A stretch of 49,661 bases of DNA from Lewinella cohaerens DSM 23179 (GTDB lineage Bacteria; Bacteroidota; Bacteroidia; Chitinophagales; Saprospiraceae). The notes under the pieces were generated by a model. That model saw only the letters and a program-made list of their open reading frames with translations. It searched no databases and was not told the origin of the DNA. Below, one piece after another: positions 1 through 49,661 of this stretch; the first letter of the stretch is position 1, and each line of letters starts with the position of its first letter. The DNA lies in the NCBI RefSeq assembly GCF_000379805.1, contig NZ_KB903531.1, forward strand, positions 400,960 to 450,620. Reading direction: 5' to 3'. The translations under genes were made by a program, and so were the position numbers.

Positions 1-936
1 GGTGAATCCAATGTAGCCGTTTCGCTGGCTAACTATGGGATACCCACAGAATTTGTCTCTCGCGTTCCTGCCAATGACTTGGGTGAATGTGCATTGATGG
101 AGATGCGTAAACGAAACGTAGGTACACAACACATGCTGCGCGGCGGCGAGCGACTAGGCATCTACTTCTTGGAAATAGGAGCAGTGAGCAGAGGTAGCAA
201 AGTGGTCTATGACCGAGCACATTCCGGGATGGCCAGCATAGAAAAAGGCATGGTCGATTGGGAAGCCGTTTTTGCCGATGCACAATGGTTTCATTGGACG
301 GGTATTACACCAGCTATCTCACAAGGGGCAGCCGATGCTTGTCTGGAAGCTATCCAGACAGCTAATCGTATGGGCGTTACCGTTTCTACGGACCTCAACT
401 ACCGGAAAAACCTATGGAAGTATGGTAAAGAGCCCGAAGAAGTAATGCCCGAACTGGTGGCTGGCTGCGATATTATCTTAGGTAATGAAGAAGATGCCGA
501 AAAGCACTTCGGGATTCATCCTAAAGGTGTCGATGTGACCCAGGGACACTCCGTTGACGCCAAGGCCTATCTATCTGTTTTGCAGCAGCTAATGGAACGT
601 TTTCCACGCTGTAAGAAAGCCATCACCACTTTAAGAGGCTCGATCAGTGCATCACATAACACTTGGTCGGGGGTACTTTATGATGGCAAAACGCTCTTTG
701 AGGCGCCAACTTACCAAATCACCCATATCGTTGATCGAGTAGGTGGAGGTGACAGCTTCATGGGCGGCCTTGTCTACGGCCTGATTACTTATCCTGACGA
801 CGATCAAAAAGCACTAGATTTTGCGGTTGCGGCTTCATGCCTAAAGCACACCATTTATGGCGATGCAAACTTGGCTACTATCTCTGAAGTAACGCAATTG
901 ATGGGAGGCGATGCCAGCGGTCGTGTGAGTCGTTAA
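1..936 (+). CDS. kdgK: 2-dehydro-3-deoxygluconokinase (PfkB family), 5' truncated by window edge
   Basis: Frame 1 is open from the first base, so the gene begins left of the window; 311 codons are visible. The first visible residues (ESNVAVSLANYG, then VPANDLGE) are the substrate-binding start of a PfkB sugar kinase. The C-terminal PfkB signature DRVGGGDSFMGGL carries the GxGD anion hole and catalytic Asp. Family knowledge: KDG kinase phosphorylates 2-keto-3-deoxygluconate to KDPG in the cytoplasm. The KDPG aldolase 129 bp downstream on the same strand fits this substrate far better than ribose or fructose, so the specific call rests on context plus overall similarity. The pair turns uronic or sugar acids into pyruvate and glyceraldehyde-3-phosphate. 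The true start is not visible. Confidence 0.88.
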   Translation, partial: GESNVAVSLANYGIPTEFVSRVPANDLGECALMEMRKRNVGTQHMLRGGERLGIYFLEIGAVSRGSKVVYDRAHSGMASIEKGMVDWEAVFADAQWFHWTGITPAISQGAADACLEAIQTANRMGVTVSTDLNYRKNLWKYGKEPEEVMPELVAGCDIILGNEEDAEKHFGIHPKGVDVTQGHSVDAKAYLSVLQQLMERFPRCKKAITTLRGSISASHNTWSGVLYDGKTLFEAPTYQITHIVDRVGGGDSFMGGLVYGLITYPDDDQKALDFAVAASCLKHTIYGDANLATISEVTQLMGGDASGRVSR

Positions 937-944
937 ATTTTATT

Positions 945-992
945 GCCACGGAGGCACGGAAGGTTTAAAAACAAACGCCGTGCCTCTGTGGC
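945..992. repeat. 15-bp inverted repeat (REP-like hairpin) after kdgK
   Basis: GCCACGGAGGCACGG (945-959) pairs with CCGTGCCTCTGTGGC (978-992), 15 bp with one G-T wobble and an 18-nt loop, starting 8 bp after the kdgK stop. It could act as a terminator or mRNA-stabilising hairpin. The CACGGAGGCACGG wording resembles a short GC-rich intergenic repeat seen in many bacterial genomes; that resemblance is from memory, not from a search. Confidence 0.6.
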
Positions 993-994
993 TA

Positions 995-1041
995 AGAACT
1001 AGTTGGGATTCATAGAAACCAACTAGTTCTCTATGAATCCC
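995..1041. repeat. Two interleaved perfect 12-bp inverted repeats (pseudoknot-like)
   Basis: AGAACTAGTTGG (995-1006) is complementary to CCAACTAGTTCT (1019-1030), and GGGATTCATAGA (1005-1016) is complementary to TCTATGAATCCC (1030-1041). The order is A, B, A', B' with 1-2 nt overlaps. The two stems therefore either exclude each other or form an H-type pseudoknot. The block ends 24 bp before the KDPG aldolase start codon, so in a kdgK-eda transcript it lies in the leader of the second gene. Confidence 0.65.
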
Positions 1042-1065
1042 CATTATTAAAACTTCTTATTTCTT

Positions 1066-1734
1066 ATGGCTAATTTTAGTAGAATACAAGTTGTTCAGAC
1101 TATGCAGGACAGTGGTATAATTCCTGTTTTTTATCACTCAGATGTTGCTATCGCCAAAGAGGCATTGAGCGCCTGTTATCGTGGAGGTGCACGCCTTTTT
1201 GAGTTTACCAATCGCGGTGATTTCGCTCACGAGGTTTTTCGTGAACTGAGTCTTTTTGCTAGAAAAGAGTTGCCAGAAATGATCCTAGGCGTAGGGTCTA
1301 TTACGGACGCGGCCACTGCTTCATTATACATGCAGATGGGAGCTAACTTTATTGTTACGCCTGCTTTCCGCAGAGATATCGCTTTGGTGTGTAATCGCAG
1401 AAAAGTACTATGGTCACCTGGATGTGGCTCTCTTACAGAAATCTGCGAAGCGGAAGAGTTAGGTTGTGAAGTCGTAAAGTTATTCCCTGGTGGTGTATAC
1501 GGCCCTGGTTTTGTAAAAGCCATTAAAGGCCCACAGCCGTGGACCTCTATTATGCCTACTGGTGGCGTTTCTCCTACCCGTGAATCACTTGAAACTTGGT
1601 TCAAGGCTGGAGTAAGCTGCGTTGGTATGGGTTCAAAACTCATGGTCAAAGACAAAGATGGCTTGCCTGATTTCTCACGCATCGAACAACTTACGAGGGA
1701 TGCCATTCAGATGATCAAAGAAATTAAAGGATAA
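1066..1734 (+). CDS. eda: KDPG/KHG aldolase (bifunctional 4-hydroxy-2-oxoglutarate aldolase)
   Basis: A 222-residue class I aldolase, the normal length for the family. It cleaves 2-keto-3-deoxy-6-phosphogluconate to pyruvate and glyceraldehyde-3-phosphate. Visible landmarks are the catalytic Glu46 in FEFTNRG, the glycine-rich GVGSITD (75-81), FIVTPAF near residue 96, the Schiff-base Lys138 in EVVKLFPG, and the phosphate-binding MPTGGVSP near 163. The ATG at 1066 follows an AT-rich leader without a clear Shine-Dalgarno sequence, as is usual in this phylum. It lies downstream of the KDG kinase on the same strand, so the two likely act in one uronate/Entner-Doudoroff branch, though 129 bp with strong hairpins separates them. 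Confidence 0.93.
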   Translation: MANFSRIQVVQTMQDSGIIPVFYHSDVAIAKEALSACYRGGARLFEFTNRGDFAHEVFRELSLFARKELPEMILGVGSITDAATASLYMQMGANFIVTPAFRRDIALVCNRRKVLWSPGCGSLTEICEAEELGCEVVKLFPGGVYGPGFVKAIKGPQPWTSIMPTGGVSPTRESLETWFKAGVSCVGMGSKLMVKDKDGLPDFSRIEQLTRDAIQMIKEIKG

Positions 1735-1758
1735 CCGTCTATCGAAAATGATGTCGTT

Positions 1759-1793
1759 GCGAAGCTTGGCTTTTAGTAAAAGTCAAGCTTCGC
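1759..1793. terminator. Hairpin terminator after eda
   Basis: GCGAAGCTTG pairs with CAAGCTTCGC (10 bp), continued by a G-T wobble and CTTTT/AAAAG around an AGT loop, giving a stem of about 16 pairs. It lies 25 bp after the eda stop and between convergent genes. The T-tract on the plus side is weak (TATTTAGG), so it may serve as a bidirectional mRNA end. Confidence 0.6.
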
Positions 1794-1815
1794 TATTTAG
1801 GTGCTAAAAGTAATA

Positions 1816-2235
1816 TTAATCCCGCCCCCTCTTCTTTTTAGAAGGCGTTGGCGCGTTTTTCATAACAAATCGATGGTCTTCAACTAATCTCAGAAGATCA
1901 TGAGCGCTCAAGACACCAACAATTTTCTGTTCATCCGCAACAACAAGGTGATTAATATTGTGGTTACGCATTACACGAGCGGCAATATGGACGTCTGAAT
2001 AAGGAGGGATAGTATATACTTTTGTAGTCATGACATGACTGAGGGGAGTATTATCTGAAAAATCACCAAGCATATCAGTCGCCGTAAAGATGCCTTTTAT
2101 ATTATTTTCATTATCAACGACAGGGATAGACTTAATCTTGTTTTTAGTCATTATTGACTGAGCATGTCCAACAGATTTATGGGGCATTGTGGTGATGACT
2201 GATTTTACCATCAGGTCTTTTACTTTGATATTCAT
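1816..2235 (-). CDS. Tandem CBS-domain protein
   Basis: 139 residues from the ATG at 2235 (MNIKVKDLMVK). A longer frame to 2310 adds 25 residues unlike a CBS start, so the internal ATG is preferred. Two CBS motifs are visible: residues about 5-60 (VKDLMVKSVITTMP, then SIPVVDNENNIKGIFTATDML) and about 66-122 (VMTTKVYTIPP, then HLVVADEQKIVGVLSAHDLL). CBS pairs bind adenosine nucleotides and regulate an attached or partner protein. None is fused here, so the target is unknown. The C-terminus is basic (KKKRGRD). Upstream on the minus strand CATCTTTG, near 2353-2360, is one base off the TAnnTTTG -7 box. Confidence 0.85.
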   Translation of the reverse strand: MNIKVKDLMVKSVITTMPHKSVGHAQSIMTKNKIKSIPVVDNENNIKGIFTATDMLGDFSDNTPLSHVMTTKVYTIPPYSDVHIAARVMRNHNINHLVVADEQKIVGVLSAHDLLRLVEDHRFVMKNAPTPSKKKRGRD

Positions 2236-2442
2236 AATTGTTAATTTATGCTGGTAATCGAAAATACGCCCAATTTCAAAGTGTTTATGCAAATCAAAAA
2301 CACACTCCATTCGGAATACTTTATTACCCTAAAGTACCAGATTACTAAGAACAAAGATGATGATGACTATCACCCTACACGATGCGAAATATCAATAAGT
2401 TTTTAATGCTCTTCATTAATCAGTTTAAGGCCTATCAAAAAA

Positions 2443-3489
2443 CTAACCTATATACACTAATTTTTCACCCTGCTCTTCTACCCTACCCACAGGTGATAAT
2501 ACCAAATCGTTCTTTTCTTGAAATTGTTGGAATGCTGCCAGTTTACCTGGAGAAACGGCTATCAATAATCCACCGCTTGTTTGGGGATCACAAAGAATAT
2601 TTCTTTGCAAGTCAGTTAAATATCCAACCCGGTGGCTATAGCTTGCCCAGTTGCGGTTGGTACCTCCGGGGATACAGCCTTCCGATAAATAATAATGGAT
2701 AACAGCTGGATCAATGAGAGGGACATTATCAAAAATAACTCGAGCACTGGTTTTACTCGCGTCCATCATTTCACGCAAGTGTCCAATCAATCCAAACCCC
2801 GTCACATCGGTCATGGCGTGTACATAAGGTAATTTTGCCAAAGCTACTCCTATCTTATTGAGTTTAATCATACTATCCCGAGCCAAGAATTGATCTGCTT
2901 CCCTCAGTTTCCCTTTTTTCTGTGCTGTACTCAGGATACCTACCCCCAAGGGCTTGGTCAGAAAAAGATAATCTCCCGGCTGAGCTCCGCCATTCTTTTT
3001 CAAATCCTCAACAGCAACCCGTCCGGTCACTGCAAGTCCAAAAATCGGCTCAGGACTATCAATACTGTGCCCTCCGGCTAATGGGATTCCAGCATCCTGG
3101 CAAGCTTGCCGGCCACCAGCGATAACCTGCTGAGCGACCTCTGCTGGAATAGTATTTATTGGCCATCCCAAAATAGCGATGGCTAATAAAGGAGTCCCGC
3201 CCATCGCATAAACGTCACTAATGGCATTAACCGAAGCGATTCGGCCAAAGTCAAAAGGATTATCAACAATGGGCATAAAGAAGTCTGTCGTACTTATGAT
3301 TGCACTACCGTCTCCCAGCTCCATTACGGCAGCGTCGTCACGCTCTTTGTTACCGACCAACAAGGAAGAAAAATGAGGGCTCGCCTGGTCAGAAGCAAGG
3401 ATGGTATCTAAAACCTGTGGCGAAATTTTGCATCCACAGCCAGCACCATGACTGTATTGTGTTAATGGAAATTGATTTGTGGTTGACAT
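2443..3489 (-). CDS. selD: Selenide, water dikinase
   Basis: 348 residues, full length. It makes selenophosphate from selenide and ATP. The N-terminal [10 protein letters not shown] holds the catalytic Cys18 (a cysteine, not selenocysteine) and Lys21. [39 protein letters not shown] and [10 protein letters not shown] are the nucleotide and metal-binding blocks. The sequence strongly resembles the enterobacterial protein as I remember it. The selenophosphate user mnmH is on the same strand, separated by a 541-bp gap with a possible RNA gene. No selA, selB or tRNA-Sec is in the window, so the visible selenium use is tRNA 2-selenouridine only. Confidence 0.96.
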
Positions 3490-3690
3490 CTTTCAGTTGA
3501 AGGTTTGATATTTGGGGCCTTTATTCCAGCTATAAAGCAATTTGGGAATAGCTAGTTTGCCAAAATGTAAAAGTAATTGAGTTGTGTTGGAATAAAGGAT
3601 TGTTGGCAAGAAAATTCGCCCCACAAATAGACACAAATAATATTTTAAATAAAAAAAAGAAACAAAACCTGAAAACTAATTACAAATCAC

Positions 3691-3698
3691 TATCTTTG
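3691..3698 (+). promoter_or_regulatory. Bacteroidota -7 promoter box (TATCTTTG)
   Basis: TATCTTTG matches the Bacteroidota sigma-ABfr -7 consensus TAnnTTTG exactly. No TTTG lies 19-21 bp upstream. The predicted start is about 3704 on the plus strand, reading into the gene-free 3704-4030 stretch, so the likely product would be a non-coding RNA. It points away from selD. Confidence 0.45.
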
Positions 3699-3703
3699 TA
3701 AAG

Positions 3704-3980
3704 AGCAAATCGACCGATTGCTTATCAATCAGCGGTAACTACCCTCTGCACGGTCGCAGAGACAATCAGCGGTTTTTTTACGCAATGTAGGCCTCTTTTC
3801 AGTTCACTGAGGAGAGGGTGTGACAGCGTGTCTCTTGCTAAAATTAGCAGGAGATGTGCGGTGTTCGGACTGGAACTCACCAGATATAGGGTGGGTCCCG
3901 CCATGCGGGTCATGGAGCAAACTCAAAACACCGTGATACCGCAGCCTCCTCCCCTAAACTCCATTCATGATTGCTACGGA
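3704..3980. ncRNA. Candidate structured non-coding RNA between mnmH and selD
   Basis: This gap carries far more pairing than expected and no convincing ORF. Left part: CTCTGC/GCAGAG (3744-3749 with 3756-3761), then seven T (3773-3779), plus a direct repeat CAATCAGCGG (3726-3735, 3763-3772), either copy of which can pair with CCGATTG at 3714-3720. Right part: outer stem 3809-3814 with 3946-3951, an 11-bp hairpin 3831-3841/3844-3854, CGGTGTT/AACACCG (3859-3865, 3927-3933), ACTCACC/GGTGGGT (3875-3881, 3890-3896) and CCCGC/GCGGG (3897-3901, 3905-3909). A closed stem, bulge and apical arm recall 6S RNA, but I cannot assign a family. Strand is uncertain: the -7 box favours plus, while flanking genes run minus. 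It may be two RNAs. Confidence 0.4.
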
Positions 3981-4030
3981 ACATTCTCCACCATAGCCAC
4001 AACCACGCTACATCAAGATATTGCTCACCT

Positions 4031-5080
4031 TTATGATTTCAGCCCGCTTTGTGCTTCCTGCCAAGTCAACAATGCTTTAGCAATAGCCTTAGGGTCATTC
4101 TCCTCTGGTTTAAGGACCCAATCAGGCTCCTGCCCATTTTTCGCTAAACTGGAGAGGTAAGCTTTGTCATAATATTTGAGGGCAATACTGGCAGCCGTAG
4201 CAAAATCATCTTTTGCTAATGCCTTCAGCGCAGCATTAAGGTGTTGCCCCCCTAAGCGTTTACGGATTCGTTCAAAAGCGAGTACTAAGTCTTCCTTTTT
4301 GAAATTGGCATAATCTGCTACCAGGTTCTCCACCCGCCAAGCCAGCGGAATATCCAATTGTACCAAAGGTGCCGCCAGCATCTTTTGCCACAATTCATTT
4401 GGTAAATAAACCCTGCCAATCGATTTACTTTCATTTTCCAACCAAATCGGCTGGGTATTTGCTTTTAGACTGTGAAAATTATAAAAAAGATCGTTCTCAA
4501 ATTGCTCAACAGTAGGTTGCTCTTCTTCTCCTAAGGCACCAAAAGAAGACCCCTTATGATGAGCCATTGCCTCTAAATCCAAAATAGTCCCTCCCTGTGC
4601 TTGCAGTTCGTGTAATATTTTAGTTTTGCCAGAGCCCGTCGGACCTCCCAGCATAAACAGAGGCACCTCAAATTCAGCAAGGTTTTGTCGCCCTGTATTA
4701 CGTAGCGCTTTGTATCCTCCTTCTACAACTAGTACTTCTCGAAACACCTTACTGAACAGCCAAGCCATACTTTGTGACCGCTGCCCTCCGCGCCAACAGT
4801 GCACTGCCAAAGTATCTTCCTTCGTTTGCGCTCGTGCTTCTTCTATATACCAACGCATCTTTTTACCCGAGAATTCCAACCCCCGCAGAAAAGCCTCATC
4901 CGGACTTGTTTGCTTATACAACGTTCCTACTTCGGCCCTTTCTACATCCGTAAACAAAGGCAAACTCTTCGCCCCTGGCCAATGCCCAGCGGTAAACTCT
5001 CCTGGAGAACGAACATCAAATAATAGTGGCTTAGCAGCAAGGTCAAACCAGTCTTGTGGACGAATAATTTTAATGGACAA
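4031..5080 (-). CDS. mnmH: tRNA 2-selenouridine synthase
   Basis: 349 residues. It converts 5-substituted 2-thiouridine at the tRNA wobble position to 2-selenouridine by way of a geranylated intermediate, using selenophosphate. Residues about 5-125 are a rhodanese domain with catalytic Cys95 in HCWRGGQRSQS. Then comes a P-loop GGPTGSGKT (145-153) for tRNA or prenyl handling, and LEAMAHHKGSSFG, a family hallmark. The start is a TTG at 5080: there is no in-frame ATG between it and an upstream stop, and the frame begins exactly where the rhodanese domain should. It begins 37 bp after the exonuclease/UvrC-like gene and precedes selD, its selenium donor enzyme. Confidence 0.93.
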   Translation of the reverse strand: MSIKIIRPQDWFDLAAKPLLFDVRSPGEFTAGHWPGAKSLPLFTDVERAEVGTLYKQTSPDEAFLRGLEFSGKKMRWYIEEARAQTKEDTLAVHCWRGGQRSQSMAWLFSKVFREVLVVEGGYKALRNTGRQNLAEFEVPLFMLGGPTGSGKTKILHELQAQGGTILDLEAMAHHKGSSFGALGEEEQPTVEQFENDLFYNFHSLKANTQPIWLENESKSIGRVYLPNELWQKMLAAPLVQLDIPLAWRVENLVADYANFKKEDLVLAFERIRKRLGGQHLNAALKALAKDDFATAASIALKYYDKAYLSSLAKNGQEPDWVLKPEENDPKAIAKALLTWQEAQSGLKS

Positions 5081-5117
5081 TTGTAATAGTATTTTCGCTA
5101 ACGCTTATCTATTAGCA

Positions 5118-6515
5118 TTACAGTGCAATAATTTTGGCCTTCGGATGATCATTGATAAAACGTTGGATAATACGGGCAGTATCCGGATAGCCAGGGTAGG
5201 TTTTCACTGCTTCTATTAATGTTTCTTGATCAGCGGCTTCTGCTGAAGAAATATAACCAAATCCAGCGAAGTGCCCCTCTTGTACCAAAATTACTGATTT
5301 CTCTTCCGTATGTCGACCTTCATCCAATAATAAAAAATCACTGTCAAAAACAGTACGGAGTCGCTCTTTTGCTAATAAAGCCCGCTCATTATATTCTTCC
5401 ACACCTTCTTTGCCAGCACAGGCTCCTCGGCATTGCTTAAGGTGATAATGAAAACAAGCCCCAGTACCTGGAAACAGGTGGCAAAACCGAGAACACAACT
5501 CCAAATCCTTAACCAAAAAATTCAACCGCCCTTTTGCACTCGACATACTAGGGTATTCTGAAATCACTTCATATTTTTCACGGTTCTCGGCATTGTTCCG
5601 AATCACATCAAGACAGATAAAACCCTCCTTGTTAGTATACGAATGTATAGCAAAGGGAAACTTCGTACGCCGTTGGGCTCTATTAATCGGAGGTTTAAGC
5701 CGCTTGATTTCGTATGATTCCAGCAAAAGGGCGATCAATTCACTCCCTGTTTCCTCATAGCTTATGTCGGCAACGTGTTTCTGTAGTCGTCTACCTTTAT
5801 CCGTTTGATCAGCAAAATGCTCTGCAATCCGTTTCTTAATATTAATACTTTTTCCAACATACACAACATCACCGGCTTTATCATGGAGGTAGTAAACACC
5901 ACAAGATTCTGGCAAGCCATGAATTTGATCCAGTTTAATACCATTCGGGAGTTTAGACTCCTTGATCCCCATGTTTACCATCACACGCACTTCCTCCTGG
6001 TTCTGTTCCCTGTCCAGTATACGCTCTAGTATATCTGCTGTGGCCAAGGCATCGGCCAGCGCTCGGTGACGAGCATCTGTAGGTATCCCAAAATGCTTGA
6101 TCAGGTTTTCTAAACTATAGGAAGGCAAACCAGGGAAAGCCTTGCGAGACATCCGAACGGTACACAACTGCTTGCGCGTATAGGTATAACTCAATCGCTT
6201 AAATTCCTCGCGCAAAAAGCCATAATCAAAACGAACGTTATGTGCCACAAAGATGGAACCTTCCGTAAATTCTACAATATCACGAGCTATTTCATGGAAA
6301 AGTGGAGCATCTTTTACCATCTCTTGGTTAATGCCAGTCAGCCGTATTATCCCCGCCGGGATATACGTCTGAGGATTAAGTAAACTCTCGTAGGTGTCGA
6401 TTATTTGCTTACCATCGTGGATAACTATCCCGATTTCTGTAATTTTATCGCGGGAGGCTCGGCCGCCCGTTGTTTCCACATCCACTATTGCAAATCGCTG
6501 ATCTTTCTTAGCCAT
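5118..6515 (-). CDS. DEDDh exonuclease fused to UvrC-like GIY-YIG nuclease
   Basis: 465 residues from the ATG at 6515; the frame extends 25 residues further but the MAKKDQRFAIVDVETTGG start is typical. Residues 8-165 form a DnaQ-type 3'-5' exonuclease with Asp12, Glu14, Asp97 (HNVRFD), His150 and Asp155 (HRALAD). Residues about 202-285 are GIY-YIG (GVYYL, VYVGKS, Arg229). Cys341, Cys354, Cys362 and Cys366 keep the C-x7-C-x3-C spacing of the UvrC iron-sulfur site at their C-terminal end. There is no UvrB-binding or RNase H half. Such fusions are known in Bacteroidota and Actinobacteria and are usually labelled DNA polymerase III epsilon; a repair role is more likely. It shares start-codon bases with the divergent namZ. 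Confidence 0.88.
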   Translation of the reverse strand: MAKKDQRFAIVDVETTGGRASRDKITEIGIVIHDGKQIIDTYESLLNPQTYIPAGIIRLTGINQEMVKDAPLFHEIARDIVEFTEGSIFVAHNVRFDYGFLREEFKRLSYTYTRKQLCTVRMSRKAFPGLPSYSLENLIKHFGIPTDARHRALADALATADILERILDREQNQEEVRVMVNMGIKESKLPNGIKLDQIHGLPESCGVYYLHDKAGDVVYVGKSINIKKRIAEHFADQTDKGRRLQKHVADISYEETGSELIALLLESYEIKRLKPPINRAQRRTKFPFAIHSYTNKEGFICLDVIRNNAENREKYEVISEYPSMSSAKGRLNFLVKDLELCSRFCHLFPGTGACFHYHLKQCRGACAGKEGVEEYNERALLAKERLRTVFDSDFLLLDEGRHTEEKSVILVQEGHFAGFGYISSAEAADQETLIEAVKTYPGYPDTARIIQRFINDHPKAKIIAL

Positions 6516-7785
6516 GATTATTATGTACAACGCAAAAATAAAAATTTTTGTTCTACTTTTTGCCTTTTGGCAACAAGCTTGTGTAAACACCGACCTTCAA
6601 AACGGTGAACATAACGCTACTGAAGAAGCTGTCGTTACCCAAAACAGTCCTAAAACAAAGGAAACGGATACGCCAGAACTAACTCTTCAAGTTGGGGCCG
6701 AGCAGTTGCAAGACTACCTGCCAATACTCCGTGGCAAACGATTAGGACTGGTCGTCAATCAAACTTCTACCATTGGAAAAACTCACTTGGTAGATACACT
6801 TCTTCATTACCAAATGGACATCAAGGCCGTTTTTGCTCCCGAACATGGCTTTCGGGGCGATGCCGACGCCGGTGAAAAAGTCGCCAATGGCCGAGACCCT
6901 AAAACTGGTATCCCGATTATCTCCCTTTATGGAAAGCACAAAGAACCTACCGCTGAGGATTTAAAAAACATTGATTTACTGATCTTTGACATACAGGATG
7001 TGGGTGCGCGGTTTTATACCTACATCTCTACCCTCCATTATGTGCTGCAAGCTGGTGCTAAACACAATGTACCGATACTCGTACTCGACCGCCCCAATCC
7101 CAATGGCCACTATGTAGATGGGCCTATCCTCGACCCAAACTTCCAGTCTTTTGTCGGTATGCACCCAGTACCTGTTGTACATGGCATGACAGTAGGAGAA
7201 TACGCACAAATGATTATCGGTGAAAACTGGCTAGACAATGGGCTCCAGCCAAAGCTTACAGTTGTCAAATGCACCAACTATACACACCAAACCTCCTACG
7301 ACCTTCCGGTTGCCCCCTCTCCTAACCTACCCAACATGAGGTCGATTTACCTCTATCCTAGTTTGTGCTTTTTTGAAGGCACCGTCTTTAGTGTTGGGCG
7401 GGGCACCAATACCCAATTCCAGGTATACGGGCATCCTAATTTCAATATAGGCAGCTATCAATTCACCCCTCGTAGCGGGCCAGGTTCCAAATACCCAAAA
7501 CTCGAAAACGAAACTTGTAACGGCATTTCTCTTGAGCGTCTTAATCCATCTACAATTCGTGCAGAAGGCCAGCTCAACCTTTTCTACCTCCTACAAGCTT
7601 ATACCCACTACCCTGATAAGGAAAACTTCTTCCTTCCCAATCATTTTGTAGACAAACTCGCCGGTAGCAGTCGCCTCCGCGAACAGATAACCGCCGGTTG
7701 GAACGCGGAACAAATCCGAGCCAGCTGGCAAGATGACCTTGAAACCTTCAATCAGGTAAGGGCGAAATACTTGTTGTATGAATAG
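6514..7785 (+). CDS. namZ: Exo-beta-N-acetylmuramidase NamZ family (DUF1343) lipoprotein
   Basis: 423 residues from the ATG at 6514, or 420 from 6523. The start overlaps the divergent exonuclease gene's ATG in a shared CATG. An N-terminal hydrophobic stretch ends in WQQAC, a weak lipobox, suggesting an exported lipoprotein. From about residue 70 all DUF1343 blocks are present: RLGLVVNQTS, FAPEHGFRGDADAGE, SLYGKHKEPT, FDIQDVGARFYTY, LDRPNPNGHYVDGP and VAPSPNLPNM. Members (Bacillus subtilis and Tannerella NamZ, GH171) release terminal MurNAc from peptidoglycan fragments. Periplasmic wall recycling is therefore the expected role. The lipid attachment is the least certain part. Confidence 0.85.
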   Translation: MIIMYNAKIKIFVLLFAFWQQACVNTDLQNGEHNATEEAVVTQNSPKTKETDTPELTLQVGAEQLQDYLPILRGKRLGLVVNQTSTIGKTHLVDTLLHYQMDIKAVFAPEHGFRGDADAGEKVANGRDPKTGIPIISLYGKHKEPTAEDLKNIDLLIFDIQDVGARFYTYISTLHYVLQAGAKHNVPILVLDRPNPNGHYVDGPILDPNFQSFVGMHPVPVVHGMTVGEYAQMIIGENWLDNGLQPKLTVVKCTNYTHQTSYDLPVAPSPNLPNMRSIYLYPSLCFFEGTVFSVGRGTNTQFQVYGHPNFNIGSYQFTPRSGPGSKYPKLENETCNGISLERLNPSTIRAEGQLNLFYLLQAYTHYPDKENFFLPNHFVDKLAGSSRLREQITAGWNAEQIRASWQDDLETFNQVRAKYLLYE

Positions 7786-7788
7786 GCT

Positions 7789-7870
7789 CAAGGCAAATTC
7801 ATGAATTTGCCCTTGGTGTCTTTGGTCGTTTAATTCCCTCGATATACCGGTTAAATTCGTGAATTTAACC
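7789..7870. terminator. Twin palindromes between convergent genes
   Basis: GGCAAATTCATGAATTTGCC (7792-7811) is a perfect 20-nt palindrome, extended by CAA/TTG. GGTTAAATTC/GAATTTAACC (7849-7870) is a second one with the same AAATTC-TGAATTT core but a changed, compensated outer pair. They follow the namZ stop, facing the convergent MBL gene. They probably end transcripts in both directions. The spacer also holds a degenerate direct repeat (CTTGGTGTCTTTGGT near 7812 and CTTGGTGTCCTTTGGT near 7924). Confidence 0.55.
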
Positions 7871-7942
7871 TATCAAATCCTCCCCCTTATATGCCCTTAT
7901 AATCTCTTATATGGTTCAAAAACCTTGGTGTCCTTTGGTGGT

Positions 7943-8809
7943 TCACCCCCCTTCTAATTCCAGCTTAGCCAAAGCCAGGTTGGCCTGATGGTACTTCTTT
8001 TGAATGTGCTGAAAGTCGGGATACTTTTCCCATAATTCTGTTTCCGGAAAAGCGGCCTCCCCTCGGCCATAAGCCATCAATGCATCTAGATACCACTGCG
8101 ATGCTTGCCAGCGTGCTTGCATCTCCTGCCGATCTTGTGTGACGGCACCGTGCCCAGCCACTAAAGTCCTTACCGATAAATCGTTTAACAAGCGACCTAA
8201 TAGTGCTAACGTCTTTTGGTAAGCCAAAACACTGTAATAGATAAACGGAAACTCTACCCCACAAAGATAATCTCCCGTGATCAGCGTACCTGTGGCTTCA
8301 TGAAAAGCAATCAATCCATCACGATTATGCCCTGGGGCTTGATAAAAATGGTAGATATCTCCTGCAATTTCATGTTGTTCTGTAGGCTCACTTATAATCA
8401 AATCCGCCTTTTGAGGGTAGCTTACAGGCCAAGGAGGAGATAAGTAATATTGATCATAAAATTGACGAATCTCTTCTAGCTGTTGATGCCATTCCGGATT
8501 ACTCAACAATGCTTGTGAAACGATTACCTGAGCTTGGTCACGAAATCGTTCGTAAGCAATAATATGGTCATAATCAGAGTGTGTAAAATAAAGATAAAGA
8601 CTCCGATCACCTTGTAACGTTGCGACTCGCTGCGCAATCTTCTCTACCTCTGAGGGCAGCCAATTCGGGTCTACAAGCAGCATGTGCCGGCCTCCTATAA
8701 TCAAAGTACAGGTGGTTTGCATCAGCTCACTTTCAAAAACCACCAGCTTTTCGTGCTCAAAACTTACTTTCATGTCTTCAAGTTCAGGATTTATTTTGGA
8801 AATGAGCAA
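7943..8809 (-). CDS. MBL-fold metallo-hydrolase
   Basis: 288 residues, or 276 from the ATG at 8773, where the conserved part begins (MKVSFEHEKLVV). It shows metallo-beta-lactamase landmarks: LLVDPNW near residue 46, FTHSDYDHI at 75-83, APGHNRDGL, GDYLCG and AGHG. The metal motif reads H77-x-D79-x-D81-H82, an HxDxDH variant of the usual HxHxDH, seen in part of this superfamily. Substrate unknown; glyoxalase II-like or lactonase-like activity cannot be separated by eye. Both neighbours face other ways (convergent namZ, divergent AAA+ gene), so it is probably transcribed alone. No signal peptide, so cytoplasmic. Confidence 0.8.
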   Translation of the reverse strand: MLISKINPELEDMKVSFEHEKLVVFESELMQTTCTLIIGGRHMLLVDPNWLPSEVEKIAQRVATLQGDRSLYLYFTHSDYDHIIAYERFRDQAQVIVSQALLSNPEWHQQLEEIRQFYDQYYLSPPWPVSYPQKADLIISEPTEQHEIAGDIYHFYQAPGHNRDGLIAFHEATGTLITGDYLCGVEFPFIYYSVLAYQKTLALLGRLLNDLSVRTLVAGHGAVTQDRQEMQARWQASQWYLDALMAYGRGEAAFPETELWEKYPDFQHIQKKYHQANLALAKLELEGG

Positions 8810-8939
8810 ATATTTTGGAATTTTACGGCTTAGGATTGCGTTCTTGCTGAACGGTTAGGGGTAATAAAATCCCCCAACAAGCTCTAATGTCTACACATTA
8901 CTCCAGTCCCAATAATGCGCTCCAAAAAACAACCTTTTC

Positions 8940-10256
8940 ATGGACCAAAATGCTATCAATAATCTTCGCGAAGCGCTTGCGCATTCTCCAGATAATATCC
9001 CTTTGCGTTTGCACCTCGCTCAGTCGCTCGCCCAACTGTTTCAATACCAGGAGGCAGAACAGGAGTTTAAGGCCGTCTTACGATTAAGTCCACAACACAA
9101 GGATGCAAAATTCGGTTTAGCGAAAGCTTATTTCCATCAGGAAAAATACGGCGTTACCATCGTGGTAATCGAAGAATTGCTTCACCTCGCCCCCGATAAC
9201 GAGAGCTACAAACTTCTCTTGTGTCGGGCTTACTTGCGCAACGACAACAAGGCCGAAGCGCAACAGGCTTTCCAAGAACTGGTTCGTGCCAACCCTACCC
9301 TACGCGACGAAGAACTAGATCAGGCCTTCCGCAACTTTCACTTTGATGCTTCCGCTGATGCAGATGATGGTATTGATGAGGATGCTTTGCGAAGCAACCG
9401 CCCCAGCATCAATTTCAAACATGTCGGTGGTATGGATCGTGTGAAAGAAGAGATCAGCCTCAAGATCATCAAACCACTAGAACACAAAGAACTGTACGCC
9501 GCTTACGGTAAAAAAATTGGAGGAGGCATCCTGATGTACGGCCCTCCCGGCTGTGGAAAAACCCACCTCGCACGAGCAACAGCAGGTGAAATAAATGCAG
9601 AATTTATCAGCGTAGGCATTAGCGATATTTTGGACATGTGGATTGGTAGCAGTGAAAAAAACCTGCACCAACTTTTCGAACAAGCTCGTGCCAAGGCACC
9701 CTGTGTACTTTTCTTTGATGAGGTAGATGCTCTGGGTGCCAGTCGTTCAGATATGCGTCAATCTGCTGGCCGGCAATTAATCAACCAGTTCCTGTCCGAA
9801 CTGGATGGTGTAGATGCTAATAACGATGGCCTACTGGTTATCGGAGCTACCAATGCTCCCTGGCACATGGACCCCGCTTTTCGCCGTCCCGGTCGTTTTG
9901 ATCGAATTCTTTTCGTAGAGCCACCTGACCAAAAAGGGCGGGAGGCTATCTTGCAGATAATGCTGGCTGGTAAGCCAATGGGTAAAGTCGACTTATCCTC
10001 CGTTGCTAAAAAAACAGAAGGCTTTTCCGGTGCGGATTTACAAGCCGTCATCGATCGATGCATTGAAGACAAGCTAAAGGCTTCCTTCAGTACAGGTATT
10101 CCTGATCCTATTGCCACCAAAGACTTGCTCAAAGCTGCTAAAGCACATAAAGCAACTACCCGCGAGTGGTTCAACACCGCTCGTAACTATGCGCTTTATG
10201 CTAACGAAAGTGGCCTTTACGACGACATCCTCTCCTACCTTAAAGTCAAGAAATAA
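8940..10256 (+). CDS. TPR-AAA+ ATPase (CDC48/FtsH-like single AAA domain)
   Basis: 438 residues. Residues 1-125 are helical TPR-like repeats (for example EAEQEFKAVLRLSPQ). After an acidic linker (DASADADDGIDEDA) comes one AAA domain: NFKHVGGMDRVKEEI, Walker A GPPGCGKT (201-208), Walker B VLFFDE (256-261), and the second region of homology with PAFRRPGRFDR and arginine fingers near 316-319. The small helical lid follows (GFSGADLQAVIDR). These features predict a hexameric unfoldase or remodeller that recruits clients through its TPRs. No protease domain is attached. The next gene, also TPR, starts 4 bp after the stop, so the two are co-translated and may form one system. The target is unknown. 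Confidence 0.87.
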   Translation: MDQNAINNLREALAHSPDNIPLRLHLAQSLAQLFQYQEAEQEFKAVLRLSPQHKDAKFGLAKAYFHQEKYGVTIVVIEELLHLAPDNESYKLLLCRAYLRNDNKAEAQQAFQELVRANPTLRDEELDQAFRNFHFDASADADDGIDEDALRSNRPSINFKHVGGMDRVKEEISLKIIKPLEHKELYAAYGKKIGGGILMYGPPGCGKTHLARATAGEINAEFISVGISDILDMWIGSSEKNLHQLFEQARAKAPCVLFFDEVDALGASRSDMRQSAGRQLINQFLSELDGVDANNDGLLVIGATNAPWHMDPAFRRPGRFDRILFVEPPDQKGREAILQIMLAGKPMGKVDLSSVAKKTEGFSGADLQAVIDRCIEDKLKASFSTGIPDPIATKDLLKAAKAHKATTREWFNTARNYALYANESGLYDDILSYLKVKK

Positions 10257-10260
10257 CCCT

Positions 10261-11526
10261 ATGAGCAACGACCACAGTCTCCAAAAAGCAAAGCTCTACT
10301 ATAACCAACAACGTTTTCCAGAAGCTGAACGAGAAGTCCGACAGCACCTAAGTGAAAACCCCGACGAGGTTTATGCACTCTTCCTACTGGCAGAGGTGCT
10401 CTCTGCACAAAATCAGCACGAAGAAGCACTGGAAATCAATTCCCGAGCACGAGGGTTTAGCCCCAACGATGATGAACTGATTGCTCAAAGAGCATTGATC
10501 CTCTTCCGACTCGACAGAGAACCTGAGGCCATAGAAGAGATAGAAAATGCCATTGTTCTGAATCCCACGGTAGGCGCTTATCGTGGCATTCTAGGCGAAT
10601 TGAAACTGGCGACCAAGGATTACAAAGGCGCTCTTGAAGCAGCTAACGCAGGGCTTGGCCTCGACCCCGAAAACACCTTTTGCCTCAACGTTCGTGCCCG
10701 AGCATTGGTAAAACTGGAAAAAGCTGACGAGGCGCTTGATACTATTGCCACTTCGCTGGAACACCAGCCAGAAAACAGCTATACACACGCTAACCTGGGC
10801 TGGTCAAAATTAGAAACCGGTCGCGCGCAGGAAGCACAAGAGCATTTTGCCGAAGCACTCCGCCTACAGCCTAATTTCGAATATGCCCAGGCCGGTATGA
10901 TGGAAGCCATCAAAGCTAAAAACTTCTTCTACCGGCAGTTTTTACGCTACGTTTTTTGGATGAATCGCCTTACGGCACAATACCAATGGGCTTTTATCAT
11001 CGGTATCTACCTAGGTTACCGCGTAGTGAATAACATCGCACAAAATAACCCCGATCTAGCTCCCTTCCTCAACCCTATCCTTTACGCTTACATCGCTTTT
11101 GCCTTGTCCACTTGGTTTTTTGAACCTATCTCTAACCTCTTTTTGTTTCTACACCCTTTCGGTAAATATTTATTGAAACCAAAGGCAAAAATAAGTGCAC
11201 GACTGGTTGGCATCCTACTAGCAGTAGCCTTAGTATTTATTGGATTCCACTTTTTTAGCAACGTGGAACACGAGGGCTACCTATTCTCAGGCATTGGTGC
11301 TATTGCAATGATGATTCCCCTATCTTCTATGTTTGCCGGACGAACGCCTAAAGACCAGCGTATTTTGGTGGGCTCAACCATCTTACTAGGGGCCTTATGG
11401 ATTTTGGGAGTAATAACAGTATTCCTGGGAAATCATGAGATGGCCGACAACCTTATGATGTATTTATTCATCGGTATCTTCCTTTACCAGTGGCTTGCCA
11501 TCGCAAAGGGTGGTAGTCGGTATTAG
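10261..11526 (+). CDS. TPR-repeat integral membrane protein
   Basis: 421 residues from the ATG at 10261, 4 bp after the AAA+ stop. A longer frame reaching back to 10111 would overlap the AAA+ gene and is rejected. Residues 1-225 hold about six TPRs (AEREVRQHLSENPD, EALEINSRARGFSPND, ALEAANAGLGLDPEN and others). The C-terminal half has four to five membrane helices (WAFIIGIYLGYRVV, LVGILLAVALVFIGFHFF, ILVGSTILLGALWILGVI, MYLFIGIFLYQWLAI). The TPRs probably face the cytoplasm and may dock the neighbouring TPR-AAA+ ATPase to the membrane; this is inferred from operon position. No enzymatic motif is visible. Confidence 0.8.
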   Translation: MSNDHSLQKAKLYYNQQRFPEAEREVRQHLSENPDEVYALFLLAEVLSAQNQHEEALEINSRARGFSPNDDELIAQRALILFRLDREPEAIEEIENAIVLNPTVGAYRGILGELKLATKDYKGALEAANAGLGLDPENTFCLNVRARALVKLEKADEALDTIATSLEHQPENSYTHANLGWSKLETGRAQEAQEHFAEALRLQPNFEYAQAGMMEAIKAKNFFYRQFLRYVFWMNRLTAQYQWAFIIGIYLGYRVVNNIAQNNPDLAPFLNPILYAYIAFALSTWFFEPISNLFLFLHPFGKYLLKPKAKISARLVGILLAVALVFIGFHFFSNVEHEGYLFSGIGAIAMMIPLSSMFAGRTPKDQRILVGSTILLGALWILGVITVFLGNHEMADNLMMYLFIGIFLYQWLAIAKGGSRY

Positions 11527-11571
11527 ATTAGTCTACAGAAGTTTGTCCTTCATCGAATAAAGGCTTGTAAC

Positions 11572-11608
11572 CAAGGTACAATGAATACCTTGTGTTCGTG
11601 ATTTTTTT
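11572..11608 (+). terminator. Possible terminator between TPR gene and sppA
   Basis: CAAGGTA (11572-11578) pairs with TACCTTG (11586-11592) around a 7-nt loop. A run of seven T (11602-11608) follows after 9 nt. The gap makes it a weak intrinsic terminator. It would separate the AAA+/TPR pair from sppA. Confidence 0.4.
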
Positions 11609-11640
11609 ATCCCAAATTTCGCGTTCCCAAACAAAACAGC

Positions 11641-13410
11641 ATGCGTCAATTTTTCAAGTTTCTTTTCGCTTCGTGCCTAGGCACTTTCATTGCCCTTTTC
11701 GTAATTTTCTTTATTGTCGTTGGCAGTATAGGAGCCCTGGCCAGCAAAGCTGACCAAGCGACTCCTGTGAGCGCTAATTCGGTTTTACACCTCAAGCTGA
11801 ACCAGGCGATTCCTGAATTAATGGACAATATTGAAACCGCAAGTTTTGAGCTTGACCCTGAACGTACCCTGGGGCTGCACGACATTATCAAGGCCATTGA
11901 AAAGGCTAAAGACGACGATAAGATAAAAGGTATTTTCCTCGAACCAGAAATGCCAATGGCCAGCTTTACGACCATGCGCACTATTCGTGAGGCGCTAGTG
12001 GATTTTCGCACCAGCGGCAAATTCATTTACGCCTATGCTCCTTATTATGCGCAAGGCGGCTACTACCTCTCTTCGGTTGCTGACAAGGTAACGCTGGCTC
12101 CCCTAGGTGTGGTAGACTGGCGTGGATTCTCCGCTCAATACCCATTTTTCAAAGATGTACTGGACCGTATCGGTGTAGATTATGAAGTCTTTTTTGCTGG
12201 CCGTTACAAAAGTGCTTCCGAGCCTTATCGTCGCAACAGCATGTCGGAGCCTAGCAAAGATCAAACTCGCGCTTTCTTGGGAGAAATGTATCGCCTAATG
12301 CTCGAGGATGTAAGCGAGACCAGAGGACTTTCCACGGCTGCCCTTGACAGACTAGCGGCTACTTATGCAGGTATAGATCCTGATGATGCGCTAAGCACAG
12401 GGCTAGTAGACCAAATCATCTACCGCGAGGAATTACTCGATCAGTTGCGCGGCCAAATCGGGTTAGAGAGTAACGAGGATATCAATTTTGTCAAATTAGG
12501 TGGCTACTATAATCCATTATTGGAAGATGTTAATCATGGTGGTGAAAAAATCGCCCTGCTAATGGCTGAAGGCGTCATTGTCGACGGTAAGGGCCAAGTA
12601 GCACAAGTAGGCGACAAAACCTACGTCAAGCTAATAGAAGAACTCAAGAACGACGAAAGCGTCAAAGCAGTCGTACTCCGCGTCAACTCCCCTGGCGGTA
12701 GCGCCATGGCTTCTGATCATATCTGGCAAGCCCTGATGGACCTCAAGGCCAGCGGTAAGCCACTGGTCGTATCAATGGGGGCCGTTGCTGCTTCCGGCGG
12801 CTACTACATCGCTGCTCCTGCTGATCATATTCTTGCTGAACCCAGTACCATTACCGGTAGTATCGGTGTAGTAAGTGCTATTCCTCAGTTTCAGGAATTA
12901 CTAAAACAGAAAATTGGCGTTCACTTTGACAGTGTAAAAACTGGCCCATTCGCCGCAGGCATCAACCCGGCATTCGATATGTCAGAAGGAGAAAAAGCCC
13001 TCTTGCGGGCACGTACCCAAAAGATGTATGAAACCTTCCTCAGCAGAGTAAGTACAGGCCGTGAAATGTTGGTATCAGAGGTAGATAGTGTTGCACAAGG
13101 CCGAGTATGGGTTGGCACCACCGCAAAAGAAATTGGCCTGGTAGATGAACTAGGCAACCTGGATGCCGCCATCACAAAAGCAGCAGAACTAGCCAGCTTA
13201 GAGGATTACCACACCACCACCTATCCCACGCCGCAACACCCTTGGGAGCGCTTGGCCAACGAGTTGCTCAATCCCCAAGATGCACTGCAAAAAATGGCAC
13301 TCAAGGAACAGCTGGGCAGCTTCTACCCTTACTACAACTACCTAAAGGAAATGTCTGATGGCCAAGGGATGCAAATGCGCCTCCCATTTATGATGGATGG
13401 AGGCTTTTAG
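11641..13410 (+). CDS. sppA: Signal peptide peptidase SppA, 67K type
   Basis: 589 residues, the length of the duplicated-domain (67K) form. A membrane anchor is at residues 12-33 (CLGTFIALFVIFFIVVGSIG). The N-terminal domain supplies the general base Lys190 (AGRYKSASEPYRRNS). The C-terminal domain supplies the nucleophile Ser385 (MGAVAASGGYYIAAPAD) after RVNSPGGSAMASD, and ends its core with ITGSIGVV. These match the Ser-Lys dyad split across domains known from E. coli SppA. It degrades cleaved signal peptides in the membrane. It is monocistronic or follows the TPR genes, with a weak terminator between them. Confidence 0.95.
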   Translation: MRQFFKFLFASCLGTFIALFVIFFIVVGSIGALASKADQATPVSANSVLHLKLNQAIPELMDNIETASFELDPERTLGLHDIIKAIEKAKDDDKIKGIFLEPEMPMASFTTMRTIREALVDFRTSGKFIYAYAPYYAQGGYYLSSVADKVTLAPLGVVDWRGFSAQYPFFKDVLDRIGVDYEVFFAGRYKSASEPYRRNSMSEPSKDQTRAFLGEMYRLMLEDVSETRGLSTAALDRLAATYAGIDPDDALSTGLVDQIIYREELLDQLRGQIGLESNEDINFVKLGGYYNPLLEDVNHGGEKIALLMAEGVIVDGKGQVAQVGDKTYVKLIEELKNDESVKAVVLRVNSPGGSAMASDHIWQALMDLKASGKPLVVSMGAVAASGGYYIAAPADHILAEPSTITGSIGVVSAIPQFQELLKQKIGVHFDSVKTGPFAAGINPAFDMSEGEKALLRARTQKMYETFLSRVSTGREMLVSEVDSVAQGRVWVGTTAKEIGLVDELGNLDAAITKAAELASLEDYHTTTYPTPQHPWERLANELLNPQDALQKMALKEQLGSFYPYYNYLKEMSDGQGMQMRLPFMMDGGF

Positions 13411-13561
13411 TGTTCGCTGCGCTCACGGGGCTAAGTTAATTGGTTCTAGATTCTCCAAAGAACTAGCTAAAACGTGATCCAGATTTAAAGAGGAGATACA
13501 TCATCTAGGGGGGTGCAAAAACCGCGAGAGCAGCGAGCACCTCCGTGAGCGCAGCGAACAC
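13410..13561. repeat. 152-bp intergenic segment with perfect 19-bp terminal inverted repeats
   Basis: GTGTTCGCTGCGCTCACGG (13410-13428) is exactly the reverse complement of CCGTGAGCGCAGCGAACAC (13543-13561). The segment fills almost all of the space between the convergent sppA and crotonase genes. TAGGGGGG (13506-13513) can also pair with CCCCCCTA just outside the right repeat. It could be a miniature mobile or REP-type element, or a large bidirectional terminator. Its sequence is unlike the 158-bp element found elsewhere in the window. Confidence 0.6.
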
Positions 13562-13567
13562 TCCCCC

Positions 13568-14350
13568 CTACTTCCCCGTAAAGTTAGCCGCCCGCTTCTC
13601 AACAAAAGCTTGCGCTCCTTCCTTGAAATCGTCGGTCTGGGTGACATCCCCGAAACCGGTAACTTCATTGGCAAACCCATCGACATCGTACTGAAAATAG
13701 GCGTTGACGGCTTCGATCACTTTAGCGATTGCGCGCGGGCCTTTGGTGGCAATTTTTTGTAGCAGTTCCTTCGCCTTAGCTACTTCTTCACCAGGTGCTA
13801 CAACATAGTTCACCAACCCAAGCTGTAGCGCATCTTCTGCGCCTAGCATATCGCCGGTCATCATCAATTCTGTTGCTTTTGTTTTGCCAATGCATTGGAT
13901 CAACCGCTGCGTGCCTCCATAACCGGGGATGATGCCTAAGTTTACTTCTGGCTGGCCAAAACGCGCCTTCTCTCCTGCTATTCGCAGGTGGCAAGCCATC
14001 GCTAATTCACAACCACCGCCCAGTGCAAAGCCTTGAATAGCAGCAACTACAGGCACCTGCGAACGCTCAATCAAGAAGAAGACATCCTGCCCACGTTGGG
14101 CCATATTTGCGCCACCTTCTCCTTCCAGGCTGGTAAACTCCTTGATATCAGCACCAGCTACAAAAGCACGGTCGCCAGCACCCGTAAGGATCACTCCCCG
14201 AACATCGCTACGCTTAGGCAAATCTTCCCCAAAAAATTGCGCCAAATCGCTTATCGTTTGTTGGTTCAAGGCATTAAGCGCCTTCTCGCGGTTGATCATT
14301 ACAGTGAGAAAGGGACCCTCTTCGGTCACCAGCAGATTTTGGTAGGACAT
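13568..14350 (-). CDS. Enoyl-CoA hydratase/isomerase (crotonase)
   Basis: 260 residues from the ATG at 14350 (MSYQNLLVTEEGP), the standard crotonase length; the 25-residue upstream extension is not conserved-looking. Oxyanion-hole elements AFVAGADIKEF and FALGGGCELAMAC are clear. Both catalytic glutamates of true hydratases are present, Glu115 and Glu135, at the usual 20-residue spacing, followed by GIIPGYGGTQRL. The likely reaction is hydration of short-chain trans-2-enoyl-CoA (crotonyl-CoA) in beta-oxidation or butanoate metabolism. No other fatty-acid gene is adjacent, so the pathway is not fixed. Confidence 0.92.
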   Translation of the reverse strand: MSYQNLLVTEEGPFLTVMINREKALNALNQQTISDLAQFFGEDLPKRSDVRGVILTGAGDRAFVAGADIKEFTSLEGEGGANMAQRGQDVFFLIERSQVPVVAAIQGFALGGGCELAMACHLRIAGEKARFGQPEVNLGIIPGYGGTQRLIQCIGKTKATELMMTGDMLGAEDALQLGLVNYVVAPGEEVAKAKELLQKIATKGPRAIAKVIEAVNAYFQYDVDGFANEVTGFGDVTQTDDFKEGAQAFVEKRAANFTGK

Positions 14351-14591
14351 GTTAAGCTTTTTTATTTTCCGTAAAGGTAGAACAGTTGACGCGAAGGATG
14401 GGAACAACACAAAAACAAATTTCAAAATTCCGCACCATAATGATCATTTTTTTTGCAGCCTGCCAAGGCACCGCGCTATCCGTTATAATGTGCTCGCGAA
14501 GCTCCGCGCATTCCACTGCTATCGCTGGCTGAGGAGAACAAGCAAGTAGGTTCTACCGAAAACCATTTGCACCACTATCCGTTTCACCACT

Positions 14592-15086
14592 ATGAAAAAA
14601 AGAATTAAACCCGGCCCCGGGCAAGAAAGTGTTTGGGATTATCCACGCCCGCCTCGCCTGGAAAGCGTAAGTAAGCACATCAAGGTATATTGGCATGGCC
14701 ATTTACTTGCTAGTACCAACCAGGCTTACCGGGTTCTTGAAACCAGTCACCCTCCTGTTTATTACCTCCCGCAGGATGATATTCAAATGACTCTTCTCAA
14801 AAAAAACACCGGCCAACGTACTTTTTGCGAGTGGAAAGGTAGTGCTGAGTATTGGCACATCGTCAGTCCAGAGGGTACAAGTAAATCTGCTGGCTGGAGT
14901 TACCCTTCTCCTAACCAGCGCTTTGCACTCATCAAAGACTACGTTGCATTTTACCCAAGTAGAGTAACCTCTTGCTACGTCAATGATGAATTGGTAAAAG
15001 CCCAGGAAGGTGATTTTTACGGCGGCTGGATTACCAATGATATAGTAGGGCCTTTTAAAGGGGCACCCGGCTCATGGGGCTGGTAA
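14592..15086 (+). CDS. DUF427 family protein
   Basis: 164 residues. The pattern fits DUF427: SVWDYPRPPRLESV, KVYWHGHLLASTNQAYRVLETSHPPVYYLPQDDI, CEWKGSAEYWHI, WSYPSPNQRFALIKDYVAFYPSR and a closing GGWITNDIVGPFKGAPGSWGW. The fold is a small beta structure of unknown biochemical role. No signal peptide, so cytoplasmic. It is divergent from the crotonase gene across about 240 bp that contain no clear promoter match. Confidence 0.87.
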   Translation: MKKRIKPGPGQESVWDYPRPPRLESVSKHIKVYWHGHLLASTNQAYRVLETSHPPVYYLPQDDIQMTLLKKNTGQRTFCEWKGSAEYWHIVSPEGTSKSAGWSYPSPNQRFALIKDYVAFYPSRVTSCYVNDELVKAQEGDFYGGWITNDIVGPFKGAPGSWGW

Positions 15087-15144
15087 GGTTCCATAGCACA
15101 AGTCTCGTCAAAAGAAAAAGCAAGATCAGATTAGCCAATTTTTC

Positions 15145-15231
15145 TTAACCGCATAGGAAGAAAACCAAACGTAAAAAGAATACCGCCAGTGCCCAATACC
15201 ACTTTGGAATTGTTGTTGTTCGATTTTCCAT
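15145..15231 (-). CDS. Possible 28-residue single-span membrane peptide
   Basis: An ATG-to-TAA frame of 28 codons starting MENRTTTIPKWYWALAVFF and continuing to a hydrophobic C-terminus, predicting one transmembrane segment after a short polar start. It lies alone in the gap between DUF427 and the beta-barrel gene. The PKWYW-plus-hydrophobic start recalls the N-terminus of small multi-span proteins in this phylum, so it may be a decayed remnant. There is no independent coding evidence. Confidence 0.25.
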   Translation of the reverse strand: MENRTTTIPKWYWALAVFFLRLVFFLCG

Positions 15232-15301
15232 TTTATATCGTTTAGCATTGAAGATTAAATCAGAATCAGCCCAAATGAAGCCTCTCTAAAGTAAGCGAAT
15301 C

Positions 15302-15904
15302 TTATCGAATCTTCTTTACTGGGCGAAAGTTATCTAACATAAAGCCTATAGACAGCTGCAAGTCATGCTGGTCGCGTTGACGGATATCACCGGTGGGTAG
15401 AAAATCACCTGCGGTTATATCGTAGGCCAGAATATTTTCAGAAAAGGGCGTAATCTGGGTATAATTGAGGCTTACGGTAAAGCGCCCTAAACGATAACCC
15501 GAATAAAGTCTAAAATAAGGATTAAAGCCTGATTGATACTCATATAGATAAGGGCCATCCGTTGTATAACTAGCATCGAATAAGGTTCCAAACTCTGCCT
15601 TTGCAAAACATTTATGCCGCTGGCTACCGATCCACCGGTACTGAACCCCCAAGGTAGAAAAAGACCGCGTTGTGCTAACCGACAACACACTCATACCACC
15701 GATACTGACACCACAACCTAATCCCGGTTTCCCCTGATAGCCTATTGCACCGTTAATATGAGTGGAGGCACCACCATCATTCAAAAACTGAGGGTGTGCT
15801 CCTACAAAAAGATCAACATAAACTTGGGATACTGACCAGTTAGGTAATGCTCCGAAAGCAAGCAATAGAATGCAATAACGTAAAAAAGATAGGCTGTTCA
15901 TCAT
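15302..15904 (-). CDS. Secreted outer-membrane beta-barrel-like protein
   Basis: 200 residues with a signal peptide (FLRYCILLLAFGALPNWSVS, cleavage before QVYVDLF). The mature part alternates hydrophobic and polar residues with aromatic girdles (TLGVQYRWIG, NPYFRLYSGYRLGRFTVSLNYTQI) and ends LQLSIGFMLDNF, as in small PorT/OmpW-like barrels. No family can be named. It starts 17 bp downstream of the ATP-grasp gene on the same strand and could be co-transcribed with it. The role is unknown. Confidence 0.65.
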   Translation of the reverse strand: MMNSLSFLRYCILLLAFGALPNWSVSQVYVDLFVGAHPQFLNDGGASTHINGAIGYQGKPGLGCGVSIGGMSVLSVSTTRSFSTLGVQYRWIGSQRHKCFAKAEFGTLFDASYTTDGPYLYEYQSGFNPYFRLYSGYRLGRFTVSLNYTQITPFSENILAYDITAGDFLPTGDIRQRDQHDLQLSIGFMLDNFRPVKKIR

Positions 15905-15921
15905 TTCATTTTTGTAATCAC

Positions 15922-17085
15922 TTAAGTAGTAATATACTTTCTTAAATCAGAAACCAGAACATCTTTCAATTCTTTATCATTATCAGCAGTACTTTCAGCA
16001 AAAACAAATCCAAATACCGGATACTTATTAATATCTAATTCCCTTATCAATACTGGATGCTCAAAATCATCTGCAAGCGCTGAATATTTAAAACTTGAAA
16101 TATCCGCAGAGGCTATTCCTGAGTTATTATCTAAAACGACGATGCTAAATTTCTTATCTTCTTTGCCTGCAAATATTTCCTCCCAGTTTGGCTTTTTGTT
16201 TTCATAAAAGCATTTGTAGGCATTAAATCCTAAAGTTACCCCTAGCAAATCGCCGGTAGTACACCAGCCTCCAAACCTTAAAGGGTTTATTTCAATAGGC
16301 ACAATCTTCCCGTTTCCATCTATTCTTATTTCTGCATGGGCCGGGAAATTTTTCAAACCTAACTGATTGCCTACTTTATTTAGAAAGTGTTCGATATCAA
16401 CTTTATGCTTCTCAATGATTTCTTTTGAGGTGGAATAGACCCTGTCACTAGTATCCGTCCCTGATGAGAAGAGGTGATGCAAAACATTTAACAACACAAC
16501 TTCCCCGTCGTTATCATGGTAATAATCGATTGCGTATTCTTCTCCGTGAATGAATTCCTCGATAATGAATGTGCTTGTATTCAATACATTCTCAGGGAAT
16601 ATACTCTCCAGTTTTTCGGGGTGCAATTCCTCCTTAGCCTTTATCCAGTCTTCTTCATTTTCTATGATATGTACGCCGATGCTAAAGAAACCAACAGCCG
16701 GCTTTATCACAAATGGAAAAGGGAGGTCTTGAGAAGACAGTTTGTGAATGTCTTCAATTGATACTTTCCTAAAATAAAAGTCTGGAAACAACGCTTTGAT
16801 AAGCGCTCTGAATTTCACTTTATCTTTTAAGCTACTTATTTGATTGGACAACGCTCCCCCACCATGATTTTGCGCTATCCAGCTTAATGCATTTTCCGAA
16901 TTGCTGTAAATAGGCGTTTGTGGGGCTTTCTTCATGATAGAAACGGCTTCCGCCTCCTCTATCCAAGCCAAATCGTCATCGTTAATTAATGCTCTGGCAG
17001 CTTTGGTTGCTATTACTTTGAAGTTATTCTGCCTAATTGTTTCAATGAGAAAATCTGAAACGTATGGTTTGTCTATCAAAAACAT
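15922..17085 (-). CDS. ATP-grasp domain ligase
   Basis: 387 residues. The ATP-grasp fold is supported by PFPFVIKPAVGFFSIGV (about residues 122-138, nucleotide-binding lysine), IIEEFIHGEEYAIDYY (adenine-binding hinge) and PAHAEIRIDGNGKIVPIEINPLRFGG (metal ligands Glu and Asn). Such enzymes join a carboxylate to an amine or thiol through an acyl-phosphate. An unusual C-terminal extension of about 100 residues follows (VVLDNNSGIASADISS onwards). The base composition is AT-richer than the metabolic genes around it, and a repeat element lies just upstream, so acquisition by transfer is plausible. The substrate cannot be read from sequence; peptide or amino-acid ligation is typical. Confidence 0.75.
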   Translation of the reverse strand: MFLIDKPYVSDFLIETIRQNNFKVIATKAARALINDDDLAWIEEAEAVSIMKKAPQTPIYSNSENALSWIAQNHGGGALSNQISSLKDKVKFRALIKALFPDFYFRKVSIEDIHKLSSQDLPFPFVIKPAVGFFSIGVHIIENEEDWIKAKEELHPEKLESIFPENVLNTSTFIIEEFIHGEEYAIDYYHDNDGEVVLLNVLHHLFSSGTDTSDRVYSTSKEIIEKHKVDIEHFLNKVGNQLGLKNFPAHAEIRIDGNGKIVPIEINPLRFGGWCTTGDLLGVTLGFNAYKCFYENKKPNWEEIFAGKEDKKFSIVVLDNNSGIASADISSFKYSALADDFEHPVLIRELDINKYPVFGFVFAESTADNDKELKDVLVSDLRKYITT

Positions 17086-17216
17086 ATTTGTACTTATTTG
17101 GCCCTAGATAGCCCGCAGCGATTTTTTTTTGTAACTACATCTACGACTTTGTCCTAGGTCAGGCCTCAAACAACTTAGGTGAACAAAAGCGCAGCGGAGC
17201 GAGCACAGCCAGGTAA

Positions 17217-17374
17217 TACCCGTTACAAAACGACTTGGGCGTTTCTCCCTTGCTCTTTTCACTTAGGAGTTCGTTAGAAAGCCTCGCCGACACTAAGGTG
17301 TCGCCTACGTTTTCTGCCTCGTCCTAACCAAAAATAACTTCGGCATAAATCTTCAACCAGCTTCGTAACGGGTA
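17217..17374 (-). mobile_element. MITE-like structured element, copy 1 (158 bp)
   Basis: The ends are perfect 10-bp inverted repeats TACCCGTTAC/GTAACGGGTA. Read on the minus strand it aligns with copy 2 over its length, sharing AAAACGTAG, then CGA-x-ACCT, then TCGGCGAGGCTTT. The apical stem CGACAC/GTGTCG (17288-17293, 17298-17303) and mid stem TTAGGA/TCCTAA (17263-17268, 17322-17327) occupy the same positions as differently sequenced stems in copy 2, so pairing is kept while sequence changes. No ORF or transposase. The flanking dinucleotides are AA and TA, so no clear target duplication. Confidence 0.72.
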
Positions 17375-17428
17375 TAGCAGCGGTATGCGCCGCAGCAAAG
17401 CGAAGGCGCATAGGAGCGGATAGCCCGG

Positions 17429-17445
17429 CCCGGCTTAGAGCCGGG
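17429..17445 (-). terminator. GC-rich hairpin downstream of the molybdenum hydroxylase operon
   Basis: CCCGGC (17429-17434) pairs with GCCGGG (17440-17445) around TTAGA, 60 bp past the stop of the minus-strand large subunit. There is no T-run, so it may be a repeat-borne hairpin. The neighbouring words AGCGGATAGCCCGGCCC recur in Bacteroidota intergenic DNA as far as I recall. Confidence 0.4.
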
Positions 17446-17504
17446 GGATGCCAAATCAATGACCTTCCCTGACAGGTTTATCCGCTCTTTACCTAAGCTT
17501 GCCT

Positions 17505-19715
17505 TTAGCCCAACACTTCTTGTGGGTTGAACTCAAACGGCTGATGATACAATCGCTCACCAGTGGCTTTAGCCAATGCATTGGCCAATGCTCCGATAAC
17601 AGGTGGCAACGATGGCTCGCCCAAGCCCGTAGGATCAATACCATTTTCAACGAAGAAGACCTCTATTTCTCGGGGCGCTTCTGCGTGACGAATCAAGCGG
17701 TACTTGTCAAAATTGCTTTGCTGGGGCTTGCCATTCTCAAAGGTAATGGCGCTATACATAGCGTGGCCTATACCGTCGATAATACCTCCTTCGATCTGGT
17801 TGATCGCCCCCTCCGGGTTGACCACAATGCCACAATCTACGGCACACCACACTTTATCCACCTTGGGACGGTCGTTTTCCATGACCACGTCGACAACCTG
17901 CGCCACGTAAGAGTTGTGGCAGTAATAAGCCGCTACTCCACGGTGAACACCCGGCCGTTCGGTGCCCCAGCCAGCCTTTTCTTTCACCAACTTAAGCACA
18001 CCGGCGTAGCGATCTGCTTCGTAATCGTTCTTCTCTCCTACTGGCTTTGCTATCGCACGATCAAAGAGTTCCAAACGGAATTCGATAGGATCTTTTCCTG
18101 CTGCTTCAGCTACCTCATCCAGGAAAGCTTGCTCTGCACCAGCGATAAAATTCGAGCGTGGTGCGCGCCAGGCGCCAGTAGAAATATTGGAGCTTTTTTC
18201 AAGGTTTTCAGCCAGGTAATTGTCTACCGCTCCGGCAGGGAATCGATTGGCAAATACAGGACTTCCATCGGTGCCTGAGCCACGAACGTGAAAGCCTATG
18301 AGCTCATTATCTTCATTGAGTGCTGCGCGATACGTCACGCGGTAATCCGGGCGATAAGTGCCTTGGGTCATGTCGTCTTCACGGGTGTAGAGGAGTTTTA
18401 CCGGTGCGTTCATCTCTTTGGAGATCAAGGCGGCCTCTACCCCAAAATTGCCGTAGAGTCGGCGGCCAAAACCACCACCCATACGGGTCATCATGATGGA
18501 CACCTTGTCTTCTGGTAAGCCCACCAGGGCAGCCACCGTAGGCCGCAAAAATTCGGGCGTCTGAATAGGCCCTTCCAATTCGGCGTGATCGGCGGTAACG
18601 TGCGCAAAGAAATTCATGGGCTCCATGGTATTGTGCGCCAGGAAAGGGGCCGTGTACGTAGCTTCTACCACTTGGGCAGCACCAGCGAAAGCGCCTGTTG
18701 GGTCACCGTCTTTACGGGCAGCTTCCTTGGGCGTGGTTTCCATCAATGCCACCAGTGCTTGTTGCAACTCGGGGCTACTTTCCGGAGGAGTATCTTGCTC
18801 CCATTCGACCTGCAAAGCTTTCTTGGCCTTCATTACCTGCCAAGTGGTTTCGCCAACGATCGCAATCAATTCCGGGAAAGCATTGGTATCTGACCATTGC
18901 TTTTCTACGCCTTCTTTGTCGGCGTTAATCGTAAAGACCTTGCTAATACCGGGCATGCTGCTAACGGTAGTAGCATCGTAAGTTTTGAGCTTCATCCCAA
19001 AAGCGGGCGGATGGATGATCATCGCCGTGAGCATACCTTCGCGCTGCACATCAATGCCAAACAAGGGCTCGCCTGTGGTTATTTTTCGTCCGTCGACATT
19101 CTTTTTCCCTTGGCCAATGATTTTGAAATCAGCGGGTTCTTTGAGGGCTATTTCTTCGGGGACTTCTATGCCAGCTGCAGCAGATGCGATCTCACCGTAA
19201 CCGATGGTCTGGCCCGTGGCAGCATGAGTGATTATGCCATTTTCAGTGGTGAGTTCTTCGAGTGGCACTTGCCACTTTTCTGCGGTAGCAGCTACGAGTA
19301 GATGACGGGCAGCAGCCCCAGCTCTGCGTAAGCCTGGCCAACCAAAGCGAATCGACTGGCTTCCACCTGCCAGTTGGCGGGTAAATATCTCGGTATCAAG
19401 ACCGGCTTGTTCTACGATAACGTCTTCCCAAGCGACATCCAGCTCTTCGGCGACGATCATCGGCATGGAGGTTTTGACGTTTTGCCCGATCTCTGGATTA
19501 GGGGACATAATGGTTACGAGGCCATTGTCGCCAATTTTGAGGAAACCATTGATATCAAACCAGTTTTCCGGCATTTGGCGGGCCACTTCTTCGGCAATCT
19601 CCGATTCGGCAGGGCTACAGCCAGCCAGCCAACTGAAACCGAGTACCAACCCTCCTCCAGCGGCAGCCGATACCTTCAAGAAAGATCGGCGGTTATGTTG
19701 TGTTTTAACTTTCAT
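17505..19715 (-). CDS. Xanthine dehydrogenase-family molybdopterin-binding subunit (IorB type)
   Basis: 736 residues. The N-terminus has a twin-arginine signal (RRSFLKVSAAAGGG, R9-R10) followed by LAGC with Cys33, so export folded by Tat and lipid anchoring are both possible. The body matches the isoquinoline 1-oxidoreductase beta family: MSPNPEIGQNVKTSMPMIVAEEL, TRMGGGFGRRLYGNF, GAWRAPRSNFIAGAEQAFLDE, and the near-terminal GLGEPSLPPVIGALANA carrying the active-site Glu. This subunit holds the molybdenum cytosine-dinucleotide cofactor and hydroxylates an aldehyde or N-heterocycle with water. The iron-sulfur subunit lies 18 bp upstream. There is no FAD subunit, so electrons probably go to a cytochrome or quinone. 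The substrate is unknown. Confidence 0.9.
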   Translation of the reverse strand: MKVKTQHNRRSFLKVSAAAGGGLVLGFSWLAGCSPAESEIAEEVARQMPENWFDINGFLKIGDNGLVTIMSPNPEIGQNVKTSMPMIVAEELDVAWEDVIVEQAGLDTEIFTRQLAGGSQSIRFGWPGLRRAGAAARHLLVAATAEKWQVPLEELTTENGIITHAATGQTIGYGEIASAAAGIEVPEEIALKEPADFKIIGQGKKNVDGRKITTGEPLFGIDVQREGMLTAMIIHPPAFGMKLKTYDATTVSSMPGISKVFTINADKEGVEKQWSDTNAFPELIAIVGETTWQVMKAKKALQVEWEQDTPPESSPELQQALVALMETTPKEAARKDGDPTGAFAGAAQVVEATYTAPFLAHNTMEPMNFFAHVTADHAELEGPIQTPEFLRPTVAALVGLPEDKVSIMMTRMGGGFGRRLYGNFGVEAALISKEMNAPVKLLYTREDDMTQGTYRPDYRVTYRAALNEDNELIGFHVRGSGTDGSPVFANRFPAGAVDNYLAENLEKSSNISTGAWRAPRSNFIAGAEQAFLDEVAEAAGKDPIEFRLELFDRAIAKPVGEKNDYEADRYAGVLKLVKEKAGWGTERPGVHRGVAAYYCHNSYVAQVVDVVMENDRPKVDKVWCAVDCGIVVNPEGAINQIEGGIIDGIGHAMYSAITFENGKPQQSNFDKYRLIRHAEAPREIEVFFVENGIDPTGLGEPSLPPVIGALANALAKATGERLYHQPFEFNPQEVLG

Positions 19716-19733
19716 TGTTGTGGATTTTGGGGA

Positions 19734-20195
19734 TTAGCTCATTTTTTCAGCAGCCGTCTTGATGGCCTTTTGGATACGGGTGTACGTGCCACAGCGGCAG
19801 ATATTTCCGTTCATCCGGGCAGCGATTTCTTTATCACTGGGGCTAGGTGTATCGGCAAGCAGCGCCGCAGCATTCATGATCTGTCCGGCCTGGCAGTAAC
19901 CACACTGGGGCACGTCGTGCTCGATCCAGGCTTGCTGAACAGGATGGTTGCCTTTTTCAGAAAGCCCTTCGATGGTAGTGATTTTTTGGCTGCCAACAGC
20001 TGAAATTGGTACAGAGCAAGACCGCATGGCCAAGCCATCCAGATGGATGGTACAAGCACCACATTGGCCGATTCCGCAACCATACTTGGTGCCTAATAAT
20101 TTGATATGATCCCGGAGCACCCAAAGCACGGGGGTATCCTCAGCAACCTCCACCTCGTGGACCTGCCCATTGATACGTAGACTGTAGTTTGGCAT
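19734..20195 (-). CDS. (2Fe-2S)-binding subunit of molybdenum hydroxylase (IorA type)
   Basis: 153 residues with both [2Fe-2S] clusters of the family: plant-type ferredoxin ligands Cys40, Cys45, Cys48 and Cys60 ([21 protein letters not shown]), and the helical-domain ligands Cys98, Cys101, Cys133 and Cys135 ([20 protein letters not shown]). It relays electrons from the molybdenum centre of the large subunit. It is first in a two-gene operon, with the large-subunit ATG 18 bp after its stop. No Tat signal of its own, so it presumably crosses the membrane bound to its partner. Confidence 0.94.
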
Positions 20196-20588
20196 ATTGT
20201 TAGTTTATTTTGATAGCCTAAAATACAGAATCTTGGCCAATCTAGGCAAACTCACTTTGGGAATGCTCTCGAATAGGTAGATTTTGACTTGGAAGGAGTG
20301 CAGGTCATCTGCACTATATGCCTGGTATTGTTTTCCCAATAATCGTACGTCGCAGGATACACATCGTAACTCGTCAACTTGACTTCCCCAATGTGCTTTC
20401 GCTTCATCGATAACCTCCAACTTCTCCTTTTCACTCAACTTCCGAACTCCATTTCCTTGCTTCCTACATCTAAACCTCTAAAAAAGCTTTTAAACTTTCG
20501 TTAGCGTATATCAAGTGAGGTGGCCCTCTATAGTAAAGTAACTTATCTCAAAAACCATATAAATGGCACTCACTTACACAACTATTCT
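20196..20588. other. Gene-free or decayed stretch upstream of the molybdenum hydroxylase genes
   Basis: Two overlapping minus-strand frames (about 20205-20438 and 20252-20434) have only TTG or GTG starts, no recognisable family and conflicting frames. This may be a decayed gene or noise. Near 20511-20574 AAGTGAG and CTCACTT form a distant 7-bp inverted repeat downstream of the DUF2971 stop. The promoter of the Fe-S subunit must lie at the left end, but no exact TAnnTTTG was found. Confidence 0.5.
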
Positions 20589-21461
20589 TTAAACAATCAA
20601 CTCTTTAGCAAATTCTTTAGTTTTTCTATTGAAAACAAGCTTATAAACAGGTAAATCTGAGAATTCCTCATTTACCACTTCTATAATATATCCTTTATCT
20701 TCATCACTAATACTTGGCCCTAAAGCAACTTCTACAAAAGCTTCTGGGGGTAAGACAAAAGCTCTTTGTCCCTGTATGTATGAACTTGGCAATGGCTGTA
20801 TTTTAGTTCTAATCATTTTTGTAAATCGAAATTCTTCTTCGAAGCCTAAATCCTTCGGAATTGAAGAAAATTGTTGCCATACTTTTTCTGTTCTTTCTTC
20901 ATCACTAAATGATAGAGGAAATATCTTAGGAGGGTTCGATCGGTCATAGTACCTAACCCTCCCCATTGAACATAATATATTGTCATATATTATACTCGGT
21001 TTCAACCCCACACAATATCCTGTCCCCAAATCTCCAAACTTATCCCACATTTCTAAATTTAGTTCATTCAAACTAGTAGAAAAAATGCCAACATCTTTCT
21101 TCAACCTTGCCTCATGATTTTTTAGAGTCTCTGCTTGATTTTGTTTATCATGGAGAACCATTAACCCCCTTAATCGTTTAGCTTCACTTTTTATAACCCA
21201 TTCTGGTGAATTAGGTCTTACTAATTCAGCATGATATCGCGCCGTCCTATCCAGATCACCCTCAGTTACTGCATCAAAATCAAGAGGCAATCTACACTCA
21301 GGATAATCTGCATCGAAGTCATCGATGCTGGCGAAATAAATTTCTCGCTTCGTTAATATGCGATTATCGCAATTATTAATTCCGTCATTCCATACATTAT
21401 ATTTATACACAACCGAGGGTGGGCTCATATACTGTAATTTATCATCGATGAATTCCCTCAT
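20589..21461 (-). CDS. DUF2971 domain protein
   Basis: 290 residues. It shows the DUF2971 layout: VVYKYNVWNDG near residue 17, ILTKREIYFASIDDFDADYPECRL (fill-in of the FNDPFD region), VGIFSTSLNELNLEMWDKFGDLGTGYCVGLK in the middle, and a Tyr-rich strand RVRYYDRSNPPKIFPL. The biochemical role of this family is unknown. It often appears in accessory or defence-linked neighbourhoods, but no partner gene is adjacent here. The gene is AT-rich compared with its neighbours, which suggests recent acquisition. Confidence 0.78.
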   Translation of the reverse strand: MREFIDDKLQYMSPPSVVYKYNVWNDGINNCDNRILTKREIYFASIDDFDADYPECRLPLDFDAVTEGDLDRTARYHAELVRPNSPEWVIKSEAKRLRGLMVLHDKQNQAETLKNHEARLKKDVGIFSTSLNELNLEMWDKFGDLGTGYCVGLKPSIIYDNILCSMGRVRYYDRSNPPKIFPLSFSDEERTEKVWQQFSSIPKDLGFEEEFRFTKMIRTKIQPLPSSYIQGQRAFVLPPEAFVEVALGPSISDEDKGYIIEVVNEEFSDLPVYKLVFNRKTKEFAKELIV

Positions 21462-21508
21462 AAAAACGGATAATTAAAAGATAAAGTTGTCTTTTCTATG
21501 TTCCGACT

Positions 21509-22381
21509 TCAAAAAACACCAACTAAACCTACCGAGGAAGGGCCAGCCTGTAATCGCCAAGAGATCCGTGGCTGGTGGTCGTAATCGCCACTAGCTTGGA
21601 GATAGTTGTACACGCTATCTACGGAGATGATACTGATGGCTAAGCTCAGGCCGATATCGGACAGCCAATGGGCATTGGTCCACAAGCGAGAAACAGGCGT
21701 GACAGCGCCCAGGCTATAGATGCCTACTTTGAGCCAAGGGTTATGGACGCTACGGGCCAGCGCGTGAGCTGTAGTAAACGCAAGGATCGCATGCCCGGAG
21801 GGGAAGGAATGATAATCGGGTGTGCCGTTGAAGAAATCAAAATCACTATTCCCGACGCCGGTGCTGGGGCGCGCGCGGCCAACAACGGTTTTACTGACCG
21901 ACTGGATAAGGCCTGCCGTAGTAGCGGAGGCGATGAGCAAGACACCCGTTTTGCGAATTTTTTCATTCTTAGTGAGTATCCCCACGCCATAAACTGCAGC
22001 TGTAAGACCGTAATTATACTGTGGTTTCCCAAAATAAAAGGCTAAATCCTGAACGGTTTTGGGAATGTCATCGTGCTGATTGGTAAAAAAAGGATTCGCC
22101 TCTTCATCGAGGAGAAAAAGACCATAAGTACCCAAGGCAACACCACCCGCAATGAACCATTCTTTCTTTTTCCAGCGCGCAGGCCCAGCATAAGCATGTA
22201 GGACACTCTTTACGGCATTACGGCCATCTACTTTTAGGAGATCAATGCGCCGAGGGGGGGCTTCAAAAAGAGGCTGAACTTGGCTATTTCCGATCAAGGT
22301 ACAGGCAAGCAATGCCAAGGTGAGGAGATACTTCACTGGGGATAATTTTGAGGTGATTTTTATAAACACTTTAATTAACAC
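21509..22381 (-). CDS. PAP2-family phosphatase (membrane or periplasmic)
   Basis: 290 residues. An N-terminal signal or anchor (YLLTLALLACTLIGNS, about 18-33) precedes the acid phosphatase core. All three PAP2 motifs are complete: K164-x6-R171-P172 (KTVVGRARP), P194-S-G-H197, and S231-R232-x5-H238-x3-D242 (SRLWTNAHWLSD). Hydrophobic helices lie between them. Likely substrates are undecaprenyl pyrophosphate, phosphatidic acid or lipid A phosphates at the periplasmic face; sequence alone does not decide. The C-terminal 40 residues look barrel-like (RISWRLQAGPSSVGLVGVF). It is monocistronic or with DUF2971, 47 bp apart. Confidence 0.88.
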   Translation of the reverse strand: MLIKVFIKITSKLSPVKYLLTLALLACTLIGNSQVQPLFEAPPRRIDLLKVDGRNAVKSVLHAYAGPARWKKKEWFIAGGVALGTYGLFLLDEEANPFFTNQHDDIPKTVQDLAFYFGKPQYNYGLTAAVYGVGILTKNEKIRKTGVLLIASATTAGLIQSVSKTVVGRARPSTGVGNSDFDFFNGTPDYHSFPSGHAILAFTTAHALARSVHNPWLKVGIYSLGAVTPVSRLWTNAHWLSDIGLSLAISIISVDSVYNYLQASGDYDHQPRISWRLQAGPSSVGLVGVF

Positions 22382-22452
22382 CGCGTGAATCGTCCTGGTT
22401 GGATAGACGAGCGTGTTTGCAAAATTTCTAACAAGCTAAATATTGCACAAAA

Positions 22453-22484
22453 AAAGAGGCTACCCCTGTTGAGACAGCCTCTTT
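22453..22484 (-). terminator. Intrinsic terminator of the lipoprotein gene
   Basis: AAAGAGGCT (22453-22461) pairs with AGCCTCTTT (22476-22484), a 9-bp stem with a 14-nt loop. On the minus strand it runs straight into seven T. It lies 18 bp past the lipoprotein stop. A T-run on the plus side (22489-22495) would also let it act from the other direction. Confidence 0.8.
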
Positions 22485-22502
22485 CTTGTTTTTTTCCTGG
22501 TG

Positions 22503-23024
22503 TTAGATCGAACGCAGGATACCTTGGAATTCTCCTGTAACGGTAGTGCCGTTGGAAATACTGAGGCTCCAACTTAGCCGGGTTTCGTTACCCACTAATT
22601 CTACTTCAACTGTTCCGCCGATTACGGAAAAGTCCTCTCCAGTAAGCGTTGCCAAATCATAGTCGGTTCCAATGGATCCATCCACGAGGGTAAACGCATT
22701 GCGGTCACTAGAAAAGTTATACGTTCCAGCTACCAAACCCGTTGCCAGAGAGGAATTAAGATCCAGGTAAATGAATTCGCCCATGCCACTGAAGATGCCT
22801 TGAGCATCGCTATAGTTGACACCTTCGGAGGTAAGTGTTACATCAAAATCAAAGCTACCATTACCGTTAGCACCGTAATCTTGAATAAACCCTTTTGCCA
22901 AATCGTAGGTTGTTCCGTTGATGACAAACTCGTTTTTAGTGCCAGCGTCATCATCATCTTTGTTACAACCTGTATAAGCAAAGAGTGCAACTGTTCCTAT
23001 TAAAAAGAAAATTAGCTGTTTCAT
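22503..23024 (-). CDS. Surface-type lipoprotein of unknown function
   Basis: 173 residues with a lipoprotein signal (FFLIGTVALFAYTGC, Cys20) followed directly by NKDDDD. An acidic run right after the cysteine is the Bacteroidota signal for export to the outer-membrane surface. The mature part is beta-rich and Gly/Thr/Asp-rich (GNGSFDFDVTLTSEGVNY, SVIGGTVEVELVGNETRLSWSLSISNGTTVTGEFQG), resembling small lipocalin- or calycin-like lipoproteins; the family is not assigned. It has its own promoter (23134-23166) and terminator, so it is a single-gene unit. Confidence 0.75.
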   Translation of the reverse strand: MKQLIFFLIGTVALFAYTGCNKDDDDAGTKNEFVINGTTYDLAKGFIQDYGANGNGSFDFDVTLTSEGVNYSDAQGIFSGMGEFIYLDLNSSLATGLVAGTYNFSSDRNAFTLVDGSIGTDYDLATLTGEDFSVIGGTVEVELVGNETRLSWSLSISNGTTVTGEFQGILRSI

Positions 23025-23098
23025 ACTAAATGAAAATTGTTAGCGCCTCCTATGAAGGGGATTACGCTATGGTTAATAAGATTTAGGTTTTGCTCTAA

Positions 23099-23123
23099 TA
23101 GACATTATGCGAAATAATGTCTA
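23099..23123. promoter_or_regulatory. 10-bp inverted repeat in the lipoprotein 5' region
   Basis: TAGACATTAT pairs with ATAATGTCTA around GCGAA, lying immediately downstream of the lipoprotein promoter. It could be a leader hairpin or a repressor operator. Confidence 0.45.
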
Positions 23124-23133
23124 ATGACTATCA

Positions 23134-23166
23134 CAAAGATACATTGTGTTATTAATATTCGCCAAA
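23134..23166 (-). promoter_or_regulatory. Full Bacteroidota promoter for the lipoprotein gene
   Basis: On the minus strand TTTG (23166-23163), a 21-bp spacer and TATCTTTG (23141-23134) match both halves of the Bacteroidota consensus (TTTG, 19-21 bp, TAnnTTTG). The predicted start is about 23127, giving a leader of roughly 100 nt. Confidence 0.75.
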
Positions 23167-23400
23167 GAAATAAGTAGCACTTACGTTAATGGCGTTGTTT
23201 TGAACGTTCTTTCATCTGTGTTCTTACCTTTACAATCTTTAGGAATATTGTTGTACAAACCAAGTCCATAGTTCCTCTCTTTTCAGTTATCACAACTCAA
23301 TTTGAGTTATATTTACCAATAGGGAAATGCACTTGCTTGTGCAAATGACTCCTGCGCGCACATAGCAAAATTCCCAATGTAACTCGCTAAAACAAATGAT

Positions 23401-24414
23401 ATGAATAAGACCATCAGCCTCAATAGGAACCTTATCAATTTTGGGACTCCATTAAGTCTTTTTGGCGTGCTTATCTTATTGATGAAATCTTCCTTTCTAA
23501 CAGGAAGCAGCGATGCGATTAACCTTGCAATTACGGCTGATTTGTTGCTTACCGTTCCGCTTGTTTACTTTCTTCTTATTCGGAAAACGGAGATCCCCAA
23601 GACAACGGTTGTCCCGATGATGATTATTGGGCTTTTGATTGGGTCATACCTGCTGCCACAAGGCAGTCAAGCCTATTTGACCATCTTTAAAGCTTGGGTT
23701 TTACCTGTAATTGAAGTCTCCCTACTGCTTTTCGTGACATTCAAAGTTCGTAAAGCCATCAAAACTTATAAAGGAGTAAAAGGTGCTACGCCTGACTTTT
23801 TTAATGCTTTGAAAAACACGTGCCGCGAAATTCTTCCTACCAAACTTGCGACACCCTTTGCGACAGAGGTTGCCGTTATGTATTACGGATTTATCCATTG
23901 GAGCGCGCGGTCACTGCAAGAGCATGAGTTTACCTACCACAAGAGAAGCGGTACGCCAGCATTACTCGGAATATTTATTTTCATTATTGGCATTGAGACC
24001 GTTGCCATTCATCTTTTACTTGCTAGCTGGAGCAACATAGCAGCCTGGGTTTTGACCACCTTGAGTATTTACACTGGTGTTCAGCTATTAGGCTTTGCAA
24101 AATCACTCTCCCAAAGGCCCATTTCTATCCGTAAAAACAGTCTGGCGCTAAAGTATGGCATCCTAAGTGAAGTTGAAGTTTCCCTTTCGGACATCGATCA
24201 TGTTGAACTTTCAAGAAAGCCTTTGGCTAAGGATTCCTTATCGGAAAAGCTTTCGCCGTTAGGAGAAATGGAAAGTCACAATGTGATCATTCACCTAACC
24301 CGTGCCTACGAATTGACGAGCCTCTACGGAAAGAAGAAAACCTTCAAAGTACTGGGTTTGCATATTGATCAACCAAAAGTATTTAAGGAGAGGGTGGAGA
24401 AAGGGCTGTTATAG
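23401..24414 (+). CDS. Polytopic membrane protein, family not recognised
   Basis: 337 residues. The first 230 contain about six to seven hydrophobic helices (PLSLFGVLILLMKSSFL, LLLTVPLVYFLLI, MMIIGLLIGSYLLP, VLPVIEVSLLLFVTFKV, LLGIFIFIIGIETVAIHLLLAS, NIAAWVLTTLSIYTGVQLLGF). The C-terminal 100 are soluble with alternating strands (SISIRKNSLALKYG-like, then VSLSDIDHVELS, NVIIHLTRAYELTSLYG), as in bacterial PH-like domains that follow membrane segments. No catalytic motif is clear. It is followed by a convergent barrel gene. I do not assign a function. Confidence 0.6.
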   Translation: MNKTISLNRNLINFGTPLSLFGVLILLMKSSFLTGSSDAINLAITADLLLTVPLVYFLLIRKTEIPKTTVVPMMIIGLLIGSYLLPQGSQAYLTIFKAWVLPVIEVSLLLFVTFKVRKAIKTYKGVKGATPDFFNALKNTCREILPTKLATPFATEVAVMYYGFIHWSARSLQEHEFTYHKRSGTPALLGIFIFIIGIETVAIHLLLASWSNIAAWVLTTLSIYTGVQLLGFAKSLSQRPISIRKNSLALKYGILSEVEVSLSDIDHVELSRKPLAKDSLSEKLSPLGEMESHNVIIHLTRAYELTSLYGKKKTFKVLGLHIDQPKVFKERVEKGLL

Positions 24415-24442
24415 GTGGAAAATTTAAAGCGTATTGGGCCAT

Positions 24443-25090
24443 TCAGAGATTCAGTGCTAAGTTTAGCCCAAAGCCAAAATAATGATCGTTTCTTCGGTCC
24501 GTTTTTACAACTTGGTTTAGTCCATAATACCCCTTTACGCCTGTTGATAATGAATAATTACCCACCTCAAAATCTGTCCCAAGCGACAATAACAAGGGAA
24601 AAGTTAAAGCATTGAATGCTTCTGAATCAAGTGATATTATTTGTACCGTTTTTTCATCGCTAACAATTGGTCTTTTAGTAATCTGTTTCGTTCTATTAGA
24701 AACCATCACGCCCAATCCTATTTCCGGTAGGAAATAAAATCTAGAGAAGTTGATTTTTGCTCCAATCGGAAGATACAGGTAATTGTAATTATGAATATTT
24801 TCAATTTCTATCTGGCCTTGAAATATTTCATTTGAAAAGTCAAGAAACTCCTCTGCACCTGTATTCAGAAAACCCAAACCCACTGTTGGATCTATTATAC
24901 CTTTTGCGCTATAAGTGATTCTAAATGTAGCATTATGACCAATTTTAGATTTTTCGTTTTCCTCTCCGTTTGTAAGTCGGGAGGTAGTTGGGGAATACGC
25001 TAAAGTGAAGTCGAATTTACTTTCTTGCGAAAGAACTATTTGTGAAAACATTAATAACAGCAACAGGTACTTCAAACTGGCATAGTTCAT
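24443..25090 (-). CDS. PorT-like outer-membrane beta-barrel protein
   Basis: 215 residues with a signal peptide (YLLLLLMFSQIVLSQ, mature start near ESKFDF). The mature region has about eight amphipathic strands (KFDFTLAYSPTTSR, NATFRITYSAKGI, YLYLPIGAKINF, FYFLPEIGLGVMVSN, PLLLSLGTDFEVG, YSLSTGVKGYYGL, YFGFGLNLALNL) ending in an aromatic/Leu strand as in barrels inserted by BamA. The YLYLPIGAK motif is common in Bacteroidota PorT-like proteins. Function unknown. Confidence 0.68.
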   Translation of the reverse strand: MNYASLKYLLLLLMFSQIVLSQESKFDFTLAYSPTTSRLTNGEENEKSKIGHNATFRITYSAKGIIDPTVGLGFLNTGAEEFLDFSNEIFQGQIEIENIHNYNYLYLPIGAKINFSRFYFLPEIGLGVMVSNRTKQITKRPIVSDEKTVQIISLDSEAFNALTFPLLLSLGTDFEVGNYSLSTGVKGYYGLNQVVKTDRRNDHYFGFGLNLALNL

Positions 25091-25398
25091 ATTTTTCGCT
25101 TTGTTTTATTCAAAGTAGCTGTTTTCAGGAGATTTCATTGCCTGAGCTCCTGTATTAACTAATTATTATCACTGTGATTTTACTATTCGGATAGTGATAT
25201 TACTATTTTTCACGATACAACTGATTGAGGTGACGTAGGGGTATTGTCATGCTAATGGGGAATCGGGATATTCGTTTACAATAAATATAAGCGGGCTTCT
25301 TCACCTTCTGAATAGACTTAGTCAACTATACGGATACGGTTAAGTGTACAAAAACAAAAAAAACGCAAACCAGCACTATACTGATTTACGCTTTGTTG
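25091..25398. other. AT-rich gap before the tRNA
   Basis: About 300 bp without a gene. TATCACT and AGTGATA form a 7-bp inverted repeat near 25168-25200 within an AT-rich patch. The right end holds the tRNA terminator listed separately. Nothing else was recognised. Confidence 0.5.
25356..25390 (-). terminator. Intrinsic terminator of tRNA-Arg
   Basis: On the minus strand CGTAAATCAG and CTGGTTTGCG (25390-25364) form a 10-bp stem with two wobbles and a 7-nt loop, followed by eight T (25363-25356). It begins 9 bp after the tRNA 3' end, a textbook position for termination of a single-tRNA transcript. Confidence 0.8.
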
Positions 25399-25470
25399 TG
25401 GTCCCGGGAGGAATCGAACCTCCATCTCAGGCTCCGGAAACCTACATACTATCCGTTGTACTACGGGACC
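25399..25470 (-). tRNA. tRNA-Arg (anticodon CCG)
   Basis: 72 nt on the minus strand. The acceptor stem GGTCCCG pairs with CGGGACC, discriminator A. The D arm GTAC/GTAT encloses AACGGATA. The anticodon loop TTCCGGA gives anticodon CCG, reading CGG arginine codons. The T arm GGAGG/CCTCC encloses TTCGATT. CCA is not encoded, as is frequent in this phylum. Confidence 0.95.
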
Positions 25471-25608
25471 ATTCCGGTGCTGCTTTTTTAAGACAAGTAA
25501 TTCTTCGAATTAGTTCCTCCCTTTAGCAGCGGGCACAAATGTAGAGTTTCTATTTTACAATAGAAAGCCTTGATCGCAAAAAAAGACCTATTTTTGGGGC
25601 GAAATTTG

Positions 25609-26301
25609 TTGTCCTTGAGAAAACTACTCACCACCTTCCTTTTAATTATTGGGGTTTCCCTCTCCGGGGTGGCCCAAAATGACTGTAGTAGTCTTGCCGA
25701 ATTCCCCGTGGGCCGGCAATGGACTTATCAGTGGTATGGCGCCAACGAAAAGCCGAGTTTCCGCACCTTCCACCGGGTTTTACCACAAAAAACGACTGAC
25801 CACAATCAGCTGGAGGTCGTGATCCTCAATGCTTTTCAGGACACGGTCTACCGTGGGCAGTATGAAATCAGGTGTACCGAAAGTGGCCTTGCCCAAGATC
25901 TATTGGCCAAACTCACCCCTGATATGCTGAGTTCGCTGGCCGGATTTGAGCTGCGCACCGAAGAAAACGGCTGGCTCCTCCCCAAAGGCATCCGCTCTGG
26001 CGATAGCATTCCTCAGGCTTATTCTCACATTACAGGCTTCAGTCAGGGAGCTAAAGTCCTGGAAATTGACCTTGCTATCGGCCCCGTACACATTCTCGAC
26101 CAAGAGGATCTGAGCACCCCAGCCGGTGGCTTCCCCTGCGTAGCCATGGCCTACGAGTTATGGGTAACCCAACTGGTACGCAAACGCTTCCGGCTCCGCG
26201 ACTGGTTTGCGCCCTCTATTGGTGTCATCCGCCGCGAGGTCTTCGACCGGAATGGAAAATTCTTTGGCTATTGTGAGTTGGTGGAGTTTTTGCCGGGATA
26301 G
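25609..26301 (+). CDS. Secreted protein of unknown function
   Basis: 230 residues from a TTG at 25609; in-frame TTGs also exist at 25570 and 25615 and there is no ATG. The 25609 start places a normal signal peptide (LRKLLTTFLLIIGVSLSGVAQ) at the N-terminus, with maturation before NDCSSLAEF. The mature part reads EFPVGRQWTYQWYGANEKPSF near its start, then long beta segments (LEVVILNAFQDTVYRGQYEIRC, VRKRFRLRDWFAPSIGVIRREVFD) and GYCELVEFLPG at the end. This recalls the TapB/DUF3108-like pattern of periplasmic proteins, but only loosely. It sits alone after the tRNA. Confidence 0.65.
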   Translation: MSLRKLLTTFLLIIGVSLSGVAQNDCSSLAEFPVGRQWTYQWYGANEKPSFRTFHRVLPQKTTDHNQLEVVILNAFQDTVYRGQYEIRCTESGLAQDLLAKLTPDMLSSLAGFELRTEENGWLLPKGIRSGDSIPQAYSHITGFSQGAKVLEIDLAIGPVHILDQEDLSTPAGGFPCVAMAYELWVTQLVRKRFRLRDWFAPSIGVIRREVFDRNGKFFGYCELVEFLPG

Positions 26302-26453
26302 GGGTTTGTTGAATGGTTGATTTGTTATATGGTTGGATGGTTAGCGGCTTGGAGTTCGTTCTAAAAGTAGCCCTCGAAGTCCGTTCAACGACGAGGACCA
26401 ACAGGACAATTCAGTTCGGCGACATGAAGAAGTAAAAAATCAAATATCAGAAT
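26302..26453. other. Short gap with possible degenerate repeat
   Basis: GGAGTTCGTT (26351-26360), followed by a CCTCG/CGAGG hairpin, repeats the GGAGTTCGTT of element copy 1 (17266-17275) and the same order of CCTCG and GACGAGG words. It may be a worn fragment of that element. Otherwise nothing. Confidence 0.3.
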
Positions 26454-26974
26454 ATGGCCCAACGATTTAAAATATTGAATGCTTCGATCAAAGCTTCCTT
26501 CGTATTATACCCAGCACTAAGTGGTTTGGGAATATTAGCGCAACGTCATTTTGTGTTCTGATAAGGCGAAAAACGTAGTCGAAACCTAAGTTTCGGCGAG
26601 GCTTTTCAACGCAGTCAGAACACAAAAGGACAAGTGGAAATGTCCCAAACCACTTAGTAACGGGTATAGATGATGAAGAGCCTGTTGTATTCGAATTCAA
26701 TGATTTCTTTCAAGAGTTTGAAGGAATTGTTGGTTTTAAATTAGATGGCTATAGTAGTGGGCTTATCAAAGTTGATAGGAATAGGAGGTTACAAAAAAAG
26801 TTGTCTGATAAACTGTACGAAATTGAAGACTCTTTTCCAGAGGTGAAGGAATCTAGTTACGACAGTAACAAATTAATAAATAAGAAAACCACTATTCGGT
26901 TCTTTGAAGAAATCATCGCGTTTCTAGAATTAGCTTATACAAACAACGCTAGGATTTTTGTAGAAGGTGAATAA
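26454..26974 (+). pseudogene. Small hypothetical gene interrupted by the 159-bp element
   Basis: An ATG at 26454 opens MAQRFKILNASIKASFVL and then enters the element, where a stop follows. After the element a frame resumes at 26669 (DDEEPVVFEFNDFFQEFEG) and runs 101 codons to the TAA at 26972, with no ATG of its own near the left end. Removing the element and one copy of the flanking TA (26508-26668, 161 bp) joins the two frames exactly, giving 119 codons. The product would be an acidic, helical cytoplasmic protein (KVDRNRRLQKKLSDKLYEIED, IRFFEEIIAFLELAY); no family recognised. The 3' part might still be expressed from a non-ATG start. Confidence 0.7.
26508..26666 (+). mobile_element. MITE-like structured element, copy 2 (159 bp), inside a gene
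   Basis: It begins TACCC and ends GGGTA, flanked on both sides by TA (26506-26507, 26667-26668). It folds into a nearly continuous hairpin: ACTAAGTGGTTTGGGA with its exact complement (26516-26531, 26643-26658), TTTTGTGTTCTGA with its exact complement (26549-26561, 26615-26627), and CGAAAC/GTTTCG around CTAA (26580-26595). It aligns with copy 1 in reverse orientation. No protein is encoded, so movement would need a transposase in trans, none of which is in the window. Confidence 0.78.
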
Positions 26975-26978
26975 TATC

Positions 26979-27023
26979 AAAGACATTTTGATTTGATGTC
27001 TTTAACCTGCAGCGAAGGTTAAA
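26979..27023. terminator. Two overlapping hairpins after the interrupted gene
   Basis: AAAGACAT (26979-26986) pairs with ATGTCTTT (26996-27003). TTTAACCT (27001-27008) pairs with AGGTTAAA (27016-27023). The stems share TTT at 27001-27003, so only one forms fully at a time. They lie just after the stop of the broken gene and before the regulator gene, in a likely terminator position. Confidence 0.5.
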
Positions 27024-27144
27024 GTTTAGTAATTTATTTCAAATTCCCCTATCTTGCTTCGCTTGGCTAGTAGCAGTTTGCTGTTTGCCTACCGTAGAAT
27101 GATTTTCTCTCTGCGCTTCGGTTAATCCCAAGACATAAACTAGT

Positions 27145-27897
27145 ATGAAAAACAGTTTGAGGGCTCTTTTAGTCGACGATGAAACGACAGCCCGTATTAC
27201 CCTTTCCCGTATATTGAAAATGTATTGTCCGGAAGTCGAAATTGTTGGCGAAGCGGGCAACATTATCGACGCAGGCAAGCTGATCCAACAGCTGGAGCCA
27301 GAGATCGTCTTCCTTGATATTCGTATTGGCCAACACACCGGCTTCGACCTACTAGAGATGATCAAGCGGCCAAACTTCCAGCTGGTCTTTGTCACTGCCT
27401 ATGATCAATACGCCCTTCAGGCCTTCGAATACAGCGCGTTGGACTATCTGCTAAAACCCATCGACCCGGATCGCCTTATCTATGTGGTACAGAAATCTAT
27501 TAAGGAGAGAAACAACCATCAACTATCTGGGCGCTTGCAGGCCATGCGCAATGACTGGGATAAAAATGAACCTGAAACAATTGTCGTCAACAATGACCAA
27601 GGCTACCATTTCATTCCATTATCTGGACTGATGAGGCTTAGTTCTGACCGAGGCACTACTGCTTTTCACAGTGAGGATCAGCCAGTGATAACGGTCGCCA
27701 AAAACATCGGCGAATTTGCCAAAATGCTACCCGATAGCAGCTTTTTTCGCTGCCATCAGTCACATGTTATTAATTTAAGGTGGGTTTCCAGCTATTTATT
27801 TCAGGACGGTGGTACAATCATCATGCGCGATAAAACGCCGATTCCTTTAGCACGTGCCAGAAGGGAGGATTTCATCAAAAGAATAAAAAATTTCTAG
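27145..27897 (+). CDS. LytTR-family response regulator
   Basis: 250 residues. An N-terminal receiver domain has acidic Asp11/Asp12, phospho-acceptor Asp58 (IVFLDIRIG), Thr84 (FVTAYDQ) and Lys104 (LLKPID). After a linker the C-terminal LytTR DNA-binding domain is seen from about residue 150 (VVNNDQGYHFIPLSGLMRLSSDRG, FFRCHQSHVINLRWV, TPIPLARARREDFI). It is expected to be phosphorylated by LytS-type histidine kinases. Two such kinases follow on the same strand after about 520 bp. The gap with a hairpin and iterons suggests separate promoters, with the regulator possibly controlling the kinase genes. Confidence 0.93.
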   Translation: MKNSLRALLVDDETTARITLSRILKMYCPEVEIVGEAGNIIDAGKLIQQLEPEIVFLDIRIGQHTGFDLLEMIKRPNFQLVFVTAYDQYALQAFEYSALDYLLKPIDPDRLIYVVQKSIKERNNHQLSGRLQAMRNDWDKNEPETIVVNNDQGYHFIPLSGLMRLSSDRGTTAFHSEDQPVITVAKNIGEFAKMLPDSSFFRCHQSHVINLRWVSSYLFQDGGTIIMRDKTPIPLARARREDFIKRIKNF

Positions 27898-27965
27898 GTA
27901 AGGAAGTTCGCAAAAAGTAACATACACACCTTCCTAGTTTATTTCCTCATCCCTAAGCTTAAAAA

Positions 27966-28003
27966 CCGACTAAGTAACAACATCTCAGTTGTTACTTAAT
28001 CGG
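27966..28003 (+). terminator. Hairpin downstream of the LytTR regulator
   Basis: CCGACTAAGTAACAAC and GTTGTTACTTAATCGG form 15 of 16 pairs around a 6-nt loop, about 70 bp after the regulator stop. There is no tight T-run, though T-rich sequence follows at 28029. It is a probable 3' end for the regulator mRNA. Confidence 0.55.
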
Positions 28004-28129
28004 AACCTAATTTCAAGAGAGAGCTTAATTTTTTTGAGAAAGCGCGTTTTGTAAGCATTCGGCAAATATGTTAGATTACACTCCTGCTTACTTCTCAAAT
28101 GTAAGTTGAAAAAAAATATACATTCTCTT

Positions 28130-28192
28130 TATCTAAAATTCGGAACTTACCATCCTGAATTCAGAGCCCATCATCTCGAATTCTGTAAACCA
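28130..28192. promoter_or_regulatory. Three 21-bp direct repeats upstream of the sensor kinase operon
   Basis: TATCTAAAATTCGG (28130), CATCCTGAATTCAG (28151) and CATCTCGAATTCTG (28172) recur at exactly 21-bp spacing, giving YATC-NN-RAATTC-NG. 21 bp is two helical turns, so a protein would contact one DNA face. LytTR regulators typically bind pairs of short direct repeats 21-22 bp apart, and such a regulator is encoded just upstream. The motif itself is not the published LytTR consensus, so the link is inference. Confidence 0.55.
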
Positions 28193-28416
28193 CTGCTTTA
28201 GGTAGGGCATTCACTGCTCAGGGTTCCAAAAAAGATTGCTTATTTTCACCATGTTATTGCGCAAAAAACTATCTGAGTCTTCTCTGAGGTTTTCCAAATA
28301 TCTGACACGCTTAAAATGAAACGCTTTGACAGATTTTTGAAAAACGAAGACTCCGATTCTTTTTGTGCTGTTATTGCTATTGCGCAAAACAACATGAGCA
28401 TTACTTACGACAAACA

Positions 28417-31400
28417 ATGCACAGCTCTCTTCCCATACCAGGCTTAAAACGCCTCCTTTGGTTCACCAACCTGGTGCTCTATTCCGGGTTGATAACTGCG
28501 CAGTCGGTTCAGCCTTTTTCTTTTAATTACACTACCGAAGACGGCCTGCCTAGCGCTGAATGTTACGAAGTTTTGCAGGACAGCAAAGGGTACATCTGGG
28601 TATCTACCGACAATGGCGTTAGTAGATTCAATGGCGACGAATTCAAAAATTATGGTACGGAAGAAGGTCTCCTGGATAAAACCGTACTCTTCATGCACGA
28701 AGACCATCGCGGCTGGATCTGGATGAGCACCCTTTCGGGTAATTTTTATATTCACCGAGGAGATACGATTGCTGCCTATGAATACAATTACCTATTTCAA
28801 GAATCCAGGACCGACTACAATTTAGTACACGATTTTATTGTAGACAAGGAAGGTAATTTACACGCCTCCCTTATGTATAAATCAGTTATAAAAATCACGC
28901 CACAAGGAGTTGTTTCAGAATGGACGCTCTCTATGAAATCTACCCTCCAGTTTGGGCTTTACGAAATTGAAGACGGGTTTCTCCAAAATACAACTAGAAA
29001 TGATCAGTTATCATTTACCAAGTTTCATGTTTTGAGTTTCAAAAGTACCATTTCAAAAAATTATCAAGAAGAAACAACCTTAGACAGAGACAGCCTTACA
29101 GGTTCGGGCGGAAAAACGTCCTACTTCCTCAAACTCGGAGATCAATATTTTTTCAATCACCGAACCAATAATATTTTTCTAGATCAACACTTTAATCCGC
29201 AAAGAATCCAGCCCTTTCACCACGGAACAATCAACTGTGCCTTGGAAACAAAAACGGGAATGGTTTTCATCGGTTTTTTTGAAGGAAAAGGAATTAGAGT
29301 TTATGAAAATCGAAAAGATTTTCAATATGATTCTCTCAGCTTTACCTTACTTGACAATTACACCGTTAGTCACCTCTTTGAAGACAAAAAAGGAGGCATC
29401 TGGATTGCCACTACCGAAAAGGGAATATTCTATATCCCCTCAATGGATCATAGAATTTTTGATCTAAACATTGCTCCTGATCAATACAGAGGCATCACTG
29501 CTATTTCACCTCATAAGGAAGGCTTATATATTGGTACAAAAGAAGGACGATGGTTTAATATTCATCAAGAAAAACTAAAGTATGAACTCCCCCTTTCAGA
29601 AAATGCTTTTGATTTACTGATGGTCAAATACCATCAACATTCAAAAACATTAATCACTAGTGCTCCTGTAAAAATCTTTAGAAACGATGCCTGGCATTCG
29701 GTCTATCATCATATCAACGATACCGTTACTTCTTCCAGTGTAGCCTTGCATGGTTTGATTGATGACCTACCTGAAACAAACATCACCGGTTATTCTCATG
29801 CCTACATATACCATATTACGCTAGGGGAAAACAATAGCGAAAACACCCTCCAGCAATTACTCTTCCCTTTTGATCTCAAAAACATTAATTGTGCCGCCGG
29901 GCGTGATTTAGATCATCTTTGGGTGGGTTCAAGAGCGGGGCTTTATCAATATTCACAAACGGCAAATACCCTCCTTCTTTTAGAAGACCCTCTTTTGCAC
30001 AATGAGCAAATTAATGCCTTGCAATTACTTCCCGATGAATCGCTCCTAATTGGCACCAAACGCAAAGGACTGCTTCATTACAAAGACGGCATGGTACAAC
30101 GCCCATCCTTTAATGACCAATTGGCGACCCACCCTGTCAATAAAATATGCACTGACTACCAGGGGCATATCTGGGTGGTCACCAAACAGGGTATTTATAA
30201 AATCAGTTATCAGGATTCTCTGCGGCAGGAATATTTGCTATCTACCCAAAATGGGCTCTCGTCTCCGGATGTTATTGACATTGCGATTCAAAAAGATAAA
30301 TTATGGACTTTAGGCCCTCAGGAAATCAACATCTTTCCGCTTTCGCTGGAATCTCAAAACCATAGTTTACAGGTCATTGTCGAGGATATTTTTGTCAATG
30401 AAGCAAAAGTACCTGTAGCTTCTTTGAAAAGAGTACCCTATGATAGTAATATCAGTATTCGGTTTTCCTCCCTTAACTTTTCGGCTTACAAGCCCAATCG
30501 ATACCGTTATCGCTTATTTACAAATGACCAGTGGGTGGAAATCACACAACCTCGCATTGACTTACTGGACCTCGCACCTAATGATTATTCCCTCGAAATA
30601 CAGGTTTTTCAAAGCGATCAGCAATGGAGTACATCGGCTTCCTTGTCCATTGCTGTTATTCCTCCTTTTTGGCAACGAAGCTGGTTTATCGTCTTAGGAC
30701 TGGCGCTGGGCCTGGTGCTTATTTACTGGTTATTCAAGCGCCGTCTCAACTTATTAGCCAGAGAACAGGAACGGTTGAAACTTAAGGAGCAAGTCACAGA
30801 ACTCAAACAACGTGCCTACCGCGCACAGATGAACCCACACTTTATTTTCAACTGCATGAGTACCATCCAGGGAATGATTATTGGTGATAATCACGACCAG
30901 GATCAGGCGGTAAAAATGCTGGCCAACTTTTCTCGATTGATTCGAATGTCTTTAGAGTTTTCGGAAGCGGAAACGCTGAGTTTAGAAGAAGAAACAACCC
31001 TTTTAGAAAACTATTTATCACTCGAACAAATTCGCTTTAATCACAATTTTTCCTATGCCATTGAGATTGATCCTGATTTAGATCCTGACTGGATTAGGCT
31101 TCCGCCAATGCTCGTACAGCCTTTCGTAGAGAATGCCGTCTTGCACGGAATGGAGAAAAAGACCGGTGATGGTAAAATCGTCATCCAGTATAAACTAGCG
31201 GGAGAAGGCTTACTAGTGAAAATTATAGACAATGGGCCAGGAATCAGTGTAACCAAGGCTCAAAAGCATAAAAACAAAAGCAAATATCAGCACAAGTCAC
31301 TGGGCATGACAATTACCCAGCGGAGATTGGAGATTCTCAATCATGAAGACTACAACTTCCTTGTCGAAGAACCTAGGGATGATCACGGTAATATTGTCGG

Positions 31401-31437
31401 TACCACCGTTACCATCAATATTCCAGTCTTTAGTTAA
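28417..31437 (+). CDS. Two-component sensor: Reg_prop propeller, Y_Y_Y and LytS-type histidine kinase (paralogue 1)
   Basis: 1006 residues from the ATG at 28417 (MHSSLPIPGLKRLLW with a signal peptide ending LITAQ); the extra 18 upstream codons are rejected. Residues about 30-600 form a periplasmic beta-propeller of Reg_prop repeats (EDGLPSAECYEVLQDSKGYIWVSTDNGVSRF, DHRGWIWMSTLSGNFY, GGIWIATTEKGIFYI, DHLWVGSRAGLYQY, GHIWVVTKQGIYKI). A Y_Y_Y domain (SSLNFSAYKPNRYRYRLF) and one membrane helix (WFIVLGLALGLVLIYWLF) follow. The kinase has His808 (RAQMNPHFIFNCMSTIQ) and HATPase N and G boxes (QPFVENAVLHGM, IIDNGPGI). Next to a second copy 10 bp downstream; the ligand is unknown. Confidence 0.9.
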   Translation: MHSSLPIPGLKRLLWFTNLVLYSGLITAQSVQPFSFNYTTEDGLPSAECYEVLQDSKGYIWVSTDNGVSRFNGDEFKNYGTEEGLLDKTVLFMHEDHRGWIWMSTLSGNFYIHRGDTIAAYEYNYLFQESRTDYNLVHDFIVDKEGNLHASLMYKSVIKITPQGVVSEWTLSMKSTLQFGLYEIEDGFLQNTTRNDQLSFTKFHVLSFKSTISKNYQEETTLDRDSLTGSGGKTSYFLKLGDQYFFNHRTNNIFLDQHFNPQRIQPFHHGTINCALETKTGMVFIGFFEGKGIRVYENRKDFQYDSLSFTLLDNYTVSHLFEDKKGGIWIATTEKGIFYIPSMDHRIFDLNIAPDQYRGITAISPHKEGLYIGTKEGRWFNIHQEKLKYELPLSENAFDLLMVKYHQHSKTLITSAPVKIFRNDAWHSVYHHINDTVTSSSVALHGLIDDLPETNITGYSHAYIYHITLGENNSENTLQQLLFPFDLKNINCAAGRDLDHLWVGSRAGLYQYSQTANTLLLLEDPLLHNEQINALQLLPDESLLIGTKRKGLLHYKDGMVQRPSFNDQLATHPVNKICTDYQGHIWVVTKQGIYKISYQDSLRQEYLLSTQNGLSSPDVIDIAIQKDKLWTLGPQEINIFPLSLESQNHSLQVIVEDIFVNEAKVPVASLKRVPYDSNISIRFSSLNFSAYKPNRYRYRLFTNDQWVEITQPRIDLLDLAPNDYSLEIQVFQSDQQWSTSASLSIAVIPPFWQRSWFIVLGLALGLVLIYWLFKRRLNLLAREQERLKLKEQVTELKQRAYRAQMNPHFIFNCMSTIQGMIIGDNHDQDQAVKMLANFSRLIRMSLEFSEAETLSLEEETTLLENYLSLEQIRFNHNFSYAIEIDPDLDPDWIRLPPMLVQPFVENAVLHGMEKKTGDGKIVIQYKLAGEGLLVKIIDNGPGISVTKAQKHKNKSKYQHKSLGMTITQRRLEILNHEDYNFLVEEPRDDHGNIVGTTVTINIPVFS

Positions 31438-31447
31438 TCCAACGGCT

Positions 31448-34400
31448 ATGCCATTACTAGACTTTAACATCTTCCAGCGCTTGCTATTATCCCTTTTGAG
31501 CATCGGGTGGAGTTTCATCGCAGCTGGACAAAATCCACAGCCTTCTTTTTTTCACTACACCTCCGCAGATGGCTTGCCTAGTTCCGAATGCTACGAAATT
31601 ATCCAGGATCAAAAAGGATACATCTGGATATCTACAGACAATGGTGTAAGCCGCTTCGATGGCTATGAATTTAAGAATTACGGCACGGAAGAAGGTCTCC
31701 TGGATAAAACCGTATTGGTGATGAAAGAAGATCACCGGGGCTGGATTTGGCTCAGCACTTTTTCAGGTAACTTTTACATTATCCAGGGGGACAGCATTGT
31801 GCCTTATGCTCATAACGATGTCCTTCAGCAAATCAGAAGTAAATATTACCTAATCGAAAACTTCGACATCGACGAGCAAGGAGAAATGCTGGTGGTTATG
31901 AAGGGGTATAATATTGGCAAAATTGATAAAAAGGGGAAACTGAGTGTTTTCTTTAACGCTACGATCGAAGAGCAAGGCTACCATTCAATTTACTACGCTG
32001 AAGGTAGTAACACCCCTTATTATCTATCCAGAGAATTGAACGATTCCGAAGAAGGCAAAGCCTATTTCACTCAAAAATATTGGGATAACAATCTGCTCTT
32101 TTTTGTGGTTTACCAAGCATCTAACCCGGCTCCCTTGTCTTACCATTTTCCCGTAGACCACTCTGATCGTCCACAACAGGGGTCCGGTAGTCGCACCAAT
32201 GTCCAAGCTCTCACAGCTGGACCACTCATCCAAAACTTCGACTCCCTTTTCCATATACCAGTACAAGGAGCACCTGAATTTTTGACGGGTCGATCTCCCG
32301 ATTTCATCAATTGCGTTTTCAATGATACCGACGGCAGTATTCTGGTTGGTTATAACCTACTGGCTGGTCTCAAACATTATACTTCCGTGGATCGGCTTCT
32401 GGCCCATCAGCCCAGTGCTGTTCTACTGGAAGGGTACACGGTCACCCATGTGCTCAAAGATCGCTGGGGCGGGTTGTGGGCCGCCACCCTCGAGGATGGT
32501 ATATTTTATGCTCCCGTTCCAGAAAACTTTACCAATACTGTTGAGACCAATCAAGAGGGTGGTATTCTTAGTGAAATAGCGATCAGCAAAAATGAAGGCA
32601 TTATTGTGGCTCAATCTTCCGGAAAAGTCTATGCAGTGAAGGAGGATTTGAGTTTGCAAGAACATTCTTTCATCGAAAACATGAATAGCCTGAACGATTT
32701 GGTTGCCTTTGACTCCCTGCCCATCTTGAGTACTTCTCCACTTAAATACTGGAACAATGGTGCTTGGACGGAGTACCAACGCTATTATGAGGTCAATCGA
32801 ATGATGCGGGGTATTGGTTTAAAAAAAATAGAACCCTCCCAACAAAACAATCAATTCTGGGGGATACATGCGATGCGAGGGCTCTTTAAATTTTCCTACC
32901 AAAACCAAAAAATCAATATTGAAGAGAATTTTTCCCTGCCAGGTAGTAACAAGATGACTGCACTCGCAGAAGATTTGCAAGGCAATGTATGGCTAGGAGG
33001 CTTAGACGGTTTATTTAAACTGGCAGGAGATAAGACAGCCCCAATTGCCCAGAAGGGCCACCCCATTTACAAGGAAAGAGTCGAAGATATTCAACTATTA
33101 CCCGGCGGAGGGATCGCAGTAGCTACCCGAGGAAGTGGCATCTACCTCCAACGAGCAGATTCGCTCGTCATTTGGTCGGTTGCTGATGGGCTTAGCTCTA
33201 ACACTATCAGCCACCTACACATAGCAGACGGTATTTTGTGGGCAACAGGTAACAAAGGGCTCAATCGTATCCCCTTACAGGAAGGAATTACTGCTAATTA
33301 TATCTTCACCCGTAAAGATGGGCTACCGAATGAGCATATTAATGACCTCGCTATTCTCGGGGATTACATTTATTTGATTTCTCAAAACAACATTACGCGA
33401 ATCAGCCAGCAGCCACCCACAGTAATTGCCCCCTCCCCTCTTTACATTGACAAAATGTTCGTCAATGGGAAAGCATACCATCCAAGCCAATTGCAACAAC
33501 TCGACTGGCAGGAAAATAATATTCAGCTGGATTATCATCTTTTGGATTATTCCCAAGACGGAAAAATACAATATCGCTTCCGCTTAAACCCTCAAAATGA
33601 ATGGTTCACAACCGCTAATAACTCCATGGACTTGCTCAACCTCAATCCCGGTAACTATCAACTAGATATCGAAGCCAAAGGCAAAGGAGGTGACTGGATC
33701 GCGGCGGCACCGATTGCCATCAATATTTCTCCTCCCTTCTGGCAAACCATCTGGTTCCTAACCCTTATCATCACTATTGGTTTGTTGATTGGTTACGCTA
33801 TTTTTCTTCGCAGAATGCAGGAGCTATCAAAGGAAAAAGAACGCATCGCCCTTGAAGAGCAAGTCAGCCAGCTTAAACAACAAGCCTATCGCGCCCAGAT
33901 GAACCCCCACTTTATCTTCAACTGCCTGAGCACGATCCAGGGGATGATTATTGGTGACGAAAGAGAGCAAGATAAAGCCATCAGAATGGTGACGAGTTTT
34001 TCCCAACTTATCCGTTCCGCACTGGAATTTGCCGAAGAAGAGACCGTTTTATTAAAAGAAGAACTCAAACTTTTGCACAACTACCTAGCACTGGAACAGC
34101 TCCGATTTAACCACAGTTTTACTTACGAAATTAAGGTTCAACCTACCATTGAGCCCGACTGGGTGCGCGTGCCACCAATGCTTATTCAGCCTTTTGCAGA
34201 AAACGCTGTCCTGCACGGCATGGAAAAGAAAAATGGAGATGGGAAGGTCATTCTTTCTTACGAATTAATAGACCATACTTTGCGGGTAACCATTGAAGAC
34301 AACGGCCCAGGTATTAACGCAACAAAAGCCGAAAAAGCTAAATTTGCCAGTAAGTACCAACACAAATCCCTAGGCATGACCATCACTCAGCGTAGGTTAT

Positions 34401-34507
34401 CTATTCTCAATAATAACCAATTTGAAGTAGAGGTAGAAGAACCTCGTGATGTCAATGGCCAAATCACAGGCACTAAATTGACCGTCTACATCCCGCTTTC
34501 TCAATAA
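31448..34507 (+). CDS. Two-component sensor: Reg_prop propeller, Y_Y_Y and LytS-type histidine kinase (paralogue 2)
   Basis: 1019 residues from the ATG at 31448; the frame runs back into the previous gene but MPLLDFNIFQRLLLSLL gives a proper signal peptide ending FIAAGQ. The architecture is the same as the gene 10 bp upstream: propeller (GLPSSECYEIIQDQKGYIW, DHRGWIWLSTFSGNFY, GNVWLGGLDGLFKL), Y_Y_Y (YHLLDYSQDGKIQYRFRL), helix (IWFLTLIITIGLLIGYAIF), kinase His821 (MNPHFIFNCLSTIQ) and ATP-binding QPFAENAVLHGM and IEDNGPGI. The ends are well conserved with the paralogue while the propeller middle has diverged, which suggests a different ligand for the same output. It probably signals to the LytTR regulator upstream. 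Confidence 0.9.
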   Translation: MPLLDFNIFQRLLLSLLSIGWSFIAAGQNPQPSFFHYTSADGLPSSECYEIIQDQKGYIWISTDNGVSRFDGYEFKNYGTEEGLLDKTVLVMKEDHRGWIWLSTFSGNFYIIQGDSIVPYAHNDVLQQIRSKYYLIENFDIDEQGEMLVVMKGYNIGKIDKKGKLSVFFNATIEEQGYHSIYYAEGSNTPYYLSRELNDSEEGKAYFTQKYWDNNLLFFVVYQASNPAPLSYHFPVDHSDRPQQGSGSRTNVQALTAGPLIQNFDSLFHIPVQGAPEFLTGRSPDFINCVFNDTDGSILVGYNLLAGLKHYTSVDRLLAHQPSAVLLEGYTVTHVLKDRWGGLWAATLEDGIFYAPVPENFTNTVETNQEGGILSEIAISKNEGIIVAQSSGKVYAVKEDLSLQEHSFIENMNSLNDLVAFDSLPILSTSPLKYWNNGAWTEYQRYYEVNRMMRGIGLKKIEPSQQNNQFWGIHAMRGLFKFSYQNQKINIEENFSLPGSNKMTALAEDLQGNVWLGGLDGLFKLAGDKTAPIAQKGHPIYKERVEDIQLLPGGGIAVATRGSGIYLQRADSLVIWSVADGLSSNTISHLHIADGILWATGNKGLNRIPLQEGITANYIFTRKDGLPNEHINDLAILGDYIYLISQNNITRISQQPPTVIAPSPLYIDKMFVNGKAYHPSQLQQLDWQENNIQLDYHLLDYSQDGKIQYRFRLNPQNEWFTTANNSMDLLNLNPGNYQLDIEAKGKGGDWIAAAPIAINISPPFWQTIWFLTLIITIGLLIGYAIFLRRMQELSKEKERIALEEQVSQLKQQAYRAQMNPHFIFNCLSTIQGMIIGDEREQDKAIRMVTSFSQLIRSALEFAEEETVLLKEELKLLHNYLALEQLRFNHSFTYEIKVQPTIEPDWVRVPPMLIQPFAENAVLHGMEKKNGDGKVILSYELIDHTLRVTIEDNGPGINATKAEKAKFASKYQHKSLGMTITQRRLSILNNNQFEVEVEEPRDVNGQITGTKLTVYIPLSQ

Positions 34508-34523
34508 AATCAAAATGAGGTTT

Positions 34524-36005
34524 CTATTTTCTCCACGGAAGTTTATCGAGCATATCACGCGCCTCTGGGACCAGCTTAAAACCTAAAATGCCCAAGCCGA
34601 ATAAAACGACGATCAACAATGACCGAACCACTAGGTCTACCAAGAAATGATAAGAGATACTTGCCAGCTGGGCTTGCGCCCCAAAGACAACAATTCCCAG
34701 CAGCAGTATTCCCAATATTTCCCAGCTAAAAGGGTGCATTTTGTAATAGCGCCAAATCAGGCCTTGGTAAATCACGTTGGTCAACATTATTGTACTTGCT
34801 GTAGCGATAGCCGCGCCAGTGATGCCCATCTTCGTAATCAGCAAATAATTGGCCAAAGCATTCAAGACCACCGCAAATATTTTCACAACCAAGTCCCAGC
34901 GAAAGTGGTCACTCAAGTTGAGAATCGTCACATTGTACCCATTCACACAATGGATCAACTGGCCAATACCCAACCATATCGCCACAGTAGTGCCCCCGGC
35001 AAATTCGGGACCGATAAGTAAAACAGCATTGTCTAAATTGGCAACTATGCCAATAAAAATCAAGAGTGCTATGGCAAAAGCCCCTCTCGTTGAGCGTTTG
35101 TAAATATCCTGAATTTGAACCTGGTCATTGTCTTTCCAGGCTTGTGCAATCAGTGGCGTCACAATTTGCCGAACGGCCTCGTAGGGCATGATAATGATGG
35201 TCGTAATAAAATAAAATATGCTGTAGACGCCATTGGCTTCAAAACTCAAAATAGCCGGAATCATGATGCTATCAATACGGTTAATCAACTGGTTACCAAC
35301 CCCACTGAGCACATTGAATAAATTATAACTCCCCATTTCTCGCAGACGCTCGGTGGGATAAGCCGGCCAATTAATTTTGAGGTGCCACTCCCCCATTCGC
35401 TTTAGATAAACATAGGCTCCAAGAACAAGAACTCCTTGTTTTAATACAATCAAAAGTAGAAATTGATCCACCGTCAAGCCTCCAAAATAAAACCAAACGA
35501 TCAATGCTGTGGTAATCACCCTAGCCACTAAATCCTTGAAAAACAAGGTAATACTTGGTCGTAAAAGCGCCGTGAGGTAAGCAACCAATATATCAAAGGA
35601 AACAGAAAGGGTCAACAACAAAGGCAGCAGCCAATAACTACTCAGAAGGTATTTCTCATTGTTATCCGAGCGAAACCATTCAATAAAATGGTCTTTTCCT
35701 CCCCACAGAATCAATAACATGACCAACAAACCGATATGAGCTACCAAGAGGCTAAAGCCCAGAAAACCAGAATGTGATTTTTCTTTATCCCGATAAAATG
35801 GGAAATATCGAATAAGTCCAGATCTCATCCCCAAACTAGCCAAGGTCGCCAGCACGGCTGCCGTTGGAAAAAGCCACTGAACAAAACCATAAACCTCGGG
35901 GCCCAAAATACGAGGGTAAAGCAGAATGCCATTTAAAAAGCCCAACAAGACCCCTGCATACATCCAGATGCCTGCCTTCAACCCTTGTCTTTGAATTACA
36001 CCCAT
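34524..36005 (-). CDS. Polysaccharide flippase, Wzx/MATE-like (MOP superfamily)
   Basis: 493 residues with about 14 hydrophobic helices, the usual number for Wzx-type exporters. It begins QGLKAGIWMYAGVLLGFLNGILLYPRILGPEVYGFVQWLF, the typical first two helices, and contains GVGNQLINRIDSIMIPAILSFEANGVYSI, a common mid-protein segment. Family members flip lipid-linked glycans across the inner membrane. The GT2 gene directly upstream ends 6 bp before this start, so both are in one operon and likely handle the same glycan. No polymerase or chain-length gene is visible, so the glycan type is undetermined. Confidence 0.86.
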   Translation of the reverse strand: MGVIQRQGLKAGIWMYAGVLLGFLNGILLYPRILGPEVYGFVQWLFPTAAVLATLASLGMRSGLIRYFPFYRDKEKSHSGFLGFSLLVAHIGLLVMLLILWGGKDHFIEWFRSDNNEKYLLSSYWLLPLLLTLSVSFDILVAYLTALLRPSITLFFKDLVARVITTALIVWFYFGGLTVDQFLLLIVLKQGVLVLGAYVYLKRMGEWHLKINWPAYPTERLREMGSYNLFNVLSGVGNQLINRIDSIMIPAILSFEANGVYSIFYFITTIIIMPYEAVRQIVTPLIAQAWKDNDQVQIQDIYKRSTRGAFAIALLIFIGIVANLDNAVLLIGPEFAGGTTVAIWLGIGQLIHCVNGYNVTILNLSDHFRWDLVVKIFAVVLNALANYLLITKMGITGAAIATASTIMLTNVIYQGLIWRYYKMHPFSWEILGILLLGIVVFGAQAQLASISYHFLVDLVVRSLLIVVLFGLGILGFKLVPEARDMLDKLPWRK

Positions 36006-36011
36006 AACTGC

Positions 36012-36971
36012 TTATTGACCACCAGTGATATCCTTTTTTATCGTATCCTGAACGAACTGATAAAGGTAATTGCGTTCCCTGCGGCGGCGAATTTCGGCTA
36101 ATTGCCCCAATAATTGTATATCTCTTCGCCAAAATGTTGGCAAACGATGCCCCTTACCTGCGCGAACCGTTATCCATTGGGTGTGTAAAGCAACAATAAA
36201 TGCTTTCAATAGTGCTCCGCCCCACGACCGGCGTGGGTCTTTCAACCAGCAGATGAGCATACCTGTTCGTACTTGTGCAGCTATCCAGTCGGCACGCTCT
36301 CCTTTCGCCGAAAAGTTGGAGTGCTGGTGGCCAATTCGTGCCCGAGGGACCACTAGCAATGGCGTATTGTATTCATAAAGAAGGCGCTGAAAAAGCTCCG
36401 TATCCTCACCATATTGTTTAAAAACAGGGTCAAACCACGGTTTATCGGCCATTGCTGTGGCACGGAAAATAACACAGGCCCCATTGATTTGAGTATAATC
36501 TACAGGATAGCTAAGTTGTAGATCACCTCGCTCCAAATCGGCAGCTAGCCCGGTAATTGGCGCTACGTAATGGTGATAAGTTTTTTCGCTGATTGTCTTT
36601 AGCGAAAGGTCATACGACAATGGTGCTGCTACTGTCGCTGACGAACAGTCCTCCATCGCTTCCACCAAATGGCTGATAGTATCCGGTGCCAAAACAGCAT
36701 CCTGGTTGAGGATTATCAGATAGTCGTGACCATCAGATAGTGCTTTGGCCAAGCCTGCATTGCACGCACGACCAAAACCTATTCCCGCAGGTAGCGGCAG
36801 ACGCGCTATTACTGGCGCGTTTACCCCAGCATAAGGTTCAGGACTATTATCCGCCAGATAAACCGTCTTTACCGGGTATTCAGAAGCTTGAATGCTCGCC
36901 AAACACCCTTCTATAAAATCATCGCCCAGGTAATATGGAATTACAAGACCAACGGTTGGTGGTATTTTCAA
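36012..36971 (-). CDS. Glycosyltransferase family 2
   Basis: 319 residues with the GT-A fold order: VGLVIPYYLGDDFIEGCLASIQAS, then YLADNSPEPY, GFGRACNAGLAKAL, and the metal/nucleotide site IILNQDAVLAPDT where a DxD is usual. Later come QINGACVIFRATAM and the catalytic-region YGEDTELFQRL. It resembles rhamnosyltransferase-type GT2 enzymes. No membrane segment is clear, so it likely acts at the cytoplasmic membrane face on a lipid-linked acceptor, with the flippase 6 bp downstream exporting the product. It is divergent from the sulfotransferase gene. Confidence 0.9.
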   Translation of the reverse strand: MKIPPTVGLVIPYYLGDDFIEGCLASIQASEYPVKTVYLADNSPEPYAGVNAPVIARLPLPAGIGFGRACNAGLAKALSDGHDYLIILNQDAVLAPDTISHLVEAMEDCSSATVAAPLSYDLSLKTISEKTYHHYVAPITGLAADLERGDLQLSYPVDYTQINGACVIFRATAMADKPWFDPVFKQYGEDTELFQRLLYEYNTPLLVVPRARIGHQHSNFSAKGERADWIAAQVRTGMLICWLKDPRRSWGGALLKAFIVALHTQWITVRAGKGHRLPTFWRRDIQLLGQLAEIRRRRERNYLYQFVQDTIKKDITGGQ

Positions 36972-37036
36972 AATTTTGATCTTACTTTTGCGACGAAGTT
37001 ATAACCTTCCTTAGTCTTGAACAATATTTATGCTAC

Positions 37037-37846
37037 ATGATTGATTCTTCCTCTGTGCTCGTCTTGTTGGGTATGCACCGTTCGGGTACTTCCCTAACGG
37101 CCAATTGGCTTCATCATTGTGGCCTTCATCTTGGCGACAGGCTGCTGACCCACGACGAGAGTAACCCCACTGGGCATTATGAAGACATCGATTTTTTACA
37201 ACTTCACAAAGACATTCTGGCAGACAATAAAACGGACTATACCTACGCCGGCGAAACGCCTTTGCAGCTTTCTGCCTATCATCGCGCCCGGGCCAAAGCC
37301 ATGGTGACCTATAAGCAGCAACTGCACCAACAATGGGGCTGGAAAGAACCAAGAACCTGCTTATTCACAGACCTTTACCAGGAATTGCTTCCAGAAGCCA
37401 AATACATTATTCTGGTCCGCCCTCCACACAAAGTAATCAATTCACTCATGCAGCGCGACTGGACTCGCATCCGCTTGAGTTTTCGCGATCACCCAATAAA
37501 ACGCTGGTACAAAGGCTATTTGCTGAGAAAAAACAGAAAAGCCAGGGCACTCCGTTATGCCAAAGCATGGAAATATTACAATGAGCAGCTTTTAACCTTG
37601 GTAACTTCTCTTCCTGAAAAGGATTATTTTTTGGGAACCACCGATGATGTAAAAAAGCATTCCTCCAGTATCTTTCAAAAACTTACCACTTTCGGATTCA
37701 AATTAGAAAACTACCCTATTTCCTCTGTCTTGATCAAAAGGCCTTCGCTGCCCAAGGAAAACTGGGTACTTCCTGATGCCCTAAACCAAGAGATGGAAGA
37801 GCTGTACACTTCCTTACTGGAATTTCGGTCAATTCACAAGGTGTAA
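37037..37846 (+). CDS. Sulfotransferase family protein
   Basis: 269 residues. The N-terminal P-loop-like 5'-phosphosulfate site GMHRSGTS (12-19) is directly followed by LTANWLHHCGLHLGD, as in bacterial carbohydrate sulfotransferases. GWKEPRTCLF and YIILVRPPHKVINSLMQRD are the further PAPS and 3'-phosphate-binding parts. It should transfer sulfate from PAPS to a sugar or lipid hydroxyl. Being divergent from the GT2/flippase operon, it may sulfate the same glycan, which is inference. Its last 18 bp overlap the 3' end of the convergent T9SS gene. Confidence 0.83.
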   Translation: MIDSSSVLVLLGMHRSGTSLTANWLHHCGLHLGDRLLTHDESNPTGHYEDIDFLQLHKDILADNKTDYTYAGETPLQLSAYHRARAKAMVTYKQQLHQQWGWKEPRTCLFTDLYQELLPEAKYIILVRPPHKVINSLMQRDWTRIRLSFRDHPIKRWYKGYLLRKNRKARALRYAKAWKYYNEQLLTLVTSLPEKDYFLGTTDDVKKHSSSIFQKLTTFGFKLENYPISSVLIKRPSLPKENWVLPDALNQEMEELYTSLLEFRSIHKV

Positions 37847-39901
37847 ATCTCCTTCTAAAAACACTTGCTTGCCAGAACTACAGGTATAAATGAGGTAATA
37901 CACATAAACGCCTGCCTGTGCCGGCCGCCCTCTGAACGTTCCATCCCAGGTAGATAAGGGGCCATTGAATGCAGCGTCATCAAGTCGATAAAGGTGTTCC
38001 CCCCAGCGGGAGAAAATATCAAAACGGTCGATGCGCGCTCCCGACTCGCCAGGAAACAATACGACCTCGTCATTAACACCATCTTTATTCATCGGACTAA
38101 AGGCATTAGGAATGTACAACTGTTGAGGAGGAAACACCTCCAGCAGCATCAAACTGTCACAACCTTCACTACTCGCTCCCGGTAATAACACCTCGTATTT
38201 TCCGGGCTGCTGATAGCTTACACCATTCACCAAAACCGCCTCGTCAGCACAAAGCGCAATTTCAGTGGACCCTACGGCGGGTGGCAGTGCATAGAGTTCC
38301 AAATAAATGATAGTATCACAACCGGAAGTCGCGGAAGGTGCTAAAAACTGATAACTCCCTGCGCCCAGCATAGTGTCTTGCCAAGTATAGGAATCCCCGG
38401 GGCAAAGAGCAGCCTCCAAACTCAGTTCTACGTTCTCGCGAATAGCTACGACAAGGCGAAAAAGCGTGTCGCACAAATCAGGTTCGGGAGTTTCCACTAG
38501 GTACTCAAATTCACCCGCTCCCGTAATCGTTTGCCCACCAAAGAAGAGGCTATCACCCTCACAAAGAAAGGCTTCGTTTTCAACAAGAACTTCCCCTGCC
38601 GTTGGGTTATTAAGGGTTGCCCTCGTAGGGTCATTTAGCTCCACTGTTGTGGGATCATCGGATAAAATCTGGTCACCTAAAAGCGAAGGAAGGCTTTCTA
38701 TGATGGCTTGGCTCGAGAAATCCCCTTGCACCTCCGTACTTACCGTAATTTCGAAGCGGAGAGTATCTCCATCAGCAATACTAAAGTTATCGTAAATAAG
38801 TATCTCTTCCCCGACACCTGTTCCCGCAGCAGCAGCTACCCCCATCGGATTAGCCGGAACAATTTGCTCAATAACGGTTCCCGCAGGAAACTGGTCTCGT
38901 AGACGTAAACCGCTCAAATTTTCATAAGCTTTGTTAATAATCGTTACAGAATACGTTACGTTTGTTGATTCACAACCATAATTCACCCCTTCCAATTCCT
39001 TGACAATACTGAGGGTGTAAGGGCAAGAACAGCCATCGTTACCTACCGCTGAAGGGCCAGTGCCTACCAGCGTGGCAGCTCCTGTTTGAGCATCAATCAG
39101 CACCATTCGGTTCTGGTTAGGTGAGGCACCAGGGTTTACATTGGTAGCGCCATAACCATAGAGCTCTCCCTGGTTATTGAAGAACATCGCTCCAATATGC
39201 TGAACAATATTTGGGTCGGCTGCTCCTACGGTAAAAACATTACCGTAAGTGGGGCTATCGGCATCCATATCAATCCTTAGCAAATTATTCTTGGTAGCTA
39301 CGGGTTCTGGAGGCGCGCTCACTACATCGTAAAACCGTTGGAAGGTAAAAGCAACATTAGGGTTACAAGGATCAAAAACGATATCATCTAATGCGATAGT
39401 TACTGGGCCAGAATTCCCTGTAGATGGGTCCCAGCGCAGTGGCAACTCCTCTAAAAAGTTAAAACTTGGTGTAACTTGATAGATAAACAAGGAATTTCGA
39501 GGGCGTTGATTGACAACGAAACGCCCATCTGACGCAACATCACCCGCCCCGGTAATCCAGCCGCCTTCAGGTATCACTACCGACTCAGTACCCACCGTTG
39601 TCACTTGCCCATTGGCTGCAATTCTAATAATGTCGCCCGTATTTCGCCTTACCCCATAAATGTAGTGATCTAAACGGTTAAAGCCGATAGCATTGATCCA
39701 GGCGTTCGCATTAAAGACGGTATTAAAATTGACCTGATCTTCATTGGCTTCCACTTCATAAAAGCGCGTAAACGAAGGATTATTCGCTTGATAGAGGGAA
39801 ATAAAAAACTGATTGGTACATTGGTGAGGTTGGCCTATAAGCGATGGCAAAAAGAATAGCATACTCACCAGTAATGCACAAGATAAAAAGAGAATTTTCA
39901 T
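37829..39901 (-). CDS. Secreted T9SS cargo protein with gliding-motility C-terminal domain
   Basis: 690 residues with a signal peptide (ILFLSCALLVSMLFFLPSLIGQ). Residues about 30-300 look like a DUF6923-type propeller (YGVRRNTGDIIRIAANGQVTTVG). About 305-430 is a DUF11-like beta-sandwich (SIVKELEGVNYGCESTNVTYSVTIINKAYENLSGLRLRD in two strands). Short repeats with LCPGDSYTW/LCEGDSLFF follow. The last 90 residues, from QLYIPNAFSPMNKDGVNDE to YYLIYTCSSGKQVFLEGDL, match the gliding-motility C-terminal (type B) sorting domain, so export by the type IX system is expected. An exact minus-strand TATCTTTG lies at 39987-39980. Confidence 0.88.
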   Translation of the reverse strand: MKILFLSCALLVSMLFFLPSLIGQPHQCTNQFFISLYQANNPSFTRFYEVEANEDQVNFNTVFNANAWINAIGFNRLDHYIYGVRRNTGDIIRIAANGQVTTVGTESVVIPEGGWITGAGDVASDGRFVVNQRPRNSLFIYQVTPSFNFLEELPLRWDPSTGNSGPVTIALDDIVFDPCNPNVAFTFQRFYDVVSAPPEPVATKNNLLRIDMDADSPTYGNVFTVGAADPNIVQHIGAMFFNNQGELYGYGATNVNPGASPNQNRMVLIDAQTGAATLVGTGPSAVGNDGCSCPYTLSIVKELEGVNYGCESTNVTYSVTIINKAYENLSGLRLRDQFPAGTVIEQIVPANPMGVAAAAGTGVGEEILIYDNFSIADGDTLRFEITVSTEVQGDFSSQAIIESLPSLLGDQILSDDPTTVELNDPTRATLNNPTAGEVLVENEAFLCEGDSLFFGGQTITGAGEFEYLVETPEPDLCDTLFRLVVAIRENVELSLEAALCPGDSYTWQDTMLGAGSYQFLAPSATSGCDTIIYLELYALPPAVGSTEIALCADEAVLVNGVSYQQPGKYEVLLPGASSEGCDSLMLLEVFPPQQLYIPNAFSPMNKDGVNDEVVLFPGESGARIDRFDIFSRWGEHLYRLDDAAFNGPLSTWDGTFRGRPAQAGVYVYYLIYTCSSGKQVFLEGDLHLVN

Positions 39902-39979
39902 TCCGAGAGTGCGTTATTTATTAACTAAAAAGAGAGAGAATCTAGTAACTTTAAGCGTTTAAAAAAGCGCTTAGCACAA

Positions 39980-39987
39980 CAAAGATA
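39980..39987 (-). promoter_or_regulatory. -7 box of the T9SS cargo gene
   Basis: On the minus strand TATCTTTG matches TAnnTTTG, giving a predicted start about 70 bp before the ATG at 39901. No TTTG at the ideal upstream distance. AAGCG/CGCTT around 39953-39972 forms a small hairpin in the leader. Confidence 0.45.
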
Positions 39988-39991
39988 ACCA

Positions 39992-40591
39992 ATGAATCAT
40001 CACTACCGAATCCTTCTTTCTCTTTTTATCACCCTTCCTTTTTCAGGCATTAGCCAAGAAGCGACAGCCCCACCGATCTACTGGCAAAACCCCTCCTTTG
40101 AAGGCGAACCCCAAGACGCTACCGTCCCCATCGGCTGGCTGGGCTGCGAAGCCATGACCACGCCCGACATCCTCCCCGGCGTATGGGGCATCTACCAAGA
40201 AGCCAATGATGGCGACACCTACGTGGGCCTCATCACCCGCGCCAACGGCACCTGGGAGAGCATCACCCAACGTCTGCCACGTACCATCGAAAAAACAGAA
40301 TGCTACGTCTTCGGCCTCGACCTGGCGCGAGGGGCCACCTACAGCGGCTACAGCAGCCCCCTAAAAATACGCATCTGGGGCAGCACCGACCGTTGTAGCA
40401 AAGACCAGCTCCTCTACGAATCACCCCTCATTGAGCATACTTACTGGAAGCAACACCGCGTAGAATTTACCGCCGAACAGCCCATTCGCTACATCATTTT
40501 TGAAGCTTTTCATAAGGAAGGGTCGTTCCGCTATCCTGGGAATATTTTACTGGATAATTTGACGCCGATTCAAGTTTGTCCGCGGGCGTAG
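39992..40591 (+). CDS. Secreted carbohydrate-binding-like protein
   Basis: 199 residues with a signal peptide (ILLSLFITLPFSGIS, mature near QEATAPP). The mature region has a family pattern common in Bacteroidota: WQNPSFEGEPQDATVPIGWLGC, TTPDILPGVWGIYQEANDGDTYVGLITRANGTWESITQRL, CYVFGLDLARGATYSGYSSPLKIRIWG and YIIFEAFHKEG. It resembles the CBM4/9-like jelly roll found alone or in front of T9SS cargo. No sorting domain, so it may stay periplasmic or act as a small exported lectin. It is coding-strand neighbour of the Asn-synthase-like gene 45 bp on. Confidence 0.7.
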   Translation: MNHHYRILLSLFITLPFSGISQEATAPPIYWQNPSFEGEPQDATVPIGWLGCEAMTTPDILPGVWGIYQEANDGDTYVGLITRANGTWESITQRLPRTIEKTECYVFGLDLARGATYSGYSSPLKIRIWGSTDRCSKDQLLYESPLIEHTYWKQHRVEFTAEQPIRYIIFEAFHKEGSFRYPGNILLDNLTPIQVCPRA

Positions 40592-40636
40592 GAGACTACT
40601 CCCCTACCCCACACTTTCTTCGTAATTTAGCCCCTC

Positions 40637-42190
40637 ATGATCGACATACAAATCAAGCAACAAAAACGGGTTTGGCATTCTTTATCTGATGGATGGTGGA
40701 CTGGGCATGTCTATTACCAACAGCATTGGCTTTCGCCCAAAGAGGTAGAACAATTACTGCTGGAAGTGGCCTCTACCGAAGCGCTTTCTGCTTTGCTACA
40801 GCAATGGAATGGCTCTTTTGCGCTGATTTGGACACAAGGGGAACGTACCTTTGCCGCCACGGATATTGCCCGATCCATACCTCTGTTTTGGTCGGTAAGG
40901 AACAAGGAAATCAAACTAAACAATCATTTATTACCCGCTGACGGGACGCTTTTAAAAATCCACGAGGACAAGGCTTTCGCCCAAACGGAGTTTATCCCTG
41001 GGCATACGACACTCCTCCACGGCTGGCAACAGCTACAGGCAGGCGAACTCCTCGAAATCCACAACAACCGCTGCTACCTTCATAATTATTTCCCGCACCG
41101 GCGACCGGCTCCTTTTAGGGATTCGCCCTCGGTGCTTAAGCAACAGTTTGGCGAATTATTGGAAGATCAGATCGACCGACTCATCGCTTTTGCGGCAGGC
41201 CGAGAGATCGTCATTCCGCTCAGTGGGGGCTATGATTCCCGAATCCTGCTGACCATCCTCCAACAAAAGCAATACCCTGCCCTCAAAGCGTTCACCTACG
41301 GGCAGGAAGGAAGCTGGGAGGTAGAGATCGCTCGCTCGGTGGCTACTAAATTAGGAGTAGATTGGCAATTTGTACCTTATACCAAGGAGCTTTTGCAACA
41401 GTTTGGCGACCAAAACTGGAAAGACTTCGCAAACTTTTCCGGTAACCTCAGTAGCATTCCTCAAGAGCAAGATTATTTCGCCCTCCGTTTTCTAAAAGCA
41501 GCTGGTTGGTTAAAAAAAGACAGTATCATTTGCCCTGGTTATTGTGGGGATTTCCAAGCAGGGAGCTACTTGCCAGACAGTAGTTTTTCGCTCCGCCCCA
41601 AGCGCTTGAAAGCACTCCAGAATTTTCTTTACCAACGCTTTATCCGCTACCCCTCCCCTACGCTACGCCAACTATGGCAATCATATCTGCCACAGGCGGA
41701 ATTAAGTGACGAACACAATTACGTAAGTGAACTCGAACATTGGGTACTGCGGGAATACGTCAGCAAGTTTATTATCAATGGTGTTCGGGCCTACGAATGG
41801 TTCGATTGTACCTGGTATCTTCCGCTGTGGGACTTGGAGTTCATTCGTTTTTGGCAGCAAATCCCCAACGGATTACGCATAGACATGCAAATGTACCGCG
41901 AGGTATTGGAAGACAACTGGTTCCGGCCTCAGCAACTGATTTTTCCAAAAGATCAAAAAACAAAACCGCTATTTAGGCCTTTGGCAAGCTATCTTCCCTT
42001 AAATTTGAAGCGGCAACTCAAAAAAATATTGCCCACTAAGCCACAAACAAATATCAACGGGCTCCACCAACTGGTTCCGATGATACAAGCAGCCTTAGGG
42101 TGGCCACAACCTGATCTTACCAAGTCGGTCAATGAAATGATTGGATATTGGTATCATCATGAAATTACTAAAGCATCAAACAACCATTAA
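40637..42190 (+). CDS. Asparagine-synthase-like ATP-dependent enzyme without glutaminase cysteine
   Basis: 517 residues. The N-terminal about 130 residues follow the class II glutamine amidotransferase fold in outline (WNGSFALIWTQGERTFAATDIARSIPLFW), but the essential Cys2 is missing (the protein starts MIDIQIK), so it cannot use glutamine as AsnB does. The C-terminal synthetase domain has the pyrophosphatase loop PLSGGYDS (194-201) and GVDWQFVPYTKE. Family knowledge: Cys-less relatives, such as beta-lactam synthetase and lasso-peptide cyclases, adenylate a carboxylate for attack by another amine. The substrate here is unknown. Secreted-glycan genes surround it, with pullulanase starting 11 bp downstream. 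Confidence 0.78.
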   Translation: MIDIQIKQQKRVWHSLSDGWWTGHVYYQQHWLSPKEVEQLLLEVASTEALSALLQQWNGSFALIWTQGERTFAATDIARSIPLFWSVRNKEIKLNNHLLPADGTLLKIHEDKAFAQTEFIPGHTTLLHGWQQLQAGELLEIHNNRCYLHNYFPHRRPAPFRDSPSVLKQQFGELLEDQIDRLIAFAAGREIVIPLSGGYDSRILLTILQQKQYPALKAFTYGQEGSWEVEIARSVATKLGVDWQFVPYTKELLQQFGDQNWKDFANFSGNLSSIPQEQDYFALRFLKAAGWLKKDSIICPGYCGDFQAGSYLPDSSFSLRPKRLKALQNFLYQRFIRYPSPTLRQLWQSYLPQAELSDEHNYVSELEHWVLREYVSKFIINGVRAYEWFDCTWYLPLWDLEFIRFWQQIPNGLRIDMQMYREVLEDNWFRPQQLIFPKDQKTKPLFRPLASYLPLNLKRQLKKILPTKPQTNINGLHQLVPMIQAALGWPQPDLTKSVNEMIGYWYHHEITKASNNH

Positions 42191-42201
42191 CCTTTGCCTA
42201 T

Positions 42202-44220
42202 ATGAAATTAGCAGCCTCCTTTCTCCAATCTATGGTGCTGACCTTACTCCTTGTAAGTCTGGCCGCCTGCCAAAATGACCCTGCCGTGTCCGTTTACGAC
42301 AACTACAACGATTATCCAGTTTATGAAGGCCAGGATTTGGGTCTTCAATACAGCCCATCTGCCTCTACTTTCAAGGTTTGGGCACCTGCTGCGGAGGCCC
42401 TACAGGTTAAGCTGTACGCTGAAGGCATTGATGGAGAACCATTGGACAGCCTCGCCCTTGAGCTTGGAGATCAAGGCGTGTGGTCACTCACTGTGGAAGA
42501 AGACCTACTGGGCAAATACTATGCCTTTCAGGCCAAATATGATGGACAATGGAATGCTGAAGTAACCGATCCTTACGTAAAAGCAGTAGGCGTGAATGGC
42601 TTGCGTGGACATATCATCAATTTTTATCAAACCAACCCTAAAAACTGGGACGATGACCAGCGGCCAGCCCTCAATAATTTCAACGAAATCATCATCTACG
42701 AGCTACACGTACGAGACATGACCATCCACCCTTCTTCCGGCTCTGGTTACCCTGGCGAATATTTCGGACTCATCGAAGGAGGCACTAAATCACCAGATGG
42801 AGAGGCCACAGGGTTGGACCACTTTAAAGAACTGGGTGTCACGCATGTACACCTCATCCCCGTTTTCGACCACCGCTCTATTGATGAAACCCGCCTGAAA
42901 GAAGCACAGTACAATTGGGGCTACGACCCGCTCAACTTCAACGTCCCGGAGGGCAGCTATTCTTCTGACCCTTATGATGGCGCACGTCGTATCAGTGAGT
43001 TCAAGCAGATGGTCAAAACCTTCCATGACAATGGCATTCGGGTCATTCTGGATGTAGTTTACAATCACACCGGGCAAAGCGAAGAATCTATCTTCAATCA
43101 ACTGGTGCCCGGTTATTACTATCGCCAAAACCCAGAGGGCGGCTTCTCTGACGCCAGTGCTTGTGGTAATGAAACCGCCTCCGAGCGCGCCATGTTCCGC
43201 AAATATATGGTCGAATCCATGCGCTACTGGGTCGAAGAATATCACATGGATGGTTTCCGGGTAGACCTGATGGGCATCCACGATATCGAAACCATGAACA
43301 CCGTCGCTGCCGAGTTGCACAGCATCGATCCTACCATCTTCGTTTACGGCGAAGGTTGGAAGGCTGGCGATAGCCCTCTTTCAGAAGAACAACTGGCCGT
43401 AAAAGCCAACACACCCCAACTAAAAGGCATCGCCGCTTTTAGTGATGATGTTCGCGATGCCATCAAGGGGCATGTCTTCACGCACGATGCTACCGGCTTC
43501 ATCAGCGGCAACGAAACCCTGAAAGAGAGTCTGAAATTCGGCATCGTAGCCGCTACCCAACACCCCCAAGTTGATTATGGCGACATCAACTATTCCGAGG
43601 CAGCGTGGGCACCTCAGCCAGATCAATGTATGACTTACATGAGCTGCCACGATAATCATACCCTCTGGGATCGGCTCACCCTCTCGCGGCCAGAAGCAAC
43701 TGAGGCAGAGAAAATTCAGATGCACAAGCTCGCCGGCACAATTGTACTTACCAGCCAGGGCGTAAGTTTCCTCCACGCCGGCGTTGATTTTCTAAGAACC
43801 AAAGACGGCGTTGAAAACTCCTTCAACTCTCCTGATGCAATCAACCAGATCGACTGGAGCCGCAAGCATGAATACCGTGAAATTTTCGATTATTTCCGCG
43901 AACTCATCGCTATCCGCAAAGCGCACCCTGCCTTTCGGATGACCAGCACTGCGGATATCCAGAAGAACCTGAAATTTATAGATACCGACGACGAAAACCT
44001 GGTCGCCTATACCCTCAATGGGGCTGCCGTGGGTGATTCTTGGAAACGTATTGTCGTTGCCTACAATGGCAAAGATCAAGCCCAGGGTATCGAAATCCCT
44101 AGCGGCAATTGGAAGATCGTTGTCGACGGTGGTGTCGTCAATACCGAAGGCATTGGTCAGCATAGCGGAGGGATGATTCCCGTTTCGCGAAATGCCGCCT
44201 TGATTTTGGTGGAGGAGTAA
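42202..44220 (+). CDS. pulA: Type I pullulanase lipoprotein (GH13)
   Basis: 672 residues with a lipoprotein signal (LVSLAAC, Cys23). After a CBM48-like beta domain (FKVWAPAAEALQVKLYAEG) comes the TIM barrel with the type I pullulanase hallmark YNWGYDP (237-243). Catalytic residues are the nucleophile Asp355 (GFRVDLMG), acid/base Glu384 (VYGEGW) and third acid Asp484 (SCHDNHTLWD). It cuts alpha-1,6 branch points of pullulan, glycogen or starch, and as a lipoprotein acts outside the cytoplasm. The start is 11 bp after the Asn-synthase-like gene. No SusC/D-type uptake genes are seen here. Confidence 0.94.
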   Translation: MKLAASFLQSMVLTLLLVSLAACQNDPAVSVYDNYNDYPVYEGQDLGLQYSPSASTFKVWAPAAEALQVKLYAEGIDGEPLDSLALELGDQGVWSLTVEEDLLGKYYAFQAKYDGQWNAEVTDPYVKAVGVNGLRGHIINFYQTNPKNWDDDQRPALNNFNEIIIYELHVRDMTIHPSSGSGYPGEYFGLIEGGTKSPDGEATGLDHFKELGVTHVHLIPVFDHRSIDETRLKEAQYNWGYDPLNFNVPEGSYSSDPYDGARRISEFKQMVKTFHDNGIRVILDVVYNHTGQSEESIFNQLVPGYYYRQNPEGGFSDASACGNETASERAMFRKYMVESMRYWVEEYHMDGFRVDLMGIHDIETMNTVAAELHSIDPTIFVYGEGWKAGDSPLSEEQLAVKANTPQLKGIAAFSDDVRDAIKGHVFTHDATGFISGNETLKESLKFGIVAATQHPQVDYGDINYSEAAWAPQPDQCMTYMSCHDNHTLWDRLTLSRPEATEAEKIQMHKLAGTIVLTSQGVSFLHAGVDFLRTKDGVENSFNSPDAINQIDWSRKHEYREIFDYFRELIAIRKAHPAFRMTSTADIQKNLKFIDTDDENLVAYTLNGAAVGDSWKRIVVAYNGKDQAQGIEIPSGNWKIVVDGGVVNTEGIGQHSGGMIPVSRNAALILVEE

Positions 44221-44224
44221 AGAA

Positions 44225-45286
44225 CTACCTCAGCGACTTACCATCCCGCGATAGTAAAAAGGCATTTTCAGCGTAATCTTTGCGGACCTCTTGAAGGACT
44301 TGCTGTAGTTCTGCTTCTGTAGTGAACCGAACACTAACACCGATCCGGGAGTTCCCGCCTTCCTTACGGGAAACGGGCGCATAGCCGTCTTCGGAAAGTC
44401 GTTGCATCAGTTTTTGCACATTGTCCGGGTTGCCGAAAAGGCCTACTGCTATGACCGCAGTGTGCTCCTCCGCAGCCATCGTTGGTGCTTCGGTATCGAG
44501 GTCATTGGTTTCCTCTTCAGAAGGAGCTGAAGGGAGTTTCTCGGTCGTCGTGTTATCATTTTCAGCGACGTCCTCCTGTGCTGGAGGTGTACTTTTTGAA
44601 GGGCTGGCATTTAACCTTTCCTGAGGTACTTCTGCAACGGGATCAGATACCGTGGGGCCAGGCCGCAAAAACATAAGATAGATCGCTAAAGCGATGATGG
44701 CCAAACTTAGACCCAGTAACCAGGTCAGATTACCCTGAAACCATTTGGCAATCCCACCGGCGACTTGATCGGCTCTTACTCCGGCAGCTGGCGCAGGCTT
44801 GACTACAGGTGTAGAAGGAGCACTTGCCTGGGGCTTACTTGCAGGGATTTTTTCAACCCGACTGCGCTGAACCAACTGGCCCCTTACGGGCTGGAGCCCA
44901 AAGGATTCGATATTGAAATTTTCGCTTTCGGCGACGAATTGTAGCTGCTGTTCAAAATTGCGAAAGAAACGTCCCACTCCTGGAATTTCAACAATCTCTT
45001 TTTGGGCCAATGATTTCTTGATGCCCTCTACGCGTGTGCGGAGCCACTCTTGGGTAGTACTAAGCGTCCAGCCATTTTGCTGCTGTAAGTAATCGATCAA
45101 AATACCATCATCCAAGACCAGGTTTTCGTTAAAACGAACGGCTTTAGTAGGCGCACTTACCTGCCCTTGCACTTGATCAACGAGAGCCGGAGCATGCGTT
45201 AATTCAAAACTGCCTAGCCCCGGTATATTGAGGCGGTCATGTTGATATAATAAATCTGCAATGTATTTACCTAATTCTTCCTGCAT
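44225..45286 (-). CDS. HU-CCDC81 and SPOR domain membrane protein
   Basis: 353 residues. Two HU-like CCDC81-type segments lie at the start: LGKYIADLLYQHDRLNIPGLGSFELTH (about 5-31) and IKKSLAQKEIVEIPGVGRFFRNFEQ (about 88-112), each ending in the G-x-G turn. A linker leads to one membrane helix (NLTWLLGLSLAIIALAIYLMFL, about 188-209), a Pro/Glu/Thr-rich stretch, and a C-terminal SPOR domain (VIAVGLFGNPDNVQKLMQRLSEDGYAPVSRK). SPOR binds denuded peptidoglycan at division sites. The inside end may bind DNA or protein, so the protein could link the chromosome or divisome to the wall. Confidence 0.85.
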   Translation of the reverse strand: MQEELGKYIADLLYQHDRLNIPGLGSFELTHAPALVDQVQGQVSAPTKAVRFNENLVLDDGILIDYLQQQNGWTLSTTQEWLRTRVEGIKKSLAQKEIVEIPGVGRFFRNFEQQLQFVAESENFNIESFGLQPVRGQLVQRSRVEKIPASKPQASAPSTPVVKPAPAAGVRADQVAGGIAKWFQGNLTWLLGLSLAIIALAIYLMFLRPGPTVSDPVAEVPQERLNASPSKSTPPAQEDVAENDNTTTEKLPSAPSEEETNDLDTEAPTMAAEEHTAVIAVGLFGNPDNVQKLMQRLSEDGYAPVSRKEGGNSRIGVSVRFTTEAELQQVLQEVRKDYAENAFLLSRDGKSLR

Positions 45287-45329
45287 ATCCAGCTGTTGAA
45301 GCCCTCAAGATAGGGAACTTCGCTGGATT

Positions 45330-46013
45330 TTAGCCAATAAACTTATAACCAACGCCCCTCACCGAAAGAAAAAATTCAGGCGTCCGTGGGTCTTCTTCGA
45401 AGTATTTACGAAAGGACAAAATAAAATTATCAATGGTCCGGGTACTTGGGTAAACATCGTAGCCCCAAACTGATTGCAGAATCTGCTGGCGACTGACGAC
45501 CTCTCCCTTCCTGTCTATCAATAGCTTGAGCAGCATGGCTTCTTTCTTGGTCAGGGTAAAGGTGCCGGGATTCCCCTGTGCTTCAAAGGTGGCAAAATTG
45601 ATGGTATTCTTACCAAAAGTATAGTTATCGGCACTGGCCTCAGGAGCTTTGCTTGTACGCTGAATAAGGCGTTCTACCCTCAGCAGCAATTCTTCTAAAT
45701 TGAAAGGCTTCACCAGATAGTCATCCGCGCCTTTGCGCAGGCCAGTAATCCGATCCTGAGCAGTATCCTTTGCTGTAAGGAAAATAATGGGCACATCCCT
45801 ATTGGTCAGGCGAACCTGTTCACAGATTTGAAAACCATCTACTTCTGGGAGCATCACATCCAGAATAAGCAGATCGAAATGTTGTTCCTGCGTATATTTG
45901 AGTGCTTTTTTCCCATCAGCTGCCGTAACAACTTCGTAATCCTCCAGCTCTAGATTGAGCTTTACCGTCTCGCGGATATTTTCTTCGTCTTCAACTAGCA
46001 GTATTCTCAACAT
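45330..46013 (-). CDS. OmpR/PhoB-type response regulator
   Basis: 227 residues. Receiver domain: acidic pocket EDEE (8-11), phospho-acceptor Asp52 (LLILDVMLPEVDG), Thr79 (FLTAKD) and Lys101 (YLVKPF). The C-terminal winged helix includes TFTLTKKEAMLLKLLIDRKGEVVSRQQIL, VWGYDVYPSTRTIDNFILSFRKYF and VRGVGYKFIG. It starts 17 bp after the histidine kinase on the same strand, so the two are one system. The output genes are unknown. Confidence 0.95.
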   Translation of the reverse strand: MLRILLVEDEENIRETVKLNLELEDYEVVTAADGKKALKYTQEQHFDLLILDVMLPEVDGFQICEQVRLTNRDVPIIFLTAKDTAQDRITGLRKGADDYLVKPFNLEELLLRVERLIQRTSKAPEASADNYTFGKNTINFATFEAQGNPGTFTLTKKEAMLLKLLIDRKGEVVSRQQILQSVWGYDVYPSTRTIDNFILSFRKYFEEDPRTPEFFLSVRGVGYKFIG

Positions 46014-46030
46014 AAGATTATAGTTCAGAT

Positions 46031-47065
46031 TTAAACAACAGGCGAAGAGAATCGCTCTTCTTTAGCCGTCGCAATAGGAAGCGTAATGGCGAAAACAGTT
46101 CCTTGGGGTTGGTTGTCCCTCACCTTGATGGTTCCGTGATGCGCTTTTATCAATTCCTTTACGATGAATAACCCCAATCCTGTACCTTTTGTTTTACGGG
46201 TATCTTCACTGCCTACCCGAAAGAATTTTTCAAACACCTGTTTTTTATCTTGCCCACGGATACCTATGCCTTGATCAGCCACTTCCAAGCACAACTGATC
46301 CTCCTGTTGGCGCAAGCTAACGGCGACTTTTGCTGGCTGAGAAGAATACTTTAATGCGTTCTCTATCAAATTAATAACTACGGAGGTTAGGGCTTGACGA
46401 TCACCATTTACATGGGATAAAGGAGTGTCTACTGAAAAATCAATTTCCGCTGCTGGATTTTGCTGGCTTTGTTGCAAAACAATACGTTCTATCAATTCTT
46501 CTAGCGCCAAAGGTTCTTGATGAAACTGATAAGCACTTTCAAGTCGGGCAGAAAGGAGCAGGTCTTCAACCAATTTATTGAGCCGGTCTGCTTCCTTAAT
46601 TCCACGCATACTCAACATTTGCCGCTTATCCGGTGGCAACTGATCGCCACGCTTGGCTATCGTTTCCAGCGCCAAGCGAATTCCCGCTAATGGCGATTTC
46701 AACTCATGTGTAATGGACAAAAGGAAGTTTCTTTGCTGCTTCGAAGAAGCCACCTCTCGTCGGTAGCCCCGATAAATAACGTAAATTCCCGCAAGAAGGC
46801 TCAACGATAGAAAAATCGTTTCCCCCATGATCATTCGTTCCTGCTTTCGGTAAGAAGTAACCAACTCCTGATAACGCTCAGAGACGTAAAAATCCATCGG
46901 CGATTTGATCACGCCTTCCGCAGCCATTCCTATTTGCTGAAGCTCAATTTTTGCATGAAAAGCATCCCGGTTTTTAGTAAACAACAGGAAAGACCACCAG
47001 ACAAAGGCCAGCAACATATACCCCATAATGAAGTACGTAAGAAAGCGAAGGTGACGGTTTTGCAT
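46031..47065 (-). CDS. Sensor histidine kinase (HisKA type)
   Basis: 344 residues. Two membrane helices, FLTYFIMGYMLLAFVWWSFLLF (about 8-29) and MGETIFLSLSLLAGIYVIYRGY (about 80-101), bracket a short periplasmic loop of about 50 residues with little room for a ligand domain. The HisKA box holds His120 (LLSITHELKSPLAGIRLALE). N (VVINLIENALKYS), D/F and G boxes (ADQGIGIRGQDKKQVFEKFFRVG and GTGLGLFIVKEL) follow. It pairs with the adjacent OmpR-type regulator. A minus-strand TATCTTTG -7 box lies at 47106-47099, 34 bp before the ATG. Confidence 0.95.
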   Translation of the reverse strand: MQNRHLRFLTYFIMGYMLLAFVWWSFLLFTKNRDAFHAKIELQQIGMAAEGVIKSPMDFYVSERYQELVTSYRKQERMIMGETIFLSLSLLAGIYVIYRGYRREVASSKQQRNFLLSITHELKSPLAGIRLALETIAKRGDQLPPDKRQMLSMRGIKEADRLNKLVEDLLLSARLESAYQFHQEPLALEELIERIVLQQSQQNPAAEIDFSVDTPLSHVNGDRQALTSVVINLIENALKYSSQPAKVAVSLRQQEDQLCLEVADQGIGIRGQDKKQVFEKFFRVGSEDTRKTKGTGLGLFIVKELIKAHHGTIKVRDNQPQGTVFAITLPIATAKEERFSSPVV

Positions 47066-47098
47066 AATTCAGATGGTAATACGACTTAAGGAAGTTCA

Positions 47099-47106
47099 CA
47101 AAGATA
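47099..47106 (-). promoter_or_regulatory. -7 box of the HisKA kinase operon
   Basis: TATCTTTG on the minus strand is an exact TAnnTTTG, 34 bp before the kinase ATG at 47065. The nearest upstream TTTG is only 9 bp away, so the -33 half is not ideal. Confidence 0.5.
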
Positions 47107-47175
47107 GTGTATCGACAAACGCTTTTATTCAGTAAGATGTAATGTTTTACCTTTAGCATTGGTCAAAAATTAACT

Positions 47176-47189
47176 TGTGCAATTGCACA
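47176..47189. promoter_or_regulatory. Perfect 14-bp palindrome in a divergent promoter region
   Basis: TGTGCAATTGCACA is perfectly self-complementary. It sits 18 bp before the CotH-protein ATG and about 110 bp from the divergent kinase operon start. A dimeric regulator operator or a leader hairpin are the two obvious readings. Confidence 0.5.
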
Positions 47190-47207
47190 TTTTCAAATCC
47201 AGTACTA

Positions 47208-49661
47208 ATGAATCACCCTATTTTAGGTAGTACTCTTTCCGTTTTGCTGCTCTTCACCGTCCTTCCTTGTAGCAGCCAATCCATTCGGATCAATGAAATG
47301 GTAAGCTCTAATAACACCTATCTCGATGAAGATGGTGATACGCCTGACTGGTTTGAGTTATACAACACATCTACAGAGGTAGTTGATTTAAACGCATGGA
47401 CCATTACCGATGACCTCGATCAGCCCGATCGTTGGTCTTTTCCTAGCTTTGCGCTACCCGCTGATGGTTATTTAAGAATATGGGCATCCGGAAAAGATCG
47501 TTCTACTTTTAGTTTGGCCAGAACCATCATTTCTCCTGAAGACCAGTTTCAGTACATTGTTCCTACGGCTAACGTCGACCCAAACTGGCGAAACCTAGGC
47601 TTTGACGATAGCAACTGGGAAAGTGGCAGCGCTGGATTTGGCTATGGTGACGGCGATGACACGACGATCATACCCAACGGATCGGCGGCTGTCTTTCTTC
47701 GCAAATCCTTTTCATTTGAAGATGTCAATACCGTAGAAGCCCTTTTCTTAGATATTGACTATGATGATGGCTTTGTTGCTTTTTTGAATGGAATTGAGAT
47801 CGCCCGCGCTAATATAAATGGCGGCTTTCCGGCGTTTAACGCCTTGACCATCACCGACCGTGAAGCAGAAATATACCAAGGTGGTCTGCCTGTAAAGTTT
47901 GAGATAAGCGACTTGGAAAATCTTCTCCAACCCGGAGAAAACATCCTGAGTATCCAGGTTCATAACGCGACCGCCTTTTCCTCTGATCTATCTCTAATCC
48001 CTTGGCTTACCGCCATTTTCAACACTTCTACTACCGAAGGAAACCCGCCACCTGCCTGGATGAACATCCCCATGTCTAGTTTTCATACCAACTTCAAAAT
48101 CTCAGCAGCTGGAGAAACCCTTTATCTCTTCAATCAGCAAGGTGTATTGGTCGATAGTCTAAACGGAGGCGTCTTCCCCAGTGATGTGTCTAAAGGCCGG
48201 CTTGTTGATCAAGTTACCGAAATTCGGCTTTTTGAAACGACTACCCCAGGAGCAGCCAATCCTGGCAGCGGGTTCTTGGGTGCCTTAAGTTCTACCATTA
48301 TTTTTTCCACAACAGGTGGAATGCCCCCCGCTCCGTTTCCCCTCATATTGAGTGGAGCTACCCCTCAGGAAGAGATTCGGTATACACTTGATGCGACTTC
48401 TCCTACCTCCGCAAGCTCACTCTATACTTCTCCACTCAGCATCACGAATAATACGGTAGTACGGGCCGCAATTTTCAGAGAAGAATACATCCCCTCTCCT
48501 ATTCAAACAGCAACCTACCTTATCGGTGTAGAACATGATTTACCAATTATTTCTTTAGTAACAGACCCCGATAATTTTTTCGATAGCGAAACGGGAATTT
48601 ATGTCTACGGCGATGATTACAGTCCCAATTTGCCCTATTACGGCGCTAATTTTTGGGAAGACTGGGAACGTCCTATTCATTTTAGCTTCTATGAAACGGA
48701 TGGCCAATTGGGAACGTCCTTTAATGCCGGCACCAAGGTTTTTGGAGGCTGGAGCCGTTCAAATGACCAACGCTCACTATCCATTTTTGCTAGAAATCAA
48801 TACGGTACCGGAGCAATCGAATACCCACTCTTTCCTAATTTACCTTACGATGAGTTCCAGGCCATCGTACTACGCAATTCTGGAAACGAATGGTTAGGCA
48901 CCAATTTCCGGGACGCTGTCCTTACAGGTCTTCTTCGCGACGCTGACCTCGAAACCCAGGCTTACCGCCCTTGTGCTACCTATCTAAACGGGGAATATTG
49001 GGGCATGTACAACCTTCGTGAAAAGGTTAACGAGCACTTTATCGCCTCTAAGCATCAAGTGGACCCCGACGAAATAGATTTGCTCGAATTTGATGGAGGT
49101 ATTGTTGAAGGCAGTAATACCGATTACCTCAACCTCATAGCATTTACCAATAACAATGACTTAAGTAACGACAATCTTTTTGCTCAGGTCGAAGAGGAGG
49201 TTGATATTGAAAATTATATCCTCTACCAACTATCTCAAATCTATTTCGACAATACCGATTGGCCCGGCAACAACATAAAATACTGGCGTTCACCCAACAG
49301 CAAATGGCGATGGATACTTTACGATACAGATTTCGGTTTTGGTACCTGGAATTATTTCGCTTACCTCAACAACACCTTGGAATTCGCACTGGATAGCGAT
49401 GGCCCCAGCTGGCCAAACCCACCTTGGTCAACGGCACTTTTCCGGAACTTAATGAAGAATACCGGCTTTAAACACCGCTTCATCAATCGTTTTGCCGATG
49501 AGATGAATACCCGTTTTCTTCCTTCCCGAGTTATTGAACACATAGACACGCTACAGGCGGCTATCAGTAATGAAATACCACTACACTTCCAGCGCTGGGA
49601 AGGAGATATCGGCGCTTGGCAGGATAATGTGAACACCATGAAAAACTTTGCTCAGGATAGG
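47208..49661 (+). CDS. Exported CotH-kinase/lamin-tail protein, 3' truncated by window edge
   Basis: 818 codons are visible and the frame is still open at the last base. A signal peptide (LSVLLLFTVLPCSS) ends near residue 24. Then come a lamin-tail domain (about 24-105: IRINEMVSSNN, DTPDWFELYNTS), a discoidin/PA14-like segment (NWRNLGFDDSNWESG), a chitobiase C-terminal-like repeat (EEIRYTLDATSPTSASS, VVRAAIF, about 385-430) and a CotH kinase domain from about 450 (VLRNSGNEWLG, YWGMYNLREKVNEHFI, WILYDTDFGFGTW). CotH proteins are atypical kinases that phosphorylate secreted proteins. Domain order is typical of Bacteroidota T9SS cargo, whose sorting domain would lie beyond the window. Confidence 0.88.
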   Translation, partial: MNHPILGSTLSVLLLFTVLPCSSQSIRINEMVSSNNTYLDEDGDTPDWFELYNTSTEVVDLNAWTITDDLDQPDRWSFPSFALPADGYLRIWASGKDRSTFSLARTIISPEDQFQYIVPTANVDPNWRNLGFDDSNWESGSAGFGYGDGDDTTIIPNGSAAVFLRKSFSFEDVNTVEALFLDIDYDDGFVAFLNGIEIARANINGGFPAFNALTITDREAEIYQGGLPVKFEISDLENLLQPGENILSIQVHNATAFSSDLSLIPWLTAIFNTSTTEGNPPPAWMNIPMSSFHTNFKISAAGETLYLFNQQGVLVDSLNGGVFPSDVSKGRLVDQVTEIRLFETTTPGAANPGSGFLGALSSTIIFSTTGGMPPAPFPLILSGATPQEEIRYTLDATSPTSASSLYTSPLSITNNTVVRAAIFREEYIPSPIQTATYLIGVEHDLPIISLVTDPDNFFDSETGIYVYGDDYSPNLPYYGANFWEDWERPIHFSFYETDGQLGTSFNAGTKVFGGWSRSNDQRSLSIFARNQYGTGAIEYPLFPNLPYDEFQAIVLRNSGNEWLGTNFRDAVLTGLLRDADLETQAYRPCATYLNGEYWGMYNLREKVNEHFIASKHQVDPDEIDLLEFDGGIVEGSNTDYLNLIAFTNNNDLSNDNLFAQVEEEVDIENYILYQLSQIYFDNTDWPGNNIKYWRSPNSKWRWILYDTDFGFGTWNYFAYLNNTLEFALDSDGPSWPNPPWSTALFRNLMKNTGFKHRFINRFADEMNTRFLPSRVIEHIDTLQAAISNEIPLHFQRWEGDIGAWQDNVNTMKNFAQDR

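Follow-up and report, generated by a model that had tools for sequence, protein, structure and literature searches.

A covarying structured core in hairpin MITEs of Lewinella cohaerens is found with the ends of different insertion sequence families

Introduction

Dispersed palindromes of the REP and BIME type are moved in trans by RAYT transposases, and the elements described here resemble them in being moved in trans. REPs are 20–40 bp long according to the excerpt of PMC3733652 that we used, whereas the present elements measure about 160 bp and have terminal inverted repeats and DDE partners. MITEs, their IS630 partners and the Correia elements are already known. Like the type A elements defined below, RUP of Streptococcus pneumoniae, an IS630-family MITE, has terminal inverted repeats in common with an IS630-family IS; it has a TA target, as the type A elements may have too. 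RUP is 107 bp long and no other signature of structure or function is reported for it in the excerpted part of PMC2229807, whereas in the elements studied here the interior is the conserved part. The same excerpt describes ERIC (IRU) sequences of enterobacteria as 127-bp mobile palindromes with an orientation-dependent effect on mRNA stability. In Thiomargarita nelsonii, a MITE within a group I intron forms a TATA-ended hairpin whose structure was judged by its authors to be most similar to Correia elements (PMC4853749, in excerpt); we liken it to the present elements by its description.

Like the elements of this study, the Correia elements of Neisseria (Correia repeat enclosed elements, CREE or NEMIS) are multi-copy hairpin MITEs, with lengths of about 105 or 155 bp. 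One example of a filled compared with an empty Correia site is given as a difference of 107 against 105 bp (PMC2229807, in excerpt). According to published work (PMC2649163, PMC2229807 and PMC10969869, each in excerpt), RNase III binds the transcripts of Correia elements, cutting or protecting them, and an IHF site is present in some of the long forms. In the excerpts of the Correia literature that we examined, we found no link to other phyla.

Results

The window, a stretch of 49,661 nucleotides from Lewinella cohaerens, contains two elements of this kind (Table 1). A preliminary description of the window had reported that both start with TACCC and end with GGGTA and that they align end to end; their coordinates, termini and alignment were confirmed, with one 1-base gap, and the stem replacements that it quoted (such as CGACAC/GTGTCG against CGAAAC/GTTTCG near the apex) are present in the sequence of both elements. 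RNA folding predicts a single long hairpin for each, with minimum free energies of −55.7 kcal/mol for element 1 and −75.6 kcal/mol for element 2 on the strands given in Table 1 and of −40.9 and −70.3 kcal/mol on the opposite strands. No open reading frame of at least 80 aa overlaps either element. When the window was searched with the core model R2 (see below), one match at E ≤ 10 was obtained besides the two elements, at 11.1 bits over 25 nt.

Table 1. Positions of the two hairpin elements and their parts within the window
Feature	Coordinates	Strand	Remarks
Element 1, 158-bp hairpin MITE	17217..17374	-	More diverged type A-like ends; preceded by AA, then TA after
Element 1, conserved structured core (R2 positions 1-61)	17265..17325	-	R2 71.5 bits
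Element 1, internal loops 2 and 3	17270..17320	-	GAGGC 17316-17320, ACGTAG 17305-17310, CGAGGC 17281-17286, AACGAA 17270-17275 (R2 alignment)
Element 2, 159-bp hairpin MITE	26508..26666	+	Type A ends; flanking TA at 26506-26507 and 26667-26668
Element 2, left terminal inverted repeat including flanking TA	26506..26532	+	22 and 24 of 27 bases as in the two IS630-family IS ends
Element 2, conserved structured core (R2 positions 1-61)	26558..26618	+	R2 77.5 bits; the model covaries
Element 2, internal loop 2, 5' strand	26563..26567	+	AAGGC (consensus RAGGC); almost invariant
Element 2, central 5-bp helix, 5' side	26568..26572	+	GAAAA, pairs with TTTTC at 26603-26607; some pairs covary
Element 2, internal loop 3, 5' strand	26573..26578	+	ACGTAG (consensus ACGYAG); core alignment
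Element 2, internal loop 3, 3' strand	26597..26602	+	CGAGGC; core alignment
Element 2, internal loop 2, 3' strand	26608..26613	+	AACGCA (consensus AACGNM); almost invariant
Element 2, right terminal inverted repeat including flanking TA	26642..26668	-	23 and 24 of 27 bases as in the two IS ends

The preliminary description suggested a hairpin recognised either as DNA, by a transposase in trans, or as RNA after transcription. We took advantage of the complete genome of a sister species in the same genus (G002), in which 28 of the 37 copies matched by the covariance model R1 (see below) were examined. A 19-base end word, with two mismatches at most, was found at 53 places in this genome and at 32 places in the host genome, and the reversed control word at 0. 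Many type A copies in G002 are near-identical in unrelated surroundings, eight of them sharing an identical score of 118.0 bits. A transposase gene flanked by the same ends is indeed present: G002 has an IS630-family IS at eight loci. Seven of these copies measure exactly 1110 bp and the eighth is interrupted. The protein that the IS encodes, of 351 aa, belongs to the IS630-family transposases (NF033545, 192.9 bits with a cut-off of 100; Pfam DDE_3). The host genome contains three pieces that are 94–96% identical to the 1110-bp IS, each running into contig ends. The ends of element 2 are identical to those of the IS at 22–24 of 27 bases, as expected for the terminal inverted repeats of an IS630-derived MITE. 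For element 1 the agreement is just 17–19 of 27 bases, and its partner may be a related, unseen IS630. The R2 core is absent from all eight G002 loci of the IS.

The target site was approached through the flanks. TATA stands on both sides of most of the type A copies displayed for G002, and a diverged pair of loci (L026 and L147, 82–88% flank identity) fits an empty site with a single TA. Joining the flanks of element 2 minus one TA gives an open stretch of 125 codons starting MAQRFKIL, against 114 codons without the removal, which is only suggestive because a search of 40 genomes for the split frame returned the host alone, as for an orphan protein. Element 1 lacks the TA on one side. The hairpin family has signs of recent movement, and the ends of element 2 are IS630-like.

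A covariance model (R1) was built from 15 host copies and covers their inner 114 bases. It matches 24 places in the 7.3-Mb host genome at E ≤ 1.1e-3, the 15 source copies among them by construction; a plain DNA search made before the model had given 28 rows, some of which were both strands or fragments of one place. Among the 15 copies, standard pairs fill 94.7% of pair cells (80.3 on average in shuffles) and covariation scores 0.498 (0.200 in shuffles); 0 of 500 shuffles reach either value. The signal is weaker in two more measures: 13 pairs have changes on both sides, a number that 12 of 500 shuffles attain, and there are 31 further pair types (19 of 500). A second model (R2) was restricted to the core and built from 36 chosen, diverse sequences, seven of them proteobacterial sequences found by pattern or similarity and none of them Correia sequences. 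Compensatory change is seen in 16 of its 19 core pairs, with a score of 0.499 against 0.162 and 0 of 500 shuffles reaching the observed value for every measure, and the covariation signal is lost when the partner columns are slid by 1 to 3 positions. The preliminary description had held, from two copies, that the fold itself is selected. Two copies are insufficient for this claim, which nevertheless proved right in substance: the host has further copies, and the paired positions covary, rather than vary independently, in the sets of 15 and 36 sequences.

The core, which is under structural selection, has an internal loop on either side of a 5-bp helix, and the two loops are alike. Both loops share the pattern C[GNA]G opposite C[RA]G, and both arms of the core read CRAGGC-N5-AACGYAG, the two N5 stretches pairing together to form the helix. 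This GNA/RA internal loop may resemble the bulged-G (loop E) motif of RNA.

Elements with this core end in several ways, namely TATACCC (type A), TATAGTCC (type B), TATACTTCGG (type C), AGGAATG (type D) and AGAGCCTGTTTAAA (type E), in addition to AGTGGTTC. The same core is also carried by elements whose ends are of an IS5-family type: the core-bearing type E copies L046 and L048 have their first 11–17 end bases in common with an 883-bp IS, a partner known from one locus in G002, whose product is an IS5-family transposase (NF033580, 177.6 bits against a cut-off of 110). Because type A ends are those of an IS630-family IS and type E ends are IS5-family-like, the core travels with the ends of two unrelated transposase families. 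Type D differs again. At locus L114 of G037, a genome from another family of the host's order, a duplicated segment has the same site both filled and empty, the element lying between two TAA where the empty site has one, so that type D makes a 3-bp duplication, unlike IS630. At a second type D locus (L175, tandem repeats in a MAG), the empty copies also have a single TAA, the left boundary being less clear.

No partners for types B, C and D were found with lone ends or among 30 of the 37 PF01609 loci in three genomes. One candidate partner for type B (L142, 1672 bp, with type B ends and an IS4-family transposase) was rejected, as it proved to be a type B MITE into which an IS4-family IS, recognisable by inverted repeats of its own and a flanking direct repeat, had inserted. 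The IS630 and IS5 partners are free of this fault, because their frames extend to about 10–75 bases from both ends and they lack the R2 core, which is absent from the IS5 partner also. Types A to D can be aligned over much of their length, and small inserts at the same position in differently ended copies suggest exchange among copies within a genome.

Both window elements, then, are below 500 bp, have palindromic ends and contain no transposase gene; the family has dispersed, moving copies (24 places in the host, near-identical copies in G002, and filled and empty sites in relatives); and partner IS with the same ends exist, of the IS630 family for type A and, at one locus, of the IS5 family for type E. 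Both are non-coding, non-autonomous transposons (MITEs), probably mobilised in trans by a separate transposase gene. Of the earlier suggestion, action of a transposase in trans is borne out by the same-ended IS630-family IS in the sister species and by its 94–96% identical pieces in the host. Reading of the fold by that transposase, on the other hand, is unsupported because the same core occurs with IS5 ends and with the type that makes a 3-bp duplication, and the IS630 loci are coreless. Most likely, it is the ends that the transposase reads, and the core has another role.

We were interested in how widely the core is distributed. At E ≤ 0.1 (the weakest best E being 0.0015), R1 matches 27 of 60 relatives; by family, it matches 25 of 37 genomes of the host's own (host included) and 2 of 23 from other families of the order, with 62 matches in G037. 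In an even phylum-wide sample, 7 of 395 genomes, the host among them, match at E ≤ 1e-3. An exact-pattern scan of a genome collection returned 67 stretches, mostly from Saprospiraceae and Bacteroidetes MAGs but also from Xenophilus, a Comamonadaceae MAG and Rhizobium oryzicola, and the genomes of these last three have 13, 15 and 21 R2 matches, respectively. Within the order to which the Xenophilus isolate belongs, R2 matches 52 of 300 genomes at E ≤ 0.01, and within its phylum 65 of 398, in samples that partly overlap; a few genomes near the threshold may match by chance because the E-values are per genome and rough. A best E of 1e-3 or lower is reached by 46 of the matching genomes from the order and by 64 of those from the phylum. 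The searches of large genome samples used stricter filters, with loss of weak matches. The ends of the proteobacterial elements are diverse again, several being flanked by CTAG- or TTAA-like tetranucleotides, and no IS partners of two of their end types were found in a plasmid collection. That collection has the core in four records, three of which were examined. With the queries used, the core was not found in phages, E. coli genomes or IMG/VR.

The preliminary description recognised no named family for the elements. This agrees with Rfam, which has no match above its gathering score at the elements in the window or at 14 further loci; in five host loci scanned at E ≤ 5, the sole match to fall on an element was MIR821 in L009, far below threshold at 24.7 bits (cut-off 249). 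The R2 core likewise has no match at E ≤ 10 in nine contig stretches with the ERIC word. Correia elements, however, appear related. We analysed 13 IMG/VR stretches of inferred Neisseria host (108,432 bases, with 15 Correia word sites); the Correia elements taken from ten of these are hairpins of 106 and 155–157 bp ending TATAGTG/CACTATA, one having a changed end. R1 gives three weak matches in these stretches (best E 0.013). R2 gives ten at E ≤ 10, all of them at Correia copies (10 of the 15 word sites), with 13.4 to 21.4 bits and a best E of 8.5e-4, and misses five word sites, including a full-length copy in L256. A control of 109,001 bases, made up of the nine ERIC-word stretches and 50 kb of E. 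coli K-12, gave a single R2 match, which lies in the E. coli stretch and scores 10.5 bits.

Correia elements keep the order of the core segments, as CAAGGC, CGCAG or ACGAAG, (C)RAGGC and AACGCYG. They differ from the window elements in their ends (TATAGTGGATTAA in Correia, TATACCCG in the window), in the 50-bp insert with an IHF site that the long form has, and in the central helix, which Correia elements have almost lost, compared with the 5-bp helix of the core here. Reading both window elements for the IHF site CTTCAGCACCTTA, a word taken from the excerpt of PMC2649163 and present in some long Correia forms, we found it absent.

To judge which molecule the core works as, we compared mismatches that a fold would tolerate differently on the two strands. 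If the double-stranded palindrome alone mattered, G·T and A·C mismatches should be equally frequent on the modelled strand. The R1 stems of 85 sequences have 144 G·U against 31 A·C cells (67.6 against 17.1 when weighted) in an alignment that was fitted to the model. Counted over whole arms, the figures are 300 against 222 (72 of 86 elements usable), and 188 against 114 for proteobacterial elements (48 of 70 usable). Clustering at 90% leaves 160 against 104 and, for Proteobacteria, 119 against 82; clustering at 80% leaves 136 against 86, and the proteobacterial excess shrinks to 61 against 54. For the proteobacterial core set the excess is nearly absent (14 against 12). The excess speaks for one folded strand, be it RNA or single-stranded DNA, moderately in Bacteroidota and weakly in Proteobacteria. 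Antisense or partial rows (L034-, L029-, L275 (1512-1551), L320-, L293+ and L308+) were left out of some counts, L275 alone from the proteobacterial core set, and one search over loci took in a chosen subset of 84.

Two orientation biases were considered and rejected. Insertion in the sense strand seemed favoured in G002 alone (20 against 6, p = 0.009 uncorrected); across 231 copies in six groups, however, both neighbours are codirectional for 53 and both opposed for 49. The ORFs behind this count come from a crude longest-ORF criterion, and a few loci were entered twice. The lack of a preference for sense orientation removes one argument for transcription. Relative to replichores inferred from GC skew, 18 of the 28 examined G002 copies (of 37) have the same orientation, which is not significant.

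Discussion

The reading that we lean towards, by a modest degree and on comparative evidence, is that the element is a MITE moved by its ends in trans and that its core acts independently as a folded strand, most likely RNA, influencing the host transcript. The IS630 transposase would cut at the MITE ends in trans without requiring the core, which would be an independent module hitchhiking with whichever ends are active. It would work single-stranded, most probably in transcripts, as a folded hairpin that binds a protein or nuclease, comparable to the hairpin that Correia elements offer to RNase III as a substrate, and would alter the stability of the RNA in which it lands. A role as RNA is the preferred reading of the core, with moderate support.

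IS630 and IS5 enzymes are DDE transposases that work on double-stranded ends, and purine-rich internal loops of the kind found in the core are more familiar from RNA. Both points speak against the unlikely possibility that the core works as single-stranded DNA, folding into a hairpin when exposed in replication or transformation and either recruiting a host factor or joining both ends for the transposase. Such a role would suit an element that is one long hairpin from end to end, and the strand-asymmetric G·T excess is equally expected from it; the co-orientation of 18 of 28 G002 copies with respect to the replichores agrees with it as well, but is not significant. It is very unlikely that the core is instead a double-stranded binding site for a nucleoid or recombination protein: the identical motif CRAGGC-N5-AACGYAG lies in the same orientation in both arms, as a direct repeat would, yet base-pair covariation is seen in the central helix, at the apex and at outer positions, and a linear site has no need of it. 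It is likewise very unlikely that the core has no function of its own and that all end types descend from one ancestral element whose core is kept alike by slow palindrome drift and gene conversion. The alignment of types A to D over much of their length and the small inserts shared in position by differently ended copies would fit such a history, whereas drift should erode unpaired positions as fast as paired ones, and the unpaired positions of the core are almost invariant across two phyla while the flanking stems change and yet keep pairing. RNA remains the form in which we would expect the core to act.

Correia elements and the core elements probably have a common origin. The broader proposition, to which we give an even chance, is that a single, ancient RNA-like structured module, marked by its two similar GNA/RA loops, came to occupy at least two phyla by taking on the ends of unrelated IS (IS630, IS5 and others) again and again. 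Correia would be one of its branches, and the module itself a portable MITE passenger independent of the ends. The competing explanation, which is plausible if rather doubtful, is that the likeness to Correia reflects convergence on a short motif and that the elements of Saprospiraceae, Proteobacteria and Neisseria form separate families. Convergence would account for the modest Correia scores, the five of 15 word sites that go unrecognised (the full-length L256 copy among them), the altered central helix and the different ends. It sits less well with conserved strand segments that keep the same order in hairpin MITEs of the same size, or with the placing of all ten R2 matches at E ≤ 10 in 108 kb at Correia copies, against a single 10.5-bit match in the 109-kb control, by a model that holds no Correia sequence.

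In the open-licence literature we found no description of a structured core that exceeds the ends in conservation and is spread over two phyla and the ends of two IS families. No paper was found that prints the core words; since the Correia word too gave nothing, this null from sequence words is uninformative. No paper on Saprospiraceae MITEs was among the matches listed in the literature search.

Bacterial MITEs are usually recognised by their ends, and what lies between is taken for filler or for the remnant of an IS; in the present elements it is the interior that is conserved, and the ends vary with the transposase family. If the link to Correia is true, a repeat known for decades from Neisseria would be one branch of a trans-phylum family, and the purpose of the core could be addressed by comparative data and simple in-vitro tests.

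Distribution and variant forms of the elements

In the complete genome of the same genus (G002), none of the 28 copies placed, out of 37 core matches, falls between 1.93 and 3.92 Mb, a stretch that surrounds the skew change near 3.0 Mb. One type B MITE of that genome harbours an IS4-family IS bearing its own inverted repeats. Type B ends also occur without the core, as perfect or near-perfect 48-bp palindromes formed by two such ends joined, at five separate sites.

Within the window, the GC-rich word GCGGATAGCCCGGCC lies immediately past element 1 and is found again next to one G002 locus (L104). Element 2 apparently interrupts a short reading frame (MAQRFKIL...), for which the search of 40 genomes returned no homologue except the frame itself.

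In Proteobacteria, some cores form inverted pairs with ~105 bp between them, and some 100-bp forms have CAACCC ends adjoining CGGG. Another proteobacterial element (L326) has ends AGGAATGG, resembling Saprospiraceae type D.

Locations of the variant forms and associated features
Feature	Location
48-bp type B palindromes, host	L143, L144, L147, L151
48-bp type B palindrome, G002	L161
Proteobacterial inverted pairs/100-bp forms	L320, L293, L308, G478:C11:485796-485964
Type B MITE with IS4-family IS, G002	L142 501-2172
GC-rich word past element 1	window 17375-17450
MAQRFKIL... frame	window 26450-26970
Shared insert, set 1	L004, L024, L025, L042, L082, L110
Shared insert, set 2	L106, L107, L110
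Shared insert, set 3	L093, L110

Possible exchange among copies

Within each of three sets of loci, copies that differ in end type share a small palindromic insert. Because the same insert occupies the same position despite the different ends, comparison of these sequences suggests that copies have undergone exchange with one another, by template switching or gene conversion.
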